Below, in pieces: positions 1-60,899 of a DNA stretch of 60,899 nt. The stretch comes from Crocinitomicaceae bacterium (GTDB lineage: Bacteria; Bacteroidota; Bacteroidia; Flavobacteriales_D; Parvicellaceae): assembly GCA_002723085.1 (NCBI GenBank), contig PBNK01000031.1, positions 1 through 60,899 of the forward strand, written 5' to 3'. The position numbers were made by a program, and so were the translations under genes. Numbering within the stretch: the first letter of the stretch is position 1; each line of letters opens with the position of its first letter. The notes under the pieces are model-generated. The model worked only from the letters and a program-made list of their open reading frames with translations, was not told where the DNA came from and did not search any database.

Positions 1-3
1 AAC

Positions 4-32
4 AAGCTTCAGTATTCTGGAGCTTTTTTTTT
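4..32 (+). terminator. Rho-independent terminator-like hairpin
   Basis: A 9-bp stem (positions 4-12 with 17-25, one G-T wobble) closes a 4-base loop and runs into an 8-T tract. It probably ends a transcript that begins left of the window. It lies only about two bases before tRNA-Val, so the tRNA either needs a promoter overlapping the hairpin or depends on read-through. Confidence 0.7.
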
Positions 33-33
33 A

Positions 34-108
34 GGGCAATTAGCTCAGTTGGTTTAGAGCGCTTGCTTGACAGGCAAGAGGTCACAAGTTCGAATCTTGT
101 ATTGCCCA
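34..108 (+). tRNA. tRNA-Val (anticodon GAC)
   Basis: A full cloverleaf can be drawn. The 7-bp acceptor stem pairs 34-40 with 101-107 and A108 is the discriminator. The D arm is GCTC/GAGC, the anticodon stem is CTTGC/GCAAG with loop TTGACAG, and the T arm carries the TTCGAAT core. The loop gives anticodon GAC, so this is valine. The 3' CCA is not encoded. Confidence 0.95.
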
Positions 109-291
109 CATTTCTGTTAAAGCTCTATTTTACAGGGCTTAAATAACTCTCTCTAAAATTCAATACTCTTATAATACTATCGCTTTTTTTTAGATTACAG
201 TATTTGGACAGAAATAAAATTATTAAGTTGATATTTAAGCAAGAAAATTTTACATTTAAATACTATTATTTATTAATCAAAAAAAATAAAA

Positions 292-711
292 ATGATAAAA
301 GAATTTTGCGATCAAAAAAAATATATGTTAATAGCTGCTGCTGTTGGAGTTATTTCTGCATTTCTCCCATGGGCATCTGTAAAAGCTGGTGGTTTTTCTG
401 TATCAGCTAATGGTTTAGACGGTGGCGATGGATATATTACAATAATCTTATTTGCGGCTGCTGGTTATTTAACTTTTAGAAATGAAAAATCTGAGGAGCT
501 TTCTGGGAATAACTTATATATGGTTGTTGGAGGTCTTGGATTAGCTGGACTTCTTGGGCTTTATGATTTAATAAATGCCAATTCTACTATGCCAGCTGGC
601 AACCCTTATGCATCTGTAAGTATTGGTATTGGATTGTATTTGACCGTTTTAGCAGGACTTGCTGGAGCTGCAATTCCGTTTGTTTTGAAAAACAATAAAA
701 ATAAAGAATAA
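292..711 (+). CDS. Small four-helix membrane protein, unknown function
   Basis: A 139-residue protein with about four hydrophobic segments (roughly residues 12-30, 49-62, 77-92 and 112-132) and Gly/Ala-rich loops. The N-terminus is short and charged and the C-terminus is Lys/Asn rich. I do not recognise a family with certainty; it resembles small uncharacterised Bacteroidota inner-membrane proteins. The ATG follows an A-rich leader, as is usual in this genome. The gene stands alone between tRNA-Val and a good terminator at 756-784, so it is probably monocistronic. An overlapping frame starting at 204 is a shadow. Confidence 0.75.
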   Translation: MIKEFCDQKKYMLIAAAVGVISAFLPWASVKAGGFSVSANGLDGGDGYITIILFAAAGYLTFRNEKSEELSGNNLYMVVGGLGLAGLLGLYDLINANSTMPAGNPYASVSIGIGLYLTVLAGLAGAAIPFVLKNNKNKE

Positions 712-755
712 TTTTTCTTAAATAAGATTATATTATTTCATTTTTAATTAAAATT

Positions 756-784
756 AGTCATCTACAATAGGTGACTTTTTTTTT
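756..784 (+). terminator. Rho-independent terminator of the 292-711 gene
   Basis: A 7-bp stem (756-762 with 770-776, one T-G wobble) with a 7-base loop runs straight into a tract of eight or more T residues. It lies 45 bases after the stop codon of the membrane protein. Confidence 0.85.
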
Positions 785-850
785 CAAAATTTTGTTGAGT
801 TAGTTTTTTTAAATTTTCATTTTGAATCAACAAAAAAAGAAAATAAAATT

Positions 851-888
851 ATTTTGTTTAATGTTGTATGTAAAATATTAAACAAAAT
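851..888. promoter_or_regulatory. Perfect 12-bp inverted repeat upstream of a small gene
   Basis: The arm ATTTTGTTTAAT (851-862) is repeated exactly as its reverse complement at 877-888, with a 14-base spacer. The right arm ends 11 bases before the start codon of the 66-residue gene at 900. A second, 9-bp inverted repeat (TTTTGTTGA at 790-798, TCAACAAAA at 827-835) lies just upstream. There is no T tract, so this is more likely an operator or 5'UTR hairpin than a terminator. Confidence 0.55.
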
Positions 889-899
889 TAAAAATCACC

Positions 900-1100
900 A
901 TGAAAAAAAACTCACTCAACATACATAGACAAACAAAAGATTCTCATTACGAAACGCAAACAAAAAGTAAAGAAATTTCAATAAACGAGTTATTGTATAA
1001 CTTTAAACTAAGTAAGACCAACGTAACAATATACGATGGAATTTCAGATTTTTTAAACTATGTTAAAAGTCAAGGTTTTAAAATGAAGATTTACAAATAA
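900..1100 (+). CDS. Small hypothetical protein (66 aa)
   Basis: A short basic protein with no membrane segment, signal peptide or motif that I recognise. The N-terminal 30 residues are hydrophilic and probably disordered; the C-terminal half (about residues 27-63) could form a small alpha/beta fold. Support for it being real comes from context: an ATG after an A-rich leader, two inverted repeats directly upstream, and a position just after a terminator and 27 bases before an apparent operon. It could be the first gene of that operon. No function is proposed. Confidence 0.5.
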   Translation: MKKNSLNIHRQTKDSHYETQTKSKEISINELLYNFKLSKTNVTIYDGISDFLNYVKSQGFKMKIYK

Positions 1101-1127
1101 TCGACTGACTAATTTACATTTCTGAAA

Positions 1128-1556
1128 ATGCTTGAATTTTTTTTTATTGCAACAACACTTTACGTAGGTCCATTTTGGTTTGCCATGCTTTTTAGCCCAA
1201 AAACTGATAAAACAAAAAAATTACTTGATAAGTCATATTTTTTCCTTGGACCAATTTTAATTTGGTTTGTTGTAATGACAATCTTTCCAAGTAATCTTGC
1301 TGATTTTTCTGAAAGTTTTAATAGCGAGGAAGGCTTTTTACTAGGTCTTGTCGGAGCTATGTCCTCCAAAGCTGGAATAACAGCTACGTGGGCTCATATG
1401 GTAGCTGGAGACATCTTTGCTACAAGATGGATATGGAAAAAATGCCTTGAGCATAATATCAATCCAATAGTAAGAACACTTTCAATTTTCTTTGGTGTTA
1501 TGCTAATGCCAATTGGAATCGTAATTTATTTAATATCAACATTTAACAAAAAATGA
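1128..1556 (+). CDS. ABA4-like (DUF4281) membrane protein
   Basis: A 142-residue protein with four predicted helices. The pattern matches the ABA4-like family: an N-terminal GPFWFAMLFSP segment near residues 14-24 and a block WAHMVAGDIFATRWIWK at 88-104, followed by a hydrophobic stretch containing MPIG. In plants ABA4 is required for neoxanthin formation; the bacterial homologues have no established reaction. The stop overlaps the start of the next gene (ATGA), which points to translational coupling. It may act on carotenoids or be membrane-structural. The family call is fairly firm; the function is unknown. Confidence 0.72.
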   Translation: MLEFFFIATTLYVGPFWFAMLFSPKTDKTKKLLDKSYFFLGPILIWFVVMTIFPSNLADFSESFNSEEGFLLGLVGAMSSKAGITATWAHMVAGDIFATRWIWKKCLEHNINPIVRTLSIFFGVMLMPIGIVIYLISTFNKK

Positions 1557-2101
1557 AATCTCTTAAAACAATTATTTGTACTGTTATTTTGATCAACTCA
1601 ATTCAAATTTATAGTCAAGATACATTATCAATAAAATTTAAGTTTTATAAACAACAACAAAAATCATTACTGTTACTATCAAGTTGGTCTGCTGTTAACT
1701 TAATTGCATCTCCAATTTTTTCAAATAACCTATACTCTGCAAAAACAAGTACAGATTATTTTCATCAAATGAATTTTAATTGGAACTTAATCAACGCTGG
1801 TATCGTAACTGCAAGTCACATTTTAGTACATAAAGACAATAAAAAACCTTGGAATCTTGATTTAATTTCAGAAAAAAAGAAAAAGGCGGAAAAAAGTATT
1901 TTGATCAACATGGGCTTAGATTTAATCTATGTAATATCAGGGTTTGCTTTAAATCAAACAGCCAAACCAAACAAAGACAATTTTGAAATTAATAAAGGAT
2001 ACGGAAGTTCTCTAATGATACAAGGCGGATATCTATTTTTATATGACGCCATATTTTTACATAGATTAAAAAAGATAGATGCTAAACCTAAATTTGATTA
2101 G
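1553..2101 (+). CDS. DUF6992-like conserved Bacteroidota protein
   Basis: A 182-residue protein with a cleavable-looking signal sequence (about residues 1-21), then amphipathic and hydrophobic helices separated by a basic loop (residues 103-115). The segments SWSAVNLIASP, DYFHQMNFNWNLINAG and the late GYGSSLMIQGGYLFLYD block recall the uncharacterised DUF6992 family, from memory. It overlaps the ABA4-like gene by 4 bases and is followed after 21 bases by the ferritin-like gene, so it is a middle gene of the 1128-2679 operon. Probably envelope-located; function unknown. Confidence 0.7.
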   Translation: MKSLKTIICTVILINSIQIYSQDTLSIKFKFYKQQQKSLLLLSSWSAVNLIASPIFSNNLYSAKTSTDYFHQMNFNWNLINAGIVTASHILVHKDNKKPWNLDLISEKKKKAEKSILINMGLDLIYVISGFALNQTAKPNKDNFEINKGYGSSLMIQGGYLFLYDAIFLHRLKKIDAKPKFD

Positions 2102-2122
2102 TTCAACTATAACTTAAACAAA

Positions 2123-2542
2123 ATGAATAACAATAAATTAATTGACAAACTAAACTATGCACTTGGTTGGGAACTTCGTGCAATAATTCTTTACTCTCAC
2201 TATTCTGCATATGTGAAGGGCATACAACGATTGCATTTATCAACCCATTTCAGTTCTGAAGCTACTGAATCTATTGGCCATGCAAATATTGTAAGATCAG
2301 CTATTGTAAAATTAGGTGGAAAAGTAATCACAGATAGAAATTCTCAGGAAATTATCCATACATCAGAATATGTTGAAATGTTAAAATTTGCGTTTGATAC
2401 AGAAAAAAAAGCCAGTGAAATTTACAATGAAATTTTAGAAGAATTAAAAAACTTTAATGACGATGAGTTATACGATTCTATTGAAAACATATATTTTGCT
2501 GAACTGAGAAGTGTAGAAGAGGTAAGAATGCTTTTAAATTAA
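2123..2542 (+). CDS. Ferritin-like (bacterioferritin/Dps-type) protein
   Basis: A 139-residue all-helical protein. Helix A carries WELRAIILYSHY with Glu17, helix B has SSEATESIGHA (Glu46, Glu49, His53), and the third and fourth helices have acidic patches near residues 92-104 and IYFAELRSVEEV at the end. This is the ferritin-like four-helix layout used for iron storage or oxidation. The ligand pattern is not canonical: the helix B Glu-to-His spacing is ExxxH rather than ExxH, and the His expected in the last helix is Ser. It may be a degenerate or altered diiron site. It is translationally coupled (TAATG) to the DUF2256 gene. Confidence 0.65.
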   Translation: MNNNKLIDKLNYALGWELRAIILYSHYSAYVKGIQRLHLSTHFSSEATESIGHANIVRSAIVKLGGKVITDRNSQEIIHTSEYVEMLKFAFDTEKKASEIYNEILEELKNFNDDELYDSIENIYFAELRSVEEVRMLLN

Positions 2543-2679
2543 TGAAAAACCCAAAGCAAGAAAAAGTTTGTCTTGTGTGTGAAAAGCCCTTTTCTTGGAG
2601 AAAAAAATGGAAAAAAGATTGGGAAAATGTAAAGTATTGCAGTAAAAAATGTAAATCAAACAAAAAATCAACTTTTTAA
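2542..2679 (+). CDS. DUF2256 small zinc-ribbon-like protein (45 aa)
   Basis: A 45-residue open reading frame whose ATG overlaps the stop of the ferritin-like gene (TAATG). It has a two-pair cysteine arrangement, Cys10/Cys13 and Cys33/Cys37, with the intervening PFSWRKKWKKDWENVKYCS block typical of DUF2256. Proteins of this family are small probable zinc binders that often sit next to cryptochrome/photolyase genes in other bacteria (recalled, not checked here). It ends at TAA 2677-2679. Gene callers with a length cutoff would miss it. Confidence 0.85.
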   Translation: MKNPKQEKVCLVCEKPFSWRKKWKKDWENVKYCSKKCKSNKKSTF

Positions 2680-2742
2680 TTAACTACTAAAGCATACACT
2701 AAAAATATAAATAACAATTTTTTTTTTTAGTAAATTAGTAAT

Positions 2743-3291
2743 ATGAAGAAAATACTAACAATAGCATTAACAGTAGTTTCAATTAACTTAATTAGCCAAA
2801 GTTTTGCAGTTCAAGAAAACAACATGTCTTTATCTGGTCAATATACAGATAATGATTTCTCAAAAAACACTTTTCTTGAAGCTTTTTTAGACGACTCTTT
2901 AACTTGGGAAATAGTTGTTGATTCAATGCCTTCTACATGGGAGTTTTCCAATTGTTTTCCTACTTGCTATACTGTTGGTGTAACCAGTGGAGATTTAGTT
3001 ATTTCAAACGGTCAAAGTTATTACCTAAATTGCCATATTTATCCCAATAATACCGCTGGTGAAGGTATAATTACAATGAAAATTAGTAGCATTACAGGAA
3101 CTACAGAATTTGTTACTTGGCATGGTGTTGCAGGAAATGTTGGTATAATAAATGATTTTTTTAATCAAAAGGATAAAATCAAACGGATATACAACTTAAA
3201 TGGACAAATTGTAAATGATTTAATCCCAAATAATATTTATATAATAGAGCTACAAAATGGTTTGATTTATAAAACTTTTGTAACCAACTAA
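2743..3291 (+). CDS. Secreted protein with a type IX (type A) C-terminal sorting domain
   Basis: A 182-residue protein with an N-terminal signal peptide (about residues 1-22), a central beta-rich domain of unknown function containing two close cysteines (residues 67-71 region) and a third near 98, and a C-terminal module (about residues 145-182). That module follows the T9SS type A pattern: IYNLNGQIV, a turn, IYIIELQNG, then a closing strand. The protein is therefore predicted to cross the outer membrane by the Gld/Por machinery encoded at 36.6-43.1 kb. It is short for a T9SS cargo. The role of the N-terminal domain is unknown. Confidence 0.75.
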   Translation: MKKILTIALTVVSINLISQSFAVQENNMSLSGQYTDNDFSKNTFLEAFLDDSLTWEIVVDSMPSTWEFSNCFPTCYTVGVTSGDLVISNGQSYYLNCHIYPNNTAGEGIITMKISSITGTTEFVTWHGVAGNVGIINDFFNQKDKIKRIYNLNGQIVNDLIPNNIYIIELQNGLIYKTFVTN

Positions 3292-3344
3292 TATAAAATA
3301 CTACACCATGTTTTTAGTATATTAGATAAAATGAACTTAGTATT

Positions 3345-3584
3345 ATGAGTTGGGAAATTTCAAAAAATAAACTGGTAAAATCATTCAAATTTGAAGATTT
3401 CGTTCAGGCATTGCATTTCATTAACAAAGTAGGGAAAATCTCAGAAAAAATTAATCATCATCCAAAAATTACAAACGTTTACAACGTTGTAGAACTTGAA
3501 CTATGGACACACACCAAAAATGGCATCACCAAGCTAGATCATGAACTTGCTGAAGAAATTGATAATATAAAACAACAAGATTAA
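3345..3584 (+). CDS. 4a-hydroxytetrahydrobiopterin dehydratase (pterin carbinolamine dehydratase)
   Basis: A 79-residue protein with the family signature: SEKINHHPKITNVYNVVELELWTHTKNGIT, with the His-His-Pro trio at residues 38-40, and the following TKLDHELAEEID helix. The enzyme dehydrates 4a-hydroxy-tetrahydropterin, recycling pterin cofactor after aromatic amino acid hydroxylation. It is somewhat shorter than typical members (about 95 residues), lacking part of the N-terminal region, but the catalytic His core is complete. No hydroxylase gene lies in the window. It converges with the 3581-3886 gene, whose end overlaps by four bases. Confidence 0.9.
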   Translation: MSWEISKNKLVKSFKFEDFVQALHFINKVGKISEKINHHPKITNVYNVVELELWTHTKNGITKLDHELAEEIDNIKQQD

Positions 3585-3886
3585 CCCTTAAAAAGAAATC
3601 CCAATCCTACTCTTTTAAGAAACTTTTTTTCAAAATTCCAAAAAAATCTAAATTGTCCGAATACAAAACCAACTAATGGAAGCGTAGTTTGATAAACAAT
3701 AAAAATCAATACAATCCTTAATGGCCAATACATCACTGGATGTATTAATTCTTCCGTAAGGCCCAACCAATTTGTTAAGGGCTTTGCTACCCAAGCTGCA
3801 AAAGAGCCATTAATAGCAAAGACAATAAAAATTAGAAGTATTTGAAAATTAGAAGTTATACCCCAACGCTCTTTTAGTTTTTGCAT
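3581..3886 (-). CDS. DUF6787-like small membrane protein
   Basis: A 101-residue protein with an N-terminal KLKERWG motif, two hydrophobic helices (about residues 15-35 and 53-76), and a C-terminal FGQFRFFWNFEKKFLKR segment. That order matches a small Bacteroidota family I recall as DUF6787. Function is unknown. It reads towards the pterin dehydratase gene and overlaps its end. A TAnnTTTG-type element (minus strand of 3906-3913) lies about 20 bases before the start, although no clear -33 TTG accompanies it. Confidence 0.75.
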   Translation of the reverse strand: MQKLKERWGITSNFQILLIFIVFAINGSFAAWVAKPLTNWLGLTEELIHPVMYWPLRIVLIFIVYQTTLPLVGFVFGQFRFFWNFEKKFLKRVGLGFLFKG

Positions 3887-3938
3887 AATATCATTAAATG
3901 AATTGCAAAACTAATGCTTCATTTTAAGTTTAAAAAAA

Positions 3939-5273
3939 TTATTTTTTGGAAAAATAATAAATTGCAAATCCTGGAACAAGAGTAATTATACACCATAAAA
4001 TTTTCATTGGATCTGAACTAAAGAAATACAAAAGCATCCATATAGATAGTGCAATAAATAAAATAGGAGTAAAAGGGTAACCCCAACATTTAACACCTAG
4101 TTTGTTTTCAACACCCCTTATTCGAATAATAAAAACACCTGCAACCGTCATTATTGAGAAAAGAGTTAAGGTTATGCCTATATATTCTATCATATCTTTA
4201 AAAGATGAAAAAACTACTAAAACAGATGAAATAACAGCTAAAAATAAAATGGCTGAAACAGGGTTTCCATTGCTGTTTTTAGAACCTAATTTTTTAAAAA
4301 AACTATAATCTTTACCAATTTGCTCAGCAACTCTCGGACCAGCAATCATCATAGCGCTAACTCCAGAAAACAAAGCAATTGAAAAAAATGCACTAAAAAC
4401 TAAAGCAATATCATTACCTAAAACTTTTTGCATAACAACATTACCAACATCTGGTTGACCATTTAATTCATCAAAAGTAGCCACATACATAAAAACAAAA
4501 TTTAATAGTACGTAAATTACTGTTACAACTATTGTCCCTACAATTAAAGAAAAAGGAAGATTCTTTTTGGGGTTTTCTAAATCATCAATTATATAAGAAC
4601 TTGCATTCCACCCGCTGTATGAAAACATCACCCAAACCAATGACCCAGCAAACGACATACTAAATATTGTATCAACGCTAATATTACTTGGTGAAAAATT
4701 AATTTGACTTGGTTCATAGCTATTCATAAAAAAAGGAATTGTAATTATACCAACAATTAAAGCAAGCTTTAAAAAAGTAATGTAATTCTGGAAAATACCT
4801 CCAACTTTGACACCCCTCATATGAATTAAAGTAACCAACAATATTACTCCCAATGCTATAATCTTTTGAATAGACATTTCTAATCCAATTATTAAAATAA
4901 CATATGAATCAGAAACCTCAAAAAGAGGAAGAACATAATCACCAATAGCTAAAGCCAAGGCTGCTATTGCCGCTGAAAAACCTACAATTAAAGAAATCCA
5001 TCCGCTCAAAAAACCTAAAATAGGATGATATAAATCTGATAGAAAAGAATATTCTCCACCTGACCTATTGACTGTACTTGCCACTTCACTATACGCAAAT
5101 GCTCCGCATAAAGACAGCATTCCTCCAATAACCCATATTACCAGTATTGAAAAAGCATCAGGTATAGCATTATCCATCACCTGAAATCCAATAGCTGTAA
5201 AAATTCCTGTTCCAATCATGTTTGCAATAACCATATTTACAGCAACAGATTTTGTGTACTTTTGAGTTATCAT
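3939..5273 (-). CDS. APC-superfamily amino acid permease
   Basis: A 444-residue protein with about twelve transmembrane helices. The N-terminal helix has the APC signature NMIGTGIFTAIGF (residues 18-30), in which the unwound GxG segment binds the substrate amino or carboxyl group. Helix 3 contains the GGEYSFLSDLYHP stretch and a later conserved FSYSGWNASSYI lies near residues 217-228. The protein probably imports or exchanges amino acids at the inner membrane; the substrate cannot be read from the sequence. It appears monocistronic. Confidence 0.9.
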   Translation of the reverse strand: MITQKYTKSVAVNMVIANMIGTGIFTAIGFQVMDNAIPDAFSILVIWVIGGMLSLCGAFAYSEVASTVNRSGGEYSFLSDLYHPILGFLSGWISLIVGFSAAIAALALAIGDYVLPLFEVSDSYVILIIGLEMSIQKIIALGVILLVTLIHMRGVKVGGIFQNYITFLKLALIVGIITIPFFMNSYEPSQINFSPSNISVDTIFSMSFAGSLVWVMFSYSGWNASSYIIDDLENPKKNLPFSLIVGTIVVTVIYVLLNFVFMYVATFDELNGQPDVGNVVMQKVLGNDIALVFSAFFSIALFSGVSAMMIAGPRVAEQIGKDYSFFKKLGSKNSNGNPVSAILFLAVISSVLVVFSSFKDMIEYIGITLTLFSIMTVAGVFIIRIRGVENKLGVKCWGYPFTPILFIALSIWMLLYFFSSDPMKILWCIITLVPGFAIYYFSKK

Positions 5274-5358
5274 TTAGATTTAAAGGTTAGATTTTTTTGA
5301 CATAGATATCCTACACTAAATTTTTTAGTGAATTACATTTAAATAATGAATTACGGTT

Positions 5359-5574
5359 TTAGGCTACTAATTTACCATTAACAAAAAAGAGTGGCTGATG
5401 GCCTTCTCTTTTTAAACAAGCCTTGTAATTTCCTTTATAACCAATCATAGAAGCTATTACGCATGCTCTTGTAGTACTGTAACATGGCGTTCCATATCCA
5501 ATGGTTTCATGCATGTTTTCAGTTTTCAACCAATGAAGGTGCTTTTCGCTTATTTGAATTATAGTATTCATCAT
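5359..5574 (-). CDS. Small Cys/His-containing hypothetical protein (71 aa)
   Basis: A 71-residue soluble protein of unknown family. It has an N-terminal HLHWLKTENMHETIGYGTPCYSTTRACV stretch (two His, two Cys at about residues 31 and 38), a third Cys near residue 53 and a hydrophobic C-terminal strand FFVNGKLVA. Two ATGs in a row open the frame. It is divergent from the lipoprotein gene at 5806 across the only AT-rich spacer of more than 200 bases. No promoter is obvious. It may be a genuine orphan gene. Confidence 0.5.
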   Translation of the reverse strand: MMNTIIQISEKHLHWLKTENMHETIGYGTPCYSTTRACVIASMIGYKGNYKACLKREGHQPLFFVNGKLVA

Positions 5575-5653
5575 AAATAGTTTTAGTTAATAATTATAAT
5601 TAATGTGTCTTAACTAATTTATACATTGAAAATAGGAGATTTTAATACTTAAT

Positions 5654-5670
5654 TTATCCACATAGGATAA
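5654..5670. promoter_or_regulatory. Palindrome TTATCC-N5-GGATAA in a divergent spacer
   Basis: A 6-bp inverted repeat with a 5-base spacer in the 231-base region between divergent genes 5359-5574 and 5806-6210. The left half with its spacer also reads TTATCCACA, a consensus DnaA box, and a one-mismatch copy (TTATTTACA) is at 5703-5711. Its symmetry and divergent-promoter position fit an operator better than an origin. Confidence 0.35.
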
Positions 5671-5805
5671 TCACTGTACACACCCTTATGTTGAAAAGCA
5701 AATTATTTACACACTAAAAATATAATGTTATATATTTACCTAAACAGATGATTTATATTTAATAATTAACAATAACTCAACTCCTTAAATAAGCAAAGTA
5801 TTATC

Positions 5806-6210
5806 ATGAAAAACACCACTTATCTTATACTATTTTTATTTGTAATAACATCATTTATATCATGCAAAAAATCTCCAGGTATTGGAGGACAAGCTTCCAT
5901 TTTAGGAAATATAAAGGTAAATAACATAAACATTCTTGGTGACACTATTGCTACATATGATGCCCAAGATTTAGATGTGTTTATAGTATATGGAAACTTA
6001 AATAATACTTATGATGACGACACAAAAACCAGTTACGATGGTTCTTTTGAATTTAATTTTTTAAATGCTGGTGAATACGAAGTTTTTGTTTACAGCGATT
6101 GTGCAGATTGCCCAAATGGACAAGACAGTGTTATTATTATAAATACTACAATACAAGACAATAATGAAGTGAAAGATATAGGTACCATTAATATAGCTAA
6201 TTACTTATAA
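5806..6210 (+). CDS. Lipoprotein with carboxypeptidase-regulatory-like fold
   Basis: A 134-residue protein with a lipoprotein signal: a hydrophobic stretch ending in SFISC with Cys at about residue 20, followed by KK and Gly-rich residues. The mature part is beta-rich with the pattern TSYDGSFEFNFLNAGEYEVFVYSDC, typical of carboxypeptidase regulatory or CarboxypepD_reg-like domains in Bacteroidota surface lipoproteins. It is 5 bases upstream of the DUF2490 gene, so the two are probably co-transcribed. It is probably anchored in a membrane; partner and ligand are unknown. Confidence 0.8.
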   Translation: MKNTTYLILFLFVITSFISCKKSPGIGGQASILGNIKVNNINILGDTIATYDAQDLDVFIVYGNLNNTYDDDTKTSYDGSFEFNFLNAGEYEVFVYSDCADCPNGQDSVIIINTTIQDNNEVKDIGTINIANYL

Positions 6211-6215
6211 AAAGC

Positions 6216-6863
6216 ATGCGAAATATTTGCGCAATATTTCTTCTAATTCCTTTATTTGGAATTTCCCAAATCCCTGAAGATTTTGGCAGTTGGACAAAAA
6301 CAAGTTTTAATTTGAAATTGAATAAAAAAACAAGTTTTAATTTGAAAACTGAGCTTCGTACAGTTGACAATTCCCAAAAAATTAAACAAACATATACTCA
6401 ACTTTCATTTGATAGAAAAATCAATAAAAACATATCCACTTCTTTTGCGTGGAGACTTAGGTTTTTAAATAAAGAATATAATTACTTACTAAATATTCGT
6501 TTTCATAACGACTTAACTTTAAAAGATAAAATAGGAGATTTTTATGTCTATTTTAGACTTAGAACGCAATACAATATTGACCCAATAGGTTTAAATGAAT
6601 TTTATGAAAGAACCCGATTCAAATTAAAATACAATATCAATAAAAACACCTCCACATACCTATATAATGAATTTTATTTTTTAATGAATGAGCCTAGTGA
6701 AAACTCTAATTTTAATAAAAATCGTTTTGGAGCTGGGCTAAAATATAAAATTAATTCAACGTTAGATCTACATTTAAAATACTTAAGAATACGTGATTTT
6801 AATATTGAAAACCCAATGATAATCAACATAATTGGCTTAGGCGTTTCAATTGACTTAAACTAA
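6216..6863 (+). CDS. DUF2490 outer-membrane beta-barrel-like protein
   Basis: A 215-residue protein with a signal peptide (about residues 1-17) followed by amphipathic beta strands: GSWTKTSFNLKLNKKTSFNLKTELR, then RLRFLNKEYNYLLNIRFHNDL and a C-terminal strand ending in hydrophobics. This is the DUF2490 layout, a small predicted outer-membrane barrel found in Bacteroidota. The opening contains a short tandem duplication (KTSFNLK twice, DNA copies near 6297-6350). It follows the lipoprotein gene by 5 bases. Function is unknown. Confidence 0.75.
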   Translation: MRNICAIFLLIPLFGISQIPEDFGSWTKTSFNLKLNKKTSFNLKTELRTVDNSQKIKQTYTQLSFDRKINKNISTSFAWRLRFLNKEYNYLLNIRFHNDLTLKDKIGDFYVYFRLRTQYNIDPIGLNEFYERTRFKLKYNINKNTSTYLYNEFYFLMNEPSENSNFNKNRFGAGLKYKINSTLDLHLKYLRIRDFNIENPMIINIIGLGVSIDLN

Positions 6864-7198
6864 TGAAGCTTTTCATTGTTTTTGTGTCTATCAACGTCTC
6901 TTTTTGTTTTTTTTAATAAATTTTGTTGTAATGCCGTTTCCATATCAACTCCAGTTTGATTAGCCAAACAAAGAAGTACAAACATCACATCTGCCAGTTC
7001 ATCTGCAAGATTTTTATCTTCATCAGATGCTTTCTCACTTTGTTCTCCATATCTTCTAGCAATAATTCTTGCCACCTCTCCTACTTCTTCTGTTAAAATT
7101 GCCATATTAGTCAATTCACTAAAATACCTAACTCCAATGGAGTTTATCCATTCATCTACTGAATTTTGTGCCTCTTTCAATGTCATAGTTTTTATCAT
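6860..7198 (-). CDS. MazG-like nucleotide pyrophosphohydrolase
   Basis: A 112-residue protein with the all-alpha NTP-PPase motif: LTEEVGEVARIIARRYGE (EExxE, about residues 36-40) and a second metal-binding helix DKNLADELADVMFVLLCLAN (ExxD, about residues 67-71). Such enzymes hydrolyse (d)NTPs to the monophosphate and pyrophosphate, often as house-cleaning enzymes. It is the third gene of a tight minus-strand operon rsgA-dtd-this gene with 3-base gaps, a common order in Flavobacteriales. The exact nucleotide substrate is unknown. The 3' end overlaps the convergent DUF2490 gene by 4 bases. Confidence 0.88.
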   Translation of the reverse strand: MIKTMTLKEAQNSVDEWINSIGVRYFSELTNMAILTEEVGEVARIIARRYGEQSEKASDEDKNLADELADVMFVLLCLANQTGVDMETALQQNLLKKTKRDVDRHKNNEKLH

Positions 7199-7201
7199 TA
7201 A

Positions 7202-7654
7202 TTATTCTCTATTTTTTGAATCTATAGTAATGGTAACTGGGCCATAATTTATTAAACTTACTTCCATCATAGCCCCAAAAACACCAGTTTCGACTTTAAT
7301 TTTATATTTATTTTTTAAATAATTGACCGCAAAATCATATAATTTATTTGCCAATTCTGGAGATGCGGCTTTTATAAAAGAAGGCCTGTTCCCTTTTTTA
7401 ATTGATGCAAATAAAGTAAACTGACTCACCAACAAAACAGCACCATTGGTATCAATTAAAGACTTATTCATTTTTCCGTTATCATCATTAAAAACCCTTA
7501 GTTTAACCAATTTATCTAATGCCCATATTACATCACTTTCTTCATCTTCATGGGAAATACCAAGTAAAACTAAAAATCCATTTTTAATTTCCCCAGTAAC
7601 ATTTCCCTCAACCTTAACTGAAGATTCTTTAACTAATTGAACTACTGCTCTCAT
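7202..7654 (-). CDS. dtd: D-aminoacyl-tRNA deacylase
   Basis: A 150-residue protein covering the full family length. The two signature blocks are present: SQFTLFA near residues 77-83 and NYGPVT near residues 136-141 (the Gly-cisPro motif), which form the chiral proofreading pocket. The enzyme removes D-amino acids, and glycine from mischarged tRNA-Ala, in the cytoplasm. It is sandwiched between rsgA and the MazG-like gene with 3-base spacings. Confidence 0.96.
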   Translation of the reverse strand: MRAVVQLVKESSVKVEGNVTGEIKNGFLVLLGISHEDEESDVIWALDKLVKLRVFNDDNGKMNKSLIDTNGAVLLVSQFTLFASIKKGNRPSFIKAASPELANKLYDFAVNYLKNKYKIKVETGVFGAMMEVSLINYGPVTITIDSKNRE

Positions 7655-7657
7655 TAT

Positions 7658-8599
7658 TTATGAATAAATATTAGCTCTGTAATTGTTATCGCCATCTTGA
7701 TTATACATTGCCAAATAGCTTTTATATCTGGAAAAACCTATGGCATCTTTATTTACAGCTTCAATGACGCTACAACCAGGCTCATTAATGTGTCTACAAT
7801 TATGAAATTTACAAGATTGTAATAAAGCCATCATTTCAGGAAAATACCTTGACAATTCTTCCTTTTCTAGATCTACCAACCCAAATCCTTTAATTCCTGG
7901 TGTATCAATAATTTTTGTAGCTGTTGTTAAATCAAACATCTCAGCAAAAGTGGTAGTATGTTTTCCAGTTTGGTGAGTTGTTGAAAGCTCTCCAGTTTTT
8001 AATTCAAAATCTGAATTTAAAGCATTTATTAAAGTGGATTTCCCAGCACCACTATTCCCTGAAAAAAGAACTGTTTTCCCATGAATTAAATCATTTAATT
8101 CAACTACCCCGTCTTTATTTTGAGCAGAAGTACGAAGAGTTGTATAACCCGCTTTTTTATAAGCCTCTTCAAATTCAAGCAATAGGTTATTTTCCTTTTC
8201 ATTGAATAAATCAATTTTATTAAACACAATTAAAACAGGAATCCCATATGCTTCTGCAGTTACAGTAAATCGATCAATAAAACCTGGAGATGTAACAGGA
8301 TAAGCAATAGTAACAACAAGAATGGCTAAATCAATATTTGCCGCAATAATATGTGCCTCTTTAGAAAGGTTTACTGATTTTCTAATTATATAATTTTTTC
8401 TTTCAGCAATTGACTGAATAACACCTTTATTGTCTTTATCAATTATTAAGACAACTTTATCTCCTACAGCTATTGGATTAGTGGTTCTAATGCCTTTAGT
8501 TCTAAGTTTACCAACAAGTCTCGCTTCTATAAAATCGCCACTTTCTAACTTAACATCATACCAGCTTCCTGTTGACCTATATACTAATCCATGTATCAT
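7658..8599 (-). CDS. rsgA: Small ribosomal subunit biogenesis GTPase RsgA
   Basis: A 313-residue protein with an N-terminal OB fold (residues 1-70), a circularly permuted GTPase domain (NKID G4 near residue 125, before the P-loop GNSGAGKST near 180 and DTPG near 227) and the C-terminal zinc-binding segment CKFHNCRHINEPGC (about residues 263-276). It matures the 30S subunit by releasing late assembly factors. It is first in the rsgA-dtd-MazG-like operon, divergent from gldA. Confidence 0.97.
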   Translation of the reverse strand: MIHGLVYRSTGSWYDVKLESGDFIEARLVGKLRTKGIRTTNPIAVGDKVVLIIDKDNKGVIQSIAERKNYIIRKSVNLSKEAHIIAANIDLAILVVTIAYPVTSPGFIDRFTVTAEAYGIPVLIVFNKIDLFNEKENNLLLEFEEAYKKAGYTTLRTSAQNKDGVVELNDLIHGKTVLFSGNSGAGKSTLINALNSDFELKTGELSTTHQTGKHTTTFAEMFDLTTATKIIDTPGIKGFGLVDLEKEELSRYFPEMMALLQSCKFHNCRHINEPGCSVIEAVNKDAIGFSRYKSYLAMYNQDGDNNYRANIYS

Positions 8600-8698
8600 A
8601 ATTCAATAAAAATAACAACTGTTTGGGCTAAACTAATAGGATTTTTGATTTTTCTGTTATCAACTTATGAATTACTTTAGTCGAAAATTTATTTACAA

Positions 8699-9598
8699 AT
8701 GAGTATTGTTGTCGATCATCTAACTAAAAAATATGAAGAACAATTGGCTATTGATGCCATTTCATTTACTATTAAAAAGGGAGAAATAGTTGGTTTCTTA
8801 GGTCCAAATGGAGCTGGAAAATCTACAACCATGAAAATTTTAGCAGGATTTATCACCCCTTCTTCAGGCAATGCTATAATAAATGAAAAAAATGTTTTAA
8901 CCCATTCAAACGATGTTAAAAAATCAATAGGATACTTACCTGAAAACAATCCTCTGTATGAGGACATGTACGTAAAAGAATTTCTTGAATTTATTGCAAA
9001 AATTTATAAAGTTAAAGATTATAAAAGCGCTGTTGACCAAGCCATTTTAAAAGTGAAATTAAATAAAGAATCTCATAAAAAAATTGGACAACTTTCTAAA
9101 GGATATCAACAAAGGGTCGGAATTGCGCAAGCTATAATACACGACCCAAGTGTTTTAATATTAGACGAACCAACTTCAGGTCTAGATCCAAATCAATTAG
9201 ATGATATTCGAAATTTAATTATTGAATTAGGTAAAACAAAAACAATACTTTTGTCCACTCATATCATGCAGGAAGTGGAATCAATATGTGATAGAATTAT
9301 TGTTATAAAAAATGGAAAATTAGTTGCTGATGATGCCATTCAAAATAAAAAATCAAAAAACAAAGAGCAGGTTATTGAAGTAGAATTTGATAAAAAAGTT
9401 AGTTTAAAACAACTTGAAGATTTGCCCGGAATAGTAGAAGTAAAATCTAAAGGCAAGAATTGGATTATTAGTTCTAATAATGAAGAAGATTTAAGAATCG
9501 TAGTTTCAAAATTTGCATCAAAAAACAACTTGCTTGTTTTAACTATTCAAAAACATAGCGATGATATTGAAGGTATATTTAAAAAATTAACTAAATAA
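8699..9598 (+). CDS. gldA: Gliding-motility ABC transporter ATP-binding protein GldA
   Basis: A 299-residue ABC ATPase: Walker A GPNGAGKST (about residues 34-42), signature LSKGYQQRVGIAQA (about 132-145), Walker B VLILDEPTSGLDP (about 150-162), H-loop STHIMQEVE. The C-terminal extension (residues 215-299) has the DUF4162-like fold seen in GldA. In Flavobacterium johnsoniae GldA works with the membrane proteins GldF and GldG in gliding. The gldF/gldG partners are not adjacent here and no permease follows, so it could also be a generic ABC-2 exporter ATPase of this family. Confidence 0.85.
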   Translation: MSIVVDHLTKKYEEQLAIDAISFTIKKGEIVGFLGPNGAGKSTTMKILAGFITPSSGNAIINEKNVLTHSNDVKKSIGYLPENNPLYEDMYVKEFLEFIAKIYKVKDYKSAVDQAILKVKLNKESHKKIGQLSKGYQQRVGIAQAIIHDPSVLILDEPTSGLDPNQLDDIRNLIIELGKTKTILLSTHIMQEVESICDRIIVIKNGKLVADDAIQNKKSKNKEQVIEVEFDKKVSLKQLEDLPGIVEVKSKGKNWIISSNNEEDLRIVVSKFASKNNLLVLTIQKHSDDIEGIFKKLTK

Positions 9599-9623
9599 GA
9601 TTTTATCAATTGCCTTAATTTTA

Positions 9624-9631
9624 TACATTTG
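9624..9631 (+). promoter_or_regulatory. Bacteroidota -7 element (TACATTTG) for metK
   Basis: An exact match to TAnnTTTG placed 12 bases before the riboswitch, so the transcript would begin just 5' of the aptamer. I do not see a clear -33 TTG at the usual spacing. Confidence 0.6.
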
Positions 9632-9642
9632 CGCCCATAATT

Positions 9643-9688
9643 AGTGGAGTGATTTGACTGCTTGCAACCACATTAAAAAAGCTAAATT
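9643..9688 (+). ncRNA. SAM-II (SAM-alpha) riboswitch upstream of metK
   Basis: The conserved SAM-II core is legible: stem 5' strand GTGG (9644-9647), then the block TGATTTGA (9650-9657), then CTTGCAA closing against CCAC (9668-9671), an A-rich linker and the GCTAAA pseudoknot block (9681-9686). SAM-II aptamers bind S-adenosylmethionine and repress downstream genes. Here the downstream gene makes SAM, so feedback control is the simple reading. The 3' leader contains CACTAA (9712-9717), complementary to TTAGTG (9641-9646), a possible alternative pairing that would break the aptamer stem. Confidence 0.88.
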
Positions 9689-9750
9689 GAATGTTTTTGC
9701 TGTTGTTCCCTCACTAAATTTTTTAAAAACAATTAGAAATAAAGAACAAT

Positions 9751-11001
9751 ATGCCTTATTTATTTACTTCAGAATCTGTATCAGAAGGTCATCCAGACAA
9801 AGTATCGGATCAAATTTCAGATGCATTAATTGATAATTTTTTAGCTTTTGACCCAACTTCTAAAGTTGCTTGTGAAACATTAGTAACAACAGGTCAAGTT
9901 ATTCTTGCAGGAGAAGTTAAGTCTTCTGCTTATTTAGATGTTCAAAAAATTGCTAGAGACGTCATTAACAACATTGGTTACACTAAAGGTGAATACATGT
10001 TTGACGGAAATTCTTGCGGTGTTTTATCTGCTATTCACGAACAATCTCCTGACATAAACCAAGGTGTAGAAAGAGCTAATAAAGAAGAGCAAGGTGCAGG
10101 TGATCAAGGAATGATGTTTGGTTATGCTACCAACGAAACAGATAATTACATGCCTCTTCCATTAGAAATCTCACATCTTTTACTTAAAGAATTAGCTCAA
10201 ATCAGAAAAGATGGAAATGAAATGACCTACTTGAGACCAGATTCTAAATCACAAGTGACTATCGAATATTCTGATGACAACCAACCTGTGAGAATTGATG
10301 CAATCGTAGTTTCTACTCAGCATGATGATTTTGATTCTGAAGAAGCAATGTTAAGTACCATCAAAAATGATGTAATTAACATTCTTGTACCAAGAGTTAA
10401 AAATTTACTTCCCGCACATATTCAAAACTTATTTAATAATAACATAAATTATCATGTAAACCCAACAGGAACATTTGTTATAGGGGGTCCTCATGGAGAT
10501 ACTGGATTGACAGGAAGAAAAATAATAGTTGATACATATGGTGGAAAAGGAGCTCATGGTGGAGGTGCATTTTCTGGAAAAGATCCAAGCAAAGTTGACA
10601 GATCTGCTGCTTATGCAACTAGACACGTTGCTAAAAACCTAGTTGCTGCAGGAATTGCAGATGAAGCTCTAGTACAAGTTGCCTATGCAATTGGGGTTGC
10701 TGATCCAGTTGGGCTTTATGTCAATACATACGGAACTAGTAAAGTGGACATGAATGATGGAGAAATTGCTGAAAAAATTGCTGAAGTATTTGACATGAGA
10801 CCTTATGCAATAGAAAATAGATTTAACCTTAGAACACCTATCTATTTAGAAACTGCTGCTTATGGACACATGGGAAGAAATTCAGAGAAAGTAACAAAAT
10901 CGTTCACTACTCCTGATGGGACAACTAAAACTCTTGAAGTTGAATTATTCCCATGGGAAAAGCTTGACTTTGTAGACAAAATCAAAAATGCTTTTGCTTA
11001 A
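9751..11001 (+). CDS. metK: S-adenosylmethionine synthetase
   Basis: A 416-residue protein of full family length. It begins with [21 protein letters not shown] (methionine/ATP site, His at about residue 14), contains the [12 protein letters not shown] signature near residue 117 and the glycine-rich [20 protein letters not shown] loop near residue 272. It joins methionine and ATP to give SAM in the cytoplasm. It is monocistronic, preceded by a TAnnTTTG element and a SAM-II riboswitch, and followed by a strong terminator. Confidence 0.98.
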
Positions 11002-11025
11002 TGATTAATCATAAATTAATTATTA

Positions 11026-11052
11026 AAGGCTCCTTTTGGGAGCCTTTTTTAT
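11026..11052 (+). terminator. Terminator of metK
   Basis: An 8-bp perfect stem (11026-11033 with 11039-11046) around a 5-base loop, followed by T residues. It sits 25 bases after the metK stop and just before the convergent end of der; in the opposite sense the T run is short, so it serves metK best. Confidence 0.9.
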
Positions 11053-12353
11053 TTCTTTCTAAAGAAAATTCGAATTGGCACGCCTGTTAAATTGAAATTT
11101 TTTCTCAATTGATTTTCAAGGTATCTTTTATAAGAATCTCTAACGTACTGAGGAAGGTTACAGAAAAAAGCAAATGTAGGAGAATAAGTAGGCAATTGAG
11201 TTACATACTTAATTTTGATGTATTTTCCCTTAATTGATGGTGGAGGGTTTTTTTCAATTGCAGCCTGCATCACTTCATTTAATACAGAAGTAGGAATTTT
11301 TTGCTTTCTATTCTCATATACTTCCATAGCCATTTCTAGTGCTTTATGAATACGTTGCTTATTTACTGCCGAAACAAATAAAATGGGTAGATCATTAAAA
11401 GGCTCTAATTTTTCTAAAGTAATGTCTTGATATTTTTTTGTGGTTTGAGTGTCTTTATCAATTGTATCCCATTTATTTATCAAAAGAACAACTCCTTTAT
11501 TGTTTCGTTCAATTACAGAAAAAATACTTAAGTCTTGTTTTTGAATTCCATCATTTGCATCAACCATAAACAAACATACATCACAATCCTCAATAGCACG
11601 AATAGCGCGCATTACAGAGTAAAATTCAATATCTTCATGAACCTTGCTTTTTTTCCTAATTCCCGCAGTATCCACCAAAATCATATCAAAACCAAATGCG
11701 TTAAAATGAGTGTCTATAGCATCTCTTGTTGTTCCAGAAATATCTGTAACAATGTTTCTATCTTCTCCAAGCAAAGCATTAGTTAGTGATGATTTTCCAA
11801 CATTGGGTTTTCCTACAATTGCTATTCTTGGAATTTCTGGTTTTTTGACTACTTCTTCATCTTGAAGTTGACTAGCTAGATGATCTAACAATTCACCAGT
11901 TCCAGAACCATTAATTGCACTAATTCCAAAAATATTTTCTAACCCAAATTGATAAAATTCAAAAGTATCGTTTATCCTTTCATTATTATCCACTTTATTA
12001 GCAGCAACAACAATAGGTTTTTTAGTTTGTCTCAATATATCAGCAACAGCATTATCTAAGTCCGTAATCCCTGTTTCCACATCCACTACAAATACAATCG
12101 CATTGGCTTCGTCAATTGCAATTTCAACCTGTCTTCTAATTTCTCCTTCAAAAATATCTTCTGAACCAGAAACATATCCCCCAGTATCAATGACAGAAAA
12201 CTCTTTCCCATTCCATTCAGATTTCCCATAATGTCTATCTCTAGTTACACCACTTACCTCTTTAACAATGGCACGCCTTGATCCAATCAACCTATTAAAA
12301 AGAGTCGATTTCCCAACATTTGGCCTTCCAACTATAGCAACTATATTACTCAA
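11049..12353 (-). CDS. der: Ribosome biogenesis GTPase Der (EngA)
   Basis: A 434-residue protein with two tandem GTPase domains. Domain 1 has GRPNVGKST (about residues 8-16), DTGG (about 56-59) and NKVD (about 118-121); domain 2 has GKPNVGKSS (about 180-188), DTAG and NKWD. The C-terminal KH-like domain follows. It assists 50S subunit assembly. It overlaps the end of era by 4 bases (era-der operon, minus strand). Confidence 0.98.
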
Positions 12354-13225
12354 TATCCGTATTTTTTAAGTTTACCATCTTTATTTCTCCAATCCTTATC
12401 TACTTTCACATAAAGTTCCAAATGTACCTTTTTTAATACAAATGCTTCAATATCTTCTCTTGATGTTATTCCTAATTTTTTAATCTTATCGCCTTTATTT
12501 CCAATTAAAATTGCCCTTTGAGTATCCCTTGAAACCATAATATTTGTTCTTATTCTTATAATGTCATCGTCTTCTTTATATTCTTCAACTACGACTTCAC
12601 ATGAGTAAGGAACTTCTTTTTGATATTGCAAAAGAATTTTTTCCCTGATAATTTCTGAAACAAAAAAACGCATGTTTTTATTTGTCAATTGATCTTTATC
12701 AAAGTAAGCAGGCCCTTCAGGAAGCAATTCAACAATTTTTGGAAGTATAAAATCTATTCCCATATTATGAAGTGCCGAAATAGGTAAAATTTCTGCTTTT
12801 GGCAACATTTTTTTCCAAGACTCAACAAGTAAAATTAATTTCTCTTGGTTAGATTGATCAATTTTATTAATAAATACCAAAACAGGAATTTCTAATTTAG
12901 AAAAACGAAGTACCCTTTCTTTTATTTTATCAATTTCTTCATATACATCTGTCATCACAATTAACACATCAGCATCTTTTAATGCTTCCGAAACAAATTT
13001 CATCATGTTTTCATGCAATTTATAAGCTGGATCAATAATTCCAGGTGTATCTGAAAAAACAATTTGATAATTTTCTTCATTAACCATTCCCATTATTCTG
13101 TGCCTTGTGGTTTGTTGCTTTGAAGTAATAATTGATAGCCTTTCTCCTACTAATTGATTCATTAGTGTCGATTTTCCCACATTAGGACTACCAATAATAT
13201 TTACAAAACCAGATTTATGAGACAT
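12350..13225 (-). CDS. era: GTPase Era
   Basis: A 291-residue protein with an N-terminal Ras-like domain (GSPNVGKST about residues 12-20, DTPG near 59, NKID near 120) and a C-terminal KH domain with the [11 protein letters not shown] turn (about residues 242-252) that binds the 3' end of 16S rRNA. It is the first gene of era-der. It diverges from tRNA-fMet across a spacer of about 48 bases that also contains the tRNA promoter. Confidence 0.98.
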
Positions 13226-13239
13226 TTTTCAGAGATTAG

Positions 13240-13270
13240 TTTGCTAAAATAGAAACAAAAATTAACTTTG
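13240..13270 (+). promoter_or_regulatory. Bacteroidota housekeeping promoter of tRNA-fMet
   Basis: TTTG (13240-13243), exactly 19 bases, then TAACTTTG (13263-13270), a full match to the -33/-7 consensus. The -7 box ends 3 bases before the first base of the mature tRNA, so the primary transcript must have almost no 5' leader. Confidence 0.8.
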
Positions 13271-13273
13271 TAG

Positions 13274-13346
<73 letters not shown>

Positions 13347-13351
13347 CTGAT

Positions 13352-13381
13352 AAAAAAGCCAGAGAAATCTGGCTTTTTTTA
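13352..13381 (+). terminator. Terminator of tRNA-fMet
   Basis: A 7-bp stem (13357-13363 with 13368-13374), extended by A/T pairs, with a GAAA tetraloop and at least seven T residues. Confidence 0.92.
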
Positions 13382-13398
13382 TTTATTTTTGTTTTTTT

Positions 13399-15345
13399 AT
13401 GAGATACATATTACTATTTATAATAAGTTGCTTTTTTTCAATAAATATTTTTGGAACCCATATTATTGGAGGAGATATTCATGTTGAATGGACTAGTGCC
13501 AATACATATAATATTAAATTAAGATTATATCGTGATGATGTTAATGGACTTCCTACTGCTACAATGCCCACATCTGTTTCCGTTGGAGTTTATCAAATTG
13601 GAACTAATTCTCAAACAGCTATTTTAACACTACCTAGAACTTCTTTAACTTACGTTAATTTAGGAGACCCTTGCTACACTCCAGATCAAAACGTTGTTCA
13701 TATTGAAGAAGGAATTTTTGAGCTAAGTTCAGTAACTATTCCAAATTATTCACAAGGTTATTATCTACAATATGAAAACTGTTGTCGAAATGCTGTAATT
13801 GACAACTTAAGCGTACCTGATTCTTATGGAATTTCTTTATACGCTGAAATTCCAGATCCATCAATAGGTCAAAATTCTACACCAGATTTTGGAATATATC
13901 CAGCTGATGCTTATTTATGCGTTAACAATGTTAAAAATTTTAATTTCCCTGTAACTGAAAGCGATGGAGACTCTTTAGTTTTCTCATTGGTAAACCCATT
14001 GGATGGACAAACTGTAGGAGGAGCTACTCTTCCTGGATCAGGAGCATATCCATATTACCCTTCTTGTGTTTGGGCTCCCGGTTATAGCCTTGGTAATATT
14101 TGTGGAGGAAGTCCTGCCATGTCAATTGACCCAATAACAGGAGTTATTACTGCTGCACCAAATCAAATAGGGAATTTTGTTTTTGCGGTAAGAGTTGAAG
14201 AATATAGAAATGGTGTTAAACTTGGAGAATCTAGAAGGGAACTTCAATATGCATCACTGCCTTGTACTGTTAATAATGTTCCACAAATTGAAACCCCTGA
14301 CACGGTAATTGCTTTTATCAATGGAGATTCTACATGTTTCGATGTAAGAACATATGATAGTGATAACAGTGTAGATTTATATTTACAAATAAGCTCAAAT
14401 GAATTTGATGTTTCAGGGAACTATATTCAAGCTGATTTTCACAGCCAATCTAACAACACACAACCTTGTGATTTCACTCTTAACATGACTGACTCTTGGG
14501 GTGACGGATGGGATGGAAGTGGAGTAGATGTTATGATAAATGGCGCTGTTGTTGTTAGCAACGCAACTATTACTGGAGCCTCTGGAAGTCAAACTTTCCC
14601 TGTATCAAATGGTGATGTATTATCAACATCATGGAACAGCTCTCCTACTGCTTTATTTGACACTGAATGTTCCTATAATATTCAAAATAATAATGGAACA
14701 ATTGTTGGAACCGGCGATTACATCAACAACATATCTAATGTCATCGTTTCAACTTGTCAATCTGGTTTAACTAATTTAGATTATTATTCAGACTGGAACA
14801 ACAGTGGTAACGATATAACTTTTCCAACATTAGACAGCATTAATGGATTTGTTCATGGAATTGGTGAAATTCCAATGCGATTTTGTTGGACACCTGGATG
14901 CTATGATATATTACAAGATTATGAAATGTCAATAAAAGCCTATTCTATTGGTTGTGCTGGTGCAGATACATCTTATAAAGACGTTTATATAAGCGTTCAA
15001 GTTCCTGAAGGAGAAGCAGAAGCAATTCCCACTGTTTTTACTCCTAATGGAGACAATAATAACGACATCTACCAACTTAAAGGTGAATATGACGAATGTT
15101 TTGATACATTAACAATTAAAATCTATAACCGTTGGGGGCAATTAGTTTTTGAATCTTTCGATTCCTTTTTTGAATGGGATGGGAAAGATATCGGAGGAAA
15201 AAACTGTCCCCCAGGCAGTTATTATGTCATGGTTTACGGAAAATCTACTGGTACTTATGGTTCTTTTGGAAGCAAATATGTTAATGGCTATCGAGAACCT
15301 CAATATCTTGAATTAGATAATTTCACCATTCAATTATTTAGATAA
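13399..15345 (+). CDS. Large secreted protein with a gliding-type (T9SS type B, CHU_C) C-terminal domain
   Basis: A 648-residue protein. A signal peptide (about residues 1-20) is followed by THIIGGDIHVEW, a start common in Bacteroidota surface proteins that carry this tail, then a beta-rich N-terminal region with cadherin/Ig-like strands. Around residues 357-440 there is a TDSWGDGWDGSGVDV motif repeat unit. The last about 100 residues (545-648) are the type B sorting domain: AIPTVFTPNGDNNNDIYQ, then IYNRWGQLVFES, WDGKD and a Gly/Pro turn before YYVMVYG. Such proteins are exported by T9SS and are often SprB-like adhesins needing SprF partners. A sprF/porP-like gene lies at 42.2 kb. The gene is monocistronic. 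Confidence 0.88.
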   Translation: MRYILLFIISCFFSINIFGTHIIGGDIHVEWTSANTYNIKLRLYRDDVNGLPTATMPTSVSVGVYQIGTNSQTAILTLPRTSLTYVNLGDPCYTPDQNVVHIEEGIFELSSVTIPNYSQGYYLQYENCCRNAVIDNLSVPDSYGISLYAEIPDPSIGQNSTPDFGIYPADAYLCVNNVKNFNFPVTESDGDSLVFSLVNPLDGQTVGGATLPGSGAYPYYPSCVWAPGYSLGNICGGSPAMSIDPITGVITAAPNQIGNFVFAVRVEEYRNGVKLGESRRELQYASLPCTVNNVPQIETPDTVIAFINGDSTCFDVRTYDSDNSVDLYLQISSNEFDVSGNYIQADFHSQSNNTQPCDFTLNMTDSWGDGWDGSGVDVMINGAVVVSNATITGASGSQTFPVSNGDVLSTSWNSSPTALFDTECSYNIQNNNGTIVGTGDYINNISNVIVSTCQSGLTNLDYYSDWNNSGNDITFPTLDSINGFVHGIGEIPMRFCWTPGCYDILQDYEMSIKAYSIGCAGADTSYKDVYISVQVPEGEAEAIPTVFTPNGDNNNDIYQLKGEYDECFDTLTIKIYNRWGQLVFESFDSFFEWDGKDIGGKNCPPGSYYVMVYGKSTGTYGSFGSKYVNGYREPQYLELDNFTIQLFR

Positions 15346-15443
15346 TATATCCTTATAAATCAAGAAATTCATTTGATTTTTAAATAAAATTCTCATAGTT
15401 ATTTACTTAAATGATTCTTATTTTTAAAAAAAATTAGTCATTA

Positions 15444-15484
15444 TTAACTAATAATTTAGATAATTAGTTAAATTTGTCTAAATT
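15444..15484. promoter_or_regulatory. Nested inverted repeats and -7 box at the TetR operon promoter
   Basis: A 9-bp perfect inverted repeat (TTAACTAAT 15444-15452, ATTAGTTAA 15463-15471) interlocks with an 8-bp one (AATTTAGA 15453-15460, TCTAAATT 15477-15484). A TAnnTTTG element, TAAATTTG, lies at 15469-15476 between them. This is the layout of an autoregulatory TetR operator covering the core promoter of the following operon. Confidence 0.6.
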
Positions 15485-15497
15485 TTATTTTTATAAA

Positions 15498-16154
15498 TTG
15501 AAGACAAAAGAGAAAATAATAAATACAGCAACTCGACTGTTCAATAATCAGGGTTACAGTTCAATTAATTTATTTGAACTTGCAAATCACCTAGGAATCA
15601 GTAGAGGAAACTTAACTTATCACTTTAAAGACAAGGAAAGTTTATTAGTTGCTATATGTGATCAAATGTGGTCTAAAATAGAAAATGAAAGATCTAAAAC
15701 CATACAGCTTCCTTCTTTTGAAAATCTTCACAATGAAATTCAGCTTTATTATAAATTTCAAAAAGAATATTCATTTATTTTTTCTGACCCGAATGTTATT
15801 TCTCAACCCTTTATAAGAAATAAATTTAAGGAAATGACAAATAAAACCATTGCTGACATAAAAGCTGGAATTGCGTTTTCAATAAATGTTGGAAATGTAG
15901 TTAAAGAATCAATACCTGGAACATACAACAATATTGCATTCATTACCTGGATGCTTGCTTTTTATTGGAACTCCCAAAAGGAAATTTGCGACATGTATAA
16001 AAAAATGGATGGCGAAAAAATAATATGGAGTTTTATGTCTCCCTACTTTACTGAAAAAGGAAAAGCTTCATTTATTAAATTTTTTGGCAAAGATTATTTT
16101 AAAGAAGTAAATCAAAAGTTTGATATTAATTTATCTAGTTACATAGCTTTTTAA
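15498..16154 (+). CDS. TetR/AcrR-family regulator of the catabolic operon
   Basis: 218 residues from a TTG start at 15498. A TTG further upstream (15474) would overlap the -7 element, so I prefer the internal one, which gives KTKEKIINTATRLF, the usual beginning of TetR proteins. The HTH is INLFELANHLGISRGNLTYHFKDKESLL, highly typical. The C-terminal half (residues 70-218) is a helical ligand-binding domain. It is 3 bases upstream of the carboxylase beta gene and probably represses the operon until an acyl-CoA or related inducer binds; the inducer is inferred only. Confidence 0.9.
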   Translation: MKTKEKIINTATRLFNNQGYSSINLFELANHLGISRGNLTYHFKDKESLLVAICDQMWSKIENERSKTIQLPSFENLHNEIQLYYKFQKEYSFIFSDPNVISQPFIRNKFKEMTNKTIADIKAGIAFSINVGNVVKESIPGTYNNIAFITWMLAFYWNSQKEICDMYKKMDGEKIIWSFMSPYFTEKGKASFIKFFGKDYFKEVNQKFDINLSSYIAF

Positions 16155-16157
16155 AAA

Positions 16158-17759
16158 ATGAACCCACTTAAATCAAATATTAATTTAAACAGTAATCAAT
16201 TTCAGCAAAACAAAGCAGAAATGGAAAAGCTAATTCAAAAACTTGAAAAGCATTTACAAGATAGTAGGTTTGAGGGGAAAGAAAAGCATATTGACAAAGC
16301 AAGAAGCAGAAATAAAATGCTTGCTAGAGAACGAATAGAACTTGTGTTAGATCAAGATAGTCCATTTTTAGAACTTTTACCTTTAGCTGGCATGCAAAAA
16401 AAAGGGGGATTTGGAGCTGGAGGAACAAATGTAAGTGGTATAGGCATTGTAAGTGGGAAACTATGCATCATTAACTCAAATGTAGGTACAAGAAAAGGTG
16501 GGTCAGTAGATTATGCCACAGTTTTTAAAGGATTAAGAATTGGAGACATTACAAGAGAAAATAAATTACCTACAATTAATTTAGTTGAAAGTGGTGGAGC
16601 CAACTTACCAGATCAAGCAAAAATATTTAATTATGGTGGCGAAGCATTTAGAGAAATAACCCGAAGATCTGCAATGGGCTTAACAACCATTTCTGTTGTA
16701 TTTGGCAATGCAACAGCTGGTGGGGCATATGTTCCTGGAATGTCTGATTTTTCCATATTCCAAAAACAAGCAGCAAAGGTTTTTTTAGCTGGACCTCCAT
16801 TAGTAAAAATGGCTACCAATGAAATTAGCAATGAAGAAGAGCTTGGAGGAGCTGAAATGCATAGTAAAATTTCCGGTGTATCAGATTATTTAGCTGAAGA
16901 TGAATTTGATGGAATTAGAATTGCAAGAGAAATCATGCAAATAGTAAAACCTACTAAACCAGAATTAATCCCTAAAGAAGACATTAAAGAGCCATTGCAC
17001 TCACCTGAAGATTTGCTAGGTGTTATTCCTTCAGACCCAAAAACTCCTTTGGATGTAAGAGAGGTTATTCTTAGAATTTGTGACGAATCAAAATTTAGTG
17101 AATTCAAAAAAGAATATGGAAACACTATGGTTTGTGGATGGGGGAAAATACACGGTTATCCAATTGGTATTATTGCCAATAACGGAGTTATTTTTTCAGA
17201 ATCTGCCAATAAAGGAGCTCAATTCATTCAACTTTCTAACAAAAATGACATTCCATTGCTGTTTATTCAAAATACTACTGGATACATGGTTGGAAAAGCA
17301 TATGAAGAGGGTGGAATAATTAAAAACGGAGCTAAGCTTATTAATGCTGTGTCTAACAGTAAAGTACCATCAGTCACACTAATGATTGGAGCTTCATTTG
17401 GGGCTGGAAATTATGGGATGAATGGAAGATCATACGACCCAAACTTTTTATTTACTTACCCAAATGCTAAAATTGGTGTAATGGGTTCTGAACAATTAGC
17501 AGGGGTTATGAATATTATACAAAAAGCTTCCGCAAAAGCCTCTGGAATTCCTTATGACGAAGAAAATGCAAAAATGATACAGCAAATGCTAATTAATGAA
17601 GCTGAATCTAAAGCCTCTGCATGGCACTCAACATCAGAACTTTGGGACGATGGAGTTATAGACCCAAGAGAAACAAGAAACTATTTAGGTTTTGCTTTTG
17701 CCGTATTATACAATCAAAAAATTGAAGGAGCTAAATCATACGGGGTTTGGAGAATGTAA
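16158..17759 (+). CDS. Acyl-CoA carboxylase, carboxyltransferase (beta) subunit, MCC/GCC-like
   Basis: A 533-residue protein with tandem crotonase-fold halves. Signatures are LARERIELVLDQDSPFLEL, VESGGANLPDQA, GNATAGGAYVPGMSD, FLAGPPLVKMAT, then NNGVIFSESANKGAQFIQL, FIQNTTGYMVGKAYE, GASFGAGNYGMNGR and GVMGSEQLAGV. This is the methylcrotonyl/geranyl-CoA carboxylase branch rather than propionyl- or acetyl-CoA carboxylase. The stretch after the first GG motif (QAKIFNYGGEAF) is about three residues shorter than I remember for true MCC beta, near the acyl pocket, so the substrate may be a longer or branched enoyl-CoA. The alpha subunit follows immediately. Confidence 0.88.
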   Translation: MNPLKSNINLNSNQFQQNKAEMEKLIQKLEKHLQDSRFEGKEKHIDKARSRNKMLARERIELVLDQDSPFLELLPLAGMQKKGGFGAGGTNVSGIGIVSGKLCIINSNVGTRKGGSVDYATVFKGLRIGDITRENKLPTINLVESGGANLPDQAKIFNYGGEAFREITRRSAMGLTTISVVFGNATAGGAYVPGMSDFSIFQKQAAKVFLAGPPLVKMATNEISNEEELGGAEMHSKISGVSDYLAEDEFDGIRIAREIMQIVKPTKPELIPKEDIKEPLHSPEDLLGVIPSDPKTPLDVREVILRICDESKFSEFKKEYGNTMVCGWGKIHGYPIGIIANNGVIFSESANKGAQFIQLSNKNDIPLLFIQNTTGYMVGKAYEEGGIIKNGAKLINAVSNSKVPSVTLMIGASFGAGNYGMNGRSYDPNFLFTYPNAKIGVMGSEQLAGVMNIIQKASAKASGIPYDEENAKMIQQMLINEAESKASAWHSTSELWDDGVIDPRETRNYLGFAFAVLYNQKIEGAKSYGVWRM

Positions 17760-17760
17760 T

Positions 17761-19722
17761 ATGAATTTAATCAATACCATACTAATAGCTAATAGAGGGG
17801 AAATTACATCAAGAATAATTCGAACATGTAAATCAATGGGCATTAAAACGATTGCCATACACTCACCTATTGATCAAAATGCACCATATACACAAGAAGC
17901 TGACATAGCTGTTTTAATTGGTGATAATTCACCTAATACATCCTATTTAAATCAGGAATTAATTATTAAAACAGCCATCAATCATGGCGCTGATGCCATT
18001 CATCCAGGATATGGATTTTTATCTGAAAATGTTGAATTTGCTGAAAAATGTGAAAAAGCTAATTTAATTTTCATTGGACCTAATACAAACGCTATTCAAG
18101 CTATGGGTTCCAAATCAGAAGCTAAAATTTTGATGAAAAAACATAAGGTACCAACAATACCTGGTTATGAAGGTAAAAATCAAAATACTGATAACTTAAT
18201 TAAAGAAGCCAAAAAAATAGGGTTCCCATTATTATTGAAAGCAACTGCTGGTGGAGGAGGTAAAGGAATGAGAGTTGTTAATAATGGGAAAAATCTCAAA
18301 GAAGCAATAGAAGCTGCTAAAAGAGAATCCTTATCAGCTTTTGGAAATGACGAATTAATTATTGAAAAATACATTACATCTGGAAGACACATTGAATTTC
18401 AAATATTTGGAGATAAGCACGGAAACACCCTTCATCTATTAGAAAGAGAATGCACCATTCAAAGAAGACACCAAAAAGTCTTAGAAGAAAGCCCTTCTCC
18501 AATAATGACTGAAGAATTAAGAAAAAAAATGGGAGAAGCTTCTGTAAATGCTGCTAAAGCATTAAACTACGACAATGCCGGAACAGTTGAATTCATTTAC
18601 GATGACAAATCCAAAGAATTTTTCTTTCTAGAAGTAAATACTAGACTGCAAGTTGAACATCCAGTTACTGAATCAATAACAGGTTTAGACCTTGTTAAAA
18701 TGCAAATAGAGTCAGCTGAAGGAAAACAACTATCAATCAATCAAAGTCAAGTAAAAGGAACTGGGTACGCAATTGAACTTAGGCTTTACGCTGAAGATCC
18801 CTTAAATAATTTCCTTCCAGTTACTGGTAAAGTAAATAGTTTTAATTACCCAAAAATGGAGGGGCTTAGAGTTGAGTCAGCTATTCAATCAGGAAGTACT
18901 ATTTCTGTTTTTTACGACCCAATGATTGCAAAAATAATTGTGCATGGTGAAAATAGAGAAAGTGGCTTAAGAAAAATGGGATATGTCTTAGATCAAATGG
19001 TTTGTCTGGGAACCGTTACAAATCAAAACTTTTTAGCCCAATTAATAAGAAACAAGAACATTATAAAAGGGAACTATAACACGAATTTTCTTGATTCATT
19101 TACCATAAATAATGATGAGAGTGCTAATAAGCTATCAATTGCAGCTTCAACATTTCTTCACCAAAAAAGAAAACAAAAACAAGTTTTCTTAAAAAACATC
19201 CCTGGAGGTTGGAGAAGCAACTATTACGCTCCTCAACAAAATAAATTTGAAATCAACAACAAAAACATTACTTCTAAATATCGTCAGATAGGTAATAAAT
19301 TTGAATTTTACAACGACCAAGAAATTCATAAAGTTGAAATAATAGACTTCAACAACGAATATATAAAGCTTCAAATTGATGGAGTAACCTATTCTTTAAA
19401 AGCTTTTTGTAATGAAAATGAAATTTACTTACACAACAGCACTCTTGGTTCTGGGCAAATCAAACTACTTGATAGGTTCCCAATTGTAGAAAAGGAAAAA
19501 GAAAAAGGAACATGCACCGCTCCAATGCCTTCTCAAGTAATAGAAATACTTGTGAAAGCAAATGACAAAGTAAAAGCAGGTGACCCTTTAGTCATTCTTT
19601 CTTCCATGAAAATGGAAAACACAATATACGCAAATCAAGATGGTATTGTTGAAGAAATATTCACAAAAAACGGTGCAAATATTGAAGCAGGTTTTACCAT
19701 TCTTAAAATGAAAACAAATTGA
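17761..19722 (+). CDS. Acyl-CoA carboxylase, biotin carboxylase/biotin carrier (alpha) subunit
   Basis: 653 residues from ATG 17761, one base after the beta-subunit stop; a longer frame starting at 17692 would overlap beta and is rejected. The order is: biotin carboxylase N domain (NTILIANRGEITSRIIRTCK), ATP-grasp domain with GGGGKGMR (about residues 160-167) and ERECTIQRRHQK, BC C-terminal domain, a short linking BT region (residues 480-575), and biotinyl domain with SSMKMEN (biotin-accepting Lys near residue 617). It carboxylates biotin with bicarbonate and ATP for the beta subunit. The middle region is diverged from textbook MCC alpha. Confidence 0.92.
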   Translation: MNLINTILIANRGEITSRIIRTCKSMGIKTIAIHSPIDQNAPYTQEADIAVLIGDNSPNTSYLNQELIIKTAINHGADAIHPGYGFLSENVEFAEKCEKANLIFIGPNTNAIQAMGSKSEAKILMKKHKVPTIPGYEGKNQNTDNLIKEAKKIGFPLLLKATAGGGGKGMRVVNNGKNLKEAIEAAKRESLSAFGNDELIIEKYITSGRHIEFQIFGDKHGNTLHLLERECTIQRRHQKVLEESPSPIMTEELRKKMGEASVNAAKALNYDNAGTVEFIYDDKSKEFFFLEVNTRLQVEHPVTESITGLDLVKMQIESAEGKQLSINQSQVKGTGYAIELRLYAEDPLNNFLPVTGKVNSFNYPKMEGLRVESAIQSGSTISVFYDPMIAKIIVHGENRESGLRKMGYVLDQMVCLGTVTNQNFLAQLIRNKNIIKGNYNTNFLDSFTINNDESANKLSIAASTFLHQKRKQKQVFLKNIPGGWRSNYYAPQQNKFEINNKNITSKYRQIGNKFEFYNDQEIHKVEIIDFNNEYIKLQIDGVTYSLKAFCNENEIYLHNSTLGSGQIKLLDRFPIVEKEKEKGTCTAPMPSQVIEILVKANDKVKAGDPLVILSSMKMENTIYANQDGIVEEIFTKNGANIEAGFTILKMKTN

Positions 19723-20537
19723 ATTATTTTGAAGAAAATATAGTCCAAAATATTAGCAACCAAGAATGGGCATTTATTGAGTGTAACATCGTCAACAACA
19801 TTCTTAGCATAACCCTAAATCGACCAGCTAAAAAAAATGCACTTCACCCTCAAATGGTCAATGAAATTGCATTTGCTTTAAGTCATGCGCATCATAATAA
19901 TGAAATCAGAGTAATCTTATTTAAAGCAAATGGAGAAGTTTTTTGTTCTGGTGCAGATTTAAAAGCGTTTATGGGTATTTCTGAAGAATTCCAATCAAGT
20001 ATTCCTCAGCCGTCTAAGAACATACTTCTAGGAGAAATATTTAATGAAGTGTACAAACCAATTATTTGTCAGTTGCATGGCAACATTATGGCTGGAGGAC
20101 TTTTCTTTTTAGCAGGAAGTCATTTTACAATTGCTTCAGAAAATGTAAAACTAGGGTTACCCGAAGTTAAAAGAGGACTGTTTCCCTTTCAAGTGTTAGC
20201 TGCATTACTGAATAATATAAGCAAACAAAACGCAATTAACTGGTGCATAAAAGGTGATGAAATTTCTGCTAAAACAGCAAAAGAATGGGGCTTAATTAGT
20301 GAAATTACTGAAGTTGAAAACTTAAGTAACGTTACCAAAAAATTAATTGAAAAGATAGTTAATAACTCCCCAAACGCTATCAGAATGGGATTAAAAGCAT
20401 TTGAAAAAATCACTAAAAATGCTGGTGAACACCAATATTTAATGGAAATGCTCCAAAAAACAATAATGAGTGAAGATGCTCAGGAAGGCATAAAAGCATT
20501 TAAAGAAAAAAGAAAACCAGTTTGGACTGGAAAATAA
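19719..20537 (+). CDS. Enoyl-CoA hydratase/isomerase (crotonase superfamily)
   Basis: A 272-residue protein starting at TTG 19719, which overlaps the stop of the carboxylase alpha gene. The oxyanion-hole motifs are CSGADLKAF and GNIMAGGLFFLAGSHF, and LGLPEVKRGLFPF carries the second catalytic acid (Glu of PE). In the first acid position (Glu144 in rat hydratase) this protein has Phe or Leu, so it retains only the second Glu. That pattern suggests an altered hydratase or an enoyl-CoA isomerase. In context it would hydrate or isomerise a 3-methylglutaconyl-type CoA made by the carboxylase. The neighbour is BKACE, 9 bases downstream. Confidence 0.85.
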   Translation: MNYFEENIVQNISNQEWAFIECNIVNNILSITLNRPAKKNALHPQMVNEIAFALSHAHHNNEIRVILFKANGEVFCSGADLKAFMGISEEFQSSIPQPSKNILLGEIFNEVYKPIICQLHGNIMAGGLFFLAGSHFTIASENVKLGLPEVKRGLFPFQVLAALLNNISKQNAINWCIKGDEISAKTAKEWGLISEITEVENLSNVTKKLIEKIVNNSPNAIRMGLKAFEKITKNAGEHQYLMEMLQKTIMSEDAQEGIKAFKEKRKPVWTGK

Positions 20538-20546
20538 TAAAACGAT

Positions 20547-21416
20547 ATGGCTCAAAATAAACTAATATTATCAGCTGCATTAACAGGTGCCGCTACCAAC
20601 AGATCTCATTGTCCTTATATCCCATTTACTCCCAAAGAGCTTGGAGATGAAGCAAAACGTGCTGTTGATGCTGGAGCCAGCATTGTACACATTCATGCAA
20701 GAGAAGACGATGGTACGCCAAGTTGGAGAACAGAAGTTTTTGAACAAATTCAAGAAGAAGTAAGAAAACATTGTCCCGATGTAATTATTAACTACTCTAC
20801 TGGAGCTATTGGAATGAATGCTAGTGAAAGAACCAAGCATTTACATGCTACTAAGCCCGATATGGCAGCATTCAATATGGGCAGTATGAATTATGCAATA
20901 TTTTCAAAAAAAGCAAAGCAATTCTTTTGGAATGGTGTGTTTGAAAATTCTTTTGACACGATGATTGAGGTGGTTAAAGTTATGAATGAAAACAATGTTA
21001 CACCAGAAATGGAATGTTTTGATACTGGACATATACGAAACGCTGAACCCTTAAAAGAAATGGGGCTTTTACCTGAAAACGCCTGCTATAGCTTAGTAAT
21101 GGGAGTTATGGGAGGTATTCCAGCAACAACACAAAATCTAATCCACCAAATTGAACAAGTTCCAAAAGGTGCCTTGTGGCAAGTAATTGGAATTAGCAGA
21201 AAACAATGGCAATTAGCAGCTGTTGCTTGCACAATGGGAGGCAATTTTAGAGTTGGGCTTGAAGACAACTTCTATTTACCAAATAATGAAATGGCTAAAT
21301 CAAATGGAGAATGTGTTGAATGGGGTGCTAAACTAGCTAACATGATGGGTAGAGAAATAGCGTCTATTTCAGAAGCCAGAACCATGTTAAACACTCCACT
21401 AAAACAAGAAGCATAA
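20547..21416 (+). CDS. BKACE-family (DUF849) beta-keto acid cleavage enzyme
   Basis: A 289-residue TIM-barrel protein. It begins LILSAALTGAATNRS, has the zinc-binding VHIHARE (His48, His50), an acidic ECFDTGHI block (about residues 156-163), and the C-terminal NFRVGLEDNFY motif (Arg235, Glu239, Asp240). These match 3-keto-5-aminohexanoate cleavage enzyme and relatives, which react a beta-keto acid with acetyl-CoA to give acetoacetate plus a CoA ester by a retro-Claisen route. It is embedded in the acyl-CoA operon, with 1-base coupling to the next gene, suggesting it performs the C-C cleavage step there. Its actual substrate is inferred only. Confidence 0.92.
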   Translation: MAQNKLILSAALTGAATNRSHCPYIPFTPKELGDEAKRAVDAGASIVHIHAREDDGTPSWRTEVFEQIQEEVRKHCPDVIINYSTGAIGMNASERTKHLHATKPDMAAFNMGSMNYAIFSKKAKQFFWNGVFENSFDTMIEVVKVMNENNVTPEMECFDTGHIRNAEPLKEMGLLPENACYSLVMGVMGGIPATTQNLIHQIEQVPKGALWQVIGISRKQWQLAAVACTMGGNFRVGLEDNFYLPNNEMAKSNGECVEWGAKLANMMGREIASISEARTMLNTPLKQEA

Positions 21417-22228
21417 TGTTTGACAACAACACATTTAACAACAAAATAGCCTTAGTTACAGGTGGAAGAAGTGGTATTGGATATCAAATAGCTAAAGATC
21501 TTTTACAACTTGGAGCAACAGTTATAATTGCATCTCGAAAAGAAGAACAATTAAAAAAAGCAGCTGATGAATTAGCCAAATTTGGAACAGTGCACTCACA
21601 TCCATGTGACATTAGAAAAACTGAAGAAATTCAAGGGTTGGTTAAAGTAATTCAAGAAAAATGTGGAAGACTTGATATTCTAATAAACAATGCTGGCGGA
21701 CAATTTCCAGCTTTAACTGAGTACATCAACGATAAAGGTTGGAACGCTGTCATCAACAACAACCTTAACGGAACATTTTACATGATTAGAGAAATGGGAA
21801 ATGCCTTTTTCATCCCTCAAAAAAATGGAATTATTGTCAATATTATAGCCGATATACTAAGAGGCTTTCCAGGTATGATTCATACTGGAGCAGCAAGAGC
21901 TGGAGTTGAGAACATAACAAAAACAATAGCACAAGAGTGGAGCGATTTTAACATTCGAATAAACTGTGTTGCACCAGGAATTGTAGAATCAACAGGATTA
22001 GATACTTACCCAAAACCTGTTCAAGACATGTTTGAAGAGGCTAAAAAGGCCATTCCTATGCATCGTTTTGGAACTGTAAAAGACATTTCAAATGCAGTAT
22101 GTTTTTTTGCAAGTGACTTATCTTCCTATTGTACAGGAACCACATTATATGTAGATGGAGCACAACATTTAAACTACGACAAAATGGGATTAGCCAGAGT
22201 AATGAGAGATTTTTTGAACCCACAATAA
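21416..22228 (+). CDS. Short-chain dehydrogenase, PECR/DECR-like enoyl-CoA reductase
   Basis: A 270-residue Rossmann protein with TGGRSGIG (residues 15-22) and NNAGG. The later block HTGAARAGVENITKTIAQEW (155-175) is close to peroxisomal trans-2-enoyl-CoA reductase and 2,4-dienoyl-CoA reductase. In the YxxxK motif the tyrosine is replaced by Glu165 while Lys169 remains, as is partly seen in dienoyl-CoA reductases. It probably uses NADPH to reduce a conjugated C=C of an acyl-CoA. It starts one base before the stop of BKACE and its stop is immediately followed by the acyl-CoA dehydrogenase ATG. Confidence 0.85.
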   Translation: MFDNNTFNNKIALVTGGRSGIGYQIAKDLLQLGATVIIASRKEEQLKKAADELAKFGTVHSHPCDIRKTEEIQGLVKVIQEKCGRLDILINNAGGQFPALTEYINDKGWNAVINNNLNGTFYMIREMGNAFFIPQKNGIIVNIIADILRGFPGMIHTGAARAGVENITKTIAQEWSDFNIRINCVAPGIVESTGLDTYPKPVQDMFEEAKKAIPMHRFGTVKDISNAVCFFASDLSSYCTGTTLYVDGAQHLNYDKMGLARVMRDFLNPQ

Positions 22229-24013
22229 ATGACTACAATAAGTACAAAAAAAACAATAAAAGGGGGTGAGTTCTTATTAGAAGAAAGCATTTACAATGCT
22301 GTTTTCACACCTGAAGAATATAGTGAAGAACAACTGATGTTTAGAAGCTCTATGCGAGACTTCTTAAACAAAGAAATTGAACCCATTAAAGAAAAATTTG
22401 ATTCAAAAGAAGGCACATTACTTGCCCCTCAATTATTAGAAAAAATGGGGGAATTGGGCTTTCATGGAATAGGAGTTCCTGAAAATTACGGTGGACTTAA
22501 TTGTGATATAAAAACTGAAATGGCCTTTGGAGAAATAGCTTCAGACAGCTTTGCTTTCAGCCAATCGATTGGTGTACATACTGGATTAGGAGTGTACCCA
22601 GTACTACTATATGGAAATGATACTCAAAAAGAAAAATACCTCAATGACATTGTTACCGCTAAAATAAAATGCTCGTATTGCTTAACAGAGCCAAGTGCGG
22701 GATCAGATGCAAATGCTGGAAAATCAAAAGCTATTTACAGCAATGACAAAAAACATTTCATACTAAACGGTCAAAAAATGTGGATTACCAATTCAGGATT
22801 TGCTGATGTGTTTTTTGTGTTTTGCAAAATTGAAGATGATAAAAACCTCTCCTGCTTAATTGTTCATAAAGAATGGGGAGTAAAGTTAGGAAGTGAAGAA
22901 AACAAACTTGGAATCCACGGATCTTCTACTAGACAAGTCTTTTTCGAAAACATTAAGGTTCCTGTAGAAAATCTATTAGGGGAAAGAAACAAAGGGTTTA
23001 AAATTGCCATGAATGCCCTAAATGCAGGAAGAATTAAAATTGGAGTTGCAAATACTGCTATTGGGAAAAGAGCATTAAAACTAGGCATTAACTACGCTAA
23101 TGAACGTGAACAATTTGGCTCTAAAATATCTGAATTTGGTGCCATAAAAGAAAAAATTTGTACAATGGCTACTAGACTATATGGATTAGAAAGCAGTTGG
23201 AACAGAGTCGCTCATCAAATTGATGAATCTTATGACGAAATGATGGAGGATGGAGAAAATCAAATTGAAGCAAAAATTAAATCCGTTGCAGAATATGCTA
23301 TGGAATGTGCCATCATTAAAGTATACGGTTCAGAAACTGAGTCTTACGTAGTAGATGAATCCCTGCAAATTCATGGAGGAATGGGGTTTTCAGCTGAAAG
23401 TGAAATATCAGTTCACTATAGAAACGTAAGAGGCAACAGAATATATGAGGGAACCAATGAAATAAACCGCATATTAATTCCTACTATGTTGTTTAGAAAA
23501 GGAATGAAAGGTGAGCTACCATTAATGGAAAAAACAATGGCTTTATTCAATGATTTAATGAGTGGTGTTTTAAGTTCGTCTAAACAAAGTGACGTTCCCT
23601 TTGAAACTGAAAACAACTTTCTTTCTGTAGCTAAGAAAGCCACATTGCTTGTTGCTGGAATTGCAGTTCAACAGTTTCAACAAGACATAAAAAATGAACA
23701 AGAAGTTTTAATGCATCTTTCTGATATGATTACACCAATTTACATATTTGAAAGCGCATTACTTAGAGCTCAAAAACATCAGGCAAAATCAGAGTTATAC
23801 AAACAAATAACCACTATTCTAATGTATGAAACTAGTGAACAACTTTCCAATCATGCTAAAGAAGTAATTTTTGCCTCTTCAAAAGAAAACCAAGCCTTAC
23901 CTAACTTTAAATCAATAAATAGATTGTTTCAATTGCCCTTCTGTAATTTAAAGGAAATGAGAAGAAAAGTAGCAAATCACTTTATTGAAAAAAACCAATA
24001 CCAATTAATATAG
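22229..24013 (+). CDS. Acyl-CoA dehydrogenase (VLCAD-like, 594 aa)
   Basis: An N-terminal extension GGEFLLEESIYNAVFTPEEYSEEQ precedes a full ACAD domain: helix domain, CLTEPSAGSDANAGK and WITNSG beta domain, and the FAD-binding/C-terminal helices with REQFGSKISEF and QIHGGMGFSAE. The catalytic base is the Glu of YEGTNEINR near residue 411. About 165 C-terminal residues form an extra helical domain as in very-long-chain ACADs. It introduces a 2,3-double bond into an acyl-CoA. Its size class differs from the two ACADs further downstream, suggesting a different chain length. Confidence 0.93.
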   Translation: MTTISTKKTIKGGEFLLEESIYNAVFTPEEYSEEQLMFRSSMRDFLNKEIEPIKEKFDSKEGTLLAPQLLEKMGELGFHGIGVPENYGGLNCDIKTEMAFGEIASDSFAFSQSIGVHTGLGVYPVLLYGNDTQKEKYLNDIVTAKIKCSYCLTEPSAGSDANAGKSKAIYSNDKKHFILNGQKMWITNSGFADVFFVFCKIEDDKNLSCLIVHKEWGVKLGSEENKLGIHGSSTRQVFFENIKVPVENLLGERNKGFKIAMNALNAGRIKIGVANTAIGKRALKLGINYANEREQFGSKISEFGAIKEKICTMATRLYGLESSWNRVAHQIDESYDEMMEDGENQIEAKIKSVAEYAMECAIIKVYGSETESYVVDESLQIHGGMGFSAESEISVHYRNVRGNRIYEGTNEINRILIPTMLFRKGMKGELPLMEKTMALFNDLMSGVLSSSKQSDVPFETENNFLSVAKKATLLVAGIAVQQFQQDIKNEQEVLMHLSDMITPIYIFESALLRAQKHQAKSELYKQITTILMYETSEQLSNHAKEVIFASSKENQALPNFKSINRLFQLPFCNLKEMRRKVANHFIEKNQYQLI

Positions 24014-24018
24014 AACAT

Positions 24019-25680
24019 TTGAAAACACCAATTGAATATTTTTATCACTGGGAGAAAGAAACTCCAGAAAACATTTTTTTAAAACAACCTTTTGGAAACA
24101 AATGGACAAGCATGACTTTTGCAGAAACTGCAAATGAAGCAAGAAAATTAGTTACTGCACTAAATGAAATGGGTTTAAAAAAAGGGGATCACATTGGAAT
24201 TCTTTCCAAAAATTGCTATCACTGGATTATTACTGATATTGCCATCACTATGGGTGGTTTTATATCCGTTCCTTTCTATGCAAGTCTTCCAAAAGACCAA
24301 TTGAATGAAGTAATCTTAAAAAGTGATATAAAATTATTATTTATTGGAAAACTTGATTCTTGGGGGAACAAAGGGGAAGCATTACCTAAAACCTTAAAAA
24401 CAATAACGTTTCCACATTACGAAGGCAATGCAAAAGTAAACATTGGTGATACTTGGAAAGAAGTGGTTACAAATAAAAAACCATTTTCTGAAAACTTTAT
24501 CCCCAAATTAGATGATACCTGGACCATACTTTTTACTTCAGGAACAACAGGAAGCCCTAAAGGCGTTATGCTACCTTTTAAAAGTATTGCAGCAGTTTTT
24601 AGAGATGAGGAACGCTACAACACATTAGGGATTCATCAATTAAAAGAGCATACTTTCTTTTCATTTCTACCATTAAATCATGTTGCTGAAAGGCTTGCCA
24701 TTGAGGGAGCAGCTTTTTTCACAGGAGGATCTATTTCTTTTGCTGAATCTATAGATACATTCATTAAAAATCTACAAGATATTCAACCCACTGTATTTTT
24801 TGCAGTACCAAGAATATGGAGTAAGTTTCAAATGGGAGTTTTAGATAAGCTTTCACAAAAAAAACTAAACGCTTTACTTAATACGCCTTTTATTTCCAAT
24901 ATCATTAAAAAGAAACTTAAAAAGGCACTTGGTCTTTCAAAAGCTGAAATAGTTTTAACTGGGGCTGCTTTAACACCAGTACACTTAAAACAATGGTATC
25001 GAAAAATAGACATCAACTTAAGAGAAGTTTTTGGTGCAACTGAAGCATGTGGAGCAATTACCGTAACACCTCTTGGTGAAATAAGCGATATAGGAGTAGG
25101 AAAGGCAATTCAAGGAATTGATATAAAAATAGATGAAAAAAACGGTGAAGTAATCTATCGTTCAGATCAACTAATGACTGGCTATTATAAAGAAGAAGAA
25201 AAAACAAAAGAAATTCTAAAAGATGGTTGGTACTATAGTGGTGACAAAGGGTTTATTGATGAACATAAAAATTTAAACATTATTGGAAGAGTTAAAGACG
25301 CCTTTAAAACTGAAAAAGGAATTTACATTACGCCTAACCCAATAGAAAATTCATTATCTAAAAATGAACTGATTGAACAAGTATGTGTAGCTGGTCTTAC
25401 ATCACCACAACCTATTGCATTAATTAATCTTTCAGAAATTGCTAAAGGAATTAATAAAAAACAAATTGAAGAAAACCTTACCGAACAACTTAAAAACACC
25501 AATCAAAAATTATCCAATCATTCCAAAGTTGAATGTATTGTAATAACCAATAAATTATGGTCAGAAGAAAACCACATTTTAACACCTACATTAAAAGTTA
25601 AAAGAAATAAGATTGACGAAAAATATATGAACAAATACAAAGACTGGTACAATCAAAAAGAACCCATAATATGGGAATAG
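24019..25680 (+). CDS. AMP-binding long-chain acyl-CoA ligase
   Basis: A 553-residue adenylate-forming enzyme starting at TTG 24019. It has the P-loop TILFTSGTTGSPKGVM (residues 170-185), the FLPLNHVAERL block of long-chain ligases, LREVFGATEACGAIT (A5 region), YYSGDKGFID (A7) and IGRVKDAFKTEKGIYITP (A8-A9). It activates a fatty or isoprenoid acid to its acyl-AMP and then the CoA thioester. The C-terminal domain is shortened at its end but includes the conserved Lys-bearing TLKVKRNKI (A10-like). It is positioned between the first ACAD and the aldehyde dehydrogenase, consistent with aldehyde-acid-CoA flow. Confidence 0.92.
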   Translation: MKTPIEYFYHWEKETPENIFLKQPFGNKWTSMTFAETANEARKLVTALNEMGLKKGDHIGILSKNCYHWIITDIAITMGGFISVPFYASLPKDQLNEVILKSDIKLLFIGKLDSWGNKGEALPKTLKTITFPHYEGNAKVNIGDTWKEVVTNKKPFSENFIPKLDDTWTILFTSGTTGSPKGVMLPFKSIAAVFRDEERYNTLGIHQLKEHTFFSFLPLNHVAERLAIEGAAFFTGGSISFAESIDTFIKNLQDIQPTVFFAVPRIWSKFQMGVLDKLSQKKLNALLNTPFISNIIKKKLKKALGLSKAEIVLTGAALTPVHLKQWYRKIDINLREVFGATEACGAITVTPLGEISDIGVGKAIQGIDIKIDEKNGEVIYRSDQLMTGYYKEEEKTKEILKDGWYYSGDKGFIDEHKNLNIIGRVKDAFKTEKGIYITPNPIENSLSKNELIEQVCVAGLTSPQPIALINLSEIAKGINKKQIEENLTEQLKNTNQKLSNHSKVECIVITNKLWSEENHILTPTLKVKRNKIDEKYMNKYKDWYNQKEPIIWE

Positions 25681-25706
25681 TTTAACTAATATTTAAGCAA
25701 AAGATT

Positions 25707-27125
25707 ATGGAAAACAATAAAGAAGTTTTAAGAATATTTGAATTACAAAGTAATTTTGAGAATCTAAATTCTTTAAAAAACTCTTCTGCAAACGAAAGAA
25801 TAACAAAGATTAAAAGTATTCTTGAATATATCCTTAATCCTGCCAAACATAAATTAATTGCAGAGGCACTTTATAAAGATCTTCACAAATCAAATGAAGA
25901 AGTAATTACTACTGAAATGACACCCGTCATTCTAACGATTAAAGAAGTATGTAAAAAGCTAAAACAATGGATGAAAGATGAACATGTTCCTTCTCCAGTT
26001 ACTATGCTAGGAATGTCCTCATATATTAAGTATGAATCAAAAGGAAATATTCTCATTATAGGTCCCTGGAACTATCCGTTTCAACTTGTTATTTACCCAT
26101 TAGTCTATGCTATAGCTGCTGGGAATACCGCTATCATCAAACCTTCTGAATTTTCTTCAAATACAGCTAATGTCATTAGCATTATGATAAAAGAATTATT
26201 TGATGAAAATGAAGTTGCTGTGGTAGAAGGTGGGGTTCCCGAAGCTACTGCACTTTTAGCACTTCCATTTAACCATATCCACTTTACAGGAAGTCCAAAA
26301 GTGGGTAAAATTATCATGGCGGCAGCAGCAAAAAACCTTAGTGCCGTAACACTAGAACTTGGAGGAAAGTCTCCTGTAATAATCGATGGCTCTACCAACA
26401 TCAATTCTACTGCTGAAAAAATATGTTGGGGTAAAACATTAAATAGCGGCCAAACTTGTATCGCTCCTGATTTCGCTATTGTTCATAAAAAGGTCTTAAA
26501 TGGATTTATAGAAGGATTTAAAAATGCTTGTGAAAAATTTTACAACCCAGATAATAAAGGAATAGAACAATCTAAAGATTATGGAAGAATAATCAATGAT
26601 GCCAACTTTGATCGTGTTCAAGAATTATTGGATGACGCTAAAGAAAAAGGGGCTAAAGTAGAATTTGGTGGTCAAGTAAATAAACAAGATCAATTCATAC
26701 AACCTACATTACTTTCAAATGTAAATATGGAAATGAAGGTTATGCAAGATGAAATCTTCGGACCTGTTCTACCAGTTGTTACCTATGAAAATAAAGAAGA
26801 TGTGATTAAATTACTAAATTCATTCCCATCACCTCTAGCGTTATATATCATGAGTAACAACAAGAATAACACGAAATATTTTTTAAATAATACTGTTGCA
26901 GGCGGGACATGTATTAATGAGCTTATGCTCACATCAGTAAACCCCCACCTACCATTTGGAGGTGTCAATAACAGCGGATTAGGGAAAACTGGGGGAAAAC
27001 ATAGCTTTATGGATTTTTCAAACCAAAGGGGAATTGTTAAAAGAAATTGGGGAACATTAAAACCTATTTATCCTCCATTCAATAGTAAAATTTTCAAATA
27101 TTTTAAAAAAATTGTAAGCATTTAA
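25707..27125 (+). CDS. ALDH3-family (fatty aldehyde) dehydrogenase
   Basis: A 472-residue protein with GPWNYPFQLVIYPLVYAIAAGNTAIIKPSE near residue 118, FTGSPKVGK (cofactor loop), LELGGKSPVIID (general base Glu near residue 214) and NSGQTCIAPDF with the nucleophile Cys near 248. The short N-terminus and C-terminal FSNQRGIVKRNW with a following hydrophobic tail are as in ALDH3 fatty aldehyde dehydrogenases. It would oxidise a long-chain or isoprenoid aldehyde to the acid used by the ligase. It lies 26 bases after the ligase stop. Confidence 0.93.
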   Translation: MENNKEVLRIFELQSNFENLNSLKNSSANERITKIKSILEYILNPAKHKLIAEALYKDLHKSNEEVITTEMTPVILTIKEVCKKLKQWMKDEHVPSPVTMLGMSSYIKYESKGNILIIGPWNYPFQLVIYPLVYAIAAGNTAIIKPSEFSSNTANVISIMIKELFDENEVAVVEGGVPEATALLALPFNHIHFTGSPKVGKIIMAAAAKNLSAVTLELGGKSPVIIDGSTNINSTAEKICWGKTLNSGQTCIAPDFAIVHKKVLNGFIEGFKNACEKFYNPDNKGIEQSKDYGRIINDANFDRVQELLDDAKEKGAKVEFGGQVNKQDQFIQPTLLSNVNMEMKVMQDEIFGPVLPVVTYENKEDVIKLLNSFPSPLALYIMSNNKNNTKYFLNNTVAGGTCINELMLTSVNPHLPFGGVNNSGLGKTGGKHSFMDFSNQRGIVKRNWGTLKPIYPPFNSKIFKYFKKIVSI

Positions 27126-27135
27126 AAAAGCAATC

Positions 27136-27948
27136 ATGAGGAATAAAACAGCATTTATAACAGGGAGTAGCCGAGGAATTGGCAAAGCAATAGCTTTAAA
27201 ACTTGCCAACAATGGATTTAACATAGTTGTTGCTGCTAAAACAGCCGAACCTCATCCAAAATTAGATGGAACCATTTTTACAGCAGCTGAAGAAATAGAA
27301 AAAACAGGATTAAAAGCATTACCTATTGTGGTTGACATTAGAGATGAAGAGATGGTAAATGAAGCTGTCAATAAAACTGTAAAAGAATTTGGAGGAATTG
27401 ATGTACTTGTAAACAATGCAAGTGCAATAGGGCTAACTCCTACAGAGCAAACTTCTATGAAGCGTTATGACTTGATGCACGACATTAATGTTAGAGGAAC
27501 TTTCATGGTTTCAAAGACATGTATTCCTCATCTTAAAAATGCAGAAAACCCACATATTTTAACGCTTTCTCCACCTTTAAACTTAGACCCGTCATGGTTT
27601 GGAGCTCATCTTGCTTATACAATGAGCAAATTCGGAATGAGTATGACTGTTTTAGGTCAATCTAATGAATTAAAATCTAAAGGTATTGCAGCCAATGCTT
27701 TGTGGCCAAAAACTACAATAGCAACAGCAGCCGTCAAAAACTTATTAGGTGGAGATGCATTGATTCAGGCAAGTAGAACACCAGAAATAATGGCTGACGC
27801 AGCGTTTGAAATAATTAAACAAAATAGTAAAGAATGCACTGGTAATTTTTTCATTGATGAGGATCTCTTAAGAAATAAAGGCATTACTGATTTTAAAAAA
27901 TATGCTGTTAATCCTGAAATGAGTTTAATGAAAGATTTATTTGTTTAA
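27136..27948 (+). CDS. HSDL2-like short-chain dehydrogenase (no SCP2 domain)
   Basis: A 270-residue Rossmann protein: TGSSRGIGKAIALKLA (residues 9-24), VVAAKTAEPHPKLDGTI, VVDIRDE, FGGIDVLVNNASAI, SPPLNLDPSWFGAHLAYTMSK with the active-site YxxxK. It aligns by eye, nearly block for block, with the SDR half of animal HSDL2, including ANALWPKTTIATAAV and ECTGNFFIDEDLL. Animal HSDL2 carries a C-terminal SCP2 domain; this protein ends where that domain would begin, but an SCP2 domain occurs on the ACAD two genes later. HSDL2 is a peroxisomal/mitochondrial enzyme of poorly known substrate. Confidence 0.88.
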   Translation: MRNKTAFITGSSRGIGKAIALKLANNGFNIVVAAKTAEPHPKLDGTIFTAAEEIEKTGLKALPIVVDIRDEEMVNEAVNKTVKEFGGIDVLVNNASAIGLTPTEQTSMKRYDLMHDINVRGTFMVSKTCIPHLKNAENPHILTLSPPLNLDPSWFGAHLAYTMSKFGMSMTVLGQSNELKSKGIAANALWPKTTIATAAVKNLLGGDALIQASRTPEIMADAAFEIIKQNSKECTGNFFIDEDLLRNKGITDFKKYAVNPEMSLMKDLFV

Positions 27949-27950
27949 AA

Positions 27951-29090
27951 ATGCACAGTTTTTATTTCCATGATGAACATAATTTATTCAGAAAATCTCT
28001 AAGAGATTTTTTAGATAAAGAAATAGTGCCTGAAATTGACCATTGGGAAGAGAATGGAAGAGTCTCAAAATCTGCGTTCAAGAAAATGGGAGAAATGGGA
28101 TATTATGGATTAGGGATGGAGGAGAAATATGGAGGAGTAAATACAGATATTTTTTACACCATCATATTGATTGAAGAATTAAACAAATGCAACTCTGGCG
28201 GAACAGCCGCTTCTTTGTTGGCTCATTCTACATTAGCCATGGAACATCTTCAAAAAAATGGAAATGATTTTTTAAAAAGAAACTATCTAAAACCCGCTAT
28301 TAATGGAGACTTAATAGGATGCCTTGCCATTACAGAACCTAATGCTGGATCAGATGTAGCATCCATTAAAACTAGTGCAGTCAAAAAAGAAAATCATTAT
28401 ATTTTAAACGGATCAAAAACGTTTATCACAAATGGAGTATACAGTGATTTTATGGTTATAGCAACCAGAACTGAAAACACCGGATTTGAAGGAATTAGCA
28501 TGATGTTAATTGACAGCAAATGGGAAGGTGTTAGTGCTACACCTTTAAAAAAACTAGGCTGGCATGCATCAGACACAGGTGAAATATCTTTTGATAATGT
28601 TAAAGTTCCAATTGAACATTTAATTGGACAAGAAAATAAAGGTTTCTACTATATTATGCAACGTTTTGAGTTAGAACGATTGGTTCTATCTACTGGAGCA
28701 TTAGCTTCTGCTGAATATGCTTTAGATTATGGACTTAAATACCTAAACGAAAGAGAAGCGTTTGGAAGGCCTCTTTCAAAATTTCAAGAGTTAAGGCATA
28801 GGGTTGCACAATTATCATCTGAAATAGAAAGTCTTAAATCGTTCAATTACCAAATATGTAGATCGTTTAATGATGGTAAAAATGTTACGACACAATGTGC
28901 AATGACCAAGCTACTAAGTACAGAGCTTATGGATAAAGTAAGTTATCAAGTTCTCCAATTTTTAGGAGGCTATGGCTACATGGAAGAATATGAAGCTGCT
29001 AGATTATTTAGAGACAGCAGAATCGGAACCATTGGAGGGGGCACATCAGAAATTATGAGAGAAATTATAGCAAAACAAATTATACAATAA
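27951..29090 (+). CDS. Acyl-CoA dehydrogenase (LCAD/IVD-like)
   Basis: A 379-residue ACAD with LAITEPNAGSDVASIKT, SKTFITNGVYSDF, KLGWHASDTGEISFDNVKVP and EREAFGRPLSKFQELRHRVAQ. The usual late catalytic Glu is Gly (IGTIGGGTSEIMREI), while a Glu is present in FELERLVLSTG (about residue 242). That is the base position of long-chain and isovaleryl-CoA dehydrogenases, so this enzyme probably favours branched or long substrates. It is a tandem paralogue of the next gene. Confidence 0.93.
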   Translation: MHSFYFHDEHNLFRKSLRDFLDKEIVPEIDHWEENGRVSKSAFKKMGEMGYYGLGMEEKYGGVNTDIFYTIILIEELNKCNSGGTAASLLAHSTLAMEHLQKNGNDFLKRNYLKPAINGDLIGCLAITEPNAGSDVASIKTSAVKKENHYILNGSKTFITNGVYSDFMVIATRTENTGFEGISMMLIDSKWEGVSATPLKKLGWHASDTGEISFDNVKVPIEHLIGQENKGFYYIMQRFELERLVLSTGALASAEYALDYGLKYLNEREAFGRPLSKFQELRHRVAQLSSEIESLKSFNYQICRSFNDGKNVTTQCAMTKLLSTELMDKVSYQVLQFLGGYGYMEEYEAARLFRDSRIGTIGGGTSEIMREIIAKQIIQ

Positions 29091-29094
29091 CAAA

Positions 29095-30651
29095 ATGAAG
29101 AATTACTATTTCAACGAAGATCACGAAATGTTCCGTCAGGGGTTAAAAGACTTTCTTGCTAAAGAAGTTATCCCAAATATTGAAAAATGGGAAGAAGAAC
29201 AAAAAATACCTAAAGAAGTATTTAAAAAATTTGGAGACATGGGTTATTTAGGACTCAATTATCCTGAAAAATATGGCGGAATGAATGCTGATTTCTTTTA
29301 TTCTGTAGTATTTGTAGAAGAAATTTCAAAAGTTTTTTCAGGTGGGTTCATGGCTGCATTTTCAGTACAACAATACATGTCAAGCCCATATTTATTTAAA
29401 CACGGTTCTGAATTTATAAAAGAAAAATACCTTACCAAAGCAATAACGGGAGATGCTATTTGTTCCATAGCCATCACTGAACCCAATGCAGGCTCAGATG
29501 TTGCTAACATTAGAACTACTGCAGTAAGAGAAGGCGACCACTATATAGTTAACGGATCTAAAACGTTTATAACTAGTGGCGTATACGGAGATGTATTAAT
29601 AACAGTTGTTAAAACCGATCCAAGTGAAGGCTTTAATGGAATTAGCTTATTGGTAATTGACAGACATGCAGAAGGAGTTTCGGCTACTAAGCTAAAAAAA
29701 CTAGGATGGCATGCATCAGATACAGCGGAACTGGCTTTTGACAATGTAAAAGTTCCTGTAGAAAATTTATTAGGTGATGAAAATCAAGGATTCTTTTACC
29801 TAATGGGGGGACTACAATTAGAAAGATTAGTTGGAGCTATTGGTGGTTATGCGGGTTCTGAATCAGCTTTAGATTATTCTCTTCAGTATATGTCAGAAAG
29901 AGAAGCATTCGGAAGATCAATAAATAAATTCCAAGTATTAAGACATAGAGTAGCACAAATGGCATCAGAAATTGAGTGTATAAAATATTTTGTATACAAC
30001 TGTTGTAAACTGCATGCTGATGGAGAATATGTAGTCAAAGAATGCTCAATGGCAAAACTACTAGGTACTGAATTATCAGATAAAGTTATGTATCAATGTC
30101 TTCAATTTTTTGGTGGATATGGATACATGGAAGAGTATAAAATGGCTAGAATGTTTAGAGACAGTAGAATTGGAACAATCGGGGGAGGAACATCTGAAAT
30201 TATGAGAGAAATCATTGCCAAAATGGTTATTGATGATAAATCATACGCCAAAACAACCTCAAACTCGAATCCTAGTTCAAATACTAAAAAAACAGATTCT
30301 AAAAAAGAAGAAAAAACAAAAACAAACAATCAAAACACAACAAAAACAAAAATTATGAGTTACGAAAACACACTTAATGCCATGAAAGAAAAAGCGGCAT
30401 CTGCTGATGCACTTGGGTCAATTTTAAAATTAAATTTTGGTGAAAATCAAATTGTAATAGATGGAACAAACGGGGGAAATGTTGTCTCAGGTGATGATGT
30501 AGAGGCCAATTGTACCGTTGATGTTAGTCTTGAAGACTTCACAGCAATGGTTAATGGGGAATTAAATCCTATGGGAGCATTTATGGCAGGAAAAATGAAA
30601 GTAAAAGGAGATACAGGCATTGCACTTAAGCTTCAATCACTTATGGGTTAA
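29095..30651 (+). CDS. Acyl-CoA dehydrogenase fused to an SCP2 lipid-binding domain
   Basis: A 518-residue two-part protein. Residues 1-380 form an LCAD/IVD-like ACAD (IAITEPNAGSDVANI, LGWHASDTAELAFDNVKVP, base Glu in LQLERLVGAIGG, GGGTSEIMREI). Residues about 385-420 are a Ser/Asn/Lys/Thr-rich disordered linker. Residues 421-518 are an SCP2 (sterol carrier protein 2) fold with VEANCTVDVSLEDFTAMVNGELNPMGAFMAG and a KGDTGIALKLQSLMG end. Residue 421 is an in-frame Met (ATG 30355), so a free SCP2 protein could also be made. SCP2 domains bind long acyl or sterol chains and may present substrate to the active site. Confidence 0.9.
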   Translation: MKNYYFNEDHEMFRQGLKDFLAKEVIPNIEKWEEEQKIPKEVFKKFGDMGYLGLNYPEKYGGMNADFFYSVVFVEEISKVFSGGFMAAFSVQQYMSSPYLFKHGSEFIKEKYLTKAITGDAICSIAITEPNAGSDVANIRTTAVREGDHYIVNGSKTFITSGVYGDVLITVVKTDPSEGFNGISLLVIDRHAEGVSATKLKKLGWHASDTAELAFDNVKVPVENLLGDENQGFFYLMGGLQLERLVGAIGGYAGSESALDYSLQYMSEREAFGRSINKFQVLRHRVAQMASEIECIKYFVYNCCKLHADGEYVVKECSMAKLLGTELSDKVMYQCLQFFGGYGYMEEYKMARMFRDSRIGTIGGGTSEIMREIIAKMVIDDKSYAKTTSNSNPSSNTKKTDSKKEEKTKTNNQNTTKTKIMSYENTLNAMKEKAASADALGSILKLNFGENQIVIDGTNGGNVVSGDDVEANCTVDVSLEDFTAMVNGELNPMGAFMAGKMKVKGDTGIALKLQSLMG

Positions 30652-30663
30652 TCTCCATTATTT

Positions 30664-32004
30664 ATGAATAAAAAAAATAAAATTGCAATAATAGGTGCTG
30701 GTCCAGCAGGGGCTTCAGCAGCCTATTATCTGCAAAAAGAAGGTTACGATGTAACTGTTTTTGAAAAAGAAAATTTTATTGGAGGGCGAACACATGCATA
30801 CAATAATGGAGAAATTAGATTTGATACTGGAGCTAGTTTTTTCACTAACTTTTATCCTTTATTAAAAGAATTAGTAACAAAATTAGATCTTGATGACGAA
30901 GTTATTGAGTTAGAAAGAAGAGTAGGATTACGCTATAAAGATGTACTCGCAGAGTTCACTTTCGGAGATTTAAAAACATTTTGGAGACTTCCTTTTATAA
31001 CTAGAAAAGATAAACTAATAATGATTTGGAGCACTATTAAACTTACGCTTCAAAGAAGAAAACTTGATTTGGTATCTCCAGAAAAGTTAGCAAAATATGA
31101 TGATTCATCAATTTCTGATTGGGCGACAAATACTATGTCTGAAAACGTTTATCAATTTCTAATACGACCAGGAGTTGAACCCTTTTGGTATTTTTCATGT
31201 GATGATGTTTCTAGAGCAATGACTACTGTATTACAGGGAAGAGCAGCTGATGCTAAATTTTACACATTCAAGAGAGGTATGTCTCAAATATCTGAAAAGA
31301 TGCTGTCAAATGTTAGTTTACATCTATCATCTTGTGTAACAAAACTTAGTAAAATAGAAAAACAAATTCAAGTTTCTTATGTTAAAAATGATATTGTAAA
31401 TGAAATTAAAGTAGATCAATTAATAATAGCTACACCCACTACTGCAATCAAGAACATATCTATTGATTTCGAATTAGAAAATAACATTTTATCATTTATA
31501 AATTCTCAAAAATACGTTAGCAATGTACATGCAACATTTACAGTTGATGAAAAAGATGTTAAAGATATGTTTGCGTATTATTACCCATGTGGAAACTGGG
31601 AAACACCAATAGGAGCCATTGTTTTACATAAACAAAAATGCAAAGAATCTATAAAAGTTCCTGATGGAAAAGAATTAATTAGTGTATTCATTTTAGACAA
31701 ACCTTCTAAAGAACTTATTGAAATCGCAGATGATAAAGAAATTTTCAAAAGAGTTTGGGAAATGGCATTAAATTTTGAAGATAAACTTCCAAAAGAGGCC
31801 CAACCAGTAGCTCTATTTAAAAGAAAAAATGCAATCCCATTGCATGAAGTTGGCAGATATACTACAGCAAATAAAATTAAAAACCAGCAAAATAAAGATG
31901 TAATATTTGCAGGTGATTATATGAGTTGTGCAACTGTTGAAGGAGCATTAAGAAGTGGAAGGTGGGCTGCAGCTCAAGTTTCAGGAAAAACAATCAGTTT
32001 TTAA
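30664..32004 (+). CDS. FAD-dependent amine-oxidase-fold oxidoreductase (HemG/phytoene-desaturase-like)
   Basis: A 446-residue flavoprotein: dinucleotide motif IAIIGAGPAGASAAYYLQKEGYDVTVFEKE (residues 7-36), then IGGRTHAYNNGEIRFDTGASFF, a mid region with FLIRPGVEPFWYFSCDDVSRAM, and the C-terminal FAD-contact block VIFAGDYMSCATVEGALRSGRWAA. The fold covers carotenoid desaturases, protoporphyrinogen oxidases and amine oxidases; I cannot assign the substrate. It is 12 bases downstream of the ACAD-SCP2 gene and is probably the last gene of the operon. Its 3' end overlaps the convergent hydroxylase gene by 11 bases. Confidence 0.85.
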   Translation: MNKKNKIAIIGAGPAGASAAYYLQKEGYDVTVFEKENFIGGRTHAYNNGEIRFDTGASFFTNFYPLLKELVTKLDLDDEVIELERRVGLRYKDVLAEFTFGDLKTFWRLPFITRKDKLIMIWSTIKLTLQRRKLDLVSPEKLAKYDDSSISDWATNTMSENVYQFLIRPGVEPFWYFSCDDVSRAMTTVLQGRAADAKFYTFKRGMSQISEKMLSNVSLHLSSCVTKLSKIEKQIQVSYVKNDIVNEIKVDQLIIATPTTAIKNISIDFELENNILSFINSQKYVSNVHATFTVDEKDVKDMFAYYYPCGNWETPIGAIVLHKQKCKESIKVPDGKELISVFILDKPSKELIEIADDKEIFKRVWEMALNFEDKLPKEAQPVALFKRKNAIPLHEVGRYTTANKIKNQQNKDVIFAGDYMSCATVEGALRSGRWAAAQVSGKTISF

Positions 32005-32656
32005 ACATACTGTTCAATATTCTATCCCATAAAGTTGTAGTGAATCCAAAACCATTTTCAGGATCTCTGTAATGATGCAAAAGATGATGCTTAATTAACA
32101 TCCTTATGTACTTATTTTTTATAGTCATATGATGACTAGCATAATGAAACCAATCGTAAACAAGATATGATAGTACCAACATTGCAAAAAATGGGGATGA
32201 ATAAAATGGCCCAAATAAAAAAACTGATAAAAAATAAAGTAAAACACCACCTGTAACAGAAACAAGAGGAGGAACCACTAACCTTTTCGGATCATTTGGA
32301 TAATCATGATGAGCACCATGAACTAAGTAAAGCAATTTTTTTCCAAAATCAGATTTTGGTTTACTATGAAAAACATATCTATGACCAGTATATTCAATAA
32401 TAGTCCAAAACAAAACACCTCCAATTAACAATAAAGCTAAATACCAATAATTATCAATTTGTCCATTTAAACAACAAACAACTGTTTGATAAATAAAATA
32501 CAATACAACAGGGATAAAAATTAAAAAAGGAACTATATGATGTGTAGTTGTTATTGATTCTAAAAGCTTGTTTTTAAAAATTGTGATACTCTCTGTACCT
32601 GAAATAAATAATTTTTGTTTTGATTTCGATTCACTCATGATATACTGTATTTTCAA
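31994..32656 (-). CDS. Fatty acid hydroxylase / sterol desaturase-superfamily protein (FA2H-like)
   Basis: A 220-residue membrane protein with four hydrophobic segments and the full histidine set for a diiron centre: HRYVFH (about residues 111-116), HGAHHDYPNDPKRLVVPP (about 133-150), HYASHH (about 191-196), and HHLLHHYRDPENGFGFTT near the C-terminus. The HGAHHDYPND form is typical of sphingolipid 2-hydroxylases (Scs7/FA2H) rather than CrtZ, although a carotenoid hydroxylase cannot be excluded given the CruF-like neighbour. It sits convergent to the operon end. Confidence 0.86.
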   Translation of the reverse strand: MKIQYIMSESKSKQKLFISGTESITIFKNKLLESITTTHHIVPFLIFIPVVLYFIYQTVVCCLNGQIDNYWYLALLLIGGVLFWTIIEYTGHRYVFHSKPKSDFGKKLLYLVHGAHHDYPNDPKRLVVPPLVSVTGGVLLYFLSVFLFGPFYSSPFFAMLVLSYLVYDWFHYASHHMTIKNKYIRMLIKHHLLHHYRDPENGFGFTTTLWDRILNSMFKN

Positions 32657-32733
32657 ATTTCAACAATTTAATTGAACTTTACAAAGGTTTTTAGTCGTTT
32701 TTGTCTAATTTTATAGATTATTTTAAATAATTA

Positions 32734-33231
32734 ATGAAAGTCAGTAAAAAACATACTATAACCATAAATAGTTCCATTGAAAAAACTTATAAAGCACCTA
32801 TATATTTAGATGTCAAAAAAATAATGACTGGTTATGGTCCATTACCAAAATCTGAGGGAGTAAAAGATGATGAAACTTGGGCCAATCCAAAAGGAGAAAG
32901 AACAGTTTTAGCCTTTGGAAAAAAATTATGTAATGAAAGAATAATTGAAAGAATTGAAAACAAATATTGGAAATATGAATTAACAGACTTTACGCAAAAA
33001 TCATTTTTTTTCGTCAAAAAAGTTACAGGAGAAATATGGGTTAATAACACAACAAAGAATCAATGTCTATTAACATCAAAATATACTTTCGACAATAAAA
33101 ACATATTAACCTTTCCAATAACATTTTTGTTTGTGAAAATTCTCTGGTCTGGTTTACAAAAAAAAGGGCTTAAAAACATGAAAATTCTTTCTGAAAACAA
33201 CACTAACTTTTATTACCCATTAAAAAACTAA
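32734..33231 (+). CDS. SRPBCC (START/Bet v1-like) domain protein
   Basis: A 165-residue protein. The N-terminal strand ITINSSIEKTYKAPIYLDVKKIM and following GPLPKSEGV, WANPKGERTVLAFGKKL, ERIIERIENKYWKYEL strands fit the SRPBCC helix-grip fold that binds hydrophobic ligands. No catalytic motif is visible. The gene is divergent from the hydroxylase and converges on the 69-residue membrane protein, overlapping it by 4 bases. A role in handling a lipid or isoprenoid product of this neighbourhood is plausible but inferred. Confidence 0.75.
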   Translation: MKVSKKHTITINSSIEKTYKAPIYLDVKKIMTGYGPLPKSEGVKDDETWANPKGERTVLAFGKKLCNERIIERIENKYWKYELTDFTQKSFFFVKKVTGEIWVNNTTKNQCLLTSKYTFDNKNILTFPITFLFVKILWSGLQKKGLKNMKILSENNTNFYYPLKN

Positions 33232-33437
33232 TTCTTTAATTTTTTTAGATATATATATAACAAGGGCAAATAAAGTATTGCTGCAACAACTGAAATATGC
33301 CATCCTTTTGTAATAAAAGAACATTCTAATAGTTCTATTCTTTCTTGAGTAGCAAACAATCCTCCTATAATCAACCCTAAAAAGAAATAACTGAATAATA
33401 TGAATGGTAAATGATAAAATATTTTCTTAAATGTCAT
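33228..33437 (-). CDS. Small two-helix membrane protein, unknown (69 aa)
   Basis: A 69-residue protein with two transmembrane segments (about residues 10-28 and 46-64) joined by an ERIELLECSFITKGWH loop. It follows the CruF-like gene on the minus strand after a 35-base gap, so it probably belongs to the same transcript. I do not recognise a family. Confidence 0.6.
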   Translation of the reverse strand: MTFKKIFYHLPFILFSYFFLGLIIGGLFATQERIELLECSFITKGWHISVVAAILYLPLLYIYLKKLKN

Positions 33438-33472
33438 TTGATATTTATTTTATAATTGATATAGTTCCATAA

Positions 33473-34213
33473 TTATAAATTTATAGATATAAGTACCCAC
33501 GATAATATAGGAACATCTATTAAAACGATTAACCATAATAAAAGGCTTTTATTAATTTGTTTCCAACCAGATCTATTTTCAACCCACCTAAATTGGAAGG
33601 AAAACACAAAGACAAAGACAAACCATGAAATATAATTTATCAAGGGAATACCAAACCACCTGGTTGGATATCTAGATTCTTGAAAATTTTCTTTAAAAAA
33701 ATCATATACCCAATTATCTGGAGTAATCAAATGAGTATTCTCAGTAAAATTATAAGGGATTACATCACCTTCAATAACTTTTGTTTGATCAGGAGCTACC
33801 CAAATCCACCAATTGTAAACTGTAGCTAAAGGATCCATCATTAAATCAAGCATTAAAGCAAGTAATCCATCAACAAAAGCAAAACAAAGCAAACCTCCAA
33901 AAATAGAGTAGCTTTCAAAGTTTTTAATATATAAACGATTTGTTATCTCCATAATAATATATACTAATGCAACCCAAGAAAGAGGGTTAGCCAATGGTAT
34001 TTCAAAAAAATAAATATGAAATCCAGGGTAAACATAGGCCCCTGATAAAACTCCAAAATTCTCACAACCAGCTGATAAAACAAACCCAGCTGTAAACTCT
34101 CTTACAGTTTTAGCAATCCCATAACTTAAATAAGAGTGATATACACAAATAATAAAAATTATAAAACATCCTATTTCAAAAGTATATTTAAAAAATTCAG
34201 GGTTTAATACCAT
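33473..34213 (-). CDS. Carotenoid biosynthesis protein, CruF/bisanhydrobacterioruberin-hydratase-like
   Basis: A 246-residue membrane protein with about seven helices. Family features are GCENFGVLSGAYVYPG, FEIPLANPLSWVALVYIIME, a DPLATVYNWWIW block and RWFGIPLINYISWFVF. CruF homologues hydrate the psi end of carotenoids (1,2-hydratase) in the membrane. Between the WWIW and GIPL blocks there is a loop of about 45 residues rich in Thr/Asp/Asn that looks longer than usual. No crtB, crtI or crtY gene is present in the window, so its carotenoid would be supplied from elsewhere. The family call is good; exact reaction unproven. Confidence 0.75.
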   Translation of the reverse strand: MVLNPEFFKYTFEIGCFIIFIICVYHSYLSYGIAKTVREFTAGFVLSAGCENFGVLSGAYVYPGFHIYFFEIPLANPLSWVALVYIIMEITNRLYIKNFESYSIFGGLLCFAFVDGLLALMLDLMMDPLATVYNWWIWVAPDQTKVIEGDVIPYNFTENTHLITPDNWVYDFFKENFQESRYPTRWFGIPLINYISWFVFVFVFSFQFRWVENRSGWKQINKSLLLWLIVLIDVPILSWVLISINL

Positions 34214-34231
34214 TTTTTAATTATTGAAAAT

Positions 34232-34265
34232 CAAAATTAGATACATTTCTAATAAAAAATAACAA
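34232..34265 (-). promoter_or_regulatory. Possible TAnnTTTG promoter of the CruF-like gene
   Basis: On the minus strand a TAATTTTG element (34239-34232) lies 18 bases before the CruF-like start, with a TTG 23 bases further upstream (34265-34263). The spacing is at the wide end of the consensus range. Confidence 0.4.
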
Positions 34266-34275
34266 TCTTTAAGTT

Positions 34276-34677
34276 ATGAATTATATACTAAAAATCATCA
34301 TACTATTTTCTAGCTTGATAAGTTGTAGTAATAATCTTGAGCCTAATGAGACTCTTTTAGAAAGCAACTGCAATTGTACAGATTTAATTTTAGATGAATC
34401 ATATAATCATTTTTTTTTAGACGATCGGACATTACCATTTACAGGAACATGTTATCAATACTTTAAAAATGGGAAAATCTCAATCAGTAAACAATTTCAA
34501 GAGGGTAAAATGGAAGGCGAAATGATTCGTTACAATAAAAATGGAACAATTAAATCAGTGATGAATTTCCAACAAAACAAAATTAATGGGAAAGCAATTA
34601 TTTATGACTCCTTTGGGAAAGACAGCATAATTATACATTATAAAAACGGGAAACAGGTAAATAAAGAAGTTAATTAA
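34276..34677 (+). CDS. Lipoprotein with MORN-like (YwqK-type) repeats
   Basis: A 133-residue protein with a lipoprotein signal (ILFSSLISC, Cys at about residue 17) and an Asn/Cys-containing linker. It then has three tandem short repeats of the YxNGK/xxGxxxGExxxYxxxGxI kind: YFKNGKISISKQFQEGKMEGEMIRYN, NGTIKSVMNFQQNKINGKAIIYD and a final KNGKQV. These resemble the MORN_2/YwqK repeats common in Bacteroidota surface lipoproteins. Function is unknown. Its 3' end overlaps the convergent ABC-F gene by 8 bases. Confidence 0.8.
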   Translation: MNYILKIIILFSSLISCSNNLEPNETLLESNCNCTDLILDESYNHFFLDDRTLPFTGTCYQYFKNGKISISKQFQEGKMEGEMIRYNKNGTIKSVMNFQQNKINGKAIIYDSFGKDSIIIHYKNGKQVNKEVN

Positions 34678-36541
34678 GAGTTTCCATTTGAGTTGACAGT
34701 TCATCCCACTCTTTATATCCCTTGTCAATCTTTACTTTTAATTCATTAATCTGCTTTTGAGCATCATCTAAATCATTTGAAATAGTAATTTGATACAATT
34801 TGCTTTCTAATTCAGCTAAAGTATTTTCCCAATTACTAATTTTTTTCTCAGTTGATTTAAGTTGATTCATCAATTTTTTAGGATTAATATTTTTTGGCTT
34901 ACTAGTTGAAGATGGCTTTTGAACTACGCTATCTTCATCATAATAACTAGATAAAAATTGATTAACTGACTCATGATATATCTTCAATTTTTTATCTTTT
35001 ATATAATAAACTTTTTCAGTTAATCCATCCAAGAAATCTCTGTCGTGAGAAACAATAAGCAACGTACCAGTATAGGTTTTTAAAGCATCCTTAAGTATTT
35101 CTTTAGACACCATATCTAAATGATTAGTTGGTTCATCTAAAACAAGAAAGTTATAGGGTTGAAGCAATAATTTACACAGCGACAACCTTGTTTTTTCACC
35201 ACCCGAAAGCACCATTACTTTTTTATCTACATCATCACCAGAAAATAAAAAAGAACCTAAAATTTGTCTTATTTTTTTTCTTACTTCACCTACTGCAACA
35301 TCATCAATAATCTCAAAAACAGTTTTATTTGGATTCAATTTATGAGCTTCATCCTGAGCAAAATATCCAAGCATAACTTGATGACCCAGTTCAATACTTC
35401 CTTCGTGTTCTAAATCATTGACAAGAGATTTTATTAAGGTTGATTTTCCTGTACCATTTTTCCCTATCAATGATATTTTATCACCTCTTGTAATTGAAAA
35501 ATCAGCATCTTTAAATACCAAATGATCTCCATATCTTTTGGTAAGAGCAGTTGCTTTTATGGTTTGTTTTCCAGAATGTGAAGGTTCAGGAAATTGAAAT
35601 TTAATTTGATCTGTCTCTAATTGATCAACTTCTATCTCTTCAATTTTATCTAGTTTTTTAATTAAACTTTGTGCAAAAGCAGCTTTATTTTTCTTTGCTC
35701 TAAATTTATTGATCAGTTCTTGGGTGTGTTTAACCATTTTATCCTGATTCTTTTTAGCAGCTATTTGCGTAATAATTTCTTCCTCTCTTTGAATTAAGTA
35801 TTTTGAGTAATTACAAGAATAATCATAAGACTTGCCATTAGCCAATTCAATGGTTCTATTGGTAATGAAATCTAAAAATCTTCTATCGTGAGAAATCAAT
35901 AGGATCACACCAGGATAAACTTTTAGATACTTCTCTAACCATTGGATGGATTCGATATCAAGATGATTTGTAGGTTCGTCTAAAAGAATAATATCTGGTT
36001 TTTGAATAAGTAGCTTTGCTAACTCTACTCTCATTTTCCAACCACCTGAAAACTGCTTATAAGGTAAATCTAACTCACTTTGTTCAAAGCCTAATCCCTT
36101 AAGGAGGAGTTCTGCATCTTTAACCAAGTTATCACCATCCAAATGAACCAATTCTTCATTAAGTTCAGTAAGTTCATCTAAAATGGCTAAATATGAACTT
36201 GATTCATAATCTGTTCTTTCAATCAATTCTTTATTAATGAATTCTAACCTATTGTTAATGGTTAAAATACGTTTATTAGATTCAACCACTTCTTTAAGAA
36301 TGACCTCGCTTGAATTAACATTAAGTTCTTGAGGTAAGTATCCAATAGTGTATCCTTTTGGTAAATGTACATCTCCACTAGATGGTGTTTCTTGACCAAT
36401 CAACAACTTTAAAAGAGTAGATTTACCAGCACCATTTTTACCGACAACTCCAATTTTATCTTTGGGTTTAATCTGTAAGGTAATATCCTTATAAAGGTCT
36501 CTTCCTCCAAAATTAACCGATATGTTTTGTAAACTAATCAT
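34670..36541 (-). CDS. ABC-F family ATPase (Uup-like)
   Basis: A 623-residue protein with two ABC domains and no membrane helices. Domain 1: GKNGAGKSTLLKLL (about residues 37-50), FSGGWKMRVELAKLL signature, LLDEPTNHLD. Domain 2: GKNGTGKSTLIKSL (about 348), LSGGEKTRLSLCKLL, LVLDEPTNHLD. The inter-domain arm is the P-site-tRNA-interaction-motif region (KKNQDKMVKHTQELINKFRAKKNKAAFAQS). A C-terminal coiled coil (about residues 555-623) points to the Uup branch. It acts on the ribosome or on DNA stability rather than in transport. Confidence 0.95.
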   Translation of the reverse strand: MISLQNISVNFGGRDLYKDITLQIKPKDKIGVVGKNGAGKSTLLKLLIGQETPSSGDVHLPKGYTIGYLPQELNVNSSEVILKEVVESNKRILTINNRLEFINKELIERTDYESSSYLAILDELTELNEELVHLDGDNLVKDAELLLKGLGFEQSELDLPYKQFSGGWKMRVELAKLLIQKPDIILLDEPTNHLDIESIQWLEKYLKVYPGVILLISHDRRFLDFITNRTIELANGKSYDYSCNYSKYLIQREEEIITQIAAKKNQDKMVKHTQELINKFRAKKNKAAFAQSLIKKLDKIEEIEVDQLETDQIKFQFPEPSHSGKQTIKATALTKRYGDHLVFKDADFSITRGDKISLIGKNGTGKSTLIKSLVNDLEHEGSIELGHQVMLGYFAQDEAHKLNPNKTVFEIIDDVAVGEVRKKIRQILGSFLFSGDDVDKKVMVLSGGEKTRLSLCKLLLQPYNFLVLDEPTNHLDMVSKEILKDALKTYTGTLLIVSHDRDFLDGLTEKVYYIKDKKLKIYHESVNQFLSSYYDEDSVVQKPSSTSKPKNINPKKLMNQLKSTEKKISNWENTLAELESKLYQITISNDLDDAQKQINELKVKIDKGYKEWDELSTQMETLN

Positions 36542-36571
36542 AAAAAAAAGCCCCTATAGGAGCTTTTTTAT
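36542..36571 (-). terminator. Terminator of the gld operon
   Basis: On the minus strand a 6-bp stem (36564-36559 with 36554-36549, one wobble) around a TATA loop is followed by eight T residues. It lies 18 bases after the gldN stop. Confidence 0.85.
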
Positions 36572-36588
36572 TGGTAAAATAATTTTTT

Positions 36589-37518
36589 CTAATAATGCCA
36601 AAGATCATGCTCTTTTTCAAACATTTCTTGCTTAATTCTCTCAGATTCTAGTAAAGCATTCAAGCCTGTCCAACTAGGAGATATTTTTCTATCAAACATA
36701 TTGCTTTCTTTAGAAATATAACTTGAAAACTCACGTTTCATAAACAAGTCATTAAAACTCATTTTTTGAGCATCATTTTGTGGATTAAATACTGAATAAC
36801 GTTGAAATATATACCTACAATCAGGAAAATAAACCCAAAACAAACGCTTTATACCTTCAATCTCACCATTTAATTTATTTTTTGCATAAACAACAGGAGC
36901 AATACCAATAATTCTTACATCCATTACTGATCTTTGTTTGTCAAAAAACCAATCTTCCTTTATTTCATATCTTATAATATCAGCAGAAGTATATGGTGTG
37001 GGAACCTCAACAGGATAAGGTTTGTTAGTAGCCGGATCATAAACTGGATCATCATTTAAATCTAAACTATCTTCTGTTTTGTAAGTGTTAAAAAACCCAT
37101 TCAATTGTTTAACAAAATCAGGATCACTAACATTTCCAGTTTTAGATTTTACAGGAAATCTAAATTTATCATCTTGAGTAACACCTTCATCATAAATTGT
37201 AAGTTCTTTTTCAACCAATACAGCTTGCTTAAGAACATCAAAAAGAGAAATTCTATCAGATGTGGGCTCAATTGGATAGAACAATTTATGATTCATTTTT
37301 TCTCGAACATCAAGTACTCTCCAAACTCTTTTCGCCCACATTACGTCAGCCTGACGCATGTGAATATAAGGGACAACTCTTTTAGTTGGAAGGTGTTCTT
37401 GAATATAAAAACCATCCATAACTGAAGACTGCTGCATATTAGAACCTGGTAATTGAGCAGAACAAAATAATGATAAAAATGTAAAAAATGATAAAAATTT
37501 AATCTGTTTCATAACCAT
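36589..37518 (-). CDS. gldN: Type IX secretion component GldN
   Basis: A 309-residue protein with a signal peptide (about residues 1-21). It has the PorN/GldN pattern: DGFYIQEHLPTKRVVPYIHMRQADVMWAKRVWRVLDVREKMNHKLFYP, ISLFDVLKQ, and later IRYEIKEDWFFDKQRSVMDVRIIGIAPV. GldN forms the periplasmic ring with GldK at the outer membrane in the T9SS core. It is the last gene of sprF-gldK-gldL-gldM-gldN, 5 bases after gldM and followed by a terminator. Confidence 0.96.
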   Translation of the reverse strand: MVMKQIKFLSFFTFLSLFCSAQLPGSNMQQSSVMDGFYIQEHLPTKRVVPYIHMRQADVMWAKRVWRVLDVREKMNHKLFYPIEPTSDRISLFDVLKQAVLVEKELTIYDEGVTQDDKFRFPVKSKTGNVSDPDFVKQLNGFFNTYKTEDSLDLNDDPVYDPATNKPYPVEVPTPYTSADIIRYEIKEDWFFDKQRSVMDVRIIGIAPVVYAKNKLNGEIEGIKRLFWVYFPDCRYIFQRYSVFNPQNDAQKMSFNDLFMKREFSSYISKESNMFDRKISPSWTGLNALLESERIKQEMFEKEHDLWHY

Positions 37519-37523
37519 TGTGT

Positions 37524-39542
37524 TTATTGTAACTTAATTATGATTCCACCCTTAAGTGGATAAGGTGAACCGCTTGGACCTTTAACCATAATGTCAGAAA
37601 AGGTAAGGTTTCCTCCTTTTGGAACCGTACCAATTAATGCTTTCATTTTAGGAGTCAATCTATTTGATTTGGATGTTAAACTTACAGGGCTACCTCCTTT
37701 AATAACATTCAACATAAATCCTTTAACCTCATAAGTAACATTTAAGGGACTATTCCCCAATTTAGCTTTAATAACACTAAACCTTTTTGCATTTGCTTTT
37801 GTCATTCTTCCACCCGACTGGCCTCCAAATTCTGGTGTTGGATCAGGAAGAGGGAAAACTCTGAATTTTTCATTTGTTAATTCATTATTTTTTCCGGTAT
37901 CATCTTGTCCTGTTACAATTATTTGAACTTCTTTAAGTCTTGGATTAGAAACAGTAGCAATATAGTTCCCATCTTTATCTGGTTTAGAAGTTATACTACA
38001 ACCTTTACAACTTACTTTAACTTTTTCTGGATTATAACCAGAAGCAGAAACCTTTATTTTGTTTTTCCAACCCAAATATAATACTTGTAAATCAGCAGCT
38101 GAAATCGCGGCATTTGGTGCACCAACAGAATAATTAAATTTCCAAGGTTTCCATTTTTTAACGCCTTTTTCTTCAACTGCTATTTCTCCAACTAAAACAT
38201 GATCTCCTACACCACCAGACAACCTTACTTCTTCACCTGCTTTTCCTGTGAACTCAATAGCTTCAGATGTTTTAGTAGTATCATCAATCCAATATTTCAA
38301 CTCCATTGCTTCAGTTGAATCATAGGCAGCAATCATTACTTTTAAACCTAGTGAATCCCCTTGATTTATGTAAGATGTAGATGAAAATGCTAATGGATCA
38401 ATCTTATTAAAGTTAAATGATTGAACTTTAACTCTAGAAGCAATTAATTGAGAAGCTAAAGTTTGAACTTGAAGTACATCTGATCTTACTGACGTCATGA
38501 CTGCTGAAGCTGCAACAATTGGTGCATGGTCAAACTGACCGAAAATCCAAGGATATTCTTCACCATGATTCATTACTTTTTGCGGTATAGTCATCCTAAC
38601 AAAAATATCTCTAATAACATCTTTGTCTTCTGGACCTATTTTACCTTCTTTAACTTGAATATCCATTACAGAATCTACTAATGTTGTAAATGCATTCTCA
38701 TCTTGTTCAGTAATAAGAAATTCAGGATCAGCAATCATTGAGGTGTCAAATTCATACGTTTTAATTTCTCCTGTTTTTTTATCTGTGTATTCATGGTTGG
38801 CAATCAACGAAATTAGGTCATTTCTGTAATGAATTAAATTCTCCATCATGTGAAGACCTTCTGGTGCTATCATTTCAAAACTCTCTCCAGCTAATAGTCG
38901 TGTTGGGGTATCGTAATCATCTTTCTTAGAATAACCTGAAAGATCTTTAATATGAATGTAACCTAATTCATCTACATCAAATAAGTTGTTGTGGTATTCC
39001 CCTTCTTCTTCATGATGACCACCCTCTCCGTGATCTTCATGAACAACTAGTCCTAAAGAATTAACTTTATCAGCTAATGCTTTAATCTTCGATTGTCCTG
39101 ATGATTTAGCACTTTCGTCTTTACCACTATTTTTGAGAACCGCCTCATTCATATTAGCGTACTCTATATCTTCAAAATCTTCAAAAGTAGTGGAAGCATC
39201 TGCAGCAGAAATTAATAGATATAAGTTTCTTTTAACTAAATCATTACACATGTCTCTAGTTAAATTTATAACTTCATCATTGGTTTTCTTATGAGCTTCA
39301 ACTCTAGCAATTTCTTTTGGAGCTGCACCAGTTGATTTTAAAGTTGCTAAACTGATATCAAAAACTTCATTTATATTTTGATTGTAATCTTCTGTTTGCT
39401 TTATACTTTTTTCAATTTTATTATTTAAAGTAACAAAAGCATTGATAATTTCCTTAGAAACATTCATAGCCAAAAGAGCCATAAGTACTAAGTACATTAA
39501 TCCAACCATTTTCTGTCTTGGGGTTTCTTTACCGCCTCCCAT
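37524..39542 (-). CDS. gldM: Type IX secretion motor protein GldM (long form)
   Basis: A 672-residue protein with a short cytoplasmic GGGKETPRQKMV start, one transmembrane helix (about residues 12-30, LMYLVLMALLAMNVSKEI) and a large periplasmic part ending in the PorM/GldM C-terminal domains. The family is usually near 515 residues; the additional about 150 residues lie in the N-terminal periplasmic region and include an acidic His-rich segment (about residues 168-186, five His). With GldL it forms the proton-driven motor of T9SS and gliding. Confidence 0.95.
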   Translation of the reverse strand: MGGGKETPRQKMVGLMYLVLMALLAMNVSKEIINAFVTLNNKIEKSIKQTEDYNQNINEVFDISLATLKSTGAAPKEIARVEAHKKTNDEVINLTRDMCNDLVKRNLYLLISAADASTTFEDFEDIEYANMNEAVLKNSGKDESAKSSGQSKIKALADKVNSLGLVVHEDHGEGGHHEEEGEYHNNLFDVDELGYIHIKDLSGYSKKDDYDTPTRLLAGESFEMIAPEGLHMMENLIHYRNDLISLIANHEYTDKKTGEIKTYEFDTSMIADPEFLITEQDENAFTTLVDSVMDIQVKEGKIGPEDKDVIRDIFVRMTIPQKVMNHGEEYPWIFGQFDHAPIVAASAVMTSVRSDVLQVQTLASQLIASRVKVQSFNFNKIDPLAFSSTSYINQGDSLGLKVMIAAYDSTEAMELKYWIDDTTKTSEAIEFTGKAGEEVRLSGGVGDHVLVGEIAVEEKGVKKWKPWKFNYSVGAPNAAISAADLQVLYLGWKNKIKVSASGYNPEKVKVSCKGCSITSKPDKDGNYIATVSNPRLKEVQIIVTGQDDTGKNNELTNEKFRVFPLPDPTPEFGGQSGGRMTKANAKRFSVIKAKLGNSPLNVTYEVKGFMLNVIKGGSPVSLTSKSNRLTPKMKALIGTVPKGGNLTFSDIMVKGPSGSPYPLKGGIIIKLQ

Positions 39543-39579
39543 ATCTTATATATGTTTAATTATTAGTACTTAGTTAAAT

Positions 39580-40467
39580 TTATTTATTAACGTTCATTGC
39601 TGAAAGCATATTACCATAAACTGTGTTTAATGATTCTAAGTTTTCTGTCAATTGCGCCATAGTTTCTTTATACTTTCTTGTATCATCAAGAGAAGAATGT
39701 AAGTTCCCCATTAATTCATTAATACCAGTATACATTTCATTACTTACATTAAGGTGCTCATTGGCCCCTTTAACTTGCATTTCATAAACATTATTTAATG
39801 CAGCTAAATTGGTAGATACTTTCTCCAATTGTTCAGTATAATTAGTATCAGTATTAGTTGACGCAGTAAGTTGTTCTACAGTATTAGCAGCTTTTTCATA
39901 AGCATCACCTAATTGATTTGCTTTTTCTGAAATTGAAGATGATGCCTTCTCATAAACTCCACCCATTTCACCAACTTTAGCAGATGCACCTTTTAGGCTA
40001 TCAACATATTCCTCAGTAGCATCAGAAGCAGATGAAATGTCACCTAATTTATTTGCATTTTCACTTAAATTTCTCATTCCGGAACCAAGACTTTCTATTA
40101 ACTCAGGCTCAATTTTGGCTTTAGCCAACATGTTGTCTAACTGTTCAATTACAGTATCATCATTAACAACAGTATCATCACTACTAATATCTGGAAGAGC
40201 ATGTACATCATCATCTTCACCATGTCCCATTGCTAATTCGGGATAAGCTAAAGTCCAGTCAATTTCTTCGTGTAAAGGCTCAAATGCAGAAAGTATAAAT
40301 ATAACAGCCTCAATTCCTAGACCACCAATCAACATTATTGTGGCACCTGGCCAGTGTTGAATTTTAAACATGGCTCCAACAATTACTACTGCTCCACCCC
40401 AACCATATACAAATTTCATTATGGTTTTAAATTGCTTACTTTCAAAAAAACTATTTCCGCTGCTCAT
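39580..40467 (-). CDS. gldL: Type IX secretion motor protein GldL (long form)
   Basis: A 295-residue protein with two inner-membrane helices near the N-terminus (FVYGWGGAVVIVGAMFKIQHWPGATIMLIGGLGIEAVIFILS, about residues 18-60). The Glu in the second helix is the presumed proton-path residue. A long acidic and helical cytoplasmic tail follows. Typical members are roughly 200-220 residues; here the coiled-coil tail (about residues 115-290, rich in Asn, Ser and Glu) is extended. It partners GldM in the motor. Confidence 0.95.
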   Translation of the reverse strand: MSSGNSFFESKQFKTIMKFVYGWGGAVVIVGAMFKIQHWPGATIMLIGGLGIEAVIFILSAFEPLHEEIDWTLAYPELAMGHGEDDDVHALPDISSDDTVVNDDTVIEQLDNMLAKAKIEPELIESLGSGMRNLSENANKLGDISSASDATEEYVDSLKGASAKVGEMGGVYEKASSSISEKANQLGDAYEKAANTVEQLTASTNTDTNYTEQLEKVSTNLAALNNVYEMQVKGANEHLNVSNEMYTGINELMGNLHSSLDDTRKYKETMAQLTENLESLNTVYGNMLSAMNVNK

Positions 40468-40564
40468 GATAATTTATTTTTTATGTTTATTAAATGTTTT
40501 AAGTTATGTAAATTTAAAATTAATAGTTAATGTAAGTGTATTTTATACAATTATTTAATGTAAA

Positions 40565-42064
40565 TTAAAAATCGCCTTCTTTATTTGGCCCACCTCTTCC
40601 TAAATGATTCATAACACTTCTAAATCCAATGTATGATTTAGCAGTATCTTGGTACTCATATGAACGAGTTCCGGTTTGAAGAAAATAACCAATATCTTTC
40701 CATGAACCACCTCTAATTACTTTTCTTTTCATTGAAGGGGAATCATGATCTAAAGCATGATAAATATATTCAGTATTCATATCGTGTCCAAATTCGTACA
40801 TTGACTCGTCATAAGCTGTTCTGCACCACTCGGAAACATTTCCAGCCATACAGTATAACCCAAAATCATTAGGATGGTACGAATTTGCTTTTACAGTATG
40901 ATATCCACCATCTTCCATATACCTTCCACGAATAGGTTTGAAATTACCTAAGAAACACCCTCTTTTATTCCTAATGTAAGGTCCTCCCCAAGGATAAGGG
41001 CTTAAATCTAAACCTCCTCTAGCTGCATATTCCCACTCAGTTTCACTAGGCAATCTAAAGTCTTGTACGAAAGATTGACCTCTACCTTTTCTAAAGTTAT
41101 TTAACAACTGTGTTCTCCACACATTGAAAGCATTTGCTTGCTGCCAAGTAACTCCAACAACAGGATAATCATCATAAGCAGGATGCCAAAAATACATGTT
41201 AGCCATATGTTCATTATCACTATATGTAAAATCATGAATCCAACATAAGGTATCAGGATAAACGTTAATAATTTCTTCAATGATGAACCTTGTTCTATCC
41301 TCGTGACCTCTAATTGCATTGTGTTGACCTTTTTTATTTCTGTGTCCTAAATCTTTATCTTTTCCCCTTTGTATTGTTCCATCTTGTGGATAAGGCAAGC
41401 CAGTATTGTTCATCTTTTGTCTGTGGGTAGCGTCATCATCAAAATCTTCATTAGAAACCATATTAATTTGAGGTCGGCCTTTTTTAGCGGCCTCTTGCAA
41501 ATCAATCCAATAATATTTAAACATTAACTTTCTAGTATCAATCTCTTTTCTATTATAAAATTGTTGCCTGTCGTCTAAAAACAATGGCTTTAATGCAATA
41601 ACCTGCTCAGCATTTCGATCATTTTCACTATGTGCAATCCAAGTTAATCTTTCAGCCCAATTTAGCCTCCACTCAGATGGATCTTTTTCTTGAAGTTCAT
41701 TATCATAAGTAGGTACCAACCAAGTTTCATTATCTTCTTCACCTAAAATTCTTCTAGCAAGAGAATCTCTTACCCAATAAACAAATTGACGATATTCATT
41801 GTTTGTTATTTCAGTTTGATCCATATAAAATGCTCCGACAGAAACTGTCTTAGTTTTACTAGTGTGGGAGCCTGGTACATCTTGATCACTTTGGCCCATA
41901 TTAAACCCACCTGCTGGTATGTACAGCATACCATAAGGATCAGTAGAGTAGTAAGGCATTCTCCCCTGAACTCCAATGACTTCACCATATTGATCTGCAC
42001 CAGTAACACAACTTGTGATTATAAAGGCTATCGATAAAAAATAAAATAACTTTTTCATGTTCAA
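40565..42064 (-). CDS. gldK: Type IX secretion lipoprotein GldK
   Basis: A 499-residue lipoprotein (FIITSC, Cys at residue 19) with a formylglycine-generating-enzyme/sulfatase-modifying-factor fold: YIPAGGFNMGQSDQD, FYMDQTEITNNEYRQFVYW, VGVTWQQANAFNVW, RLPSETEWEYAARGG, and GNVSEWCRTAYDES. GldK (PorK) builds the outer-membrane-attached ring with GldN. It follows the sprF-like gene on the minus strand and is followed by gldL. Confidence 0.97.
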   Translation of the reverse strand: MNMKKLFYFLSIAFIITSCVTGADQYGEVIGVQGRMPYYSTDPYGMLYIPAGGFNMGQSDQDVPGSHTSKTKTVSVGAFYMDQTEITNNEYRQFVYWVRDSLARRILGEEDNETWLVPTYDNELQEKDPSEWRLNWAERLTWIAHSENDRNAEQVIALKPLFLDDRQQFYNRKEIDTRKLMFKYYWIDLQEAAKKGRPQINMVSNEDFDDDATHRQKMNNTGLPYPQDGTIQRGKDKDLGHRNKKGQHNAIRGHEDRTRFIIEEIINVYPDTLCWIHDFTYSDNEHMANMYFWHPAYDDYPVVGVTWQQANAFNVWRTQLLNNFRKGRGQSFVQDFRLPSETEWEYAARGGLDLSPYPWGGPYIRNKRGCFLGNFKPIRGRYMEDGGYHTVKANSYHPNDFGLYCMAGNVSEWCRTAYDESMYEFGHDMNTEYIYHALDHDSPSMKRKVIRGGSWKDIGYFLQTGTRSYEYQDTAKSYIGFRSVMNHLGRGGPNKEGDF

Positions 42065-42151
42065 TATCTTAAATTATTATTCACTACAGAACATAACATA
42101 TCCATAGAGAATGAACTTATAACGTATATAAATTTATTTTGTTTCATTAAT

Positions 42152-43090
42152 TTACAAGAATCTTGGATTCTTTGATTTCTCTAGTGTTGGTGGTTTAGCT
42201 AAACTAAAACAATAATTTAGCATGATATCATGTGAACCCGAACTGTAATCTCCAATTACACTCGTTGTAATTCCATAAGCATAACCAATCCTTAAAGTAC
42301 TTCCGTCAGAAAAGGAATGTTGATAACCAACCATTGGGGCTATTTCATCACCAATCCTATAAGTCAACCCACCCCAGGCCATATTTCTATACAAAACATT
42401 AACATTTAAATCCATAATTGTGGAAGCCGCATCTGATTTTATAAGCAAATTAGGTCTTAAAGTAAAATCAGGATTAACAATATATTTGTAACCAGCAGTT
42501 ATCCAATAATGATGAACATTTTGAACATTTAATGAATTCATGCTAAACCCTCCAAGATGTGTTGTTGAAATTCCTAAATATAATTCTTCAGTTTTATAAA
42601 AAACACCTAAATTGATGTCAGGTGAGATGCCACTAGCATTATCTAGTGGAATAGAATTATCATCACCGTGAACATAAGAACTTCCTTGTTCAGGAGTTAT
42701 CCAAGTGGCATTAAAACTTTTTTGAAGAATTCCAGCGCTCAATCCTATCCCTAACTTCCCCGCACCAAGTCCCATGTGATAAGAATAACTCAATCTTGCT
42801 ATATTATTGCTTTCAAAACCCAATTGATCATTGATATAAGAAAAACCTAATCCGCCTCTTAACATCTCAATTGGAGAGTGTACGTTAAGTAATTTAGTTG
42901 AAGGATTTCCAGAAAAACCCGTCCATTGTTCACGAGTAATCATTGTTCCACAAATATTGTTATTCATTCCTGCATAACCAGGATTGAAAGACAAATTATC
43001 AAACATATAATGAGTCAATTGGTAATCTTGCTGGGCAAAACATGTCCCAAATAGAGAACCTAAAGCAATAATATACGCATAAATCTTCAT
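42152..43090 (-). CDS. PorP/SprF-family outer-membrane protein
   Basis: A 312-residue protein with a signal peptide (about residues 1-19) and the family opening QDYQLTHYMFDNLSFNPGYAGMNNNICGTMITREQWTGFSGNPSTKLLNVHSPI, followed by amphipathic beta strands to the C-terminus. SprF/PorP proteins assist secretion or anchoring of type B cargo such as SprB. The gene heads the gldKLMN set. It may pair with the type B protein at 13.4 kb, but many paralogues exist in such genomes, so this is only a possibility. Confidence 0.92.
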   Translation of the reverse strand: MKIYAYIIALGSLFGTCFAQQDYQLTHYMFDNLSFNPGYAGMNNNICGTMITREQWTGFSGNPSTKLLNVHSPIEMLRGGLGFSYINDQLGFESNNIARLSYSYHMGLGAGKLGIGLSAGILQKSFNATWITPEQGSSYVHGDDNSIPLDNASGISPDINLGVFYKTEELYLGISTTHLGGFSMNSLNVQNVHHYWITAGYKYIVNPDFTLRPNLLIKSDAASTIMDLNVNVLYRNMAWGGLTYRIGDEIAPMVGYQHSFSDGSTLRIGYAYGITTSVIGDYSSGSHDIMLNYCFSLAKPPTLEKSKNPRFL

Positions 43091-43219
43091 AAGCTAAGTA
43101 CTTGTTAGTCAGTTAATTAATAATTTTTATCAAAAAAATATCTAATACAATTCTGCTAAAATAAGCAATTTAATGCACATTTCAGGTTTAATTTAAGCTT
43201 GTAAATATAATAAATTTAA

Positions 43220-44362
43220 CTAATTAAGCTTTCTATATGTTCGCCACCATAAGTCAGGTATAATACCAGATTGAGCATTTTGATAATCTATCATGTCACA
43301 TGGAATCAAATGATGCCTTTCAAATTTAAACTCTTTTATAGGTGGATAAGGAACCTCTAACCACCATCTATCCGACTTGGGACTTTTGTGAAAAACCAAA
43401 TTATGATTTAACTCTTCATGAAAAACAACATATTTTAAATGATCTTGCTTTGTCCCAATTGGAAAATCACCTTTTCTTTCTGAAAACCCAGTTATTAAAA
43501 AATACATCATTTGAGCGATAAGCATCGCATCTTCTTGATAAAGAACATTATTTTGAAAGTTATGAATTCCAATACAAGAAATTTTATCACTAATTCCAGC
43601 ATATTTCATTAATTGACAAACTTCATTCCCAAATAAACCATTTGGGCCAGAATCATAAGCGCTATTAAATTCACTTTTTCTAATGACAGACATATCTACA
43701 CTTAATAAATCTGCATTTCTTAAATGAGGTTCTGCAATTTTTATATCATTTTGCAAAGCCCCTAATCGAACTAAATCAAAATATAAATCATCAAAAAATT
43801 TAATTTGCTGATTTGATATGTAGTATTGTTGATGGGCTAATTGAGAAAAATTAAAAAGGTAACTTGGTTCATGAAGAAGAATGTGATTTAGAAAATTAGA
43901 AGAATTTAATTTCTCTTTGTCGTCAACCAAAAGATTTACTTTTTGATCAAGGACTACTAAATTAACCAATTGTTCTGATTTTTGATAACCTAAAAAATTT
44001 GCGTATGTTAAATATTGATCACCGCCAATTATCAAAAGGAGCTTCCCTTTATTACTAATTAATGATGTTATTTCTTTAATTGCAGAAATCGTATCTTCTT
44101 GTTTATCACCAGGTATGAAAACTCCCAAATCAGAAATTTTAACATCTTTATTAAGATAAAGTTTATTTAAACATTGCCTTAAAGGATCTATCGGTTGTTG
44201 GCCATCAATTTGTTTATTATTTGAATCGTAAATTGTAAAAAACACAACATCAGATTCTTCCCAATCAGGAAACTTATCATTGTAAGACTCAATGCAAGAT
44301 CCTATAGTTCCCTTTAGAACTTCATTTTTTTCGGTTGGTCTAAAATAAATATCAATATTCAT
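43220..44362 (-). CDS. Ureohydrolase (arginase/formimidoylglutamase-fold) protein with degenerate metal site
   Basis: A 380-residue protein that databases usually label formimidoylglutamase. The fold is visible: LLIIGGDQYL (residues 109-118), VVLDQKVNLL (136-145), LLSVDMSVIRKSEF (219-232), plus a C-terminal WWLEVPYP and HHLIPCDMIDY. The six manganese ligands of arginase (H, D-x-H-x-D, D-x-D) reduce here to Asp139 and Asp223; the others are Gln116, Lys141, Asn143 and Ser225. It is therefore probably catalytically dead. It lies 6 bases downstream of topA and before the T9SS genes, an order conserved in Flavobacteriales as I recall. A structural or regulatory role is inferred. Confidence 0.85.
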   Translation of the reverse strand: MNIDIYFRPTEKNEVLKGTIGSCIESYNDKFPDWEESDVVFFTIYDSNNKQIDGQQPIDPLRQCLNKLYLNKDVKISDLGVFIPGDKQEDTISAIKEITSLISNKGKLLLIIGGDQYLTYANFLGYQKSEQLVNLVVLDQKVNLLVDDKEKLNSSNFLNHILLHEPSYLFNFSQLAHQQYYISNQQIKFFDDLYFDLVRLGALQNDIKIAEPHLRNADLLSVDMSVIRKSEFNSAYDSGPNGLFGNEVCQLMKYAGISDKISCIGIHNFQNNVLYQEDAMLIAQMMYFLITGFSERKGDFPIGTKQDHLKYVVFHEELNHNLVFHKSPKSDRWWLEVPYPPIKEFKFERHHLIPCDMIDYQNAQSGIIPDLWWRTYRKLN

Positions 44363-44368
44363 GATGTT

Positions 44369-46810
44369 TTATTTCTTTTTCAACATTTCTTTTGCCTGTT
44401 CTAAAGAAATGTCGGCCGGATCTTGATTTTTATCTAATTGAATTTTTTTCTTTCCTGAAACAACAAAATGTCTTCCCCATCTGCCTTTTTGAACTGATAT
44501 ACCTTGCTCCTCCCAATTGTGAACAAACTTTTCAATCTCTTTTCTTTTTTTATTTTCAATTAGCTCTGTGATATCAGATTCAGATAAATTGTCAAAATCA
44601 TATTTTTTAGAAACATTAATAAACATTTCATTCCATTTAATAAATGGACCAAACCTTCCTTTTCCTTTTGAAACAGGAAGTTCATCGTAGTGCATGATTG
44701 GAGCATCTGCTTTCTTTTTTTCTTCAACCCAAACCAAAGCTTCAGATAACCCTATATCATCGGCATCAATTCCTTTTGGAACAGAAACATTTAATTTATC
44801 AATTTGTATATAAGGTCCAAATCTTCCTAATTTCAGAAACACATCAACACCTTCAATTTGTCCTAAATTTTTTGGGTATTGAAATAAAGATAAAGCTTCA
44901 TCTAATGAAATAGTTTTAATGTTTTGATCCGTCTTAAGGCTTGCAAATTTTGGTTTTTTTGATTCGTCAGAAGTTTCTCCAATCTGAGCTATTGGTCCAT
45001 ATTTACCTAATTTAACATAGACAGGCTCTCCAGTCCCCGGCTCTTCACCAAGCAATCTTTCACCTGTAGCTCTAGCAGCATTTTCTTGAGTGGATTCTAT
45101 ATTTTTATGAAATGGATGATAAAATTTATCCAACATATTGGTCCACTCCAAATCTCCATTAGCTATTAAGTCTAATTCCTTTTCAACATCAGCTGTGAAA
45201 TTATAATCTAAAATTTTTTGGAAATGTTCTACTAAAAATTCATTAACTACATCACCTGTTGTAGTTGGAATAAGTTTATTTCTATCAGCTCCAAAACGTT
45301 CCTGTCTTGTTTCAATTTTTAACTCGTCACTTATTAAAGAGAAAAATTTATAATCCCTTAAATTTCCTTCTAATTCCTTTTTTTCAACATAACCCCTATC
45401 CTGAATAGTTTTAATAGTTGGAGCATAAGTTGATGGCCTGCCAATTCCCAAATCTTCTAATTTTTTGACTAATGATGCTTCAGTAAACCTAGCAGGTGGC
45501 CTTGAAAATTTTTGAACTCCAGTAATTCCCAAACAATTTAAAGATTGACCTTCTTTTATGCTTGGCAATAAACCAGAACCTTCTTGGTCTTCATCATCAT
45601 CCTTGCTTTCTATGTAAACCTTTAAAAACCCATCAAATCTTATCATTTCACCAACAGCAACAAAAGGATTTTTTTGTATTGAATGACCTATTTGAACATT
45701 AGTCCTTTCAATTTCTGCATCACTCATTTGCGAAGCAATTGTTCTTTTCCAAATTAATTGATATAGTTTATCTTCAGGTGAACCATCTCCTATAGCTTCC
45801 AATGAAAAGTTAGAAGGCCTAATAGCTTCGTGAGCTTCTTGAGCAGATTTATTTTTATTTTGGTACTTTCTTGGATTGCAATAATTAGCTCCAAATTGCC
45901 TAGTAATTTGTTCTTGTGCAGCATTCATAGCGTCATTTGATAAACTAACAGAATCTGTTCTCATGTAAGTGATTTTTCCAGATTCGTATAACCGCTGTGC
46001 GACCGACATCGTTCTTGACACATTAAACCCTAATTTTCGACTTGCTTCTTGTTGGAGTGTAGAAGTAATAAAAGGAGCAGATGGAGTTCTTTTACCAGGT
46101 TTTTTAGTTATTTTATTTACTTTAAAAACCTTCCCTTTTGCATTTTCTAAGAAGGAAACCACATCGTCTTCATTTGTAAAATTTGAAGCTATTTCAGCTT
46201 TAAATTTTGCTCCATTTGCATCAAACTCAGCTACAACTTTAAAAGAAATAAAAGGAACATGATTTTGAATTTCTTGTTCTCTTTCAACAATTAATCTTAC
46301 CGTGACTGATTGCACCCTACCTGCAGAAAGGCTAGGCCTTATTTTTCTCCACAAAACTGGAGATAATTCAAAGCCTACAATTCTATCTAATATTCTTCTT
46401 GCCTGTTGTGAATTAACTAAATCTTCATTAATATTTCTTGGGTTATCAACCGCCTTTAATACTGCTTTCTTTGTTATTTCATTAAATGTAATTCTTCTAG
46501 TATTTTCTGGCTTAAGTTTCAAAGCCTCCTTTAAATGCCAAGATATAGCTTCACCTTCACGATCCTCATCAGTAGCCAACCAAACTGTTTCACAGTTTTT
46601 TGCTATTTTATTCAATTCACTTACTACTTTTTTCTTATCTGATGGAACAATATATGTAGGTTTGAATTTATTTTCTATATCAATAGGATCTCCCTTTTTA
46701 GGCAATTCCCTAATATGTCCATAACAAGACCTAACAACAAAGTCTTTTCCTAAAAAACCTTCAATAGTTTTTGCTTTTGCAGGGGACTCAACTATAACTA
46801 AATTACTCAT
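44369..46810 (-). CDS. topA: DNA topoisomerase I
   Basis: An 813-residue type IA topoisomerase. Toprim domain: VIVESPAKAKTIEGFLG and the DEDREGE metal motif (residues 81-87). Catalytic region: SGKITYMRTDSVSLS with active-site Tyr282. The C-terminal third (about residues 570-813) has Toprim_Crpt-type repeats instead of the zinc ribbons of E. coli TopA, as usual in this phylum. It relaxes negative supercoils. It is divergent from miaB and is probably co-transcribed with the ureohydrolase-like gene. Confidence 0.98.
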   Translation of the reverse strand: MSNLVIVESPAKAKTIEGFLGKDFVVRSCYGHIRELPKKGDPIDIENKFKPTYIVPSDKKKVVSELNKIAKNCETVWLATDEDREGEAISWHLKEALKLKPENTRRITFNEITKKAVLKAVDNPRNINEDLVNSQQARRILDRIVGFELSPVLWRKIRPSLSAGRVQSVTVRLIVEREQEIQNHVPFISFKVVAEFDANGAKFKAEIASNFTNEDDVVSFLENAKGKVFKVNKITKKPGKRTPSAPFITSTLQQEASRKLGFNVSRTMSVAQRLYESGKITYMRTDSVSLSNDAMNAAQEQITRQFGANYCNPRKYQNKNKSAQEAHEAIRPSNFSLEAIGDGSPEDKLYQLIWKRTIASQMSDAEIERTNVQIGHSIQKNPFVAVGEMIRFDGFLKVYIESKDDDEDQEGSGLLPSIKEGQSLNCLGITGVQKFSRPPARFTEASLVKKLEDLGIGRPSTYAPTIKTIQDRGYVEKKELEGNLRDYKFFSLISDELKIETRQERFGADRNKLIPTTTGDVVNEFLVEHFQKILDYNFTADVEKELDLIANGDLEWTNMLDKFYHPFHKNIESTQENAARATGERLLGEEPGTGEPVYVKLGKYGPIAQIGETSDESKKPKFASLKTDQNIKTISLDEALSLFQYPKNLGQIEGVDVFLKLGRFGPYIQIDKLNVSVPKGIDADDIGLSEALVWVEEKKKADAPIMHYDELPVSKGKGRFGPFIKWNEMFINVSKKYDFDNLSESDITELIENKKRKEIEKFVHNWEEQGISVQKGRWGRHFVVSGKKKIQLDKNQDPADISLEQAKEMLKKK

Positions 46811-46947
46811 AAATAGTAAATGGATTAATGATGATTAGCAATGCAAAGAAATAAAAATATCGTAAAACTCAACAATTAAGATTTAATTTTTGGGAAAACA
46901 TAAATTAAATTAACATGATATAATTTTAATTAATTTTAACTCTGTCA

Positions 46948-46980
46948 TTTTGGCAGATATATAGAAAAGAATTACATTTG
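46948..46980 (+). promoter_or_regulatory. Bacteroidota promoter of miaB
   Basis: TTTTG (46948-46952), a 20-base spacer, then TACATTTG (46973-46980), an exact -7 match. The start codon follows 24 bases later, giving a very short leader. Confidence 0.8.
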
Positions 46981-47004
46981 TATGTTTTTAATTGAATTAA
47001 ATTA

Positions 47005-48417
47005 ATGGAAAAAACCATTGAAGAATCTAAACAAGGCCAAGCTACTATTATAAAAAAGAACAATAGTTTTTCTAAAAAATTATATTTGGAAAGCTATGGG
47101 TGCCAAATGAACTTTTCTGACAGTGAAATTGTTGCTTCTATTCTAGCAAATGAAGGTTTTGAAACCACTCGTCAACTTGAGGATTCTGATTTAATTTTAC
47201 TTAATACATGTTCAATTAGAGAAAAAGCTGAACAAACGGTTAGAACTAGATTAAGATCATTTAATAAATTAAAAAAAAGAAAATCTCACCTTATAGTTGG
47301 CATGCTTGGTTGTATGGCTGAGAGAATGAAATCAACTTTACTTGAAGAAGAAAAATTAGTTGATTTAGTTGTTGGCCCTGATGCATACCGAGATTTACCG
47401 CGTTTAATTGAAGAAGTAGAAGGAGGCCAAAAAAGTGTTAATGTTTTACTTTCAAGAGAAGAAACATATGCAGACATAAGCCCAGTAAGACTAGATAAAA
47501 ATGGGATAAGTGGGTTTATTTCAATAATGCGAGGATGTGATAACATGTGTACCTTTTGTGTTGTTCCATTTACTAGAGGCAGAGAAAGAAGCAGAAACCC
47601 TTTAACAATTGTTGCTGAGGCAAGAGACTTATATAATAAAGGATATAAAGAAGTTACCCTTCTAGGTCAAAATGTTGATAGTTATAGATGGAACATTTCA
47701 AAAAAAGGTGATATAATCGATGAAAATACTTCTACAACAAATTTTGCACAACTTCTAGCATTAGTCGCTAAAGTTGCACCTGATTTAAGAGTTCGTTTTT
47801 CAACCTCCCACCCAAAAGATATGACTGATGAAGTTTTAAGAACAATAGCTAGTCATAAAAACATATGTAATTATATTCATTTGCCAGTTCAATCTGGAAA
47901 TTCTGAAATTTTAAAAAAGATGAACCGCGGATATTCAAGAGAATGGTATTTGGAAAGAATAAAAGCTATCAAAAAAATCATTCCTAATTGTGCTATCTCA
48001 ACTGATATTATCACAGGTTTTTGTGGGGAAAGCGATGAACAACATCAAGAAACAATATCTCTTTTAAAAGAAGTTGAATTTGACTTTTCATATATGTTTT
48101 TTTATTCTGAAAGGCCTAAAACATTAGCTGAAAGAAAATACGATGATGACATTCCTTTATCAACTAAGAAAAGCAGACTTCAAGAGGTTATAGATTTACA
48201 ACATATTCATTCCAAAAAGAAAAATGAGAATGCTATTGGTAATACTTTTGAAGTATTAATTGAAGGATTTTCCAAAAAATCAAACGAAATGCTTTCAGGA
48301 AGAAATGACCAAAATACTAAGGTGGTTTTTCCTAAGGGAAATGCTAAAGTTGGTGAATATGTTAATGTGAAAATTGAAAGCTGTACAACAGCAACTTTAA
48401 TTGGGAAAATAATTTAA
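47005..48417 (+). CDS. miaB: tRNA-2-methylthio-N6-dimethylallyladenosine synthase MiaB
   Basis: A 470-residue radical-SAM methylthiotransferase. The N-terminal domain holds the auxiliary cluster cysteines Cys33 ([10 protein letters not shown]), Cys69 (LNTCSIRE) and Cys103; the radical-SAM motif [20 protein letters not shown] has Cys178/Cys182/Cys185; a TRAM domain ends the protein. It adds the methylthio group to i6A37 of tRNAs. It starts the plus-strand series through groEL and is 1 base from the sigma-54 regulator. Confidence 0.97.
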
Positions 48418-48418
48418 A

Positions 48419-49678
48419 ATGAACATTCAATCTGTTAAAGAAAGATTTGGTATTATTGGAAATGTTGATGCTTTAAATCGTGCACTTAATGTGGCTATTC
48501 AAGTTGCTCCGACTGATATTTCAGTATTAATTACTGGTCAAAGCGGAACAGGTAAAGAAAGCATGCCACAAATAATTCATCATTATAGTTCTAGAAAACA
48601 TAGTGAATATATTGCTGTAAACTGTGGCGCTATACCTGAGGGTACTATTGACTCTGAGTTATTTGGACATGAAAAAGGTGCTTTTACAGGTGCAACAGAT
48701 AGTAGAAAAGGTTATTTTGAAGTTGCTGACGGTGGAACAATTTTTCTTGACGAAGTTGCAGAACTTCCATTAACTACTCAAGTAAGACTACTTAGAATAT
48801 TAGAAACTGGAGAATACATTAGAGTTGGTTCATCGAAAGTTCAAAAAACTAATGTGAGAATTATTGCAGCTACTAATGAAAACATGCAAAAAGCAATTAA
48901 TAAAGGAAAGTTTAGAGAAGACTTATTTTACAGACTTAGCACAGTACCTATTTCTCTTCCTCCTTTGAAAGAAAGAAAAGATGACATTCATCTTCTTTTT
49001 AGAAAATTTGCAGCTGACTTTGCTGAGAAATACAGAATGCCAGGGATAAGATTAAATGAAGATGCCACTAAAACACTTCTTAATTACCACTGGCCTGGAA
49101 ATATCAGACAACTAAAAAACATAACTGAACAAATTTCAGTAATCGAAAATGAAAGAATGGTTTCTAATGAAACTTTTTTAAAATACCTTCCAATTGAAGA
49201 AAAACAACAAAATCTTCCCATGGTAATTAACAAAGAGGGTGCAAATAATGACTTTTCTGAAAGAGAAATATTATATAAATTATTGTTCGATATGAGAAAT
49301 GATATTACTGAAATGAAAAGAGTAATCGTTGACTTGATGAAAAACAATAACCTTTCTAACCATGAAAAATCTGAATTAATTACTCGTTTAAACAACCAAA
49401 AAGATGTAAATTATGACATCAATAACGATTTAAAACAAGAAACTAATATCACTATTTCTGATAACTCTTTTTCAAATAATCAAATTTCTTCAATTTCAGA
49501 ACCTATTCAAGATAGCATAGAAATAGAAGAATCTTTATCTTTAGAAGAAAGAGAAAAAGAATTAATAAAAAAAGCGCTCTCAAAGCACAATGGAAGAAGA
49601 AAAAATGCAGCTCTTGAATTAGGAATTTCAGAAAGAACTTTATACAGAAAAATTAAGGAATACGACATAACCAAATAG
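48419..49678 (+). CDS. Sigma-54 interaction (AAA+) transcription regulator without receiver domain
   Basis: A 419-residue protein. Its N-terminus is only about 30 residues before the AAA+ domain: Walker A TGQSGTGKES (about residues 39-48), GAFTGA loop (87-92) that contacts sigma-54, and Walker B GGTIFLDEVAELP (about 105-116). A C-terminal Fis-type HTH (about 380-416, GRRKNAALELGISERTLYRKI) binds DNA. Between them is an acidic, Asn-rich linker (about 255-375). There is no sensor domain, so regulation must come by partner or expression. It is 1 base after miaB and its end precedes the lptE-like TTG start by 3 bases, a gene order common in Flavobacteriales. Confidence 0.93.
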   Translation: MNIQSVKERFGIIGNVDALNRALNVAIQVAPTDISVLITGQSGTGKESMPQIIHHYSSRKHSEYIAVNCGAIPEGTIDSELFGHEKGAFTGATDSRKGYFEVADGGTIFLDEVAELPLTTQVRLLRILETGEYIRVGSSKVQKTNVRIIAATNENMQKAINKGKFREDLFYRLSTVPISLPPLKERKDDIHLLFRKFAADFAEKYRMPGIRLNEDATKTLLNYHWPGNIRQLKNITEQISVIENERMVSNETFLKYLPIEEKQQNLPMVINKEGANNDFSEREILYKLLFDMRNDITEMKRVIVDLMKNNNLSNHEKSELITRLNNQKDVNYDINNDLKQETNITISDNSFSNNQISSISEPIQDSIEIEESLSLEEREKELIKKALSKHNGRRKNAALELGISERTLYRKIKEYDITK

Positions 49679-49681
49679 CAT

Positions 49682-50203
49682 TTGAAAAAAATTTTATCAT
49701 ATATAATTATCGCTCAACTTATCATATCCTGTAGTTTACCTCAATTCACATTTAAATCTGGCGGAAAAGAAACAAAAGAAATTGATGCAGAAACTGTTCA
49801 AGTTGATTTTTTTGAAAACAATAGCTCTCTTGGTGGAGCATCATTAAGTGCTTCATTTACGGAAGATTTAAGAGACATCATGCAATCCCAAACAAAACTG
49901 AACCTTGTAGCAAATAAAGGAGATATTCAAATTTATGGGAAAATTAAAGATTTCAGCATCTCTCCTATTAACATTCAGTCTGGAAGTGAATCAGCTGCAC
50001 AAAATAGATTAAAAATGATTGTTTTAGTAAATACATATTTTAATAAAAAAGACTCTATAGGTCTGGAAAATACTTCCTTTAATGCTTTTGTTGATTATGA
50101 TGCACAAAACGATTTTAACTCTTTAGAAGAAAGTTTAATTGAAAGTCTTAATTATCAAATTACTCAAGATATATTTGATAAAGTATTTGGTGGAGAATGG
50201 TAA
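49682..50203 (+). CDS. lptE: LptE-like LPS assembly lipoprotein
   Basis: A 173-residue lipoprotein (IAQLIISCSLP, Cys near residue 17) starting at a TTG. The mature domain FKSGGKETKEIDAETVQVDFFENNSSLGG, ASLSASFTEDLRDIMQSQTKLNLV, IYGKIKDFSISPI and AQNRLKMIVLVNTYFNKKD follows the LptE/DUF4136-like pattern in which the lipoprotein plugs the LptD barrel. The phylum-specific gene order (miaB, regulator, lptE, TPR, secG) supports the name. The start overlaps no gene; its 3' end overlaps the next gene by 7 bases. Confidence 0.82.
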   Translation: MKKILSYIIIAQLIISCSLPQFTFKSGGKETKEIDAETVQVDFFENNSSLGGASLSASFTEDLRDIMQSQTKLNLVANKGDIQIYGKIKDFSISPINIQSGSESAAQNRLKMIVLVNTYFNKKDSIGLENTSFNAFVDYDAQNDFNSLEESLIESLNYQITQDIFDKVFGGEW

Positions 50204-50985
50204 TAAACTCAATTAAAAATATCAACTCTATAATTGAACACCCAGAAAACACTTCTGATAAAGATCTTGACTACCTATACAATCTATCTATTAAGTATCC
50301 TTATTCTGGAATAACTCAATTATTAGTCGCTAAAATTCTACATGTTCAGGACAGAACAGGTTATGCAGAACAATTAAAAAAAGCAGCTTTCAACTGTTCT
50401 GATCGTACTGTAATTTACAATTATATTCATAGAGAAAAATTAGTTTCAACTATTGAAAAAGCTGATAAAGAAATATCAAATAATAACTCTGAAATCAAAA
50501 ATGATGAAATTTTAGAATTAGAACAAAACATTATTAGCTCTGTAATTGACAGCAATATTTATCAAGAAATAGAAGAATACGAATTAATTAATGATAAAAC
50601 TGAAAAAGACTCTGAAGAGGCACCTTTATATGATCAAAATAGTGAAATGACTTTTTCAAAATGGATTGCACTAAACAAGAATAAATCCTTTCTCAAGGAA
50701 AAACAAAATGCAAATATTGATCAACTTTTATTAAACCTTTCTGAAAGAAACAAAAAAAGAGTTTCAAAAAAATCTAATCAATTTTTCTCTCCAATTGAAG
50801 CCGCGAAATTAAGTTTAATTGATAATAATGAATTAGTAACTGAAACATTAGCTGAAATACACATAAAACAAGGTAACTACCCAAAAGCAATTAAAATATA
50901 CCAACAATTAATATTGAAAAATCCAGAAAAAAAAGCTTTCTTTGCAAGCCGAATTAATTATATTAATTTGAAAACAAAATTATAA
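50197..50985 (+). CDS. TPR-like protein preceding secG
   Basis: A 262-residue soluble protein. The N-terminal 70 residues are helical (LDYLYNLSIKYPYSGITQLLVAKILHVQDRTGYAEQLKKAA), the middle is an acidic disordered stretch (about 75-170), and the C-terminal part has a TPR-type helix pair (LAEIHIKQGNYPKAIKIYQQLILKNPEKKAFFASRI). No signal peptide is visible. It is sandwiched between lptE and secG. Function is unknown, but an envelope-biogenesis accessory role would fit the location. Confidence 0.78.
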   Translation: MVINSIKNINSIIEHPENTSDKDLDYLYNLSIKYPYSGITQLLVAKILHVQDRTGYAEQLKKAAFNCSDRTVIYNYIHREKLVSTIEKADKEISNNNSEIKNDEILELEQNIISSVIDSNIYQEIEEYELINDKTEKDSEEAPLYDQNSEMTFSKWIALNKNKSFLKEKQNANIDQLLLNLSERNKKRVSKKSNQFFSPIEAAKLSLIDNNELVTETLAEIHIKQGNYPKAIKIYQQLILKNPEKKAFFASRINYINLKTKL

Positions 50986-51000
50986 TATAAAAAATATTTT

Positions 51001-51318
51001 ATGAGTACCCTTTTAATGATCTTATCTACAATTGCTGCTGTTTTATTGATTATTATTGTTTTATTACAAAACTCAAAAGGTGGAGGGTTAGACTCTTCAT
51101 TTGGAAATGTGAATCAATTAGGCGGAGTTGCTCAATCTACTGAAACTATTGAAAAAGCAACTTGGACTTTAGCTGGAGTTATTGGTTTCTTAAGTCTTTT
51201 AGCTGCAATGAATATTGGATCAAGTCCTGATTTAAAATCAAATATTGACCCATCTTCTAATATTCAAAACTTAGACAACAGTATTGAAAACACTGGAATT
51301 CAAGAAGAAAATTTATAA
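51001..51318 (+). CDS. secG: Preprotein translocase subunit SecG
   Basis: A 105-residue protein with two hydrophobic helices (about residues 2-23 and 56-72) flanking the conserved LLQNSKGGGLDSSFG motif. SecG assists SecYEG translocation at the inner membrane. The C-terminal Asn/Ser/Asp-rich tail is typical for Bacteroidota. It precedes groES by about 170 bases, which contain regulatory palindromes. Confidence 0.96.
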   Translation: MSTLLMILSTIAAVLLIIIVLLQNSKGGGLDSSFGNVNQLGGVAQSTETIEKATWTLAGVIGFLSLLAAMNIGSSPDLKSNIDPSSNIQNLDNSIENTGIQEENL

Positions 51319-51340
51319 TCTTTACAGCTATTATTATAAA

Positions 51341-51368
51341 TGTCATGATGTCATTTAAAATCATGACA
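51341..51368. promoter_or_regulatory. Perfect 9-bp inverted repeat upstream of groES
   Basis: TGTCATGAT (51341-51349) and ATCATGACA (51360-51368) with a 10-base spacer in the secG-groES gap. A second palindrome AGTCA-TAT-TGACT lies about 30 bases on. No CIRCE (TTAGCACTC-N9-GAGTGCTAA) is present, so control is not by HrcA. No T tract follows, so an operator is preferred to a terminator. Confidence 0.45.
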
Positions 51369-51428
51369 AAATCCATTTTATTCTTAAATAATTAGTCATA
51401 TTGACTTAATATCCTAACAACAAATAGA

Positions 51429-51444
51429 TTGGCACAATATATGA
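51429..51444 (+). promoter_or_regulatory. Sigma-54-like promoter before groES
   Basis: TTGGCAC (51429-51435) with ATGA in the -12 box position (51441-51444). The GG and G spacing is exactly that of sigma-54 promoters (GG-N10-G), but the canonical GC is GA. It lies 47 bases before the groES start and has no TAnnTTTG element near it. Confidence 0.35.
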
Positions 51445-51490
51445 CCAAAGCAAAAAGAATTATTATTAATAAACACAAAAATTAAAAATC

Positions 51491-51769
51491 ATGTCAATAA
51501 ACGTAACTCCTCTAGCTGATAGAGTAATTATTGAACCTGCCGCTGCTGAAGAAACAACTGCAGGTGGAATCATAATTCCTGACACTGCTCAAGAAAAACC
51601 TAAAAAAGGGAAAATAATAGCAGCTGGAAATGGAAAAAAAGACGAACCGTTAACGGTTAAAGAAGGTGATACAGTATTGTATGGACAATATAGTGGAACA
51701 GAAATTAAAATTGAAGGAAGTGACTATCTTATAATGAGAGAAAGTGACATTTTTGCAATCATAAAATAA
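51491..51769 (+). CDS. groES: Co-chaperonin GroES
   Basis: A 92-residue protein of standard length: [36 protein letters not shown] contains the mobile loop (about residues 16-32), and [24 protein letters not shown] is the C-terminal strand region. It caps GroEL. It precedes groEL by 18 bases. Confidence 0.98.
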
Positions 51770-51784
51770 TCTTATAATAAATAA

Positions 51785-53428
<1,644 letters not shown>

Positions 53429-53450
53429 AAATCACATTTTCAAATTTTAA

Positions 53451-53480
53451 AAGCTCATCTTAGATGGGCTTTTTTTTTTG
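53451..53480 (+). terminator. Terminator of groES-groEL
   Basis: A 9-bp stem (53451-53459 with 53463-53471, one wobble), a TTA loop and a run of T residues, 22 bases after the groEL stop. On the minus strand the stem is followed by TTTTAAAATTT, so it may also serve the convergent acs gene. Confidence 0.9.
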
Positions 53481-53482
53481 AG

Positions 53483-55375
53483 CTATACTTTTCCTTCAAT
53501 AATTTCGGCTACAATAGATGGGTCCAACAAAGTTGATGTATCACCCAATGAAGAGGTGTCGCCTTCAGCAACTTTTCTTAATATTCTTCTCATTATTTTA
53601 CCAGACCTTGTCTTTGGAAGACCCGAAACAAACTGAATTTTATCTGGCTTTGCAATTGGTCCAATTTCTTTAGTAATGGTTGAAAGTATTTCTTTTCTTA
53701 AATTATCTGAAGCAGCATTAATGTCTTCCAAAATAACATAGGCATAAATACCCTGTCCTTTTATTTCATGAGGAAATCCAACTACAGCACTTTCAACAAC
53801 TCTTGAATGCTCATTAATTCCATTTTCTACTTCAGCTGTTCCCATTCTGTGACCAGAAACATTAATTACATCGTCTACTCTTCCAGTAATTCTATAAAAA
53901 CCATCTTCATCTCTTCTACATCCATCTCCAGTAAAATACATCCCCGGATAAGTAGAAAAATAAACTTGCTTACATCTTTCGTGATCCCCATAAGTAGTAC
54001 GAATCATACTAGGCCAAGGATATTTAATGCATAAATTTCCTTGTACATCATTTCCAAGTATTTCTTTCCCATCAGGATCAACCAAACAAGGTTGAATACC
54101 AGGTAGTGGAAGAGCTGCAAAAGTTGGTTTCATCTTGGTAATATGAGCAAGTGGAGAAATCATTATTCCTCCAGTTTCCGTTTGCCACCAAGTGTCAACA
54201 ATCCAACAATTTTCTTTACCAATGTTTTTATAATACCAATCCCAAGCTTCTTCATTAATAGGCTCCCCAACACTTCCAAGCGTTTTTAGTGAGGATAAAT
54301 CGTATTTATCAATAAACTCAGTACCGTAAACCTGTAAAGCTCTAATGGCAGTAGGAGCTGTATAGAATAAATTAACTTTAAACTTTTCACATACTTCCCA
54401 AAATCTTCCAGCATCTGGGTAAGTTGGAACACCTTCGAACATAATAGTGGTTGAACCAGCTAATAAAGGTCCATAAACAATATAAGTATGACCAGTAATC
54501 CACCCAATATCTGCAGTGCACCAGTACACATCATCTTCGTTATATTGAAAAACATTTCTAAAACTATACTCTGCATAAACCATATATCCACCGCAATGGT
54601 GTTGAACCCCTTTTGGTTTGCCAGTAGAGCCTGAAGTATATAGCACAAATAAAGGATCTTCACTGTCCATTATTTCAGCATCACAAATAGAATTAACTAA
54701 TTCATCCTCCTCATGCCACCAAGAATCTCTTCCATCTTTCATAGTAATTTGCTGACCTGTTCTTTGTAGCACAATACATGAATTAATAGTAGGACATGTT
54801 TGTAACGCATCATCAACTATATCTTTTAAACACATTTGCTTTTTTCCTCTATACAAACCATCAGAAGTAACCAAAATATTACAATCGGCATCGTTAATTC
54901 TATCAGATAATGCTTTAGCAGAAAAACCTGCAAAAACAACAGAATGAATAGCTCCAATTCTTGCACAGGCAAGAGTAGCTATAGCTAATTCAGGGACCAT
55001 TGGCATATAAAGGCAAATTCTATCGCCTTTTTTTGCACCATTTGCTTTTAAGACATTTGAGAACCTACATACTTTTTCATGAAGCTCTTTATAAGTAATT
55101 TCTTTATGCTTTTCATCAGGATTATTTGGCTCCCATATTATAGCTGTTTTATCTGCTTTAGTATCTAAATGCCTATCTAAACAATTTTCTGTAATGTTTA
55201 ATTTGCCATTAATAAACCAATTAACAGAAGGAGTCTTAAACTCCCAATCCAAAACACGATCCCATTTTTTCTTCCATAAAAATGTAGATGCTTGCTCACT
55301 CCAAAAAGCATCGGGATTATCAACACTCTTTTTATATTGTTCCTGATATTCTGAAAAACTATTTATTTTATCCAT
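53483..55375 (-). CDS. acs: Acetyl-coenzyme A synthetase
   Basis: A 630-residue adenylate-forming enzyme. N-terminal ACS cap (FWSEQASTFLWKKKWDRVLDWEF), VLYTSGSTGKPKGVQH P-loop (about residues 254-269), VDTWWQTETGGIM (about 397-409), YFTGDGCRRDEDGFYRITGRVDDVINVSGHRMGTAEVE and the C-terminal PKTRSGKIMRRILRKVA with the acetylatable Lys (about residue 591). It turns acetate into acetyl-CoA. In this window it could recover acetate released by the 16-32 kb operon. Confidence 0.97.
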   Translation of the reverse strand: MDKINSFSEYQEQYKKSVDNPDAFWSEQASTFLWKKKWDRVLDWEFKTPSVNWFINGKLNITENCLDRHLDTKADKTAIIWEPNNPDEKHKEITYKELHEKVCRFSNVLKANGAKKGDRICLYMPMVPELAIATLACARIGAIHSVVFAGFSAKALSDRINDADCNILVTSDGLYRGKKQMCLKDIVDDALQTCPTINSCIVLQRTGQQITMKDGRDSWWHEEDELVNSICDAEIMDSEDPLFVLYTSGSTGKPKGVQHHCGGYMVYAEYSFRNVFQYNEDDVYWCTADIGWITGHTYIVYGPLLAGSTTIMFEGVPTYPDAGRFWEVCEKFKVNLFYTAPTAIRALQVYGTEFIDKYDLSSLKTLGSVGEPINEEAWDWYYKNIGKENCWIVDTWWQTETGGIMISPLAHITKMKPTFAALPLPGIQPCLVDPDGKEILGNDVQGNLCIKYPWPSMIRTTYGDHERCKQVYFSTYPGMYFTGDGCRRDEDGFYRITGRVDDVINVSGHRMGTAEVENGINEHSRVVESAVVGFPHEIKGQGIYAYVILEDINAASDNLRKEILSTITKEIGPIAKPDKIQFVSGLPKTRSGKIMRRILRKVAEGDTSSLGDTSTLLDPSIVAEIIEGKV

Positions 55376-55420
55376 TTGTAAATGATTTATTCTCTAAAAT
55401 AAGGAATTCTAAATTAGAAT

Positions 55421-57259
55421 TCAATTTAAGAACAACCATTTAAGTCCAAATTTGAGATACCTATCAGGATATGGATAATGTATAGCTGTAAAATAATTAC
55501 CGCCCAAAAGTCCAGCATTTAAATGATTAACAAGAGTATAAAACGTTACATTTTTAAGCATAAACTTAAACTCAAAATCAGAAATAAAATAGCTTCTTTG
55601 AGTAGTTGAAGTGTTTAATAAAAATGAATTAATAACTGGATCATAATTCATTAAATGAAAATCACTAAACCATTTGGTTTTTAATCCAAATAACAATTTA
55701 AAATTATCATTCTTTGGCTTTATAACATAGTTTAAATCTATACTGCTTATAAAATCTGGCAACTGATATATTTGACCTCCCCCCTGATATTGATAAACAA
55801 ATTGTGTTTTTAAGCTAAATTTATTTTTTAACAGCTCATGCTTAACTGATGTTTGTAAGACTTGAGATCGTCCATCAAACTGTTGAGGAGTCGAATATTG
55901 ATTGAAATACATTGGGTTACTTATCTCAAAAAAACGGTGTTTAAAAACGAATGCCTTCCAAGAGAAACAAGCTTCCATATTCAGGATTGTTTGATCAGAA
56001 ATATTTTGGCTCCATTGATGATGATTGCTATAAAATCTTCTGTACTCAAAAGATGGTGTTAAACGACTAGCATAAAAATTAAAATCTATTTGGCCCTCTT
56101 TAATATTAAACGTTAAAAAATTACTGAAATCAATATTTGAATTCCGATAACCACTGAAAAAATATTTTAAACCTGAATTAAATTGAAGGTTAGTTGATGA
56201 AAATACGTGATTAACAAATAAATTAAAATTATCTAATGTGGTATCAATTAAAAGGTTTTTATGATTGATCAACAATGAGTTAATACCGAAAGCCCAGAAA
56301 AAGTTTTTTTCTTTTAATTCTTTATTTGACCATAAATACAATGATGTATTTATTTCACTTTTTATAATTGAGTCGTGTGAAGAAACAGTGTCTATGTAAT
56401 TAAATAAAAAATCATTTGCATTTAATGAGTCAAAATAAAGTCTACTTTTCCTTAAAATTGAAGATTCTAAACAAACAGCCTTATTTTTTCTATTAAATGA
56501 AGAATCTATTTGATTTGAAAAATTAAAAGATTGGTTAAAATATATTTTATGCATCTTTTCTAAAGAAAATGCATTTATTAAGTTAACATCTAATAATTTT
56601 CTATTTGCTGAAACTGCATCTACTGCACTAAATAACGAGTCATTTACAATTCCACCATTTTGTTGATTATAAAGTTTATGCTGTTTAAACCCTAGCACTC
56701 CACTGTACCTACCGTTAGCTGAACTTGTACTAAAATTTGATTGAAAATAGCTATGATTCGTAGCTTGATTTTCAAAGTACCCATCAAAAGATCTTTTTAA
56801 AAACGAAACTGCATAATTGGATTTATTACTGACGTTTTGGGTATGAAAAATAGATAAATTCTGTTCCTGTTCATTGCCTGTAATATAAGTAGCTTCTACA
56901 ATAGGTGTGTCCGTAGCGAATTTTGGCAATGAAGGCTGTTCATTAAAGAAAAATGGTGTTAATACAGTTTTATTTTCTTCATAATTAAAGAATAAAGATC
57001 TAGAGACACTCCCAGGTCCTCCTGTGAACAATTCAAATTGATTTGAATCAACAAAATTTTCGAATGGATTCCAAATAGTTTGTCCTGCATTAGAATTCAA
57101 CGTTATTTCACTTAGACCTGAATCTCCTAATTGTTCAAGATTTTGATGATTTCCTAAAAAATATAAATTCTCAGTACTATCAAACACAGAGACACTATCT
57201 TCTTGACTATTACAAAAAACAACGACTAATAACCCTATTATAAGATTATATATTTTCAT
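55421..57259 (-). CDS. Putative porin (Porin_10-like outer-membrane barrel)
   Basis: A 612-residue protein with a signal peptide (about residues 1-18) and dense amphipathic beta strands with aromatic girdles. The early block TLNSNAGQTIWNPFENFVDSNQFELFTGGPGSVSRSLFFNYEENK and the later EQNLSIFHTQNVSNKSNYAVSFLKRSFDGYFENQATNHSYF strands recall the Bacteroidota Porin_10 family, from memory. It probably forms an outer-membrane barrel; substrate unknown. It is encoded between acs and a terminator on the same strand. Confidence 0.78.
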   Translation of the reverse strand: MKIYNLIIGLLVVVFCNSQEDSVSVFDSTENLYFLGNHQNLEQLGDSGLSEITLNSNAGQTIWNPFENFVDSNQFELFTGGPGSVSRSLFFNYEENKTVLTPFFFNEQPSLPKFATDTPIVEATYITGNEQEQNLSIFHTQNVSNKSNYAVSFLKRSFDGYFENQATNHSYFQSNFSTSSANGRYSGVLGFKQHKLYNQQNGGIVNDSLFSAVDAVSANRKLLDVNLINAFSLEKMHKIYFNQSFNFSNQIDSSFNRKNKAVCLESSILRKSRLYFDSLNANDFLFNYIDTVSSHDSIIKSEINTSLYLWSNKELKEKNFFWAFGINSLLINHKNLLIDTTLDNFNLFVNHVFSSTNLQFNSGLKYFFSGYRNSNIDFSNFLTFNIKEGQIDFNFYASRLTPSFEYRRFYSNHHQWSQNISDQTILNMEACFSWKAFVFKHRFFEISNPMYFNQYSTPQQFDGRSQVLQTSVKHELLKNKFSLKTQFVYQYQGGGQIYQLPDFISSIDLNYVIKPKNDNFKLLFGLKTKWFSDFHLMNYDPVINSFLLNTSTTQRSYFISDFEFKFMLKNVTFYTLVNHLNAGLLGGNYFTAIHYPYPDRYLKFGLKWLFLN

Positions 57260-57271
57260 TAAGGGTGAAAG

Positions 57272-57310
57272 TAAAAAAAAAGGCCATTACCAAAAAATGA
57301 TAATGACCTT
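57272..57310 (-). terminator. Terminator of the rpoC-DUF3467 operon
   Basis: On the minus strand a 10-bp stem (57310-57301 with 57289-57280, one wobble) around an 11-base loop is followed by nine T residues. It lies 22 bases downstream of the DUF3467 gene. Confidence 0.88.
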
Positions 57311-57332
57311 ATTAATATTAAATAAACAAAAT

Positions 57333-57650
57333 TTAAGCTTGAGTAGCTGGTCCTCCAAAATTTAAAGGAATAGCTGCCATTTGGTCTGCTTCTTTTATTG
57401 TTCCATTATTAGCTTCGTATTTAGAAATATTATCAGCTAATGCCCTTTGAAGTTTTTTAGCATGTTCTGGTGTCATAACAATTCTTGACTTAACCTTCCC
57501 TTTAGGGACTCCTGGCATTATTCTAATAAAATCTAAAATGAACTCAGAAGAAGAATGAGTAATAATTGCCAAATTAGCATAAACTCCCTCAGCTATTTCT
57601 TCAGACAATTCAATATTTAAGCCTTGTGGCTTTTCTTTCTCTTCACTCAT
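57333..57650 (-). CDS. DUF3467 protein
   Basis: A 105-residue protein with the family core INIEL-like NIELSEEIAEGVYANLAIITHSSSEFILDFIRIMPGVPKGKVKSRIVMTPEHAKKLQRALADNISKYE. Function is not established; it is often encoded directly after rpoC in Bacteroidota. Here it begins 7 bases after the rpoC stop, so it is the last gene of the rpoBC transcript. It is soluble with no membrane or signal region. Confidence 0.93.
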   Translation of the reverse strand: MSEEKEKPQGLNIELSEEIAEGVYANLAIITHSSSEFILDFIRIMPGVPKGKVKSRIVMTPEHAKKLQRALADNISKYEANNGTIKEADQMAAIPLNFGGPATQA

Positions 57651-57657
57651 TTAGAAA

Positions 57658-60600
57658 CTAATTATTCTCTTCATTAAAAACTTCAACAGATTCTTCAGAA
57701 GAAGTTTCAAGCATATTGTTTAAGTCTTCTTTAGAGCCTACAACCATTGAGTTGTATTTTCTCATACCAGTTCCTGCTGGGATTTTATGACCAACAATCA
57801 CATTTTCTTTTAGACCTAACATATGATCAACCTTACCGCTTACCGCTGCTTGATTCAAGACTTTTGTTGTTTCTTGGAATGAAGCTGCAGAAATAAAGCT
57901 ATCGGTATGTAAAGATGCTTTAGTTATTCCTTGAAGTAAAGGTTGTGCAGTAGCAGTTAATGCATCTCTAGCAACAACAGGTTTTAAATTATTTCTCTTA
58001 AGAGCAGAATTTTCATCCCTTAGTTTTCTTACTGAAACAATTTGACCAGCTTGAAGAACTGTTGAATCTCCAGGTTCAGTAACCACTTTCTTTCCGAAAA
58101 TTTTATCATTTTCCTGAATAAACTCCCACTTGTTAACTGCATTCTTTTCCAAGAATTTAGTATCCCCTGCTTCATTAATTTCAACTTTTCTCATCATTTG
58201 TCTAACAATAACTTCGAAATGCTTGTCATTAATTTTCACACCTTGTAATCTATAAACTTCTTGAATTTCATTAACAATATATTCCTGAACAGCTGTTGGA
58301 CCTTTAATTGATAAAATATCAGAAGGTGTAATAGCTCCATCAGATAATGTCTGACCAGCTTTTACAAAATCATTTTCTTGAACAAGAATATGTCTTGATA
58401 ATGGAACCAAATATTTTTTGATTTCACCAGTTCTTGCTTCAATGATAACTTCTCGATTTCCTCTTTTAATTTTACCATAAGAAGCAACACCATCAATCTC
58501 AGAAACAACAGCTGGATTTGAAGGATTTCTTGCTTCAAACATTTCTGTCACCCTTGGAAGACCACCTGTAATATCACCTGATTTACCAGATTTTCTAGGA
58601 ATCTTTACCATTACATCACCCGCTTTAATAGCATCACCATCTTTAACAATAATGTGTGCATCAACTGGTAAATTGTATGACTTTAATTCCTCTCCATCTT
58701 TAGAGTTAACAGAAATAGTTGGAATCATTTTCTTATCCCTATTTTCTTTAATTACAATTTCTGTAAACCCTGTTTGCTCATCAACCTCTTCTCTATATGT
58801 ATATCCTTCTAAAAGATTATTAAATCCTAATGAACCATCATATTCAGAAATAATAACTGCGTTATAAGGATCCCATTTACATATAACATCACCCTTTTTA
58901 AGTTTATCTTTATCATTAACTAAGAATAAAGATCCATAAGGAATATTAGCCGTCATAATTGGATTTCCTGTAGCCTTATCAATTATTTTGGCTTCTCCTG
59001 TACGACCAATTACTATTTTCTCAATTGAACCTTCATCATTAGTTCTTTCAACAGTTCTTAAACCTTCTATTTCTAAAACACCGTCATTTTTAGCAACTAA
59101 TTCTGCTTGATCTGCAATGTTCGATGCAGTTCCACCAACGTGGAAAGTTCTAAGAGTTAACTGTGTACCTGGTTCTCCAATAGATTGAGCAGCAATTACA
59201 CCAACAGCTTCGCCTTTTTGAACCATTTTGCCAGTAGCAAGATTTCTTCCGTAACATTTTGTACAAACTCCTCTTGTCAATTCACATGTTAAAACAGATC
59301 TGATTTCTACTTCCTCAATACCTGCCTCATCAATTGCAACTGCAATATCTTCATTAATTTCTTCACCTTCAGGAGCAATAACTTCACCAGTTTGTGGATT
59401 TTCAATATCAAATAAAGCCACTCTTCCAAGAATTCTATCGTATAAATTCTCAACAATATCATCACTCTTTTTAAGAGCTGAAACTGTTAAACCTCTTAAT
59501 GTTCCACAATCTTCTTCATTTATAACAACATCTTGAGCAACATCAACCAATCTTCTTGTTAAATAACCTGCATCGGCAGTTTTTAGTGCGGTATCCGCTA
59601 AACCTTTTCTTGCTCCGTGAGTAGATATAAAATATTCAAGGATTGATAAACCTTCTTTAAAGTTAGATAAAATTGGATTTTCAATAATATCTTGACCTCC
59701 AGAAGATCCAGATTTTTGAGGTTTTGCCATAAGACCCCTCATTCCTGAAAGCTGTCTAATTTGCTCCTTAGAACCCCTTGCGCCAGAATCCATCATCATG
59801 TAAACTGAATTAAAACCTTGTTGGTCTGCCTTCAATTTTTCCATTAACGTATGAGTTAATCTAGAGTTTGTATGTGTCCAAATATCAATAATTTGATTGT
59901 ATCTCTCATTATTAGTGATAAGACCCATATTATAATTCATTAAAACTTCCGAAACTTGTTCTCTAGCTTTAGTAATAAGAATATCTTTTTCTGCAGGAAC
60001 AACAACATCTCCAAGATTGAATGACAATCCTCCTTTAAAAGCCATATAATAACCCAAATCTTTAATGTCATCTAAAAATTTAGCAGTTTTTGGGACACCA
60101 GAAATTTTAATTATTGTAGTTATAATGTCTCTTAAGTTCTTTTTAGTTAACAATTGGTTGACATAACCAACTTCTTTAGGAACTAATTCATTAAAAATAA
60201 CTCTTCCTGTAGTTGTTTCAATTAATTCTTTAACATGTTCTCCGTTAACTACATTATCAACTTTAACTTTAATAGAAGCATGAAGATCAAGTCTTTTTTC
60301 GTTAAATGCTATTTTAACTTCTTCAGGAGAGTAAAAAGTCATTCCCTCACCTTTAACTGAATCTTCTTTAGTATTCTTTTTAATTTTAGTTATATAATAT
60401 AACCCCAATACCATATCCTGTGAAGGAACAGTAATAGGAGCTCCGTTAGCAGGATTTAAAATATTATGGGAAGCCAACATTAATAACTGAGCTTCAAGAA
60501 TAGCTGCATTTCCTAATGGAAGATGAACCGCCATCTGATCTCCATCAAAATCTGCATTAAACGCAGTACAAACTAGAGGGTGCAATTGAATAGCTTTTCC

Positions 60601-60899
60601 TTCAATTAGTTTAGGTTGAAATGCTTGAATCCCCAATCTGTGAAGAGTTGGTGCACGATTCAACATTACAGGGTGCCCTTTTAAAACATTTTCAAGAATA
60701 TCCCAAACTACGGGTTCTTTCCTGTCTATAATTTTTCTCGCTGATTTTACAGTTTTAACTATACCTCTTTCAATTAGTTTTCTGATAATAAAAGGTTTGT
60801 ATAATTCAGCTGCCATGTCTTTTGGTAAACCACATTCATATAATTTAAGTTCAGGTCCTACTACAATAACAGATCTAGCAGAATAATCAACTCTTTTAC
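57658..60899 (-). CDS. rpoC: RNA polymerase beta' subunit (C-terminal part, runs off the window)
   Basis: At least 1079 residues; the frame stays open to the right edge of the window, where the translation reads [18 protein letters not shown] before the first internal ATG (60816), so the true start lies beyond 60899. Visible landmarks are the catalytic [14 protein letters not shown] (Mg2+-binding Asp triad), [15 protein letters not shown], the bridge/trigger region GLVVAAQSIG-type [15 protein letters not shown], and [16 protein letters not shown] zinc site. The final part has the usual [24 protein letters not shown]. The stop is followed 7 bases later by the DUF3467 gene. Confidence 0.98.

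Follow-up and report, generated by a model that had tools for sequence, protein, structure and literature searches.

The window, by which we mean the whole 60,899-nucleotide stretch of DNA analyzed here, carries an open reading frame of 380 codons that runs from ATG to stop on the minus strand and spans exactly positions 43220–44362. It encodes a 380-residue pseudo-ureohydrolase, hereafter protein X. An earlier note on this DNA had placed the gene correctly without giving its strand; in a reading-frame check, the plus strand across 43220–44362 was full of stops. An arginase-fold core covers approximately residues 16–298 and is followed by a C-terminal extension (residues 300–380; 43223–43465, minus strand) that is recognized from alignment, conservation, and a structure model of its own. 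Curated models order the minus-strand genes as topA (type I DNA topoisomerase; 44369–46810), X, a gene for a PorP/SprF family T9SS membrane protein (42152–43090; TIGR03519, 211 bits), gldK (40565–42064; TIGR03525, 574 bits), gldL (39580–40467; TIGR03513, 223 bits), gldM (37524–39542; TIGR03517, 217 bits), and gldN (36589–37518; TIGR03523, 191 bits). These NCBIfam matches, all over cut-off, bear out the neighbors topA and sprF-gldKLMN that the note had named. The stop codon of topA precedes the start of X by 6 bp, and the PorP/SprF family gene lies 129 bp downstream of X. Divergent from topA on the plus strand is miaB (47005–48417; NCBIfam model over cut-off), part of a conserved regional block (47005–51318) with genes for a sigma-54 regulator, a protein in the LptE position, an unnamed protein, and a SecG-like protein. 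By eye, X has no signal peptide, and scans for promoters and terminators around it returned matches at chance level.

Protein X belongs to the arginase family and is confidently predicted to have its fold. It matches the Pfam Arginase profile (PF00491) with 30.3 bits (cut-off 22), and an AlphaFold model built with 53 sequences in the alignment has a pLDDT of 88.6 and a pTM of 0.89. When this predicted model was compared with solved structures using VIA, residues 16–297 matched formiminoglutamase of Trypanosoma cruzi (PDB 4myn) with a Z of 31.7 and an rmsd of 2.4 over 264 residues, and HutG of Bacillus subtilis (3m1r) with a Z of 28.6; metformin hydrolase subunits scored slightly lower. Structures of HutG (3m1r, 1xfk, and 4mxr) are the nearest ones solved and share the arginase-superfamily fold over residues 16–298. 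Conversely, the HutG equivalog model (TIGR01227) scores only 32.1 bits, far below its cut-off of 229, and X further differs from HutG in its lost ligands, its additional C-terminal domain, and its location outside a hut cluster.

The binuclear metal site of active enzymes is held by six ligands, His-Asp-His-Asp-Asp-Asp. In the window, the corresponding motifs are GGDQ116, LD139QK141VN143, and VD223MS225. As the note had read them, two ligands are kept (Asp139 and Asp223) and the rest are replaced by Gln116 (codon 44015–44017), Lys141 for His and Asn143 for Asp (codons 139–143, 43934–43948), and Ser225 for Asp (codons 223–225, 43688–43696; all on the minus strand). We counted ligands in 205 orthologs from across the class, after removal of duplicate sequences. 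Not one has all six ligands or the combination of His141 and Asp225, and both of the latter are gone in 193. As a rule, the other three Asp ligands survive, and positions 141 and 225 are where loss is constant. Position 116 is Gln in 160 of the 205 and position 143 is Asp in 177, which makes Asn143 of the window a minority state. The usual state of the family is Q-D-[KRS]-D-D-[S/N/G], which in arginase terms is a metal-A set retained with a change from His to Gln and a lost metal B. Ligand loss, which the note had proposed to examine by alignment, is therefore general; of the evidence to the contrary that it had named, orthologs with intact ligands were absent from the 205, and no hut gene was among the identified neighbors. 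Five ligands, the most observed, are present in ortholog L124, likely through a regain, as fewer are found in its relatives in the set.

Conservation of X is concentrated away from the old metal site. Columns 141 and 225 rank approximately 300th and 200th of 380 by conservation. Residues E211, R215, G242, and C355 are invariant among orthologs and F324, W333, W334, and Y360 are at least 98% conserved. In copies away from gld genes, the metal site decays further (e.g., to SNKDSS, LSRHSS, or PGQHES), and E211, R215, G242, and C355 are still invariant and F324, W333, W334, and Y360 almost so. Relative to a congener, the dN/dS of X is 0.158, indicating purifying selection; values for GldK and TopA are 0.144 and 0.034, respectively. 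On these sequence comparisons, the pattern is that of a working protein that probably does something other than metal-dependent hydrolysis. We consider X a conserved pseudo-ureohydrolase, as the note had suggested, and not a decaying hutG, because ligands have been lost generally, other residues are invariant, there is an extra C-terminal domain, and dN/dS is 0.16. In two other copies (L218:8965–9828 and L219:8581–9510), the arginase domain appears to be missing its N-terminal half with the first metal motifs; its second half remains, as does the C-terminal domain.

Most of the near-invariant aromatic residues of X are in the C-terminal domain, where F324, W333, W334, C355, Y360, P369, and W372 are all near-invariant. 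Modeled alone, the approximately 80 residues are predicted to form four strands and two helices (pLDDT 82.6). Pfam has no match for the window's own copy of the domain; searches of Pfam and of PDB sequences with the domain gave weak matches only, and Foldseek gave no credible relative (best E of 0.42). The best VIA match, a putative adenylate cyclase with a Z of 4.6, is below the tool's own noise guide and was rejected as a relative. The absence of a credible match does not prove a new fold. The domain is absent from four ordinary arginase-family matches from outside the class (L223–L226).

Protein X is distributed across the class. In the same order, searches with X itself found it in 187 of 199 genomes, representing 61 of 62 genera. 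For the class, a profile of twelve orthologs detected it in 240 of 253 high-quality genomes (∼95%), two of which (G258 and G294) gave weak matches that we discounted. These genome sets are samples that include many metagenome bins, all counts are uncorrected for phylogeny, and our group codes (f1, f52, etc.) are not taxonomic names. Outside the class, a search of the phylum returned only weaker arginase-family matches.

The position of X is likewise conserved, in agreement with the note. We examined flanks of 8–9 kb from well over 100 genomes together with 80 named loci, using a profile for each neighbor. The order topA-X-porP-gldKLMN spans many families of the class, and porP or gldK adjoins X in 146 of 205 distinct loci. 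Among 151 loci flanked by 5 kb or more on each side, X lies between topA and porP/gldK in 99, beside topA only in 9, beside gld genes only in 5, and beside neither in 38; a parsimony count on a quick tree requires 16 changes of context. In the fetched loci, the median gap is 23 bp from topA to X and 162 bp from X to the next gene, porP. The conserved arrangement is larger than the T9SS genes and reads SecG, unnamed gene, LptE position, sigma-54 regulator, and MiaB on one side and TopA, X, PorP, and GldKLMN on the other. All four outer genes were present in 93 of 114 loci that have topA and miaB. The genes at 47005–51318 of the window (miaB, the sigma-54 activator, the lipoprotein-like gene in the LptE position, the unnamed gene, and the SecG-like gene) are as syntenic as those from topA to gldN. 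Adjacency of X to T9SS genes alone therefore says little, because a block with neighbors unrelated to the T9SS is equally conserved.

Our preferred reading, to which we assign a probability of roughly 0.6, is that X is a cytosolic, noncatalytic binding or scaffold protein, a class-wide pseudo-ureohydrolase that is probably cotranscribed with topA. The second metal site of an arginase-superfamily core would have disappeared, most likely ahead of the radiation of the class, and the protein would now carry a family-specific C-terminal domain. Function would depend on the helix with E211-xxx-R215, the Gly-rich loops of the core, and the F-KS-RWW, PC-Y, and P-WW elements of the C-terminal domain, and would no longer reside in the old metal site. 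Some observations fit this less well. Three Asp residues and a Gln, a potential site for a single metal, are kept in most lineages, and no active ureohydrolase adjoins X. A role in the T9SS also accounts better than one independent of it for how strongly X is linked to T9SS genes in most families and for the lineage in which X is at a second T9SS locus.

In a clearly less likely reading, X is a dedicated factor for assembly or regulation of the T9SS or gliding machine; it might be a cytosolic partner of the GldL/GldM motor, for instance, or control its synthesis. Either porP or gldK neighbors X across many families (104 of the 151 loci with 5-kb flanks). In one lineage (L204, L218, and L219; genomes G257, G395, and G611), X is instead convergent beside murF-gldJ-PorP family-porU and not next to topA or gldKLMN, with porV at this second T9SS locus in L218 and its relative in L219. 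A hand tally of the 253 high-quality genomes found both X and the T9SS in 236, X only in 2, the T9SS only in 10, and neither in 5, a co-occurrence with a Fisher p of 7e-6 that is uncorrected for phylogeny.

Other observations argue against such a dedicated role, which the note had favored. In one family, X is present in 138 of 138 high-quality genomes, of which 15 are without SprA and 5 of these also without GldL; one of these five genomes is a single contig. Profile searches for SprA and GldL were our only criterion for absence of the T9SS. Conversely, X is missing from ten high-quality genomes with SprA, and X and the T9SS therefore do not always occur together. Within the locus, X is closer to topA than to porP, and the genes for MiaB, the sigma-54 regulator, the protein in the LptE position, and the SecG-like protein are equally syntenic. 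Apart from the lineage beside murF-gldJ, relocated copies of X have mostly unrelated neighbors, and there is no enrichment of T9SS genes among the families listed. Papers on the T9SS that we found do not mention X. Coevolution inferred from mirror trees, once the signals of TopA and MiaB were removed, was rejected as evidence for a T9SS role: partial r of X is ∼0.45–0.49 with PorP, GldK, and GldN and 0.16 with GldL, but the unrelated gene in the LptE position correlates about equally with PorP, GldK, and GldN (0.42–0.55). Unlike the well-supported claim of a conserved pseudoenzyme, the suggestion that X works in secretion or gliding is treated here as a hypothesis because of its retention without SprA and GldL, its absence from genomes with SprA, the gaps to its neighbors, the synteny of the whole block, and the unspecific coevolution. 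In most lineages, X may have a partner in or near the T9SS, but this cannot be all that X does. A bolder version, which we think rather unlikely, is that X is an unrecognized, ancient component that couples the T9SS and gliding machine, or the envelope as a whole, either to expression of topA or to some signal in the cytosol, the fold of a metabolic enzyme having become a class-wide adaptor with a new C-terminal domain. Separately, in G785, G805, G237, and others of group code f52, GldL is matched and SprA is undetectable, leaving a motor gene without a translocon. In locus L233, X likewise lies beside murF as at the second T9SS locus, with only that side visible.

An improbable alternative is that X is an active enzyme with a remodeled, mononuclear site on the metal-A ligands (Gln116, Asp139, Asp143, and Asp223), with Lys or Arg at 141 in place of metal B. 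Copies linked to gld genes have these residues in 91%, 97%, 90%, and 97% of cases, respectively, with Lys or Arg predominating at position 141, and the residual site of three Asp and a Gln may yet support unusual chemistry. The window copy nonetheless has Asn143, decayed sites (RDRNNN, QGTADS, and ATRPNG) also occur in gld-linked copies, and only 43% of copies from lineages unlinked to gld have Gln116, with other residues invariant. The ATRPNG site, fully decayed, belongs to a gld-adjacent ortholog (L247, genome G225).

The other two readings are far less credible than these. That X is a genuine formimidoylglutamase of histidine degradation would be consistent with its best structural matches being formiminoglutamases (4myn and 3m1r) and with hutH elsewhere in the source genome, but its score of 32 bits against 229, the incomplete ligands of every ortholog, and the lack of a hut gene among the identified neighbors of X make this almost inconceivable; the name, as the note had recognized, is unfit. 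Equally negligible is the idea that X is a degenerating remnant that linkage has kept in place, which would account for the lost metal site but not for the dN/dS, the invariant residues, the presence in ∼95% of high-quality class genomes, or the retention after relocation.

If X is a noncatalytic binding or scaffold protein, as in the preferred reading, the closest precedent for its mode of action is MetCb. This metal-free pseudoenzyme is a structural partner that supports an active ureohydrolase subunit (PMC11271267). The metformin hydrolase subunit MetCb/MfmB (PDB 8x3g, 8ryi, and 8snf) has three to five of the six ligands changed and serves as a binding partner and not as a catalyst. Ligand counts and the predicted model indicate that X likewise has lost its metal site and kept the fold. 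Unlike MetCb, which is beside the active MetCa, X has no adjacent active paralog. The two other arginase-family genes of the source genome, both with intact motifs, are on different contigs (C17 and C46); judged by eye from motifs and neighbors, they appear to be agmatinase-like and arginase-like. Also unlike MetCb, X has a C-terminal domain of its own, and X is conserved through the whole class. Because it lacks an adjacent active partner, we do not class X with the MetCb type. TbARG of Trypanosoma brucei (PDB 4rhm) has an arginase fold with lost ligands, as in X, and the engineered R151H in that structure implies Arg at the metal-B His position, where X has Arg or Lys; TbARG is eukaryotic and differs in gene context. 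The PorP/SprF, GldK, GldL, GldM, and GldN proteins are encoded at the same locus and on the same strand in most families sampled. In contrast to these T9SS core proteins, X is of a different protein family, lacks a signal peptide as judged by eye, and persists in some genomes in which SprA and GldL were not detected.

Although pseudo-ureohydrolases have been described before and T9SS core loci have received much study, we found no paper on the X gene itself. Searches of the open-access literature that paired T9SS, gldK, or gliding with the usual names of the gene returned no study of X, and a wider search returned an annotation mention only. The latter is a genome paper and species description in which "formiminoglutamase" is the sole histidine-degradation step of the strain (PMC11278836), and we infer that this is probably X misread. 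The gene is present in ∼95% of high-quality genomes of the class, usually at the T9SS core locus, and tends to be read as an enzyme of histidine degradation, which it very probably is not; this misreading can distort pathway predictions. As a conserved pseudoenzyme with defined invariant residues outside the old active site, X is a clear target for a knock-out, and the natural genomes that keep it without SprA and GldL separate a T9SS role from another role.

One further arrangement was observed. In 17 loci (e.g., L122, L137, L189, and L222), a gene for an SDR/NAD-epimerase (HpnA-like, below cut-off) divergently adjoins X. We do not take this as a link to the epimerase, as the arrangement is lineage-bound and unexplained. 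The lineages that have it include names of Sphingobacteriales (Arcticibacter and Albibacterium).
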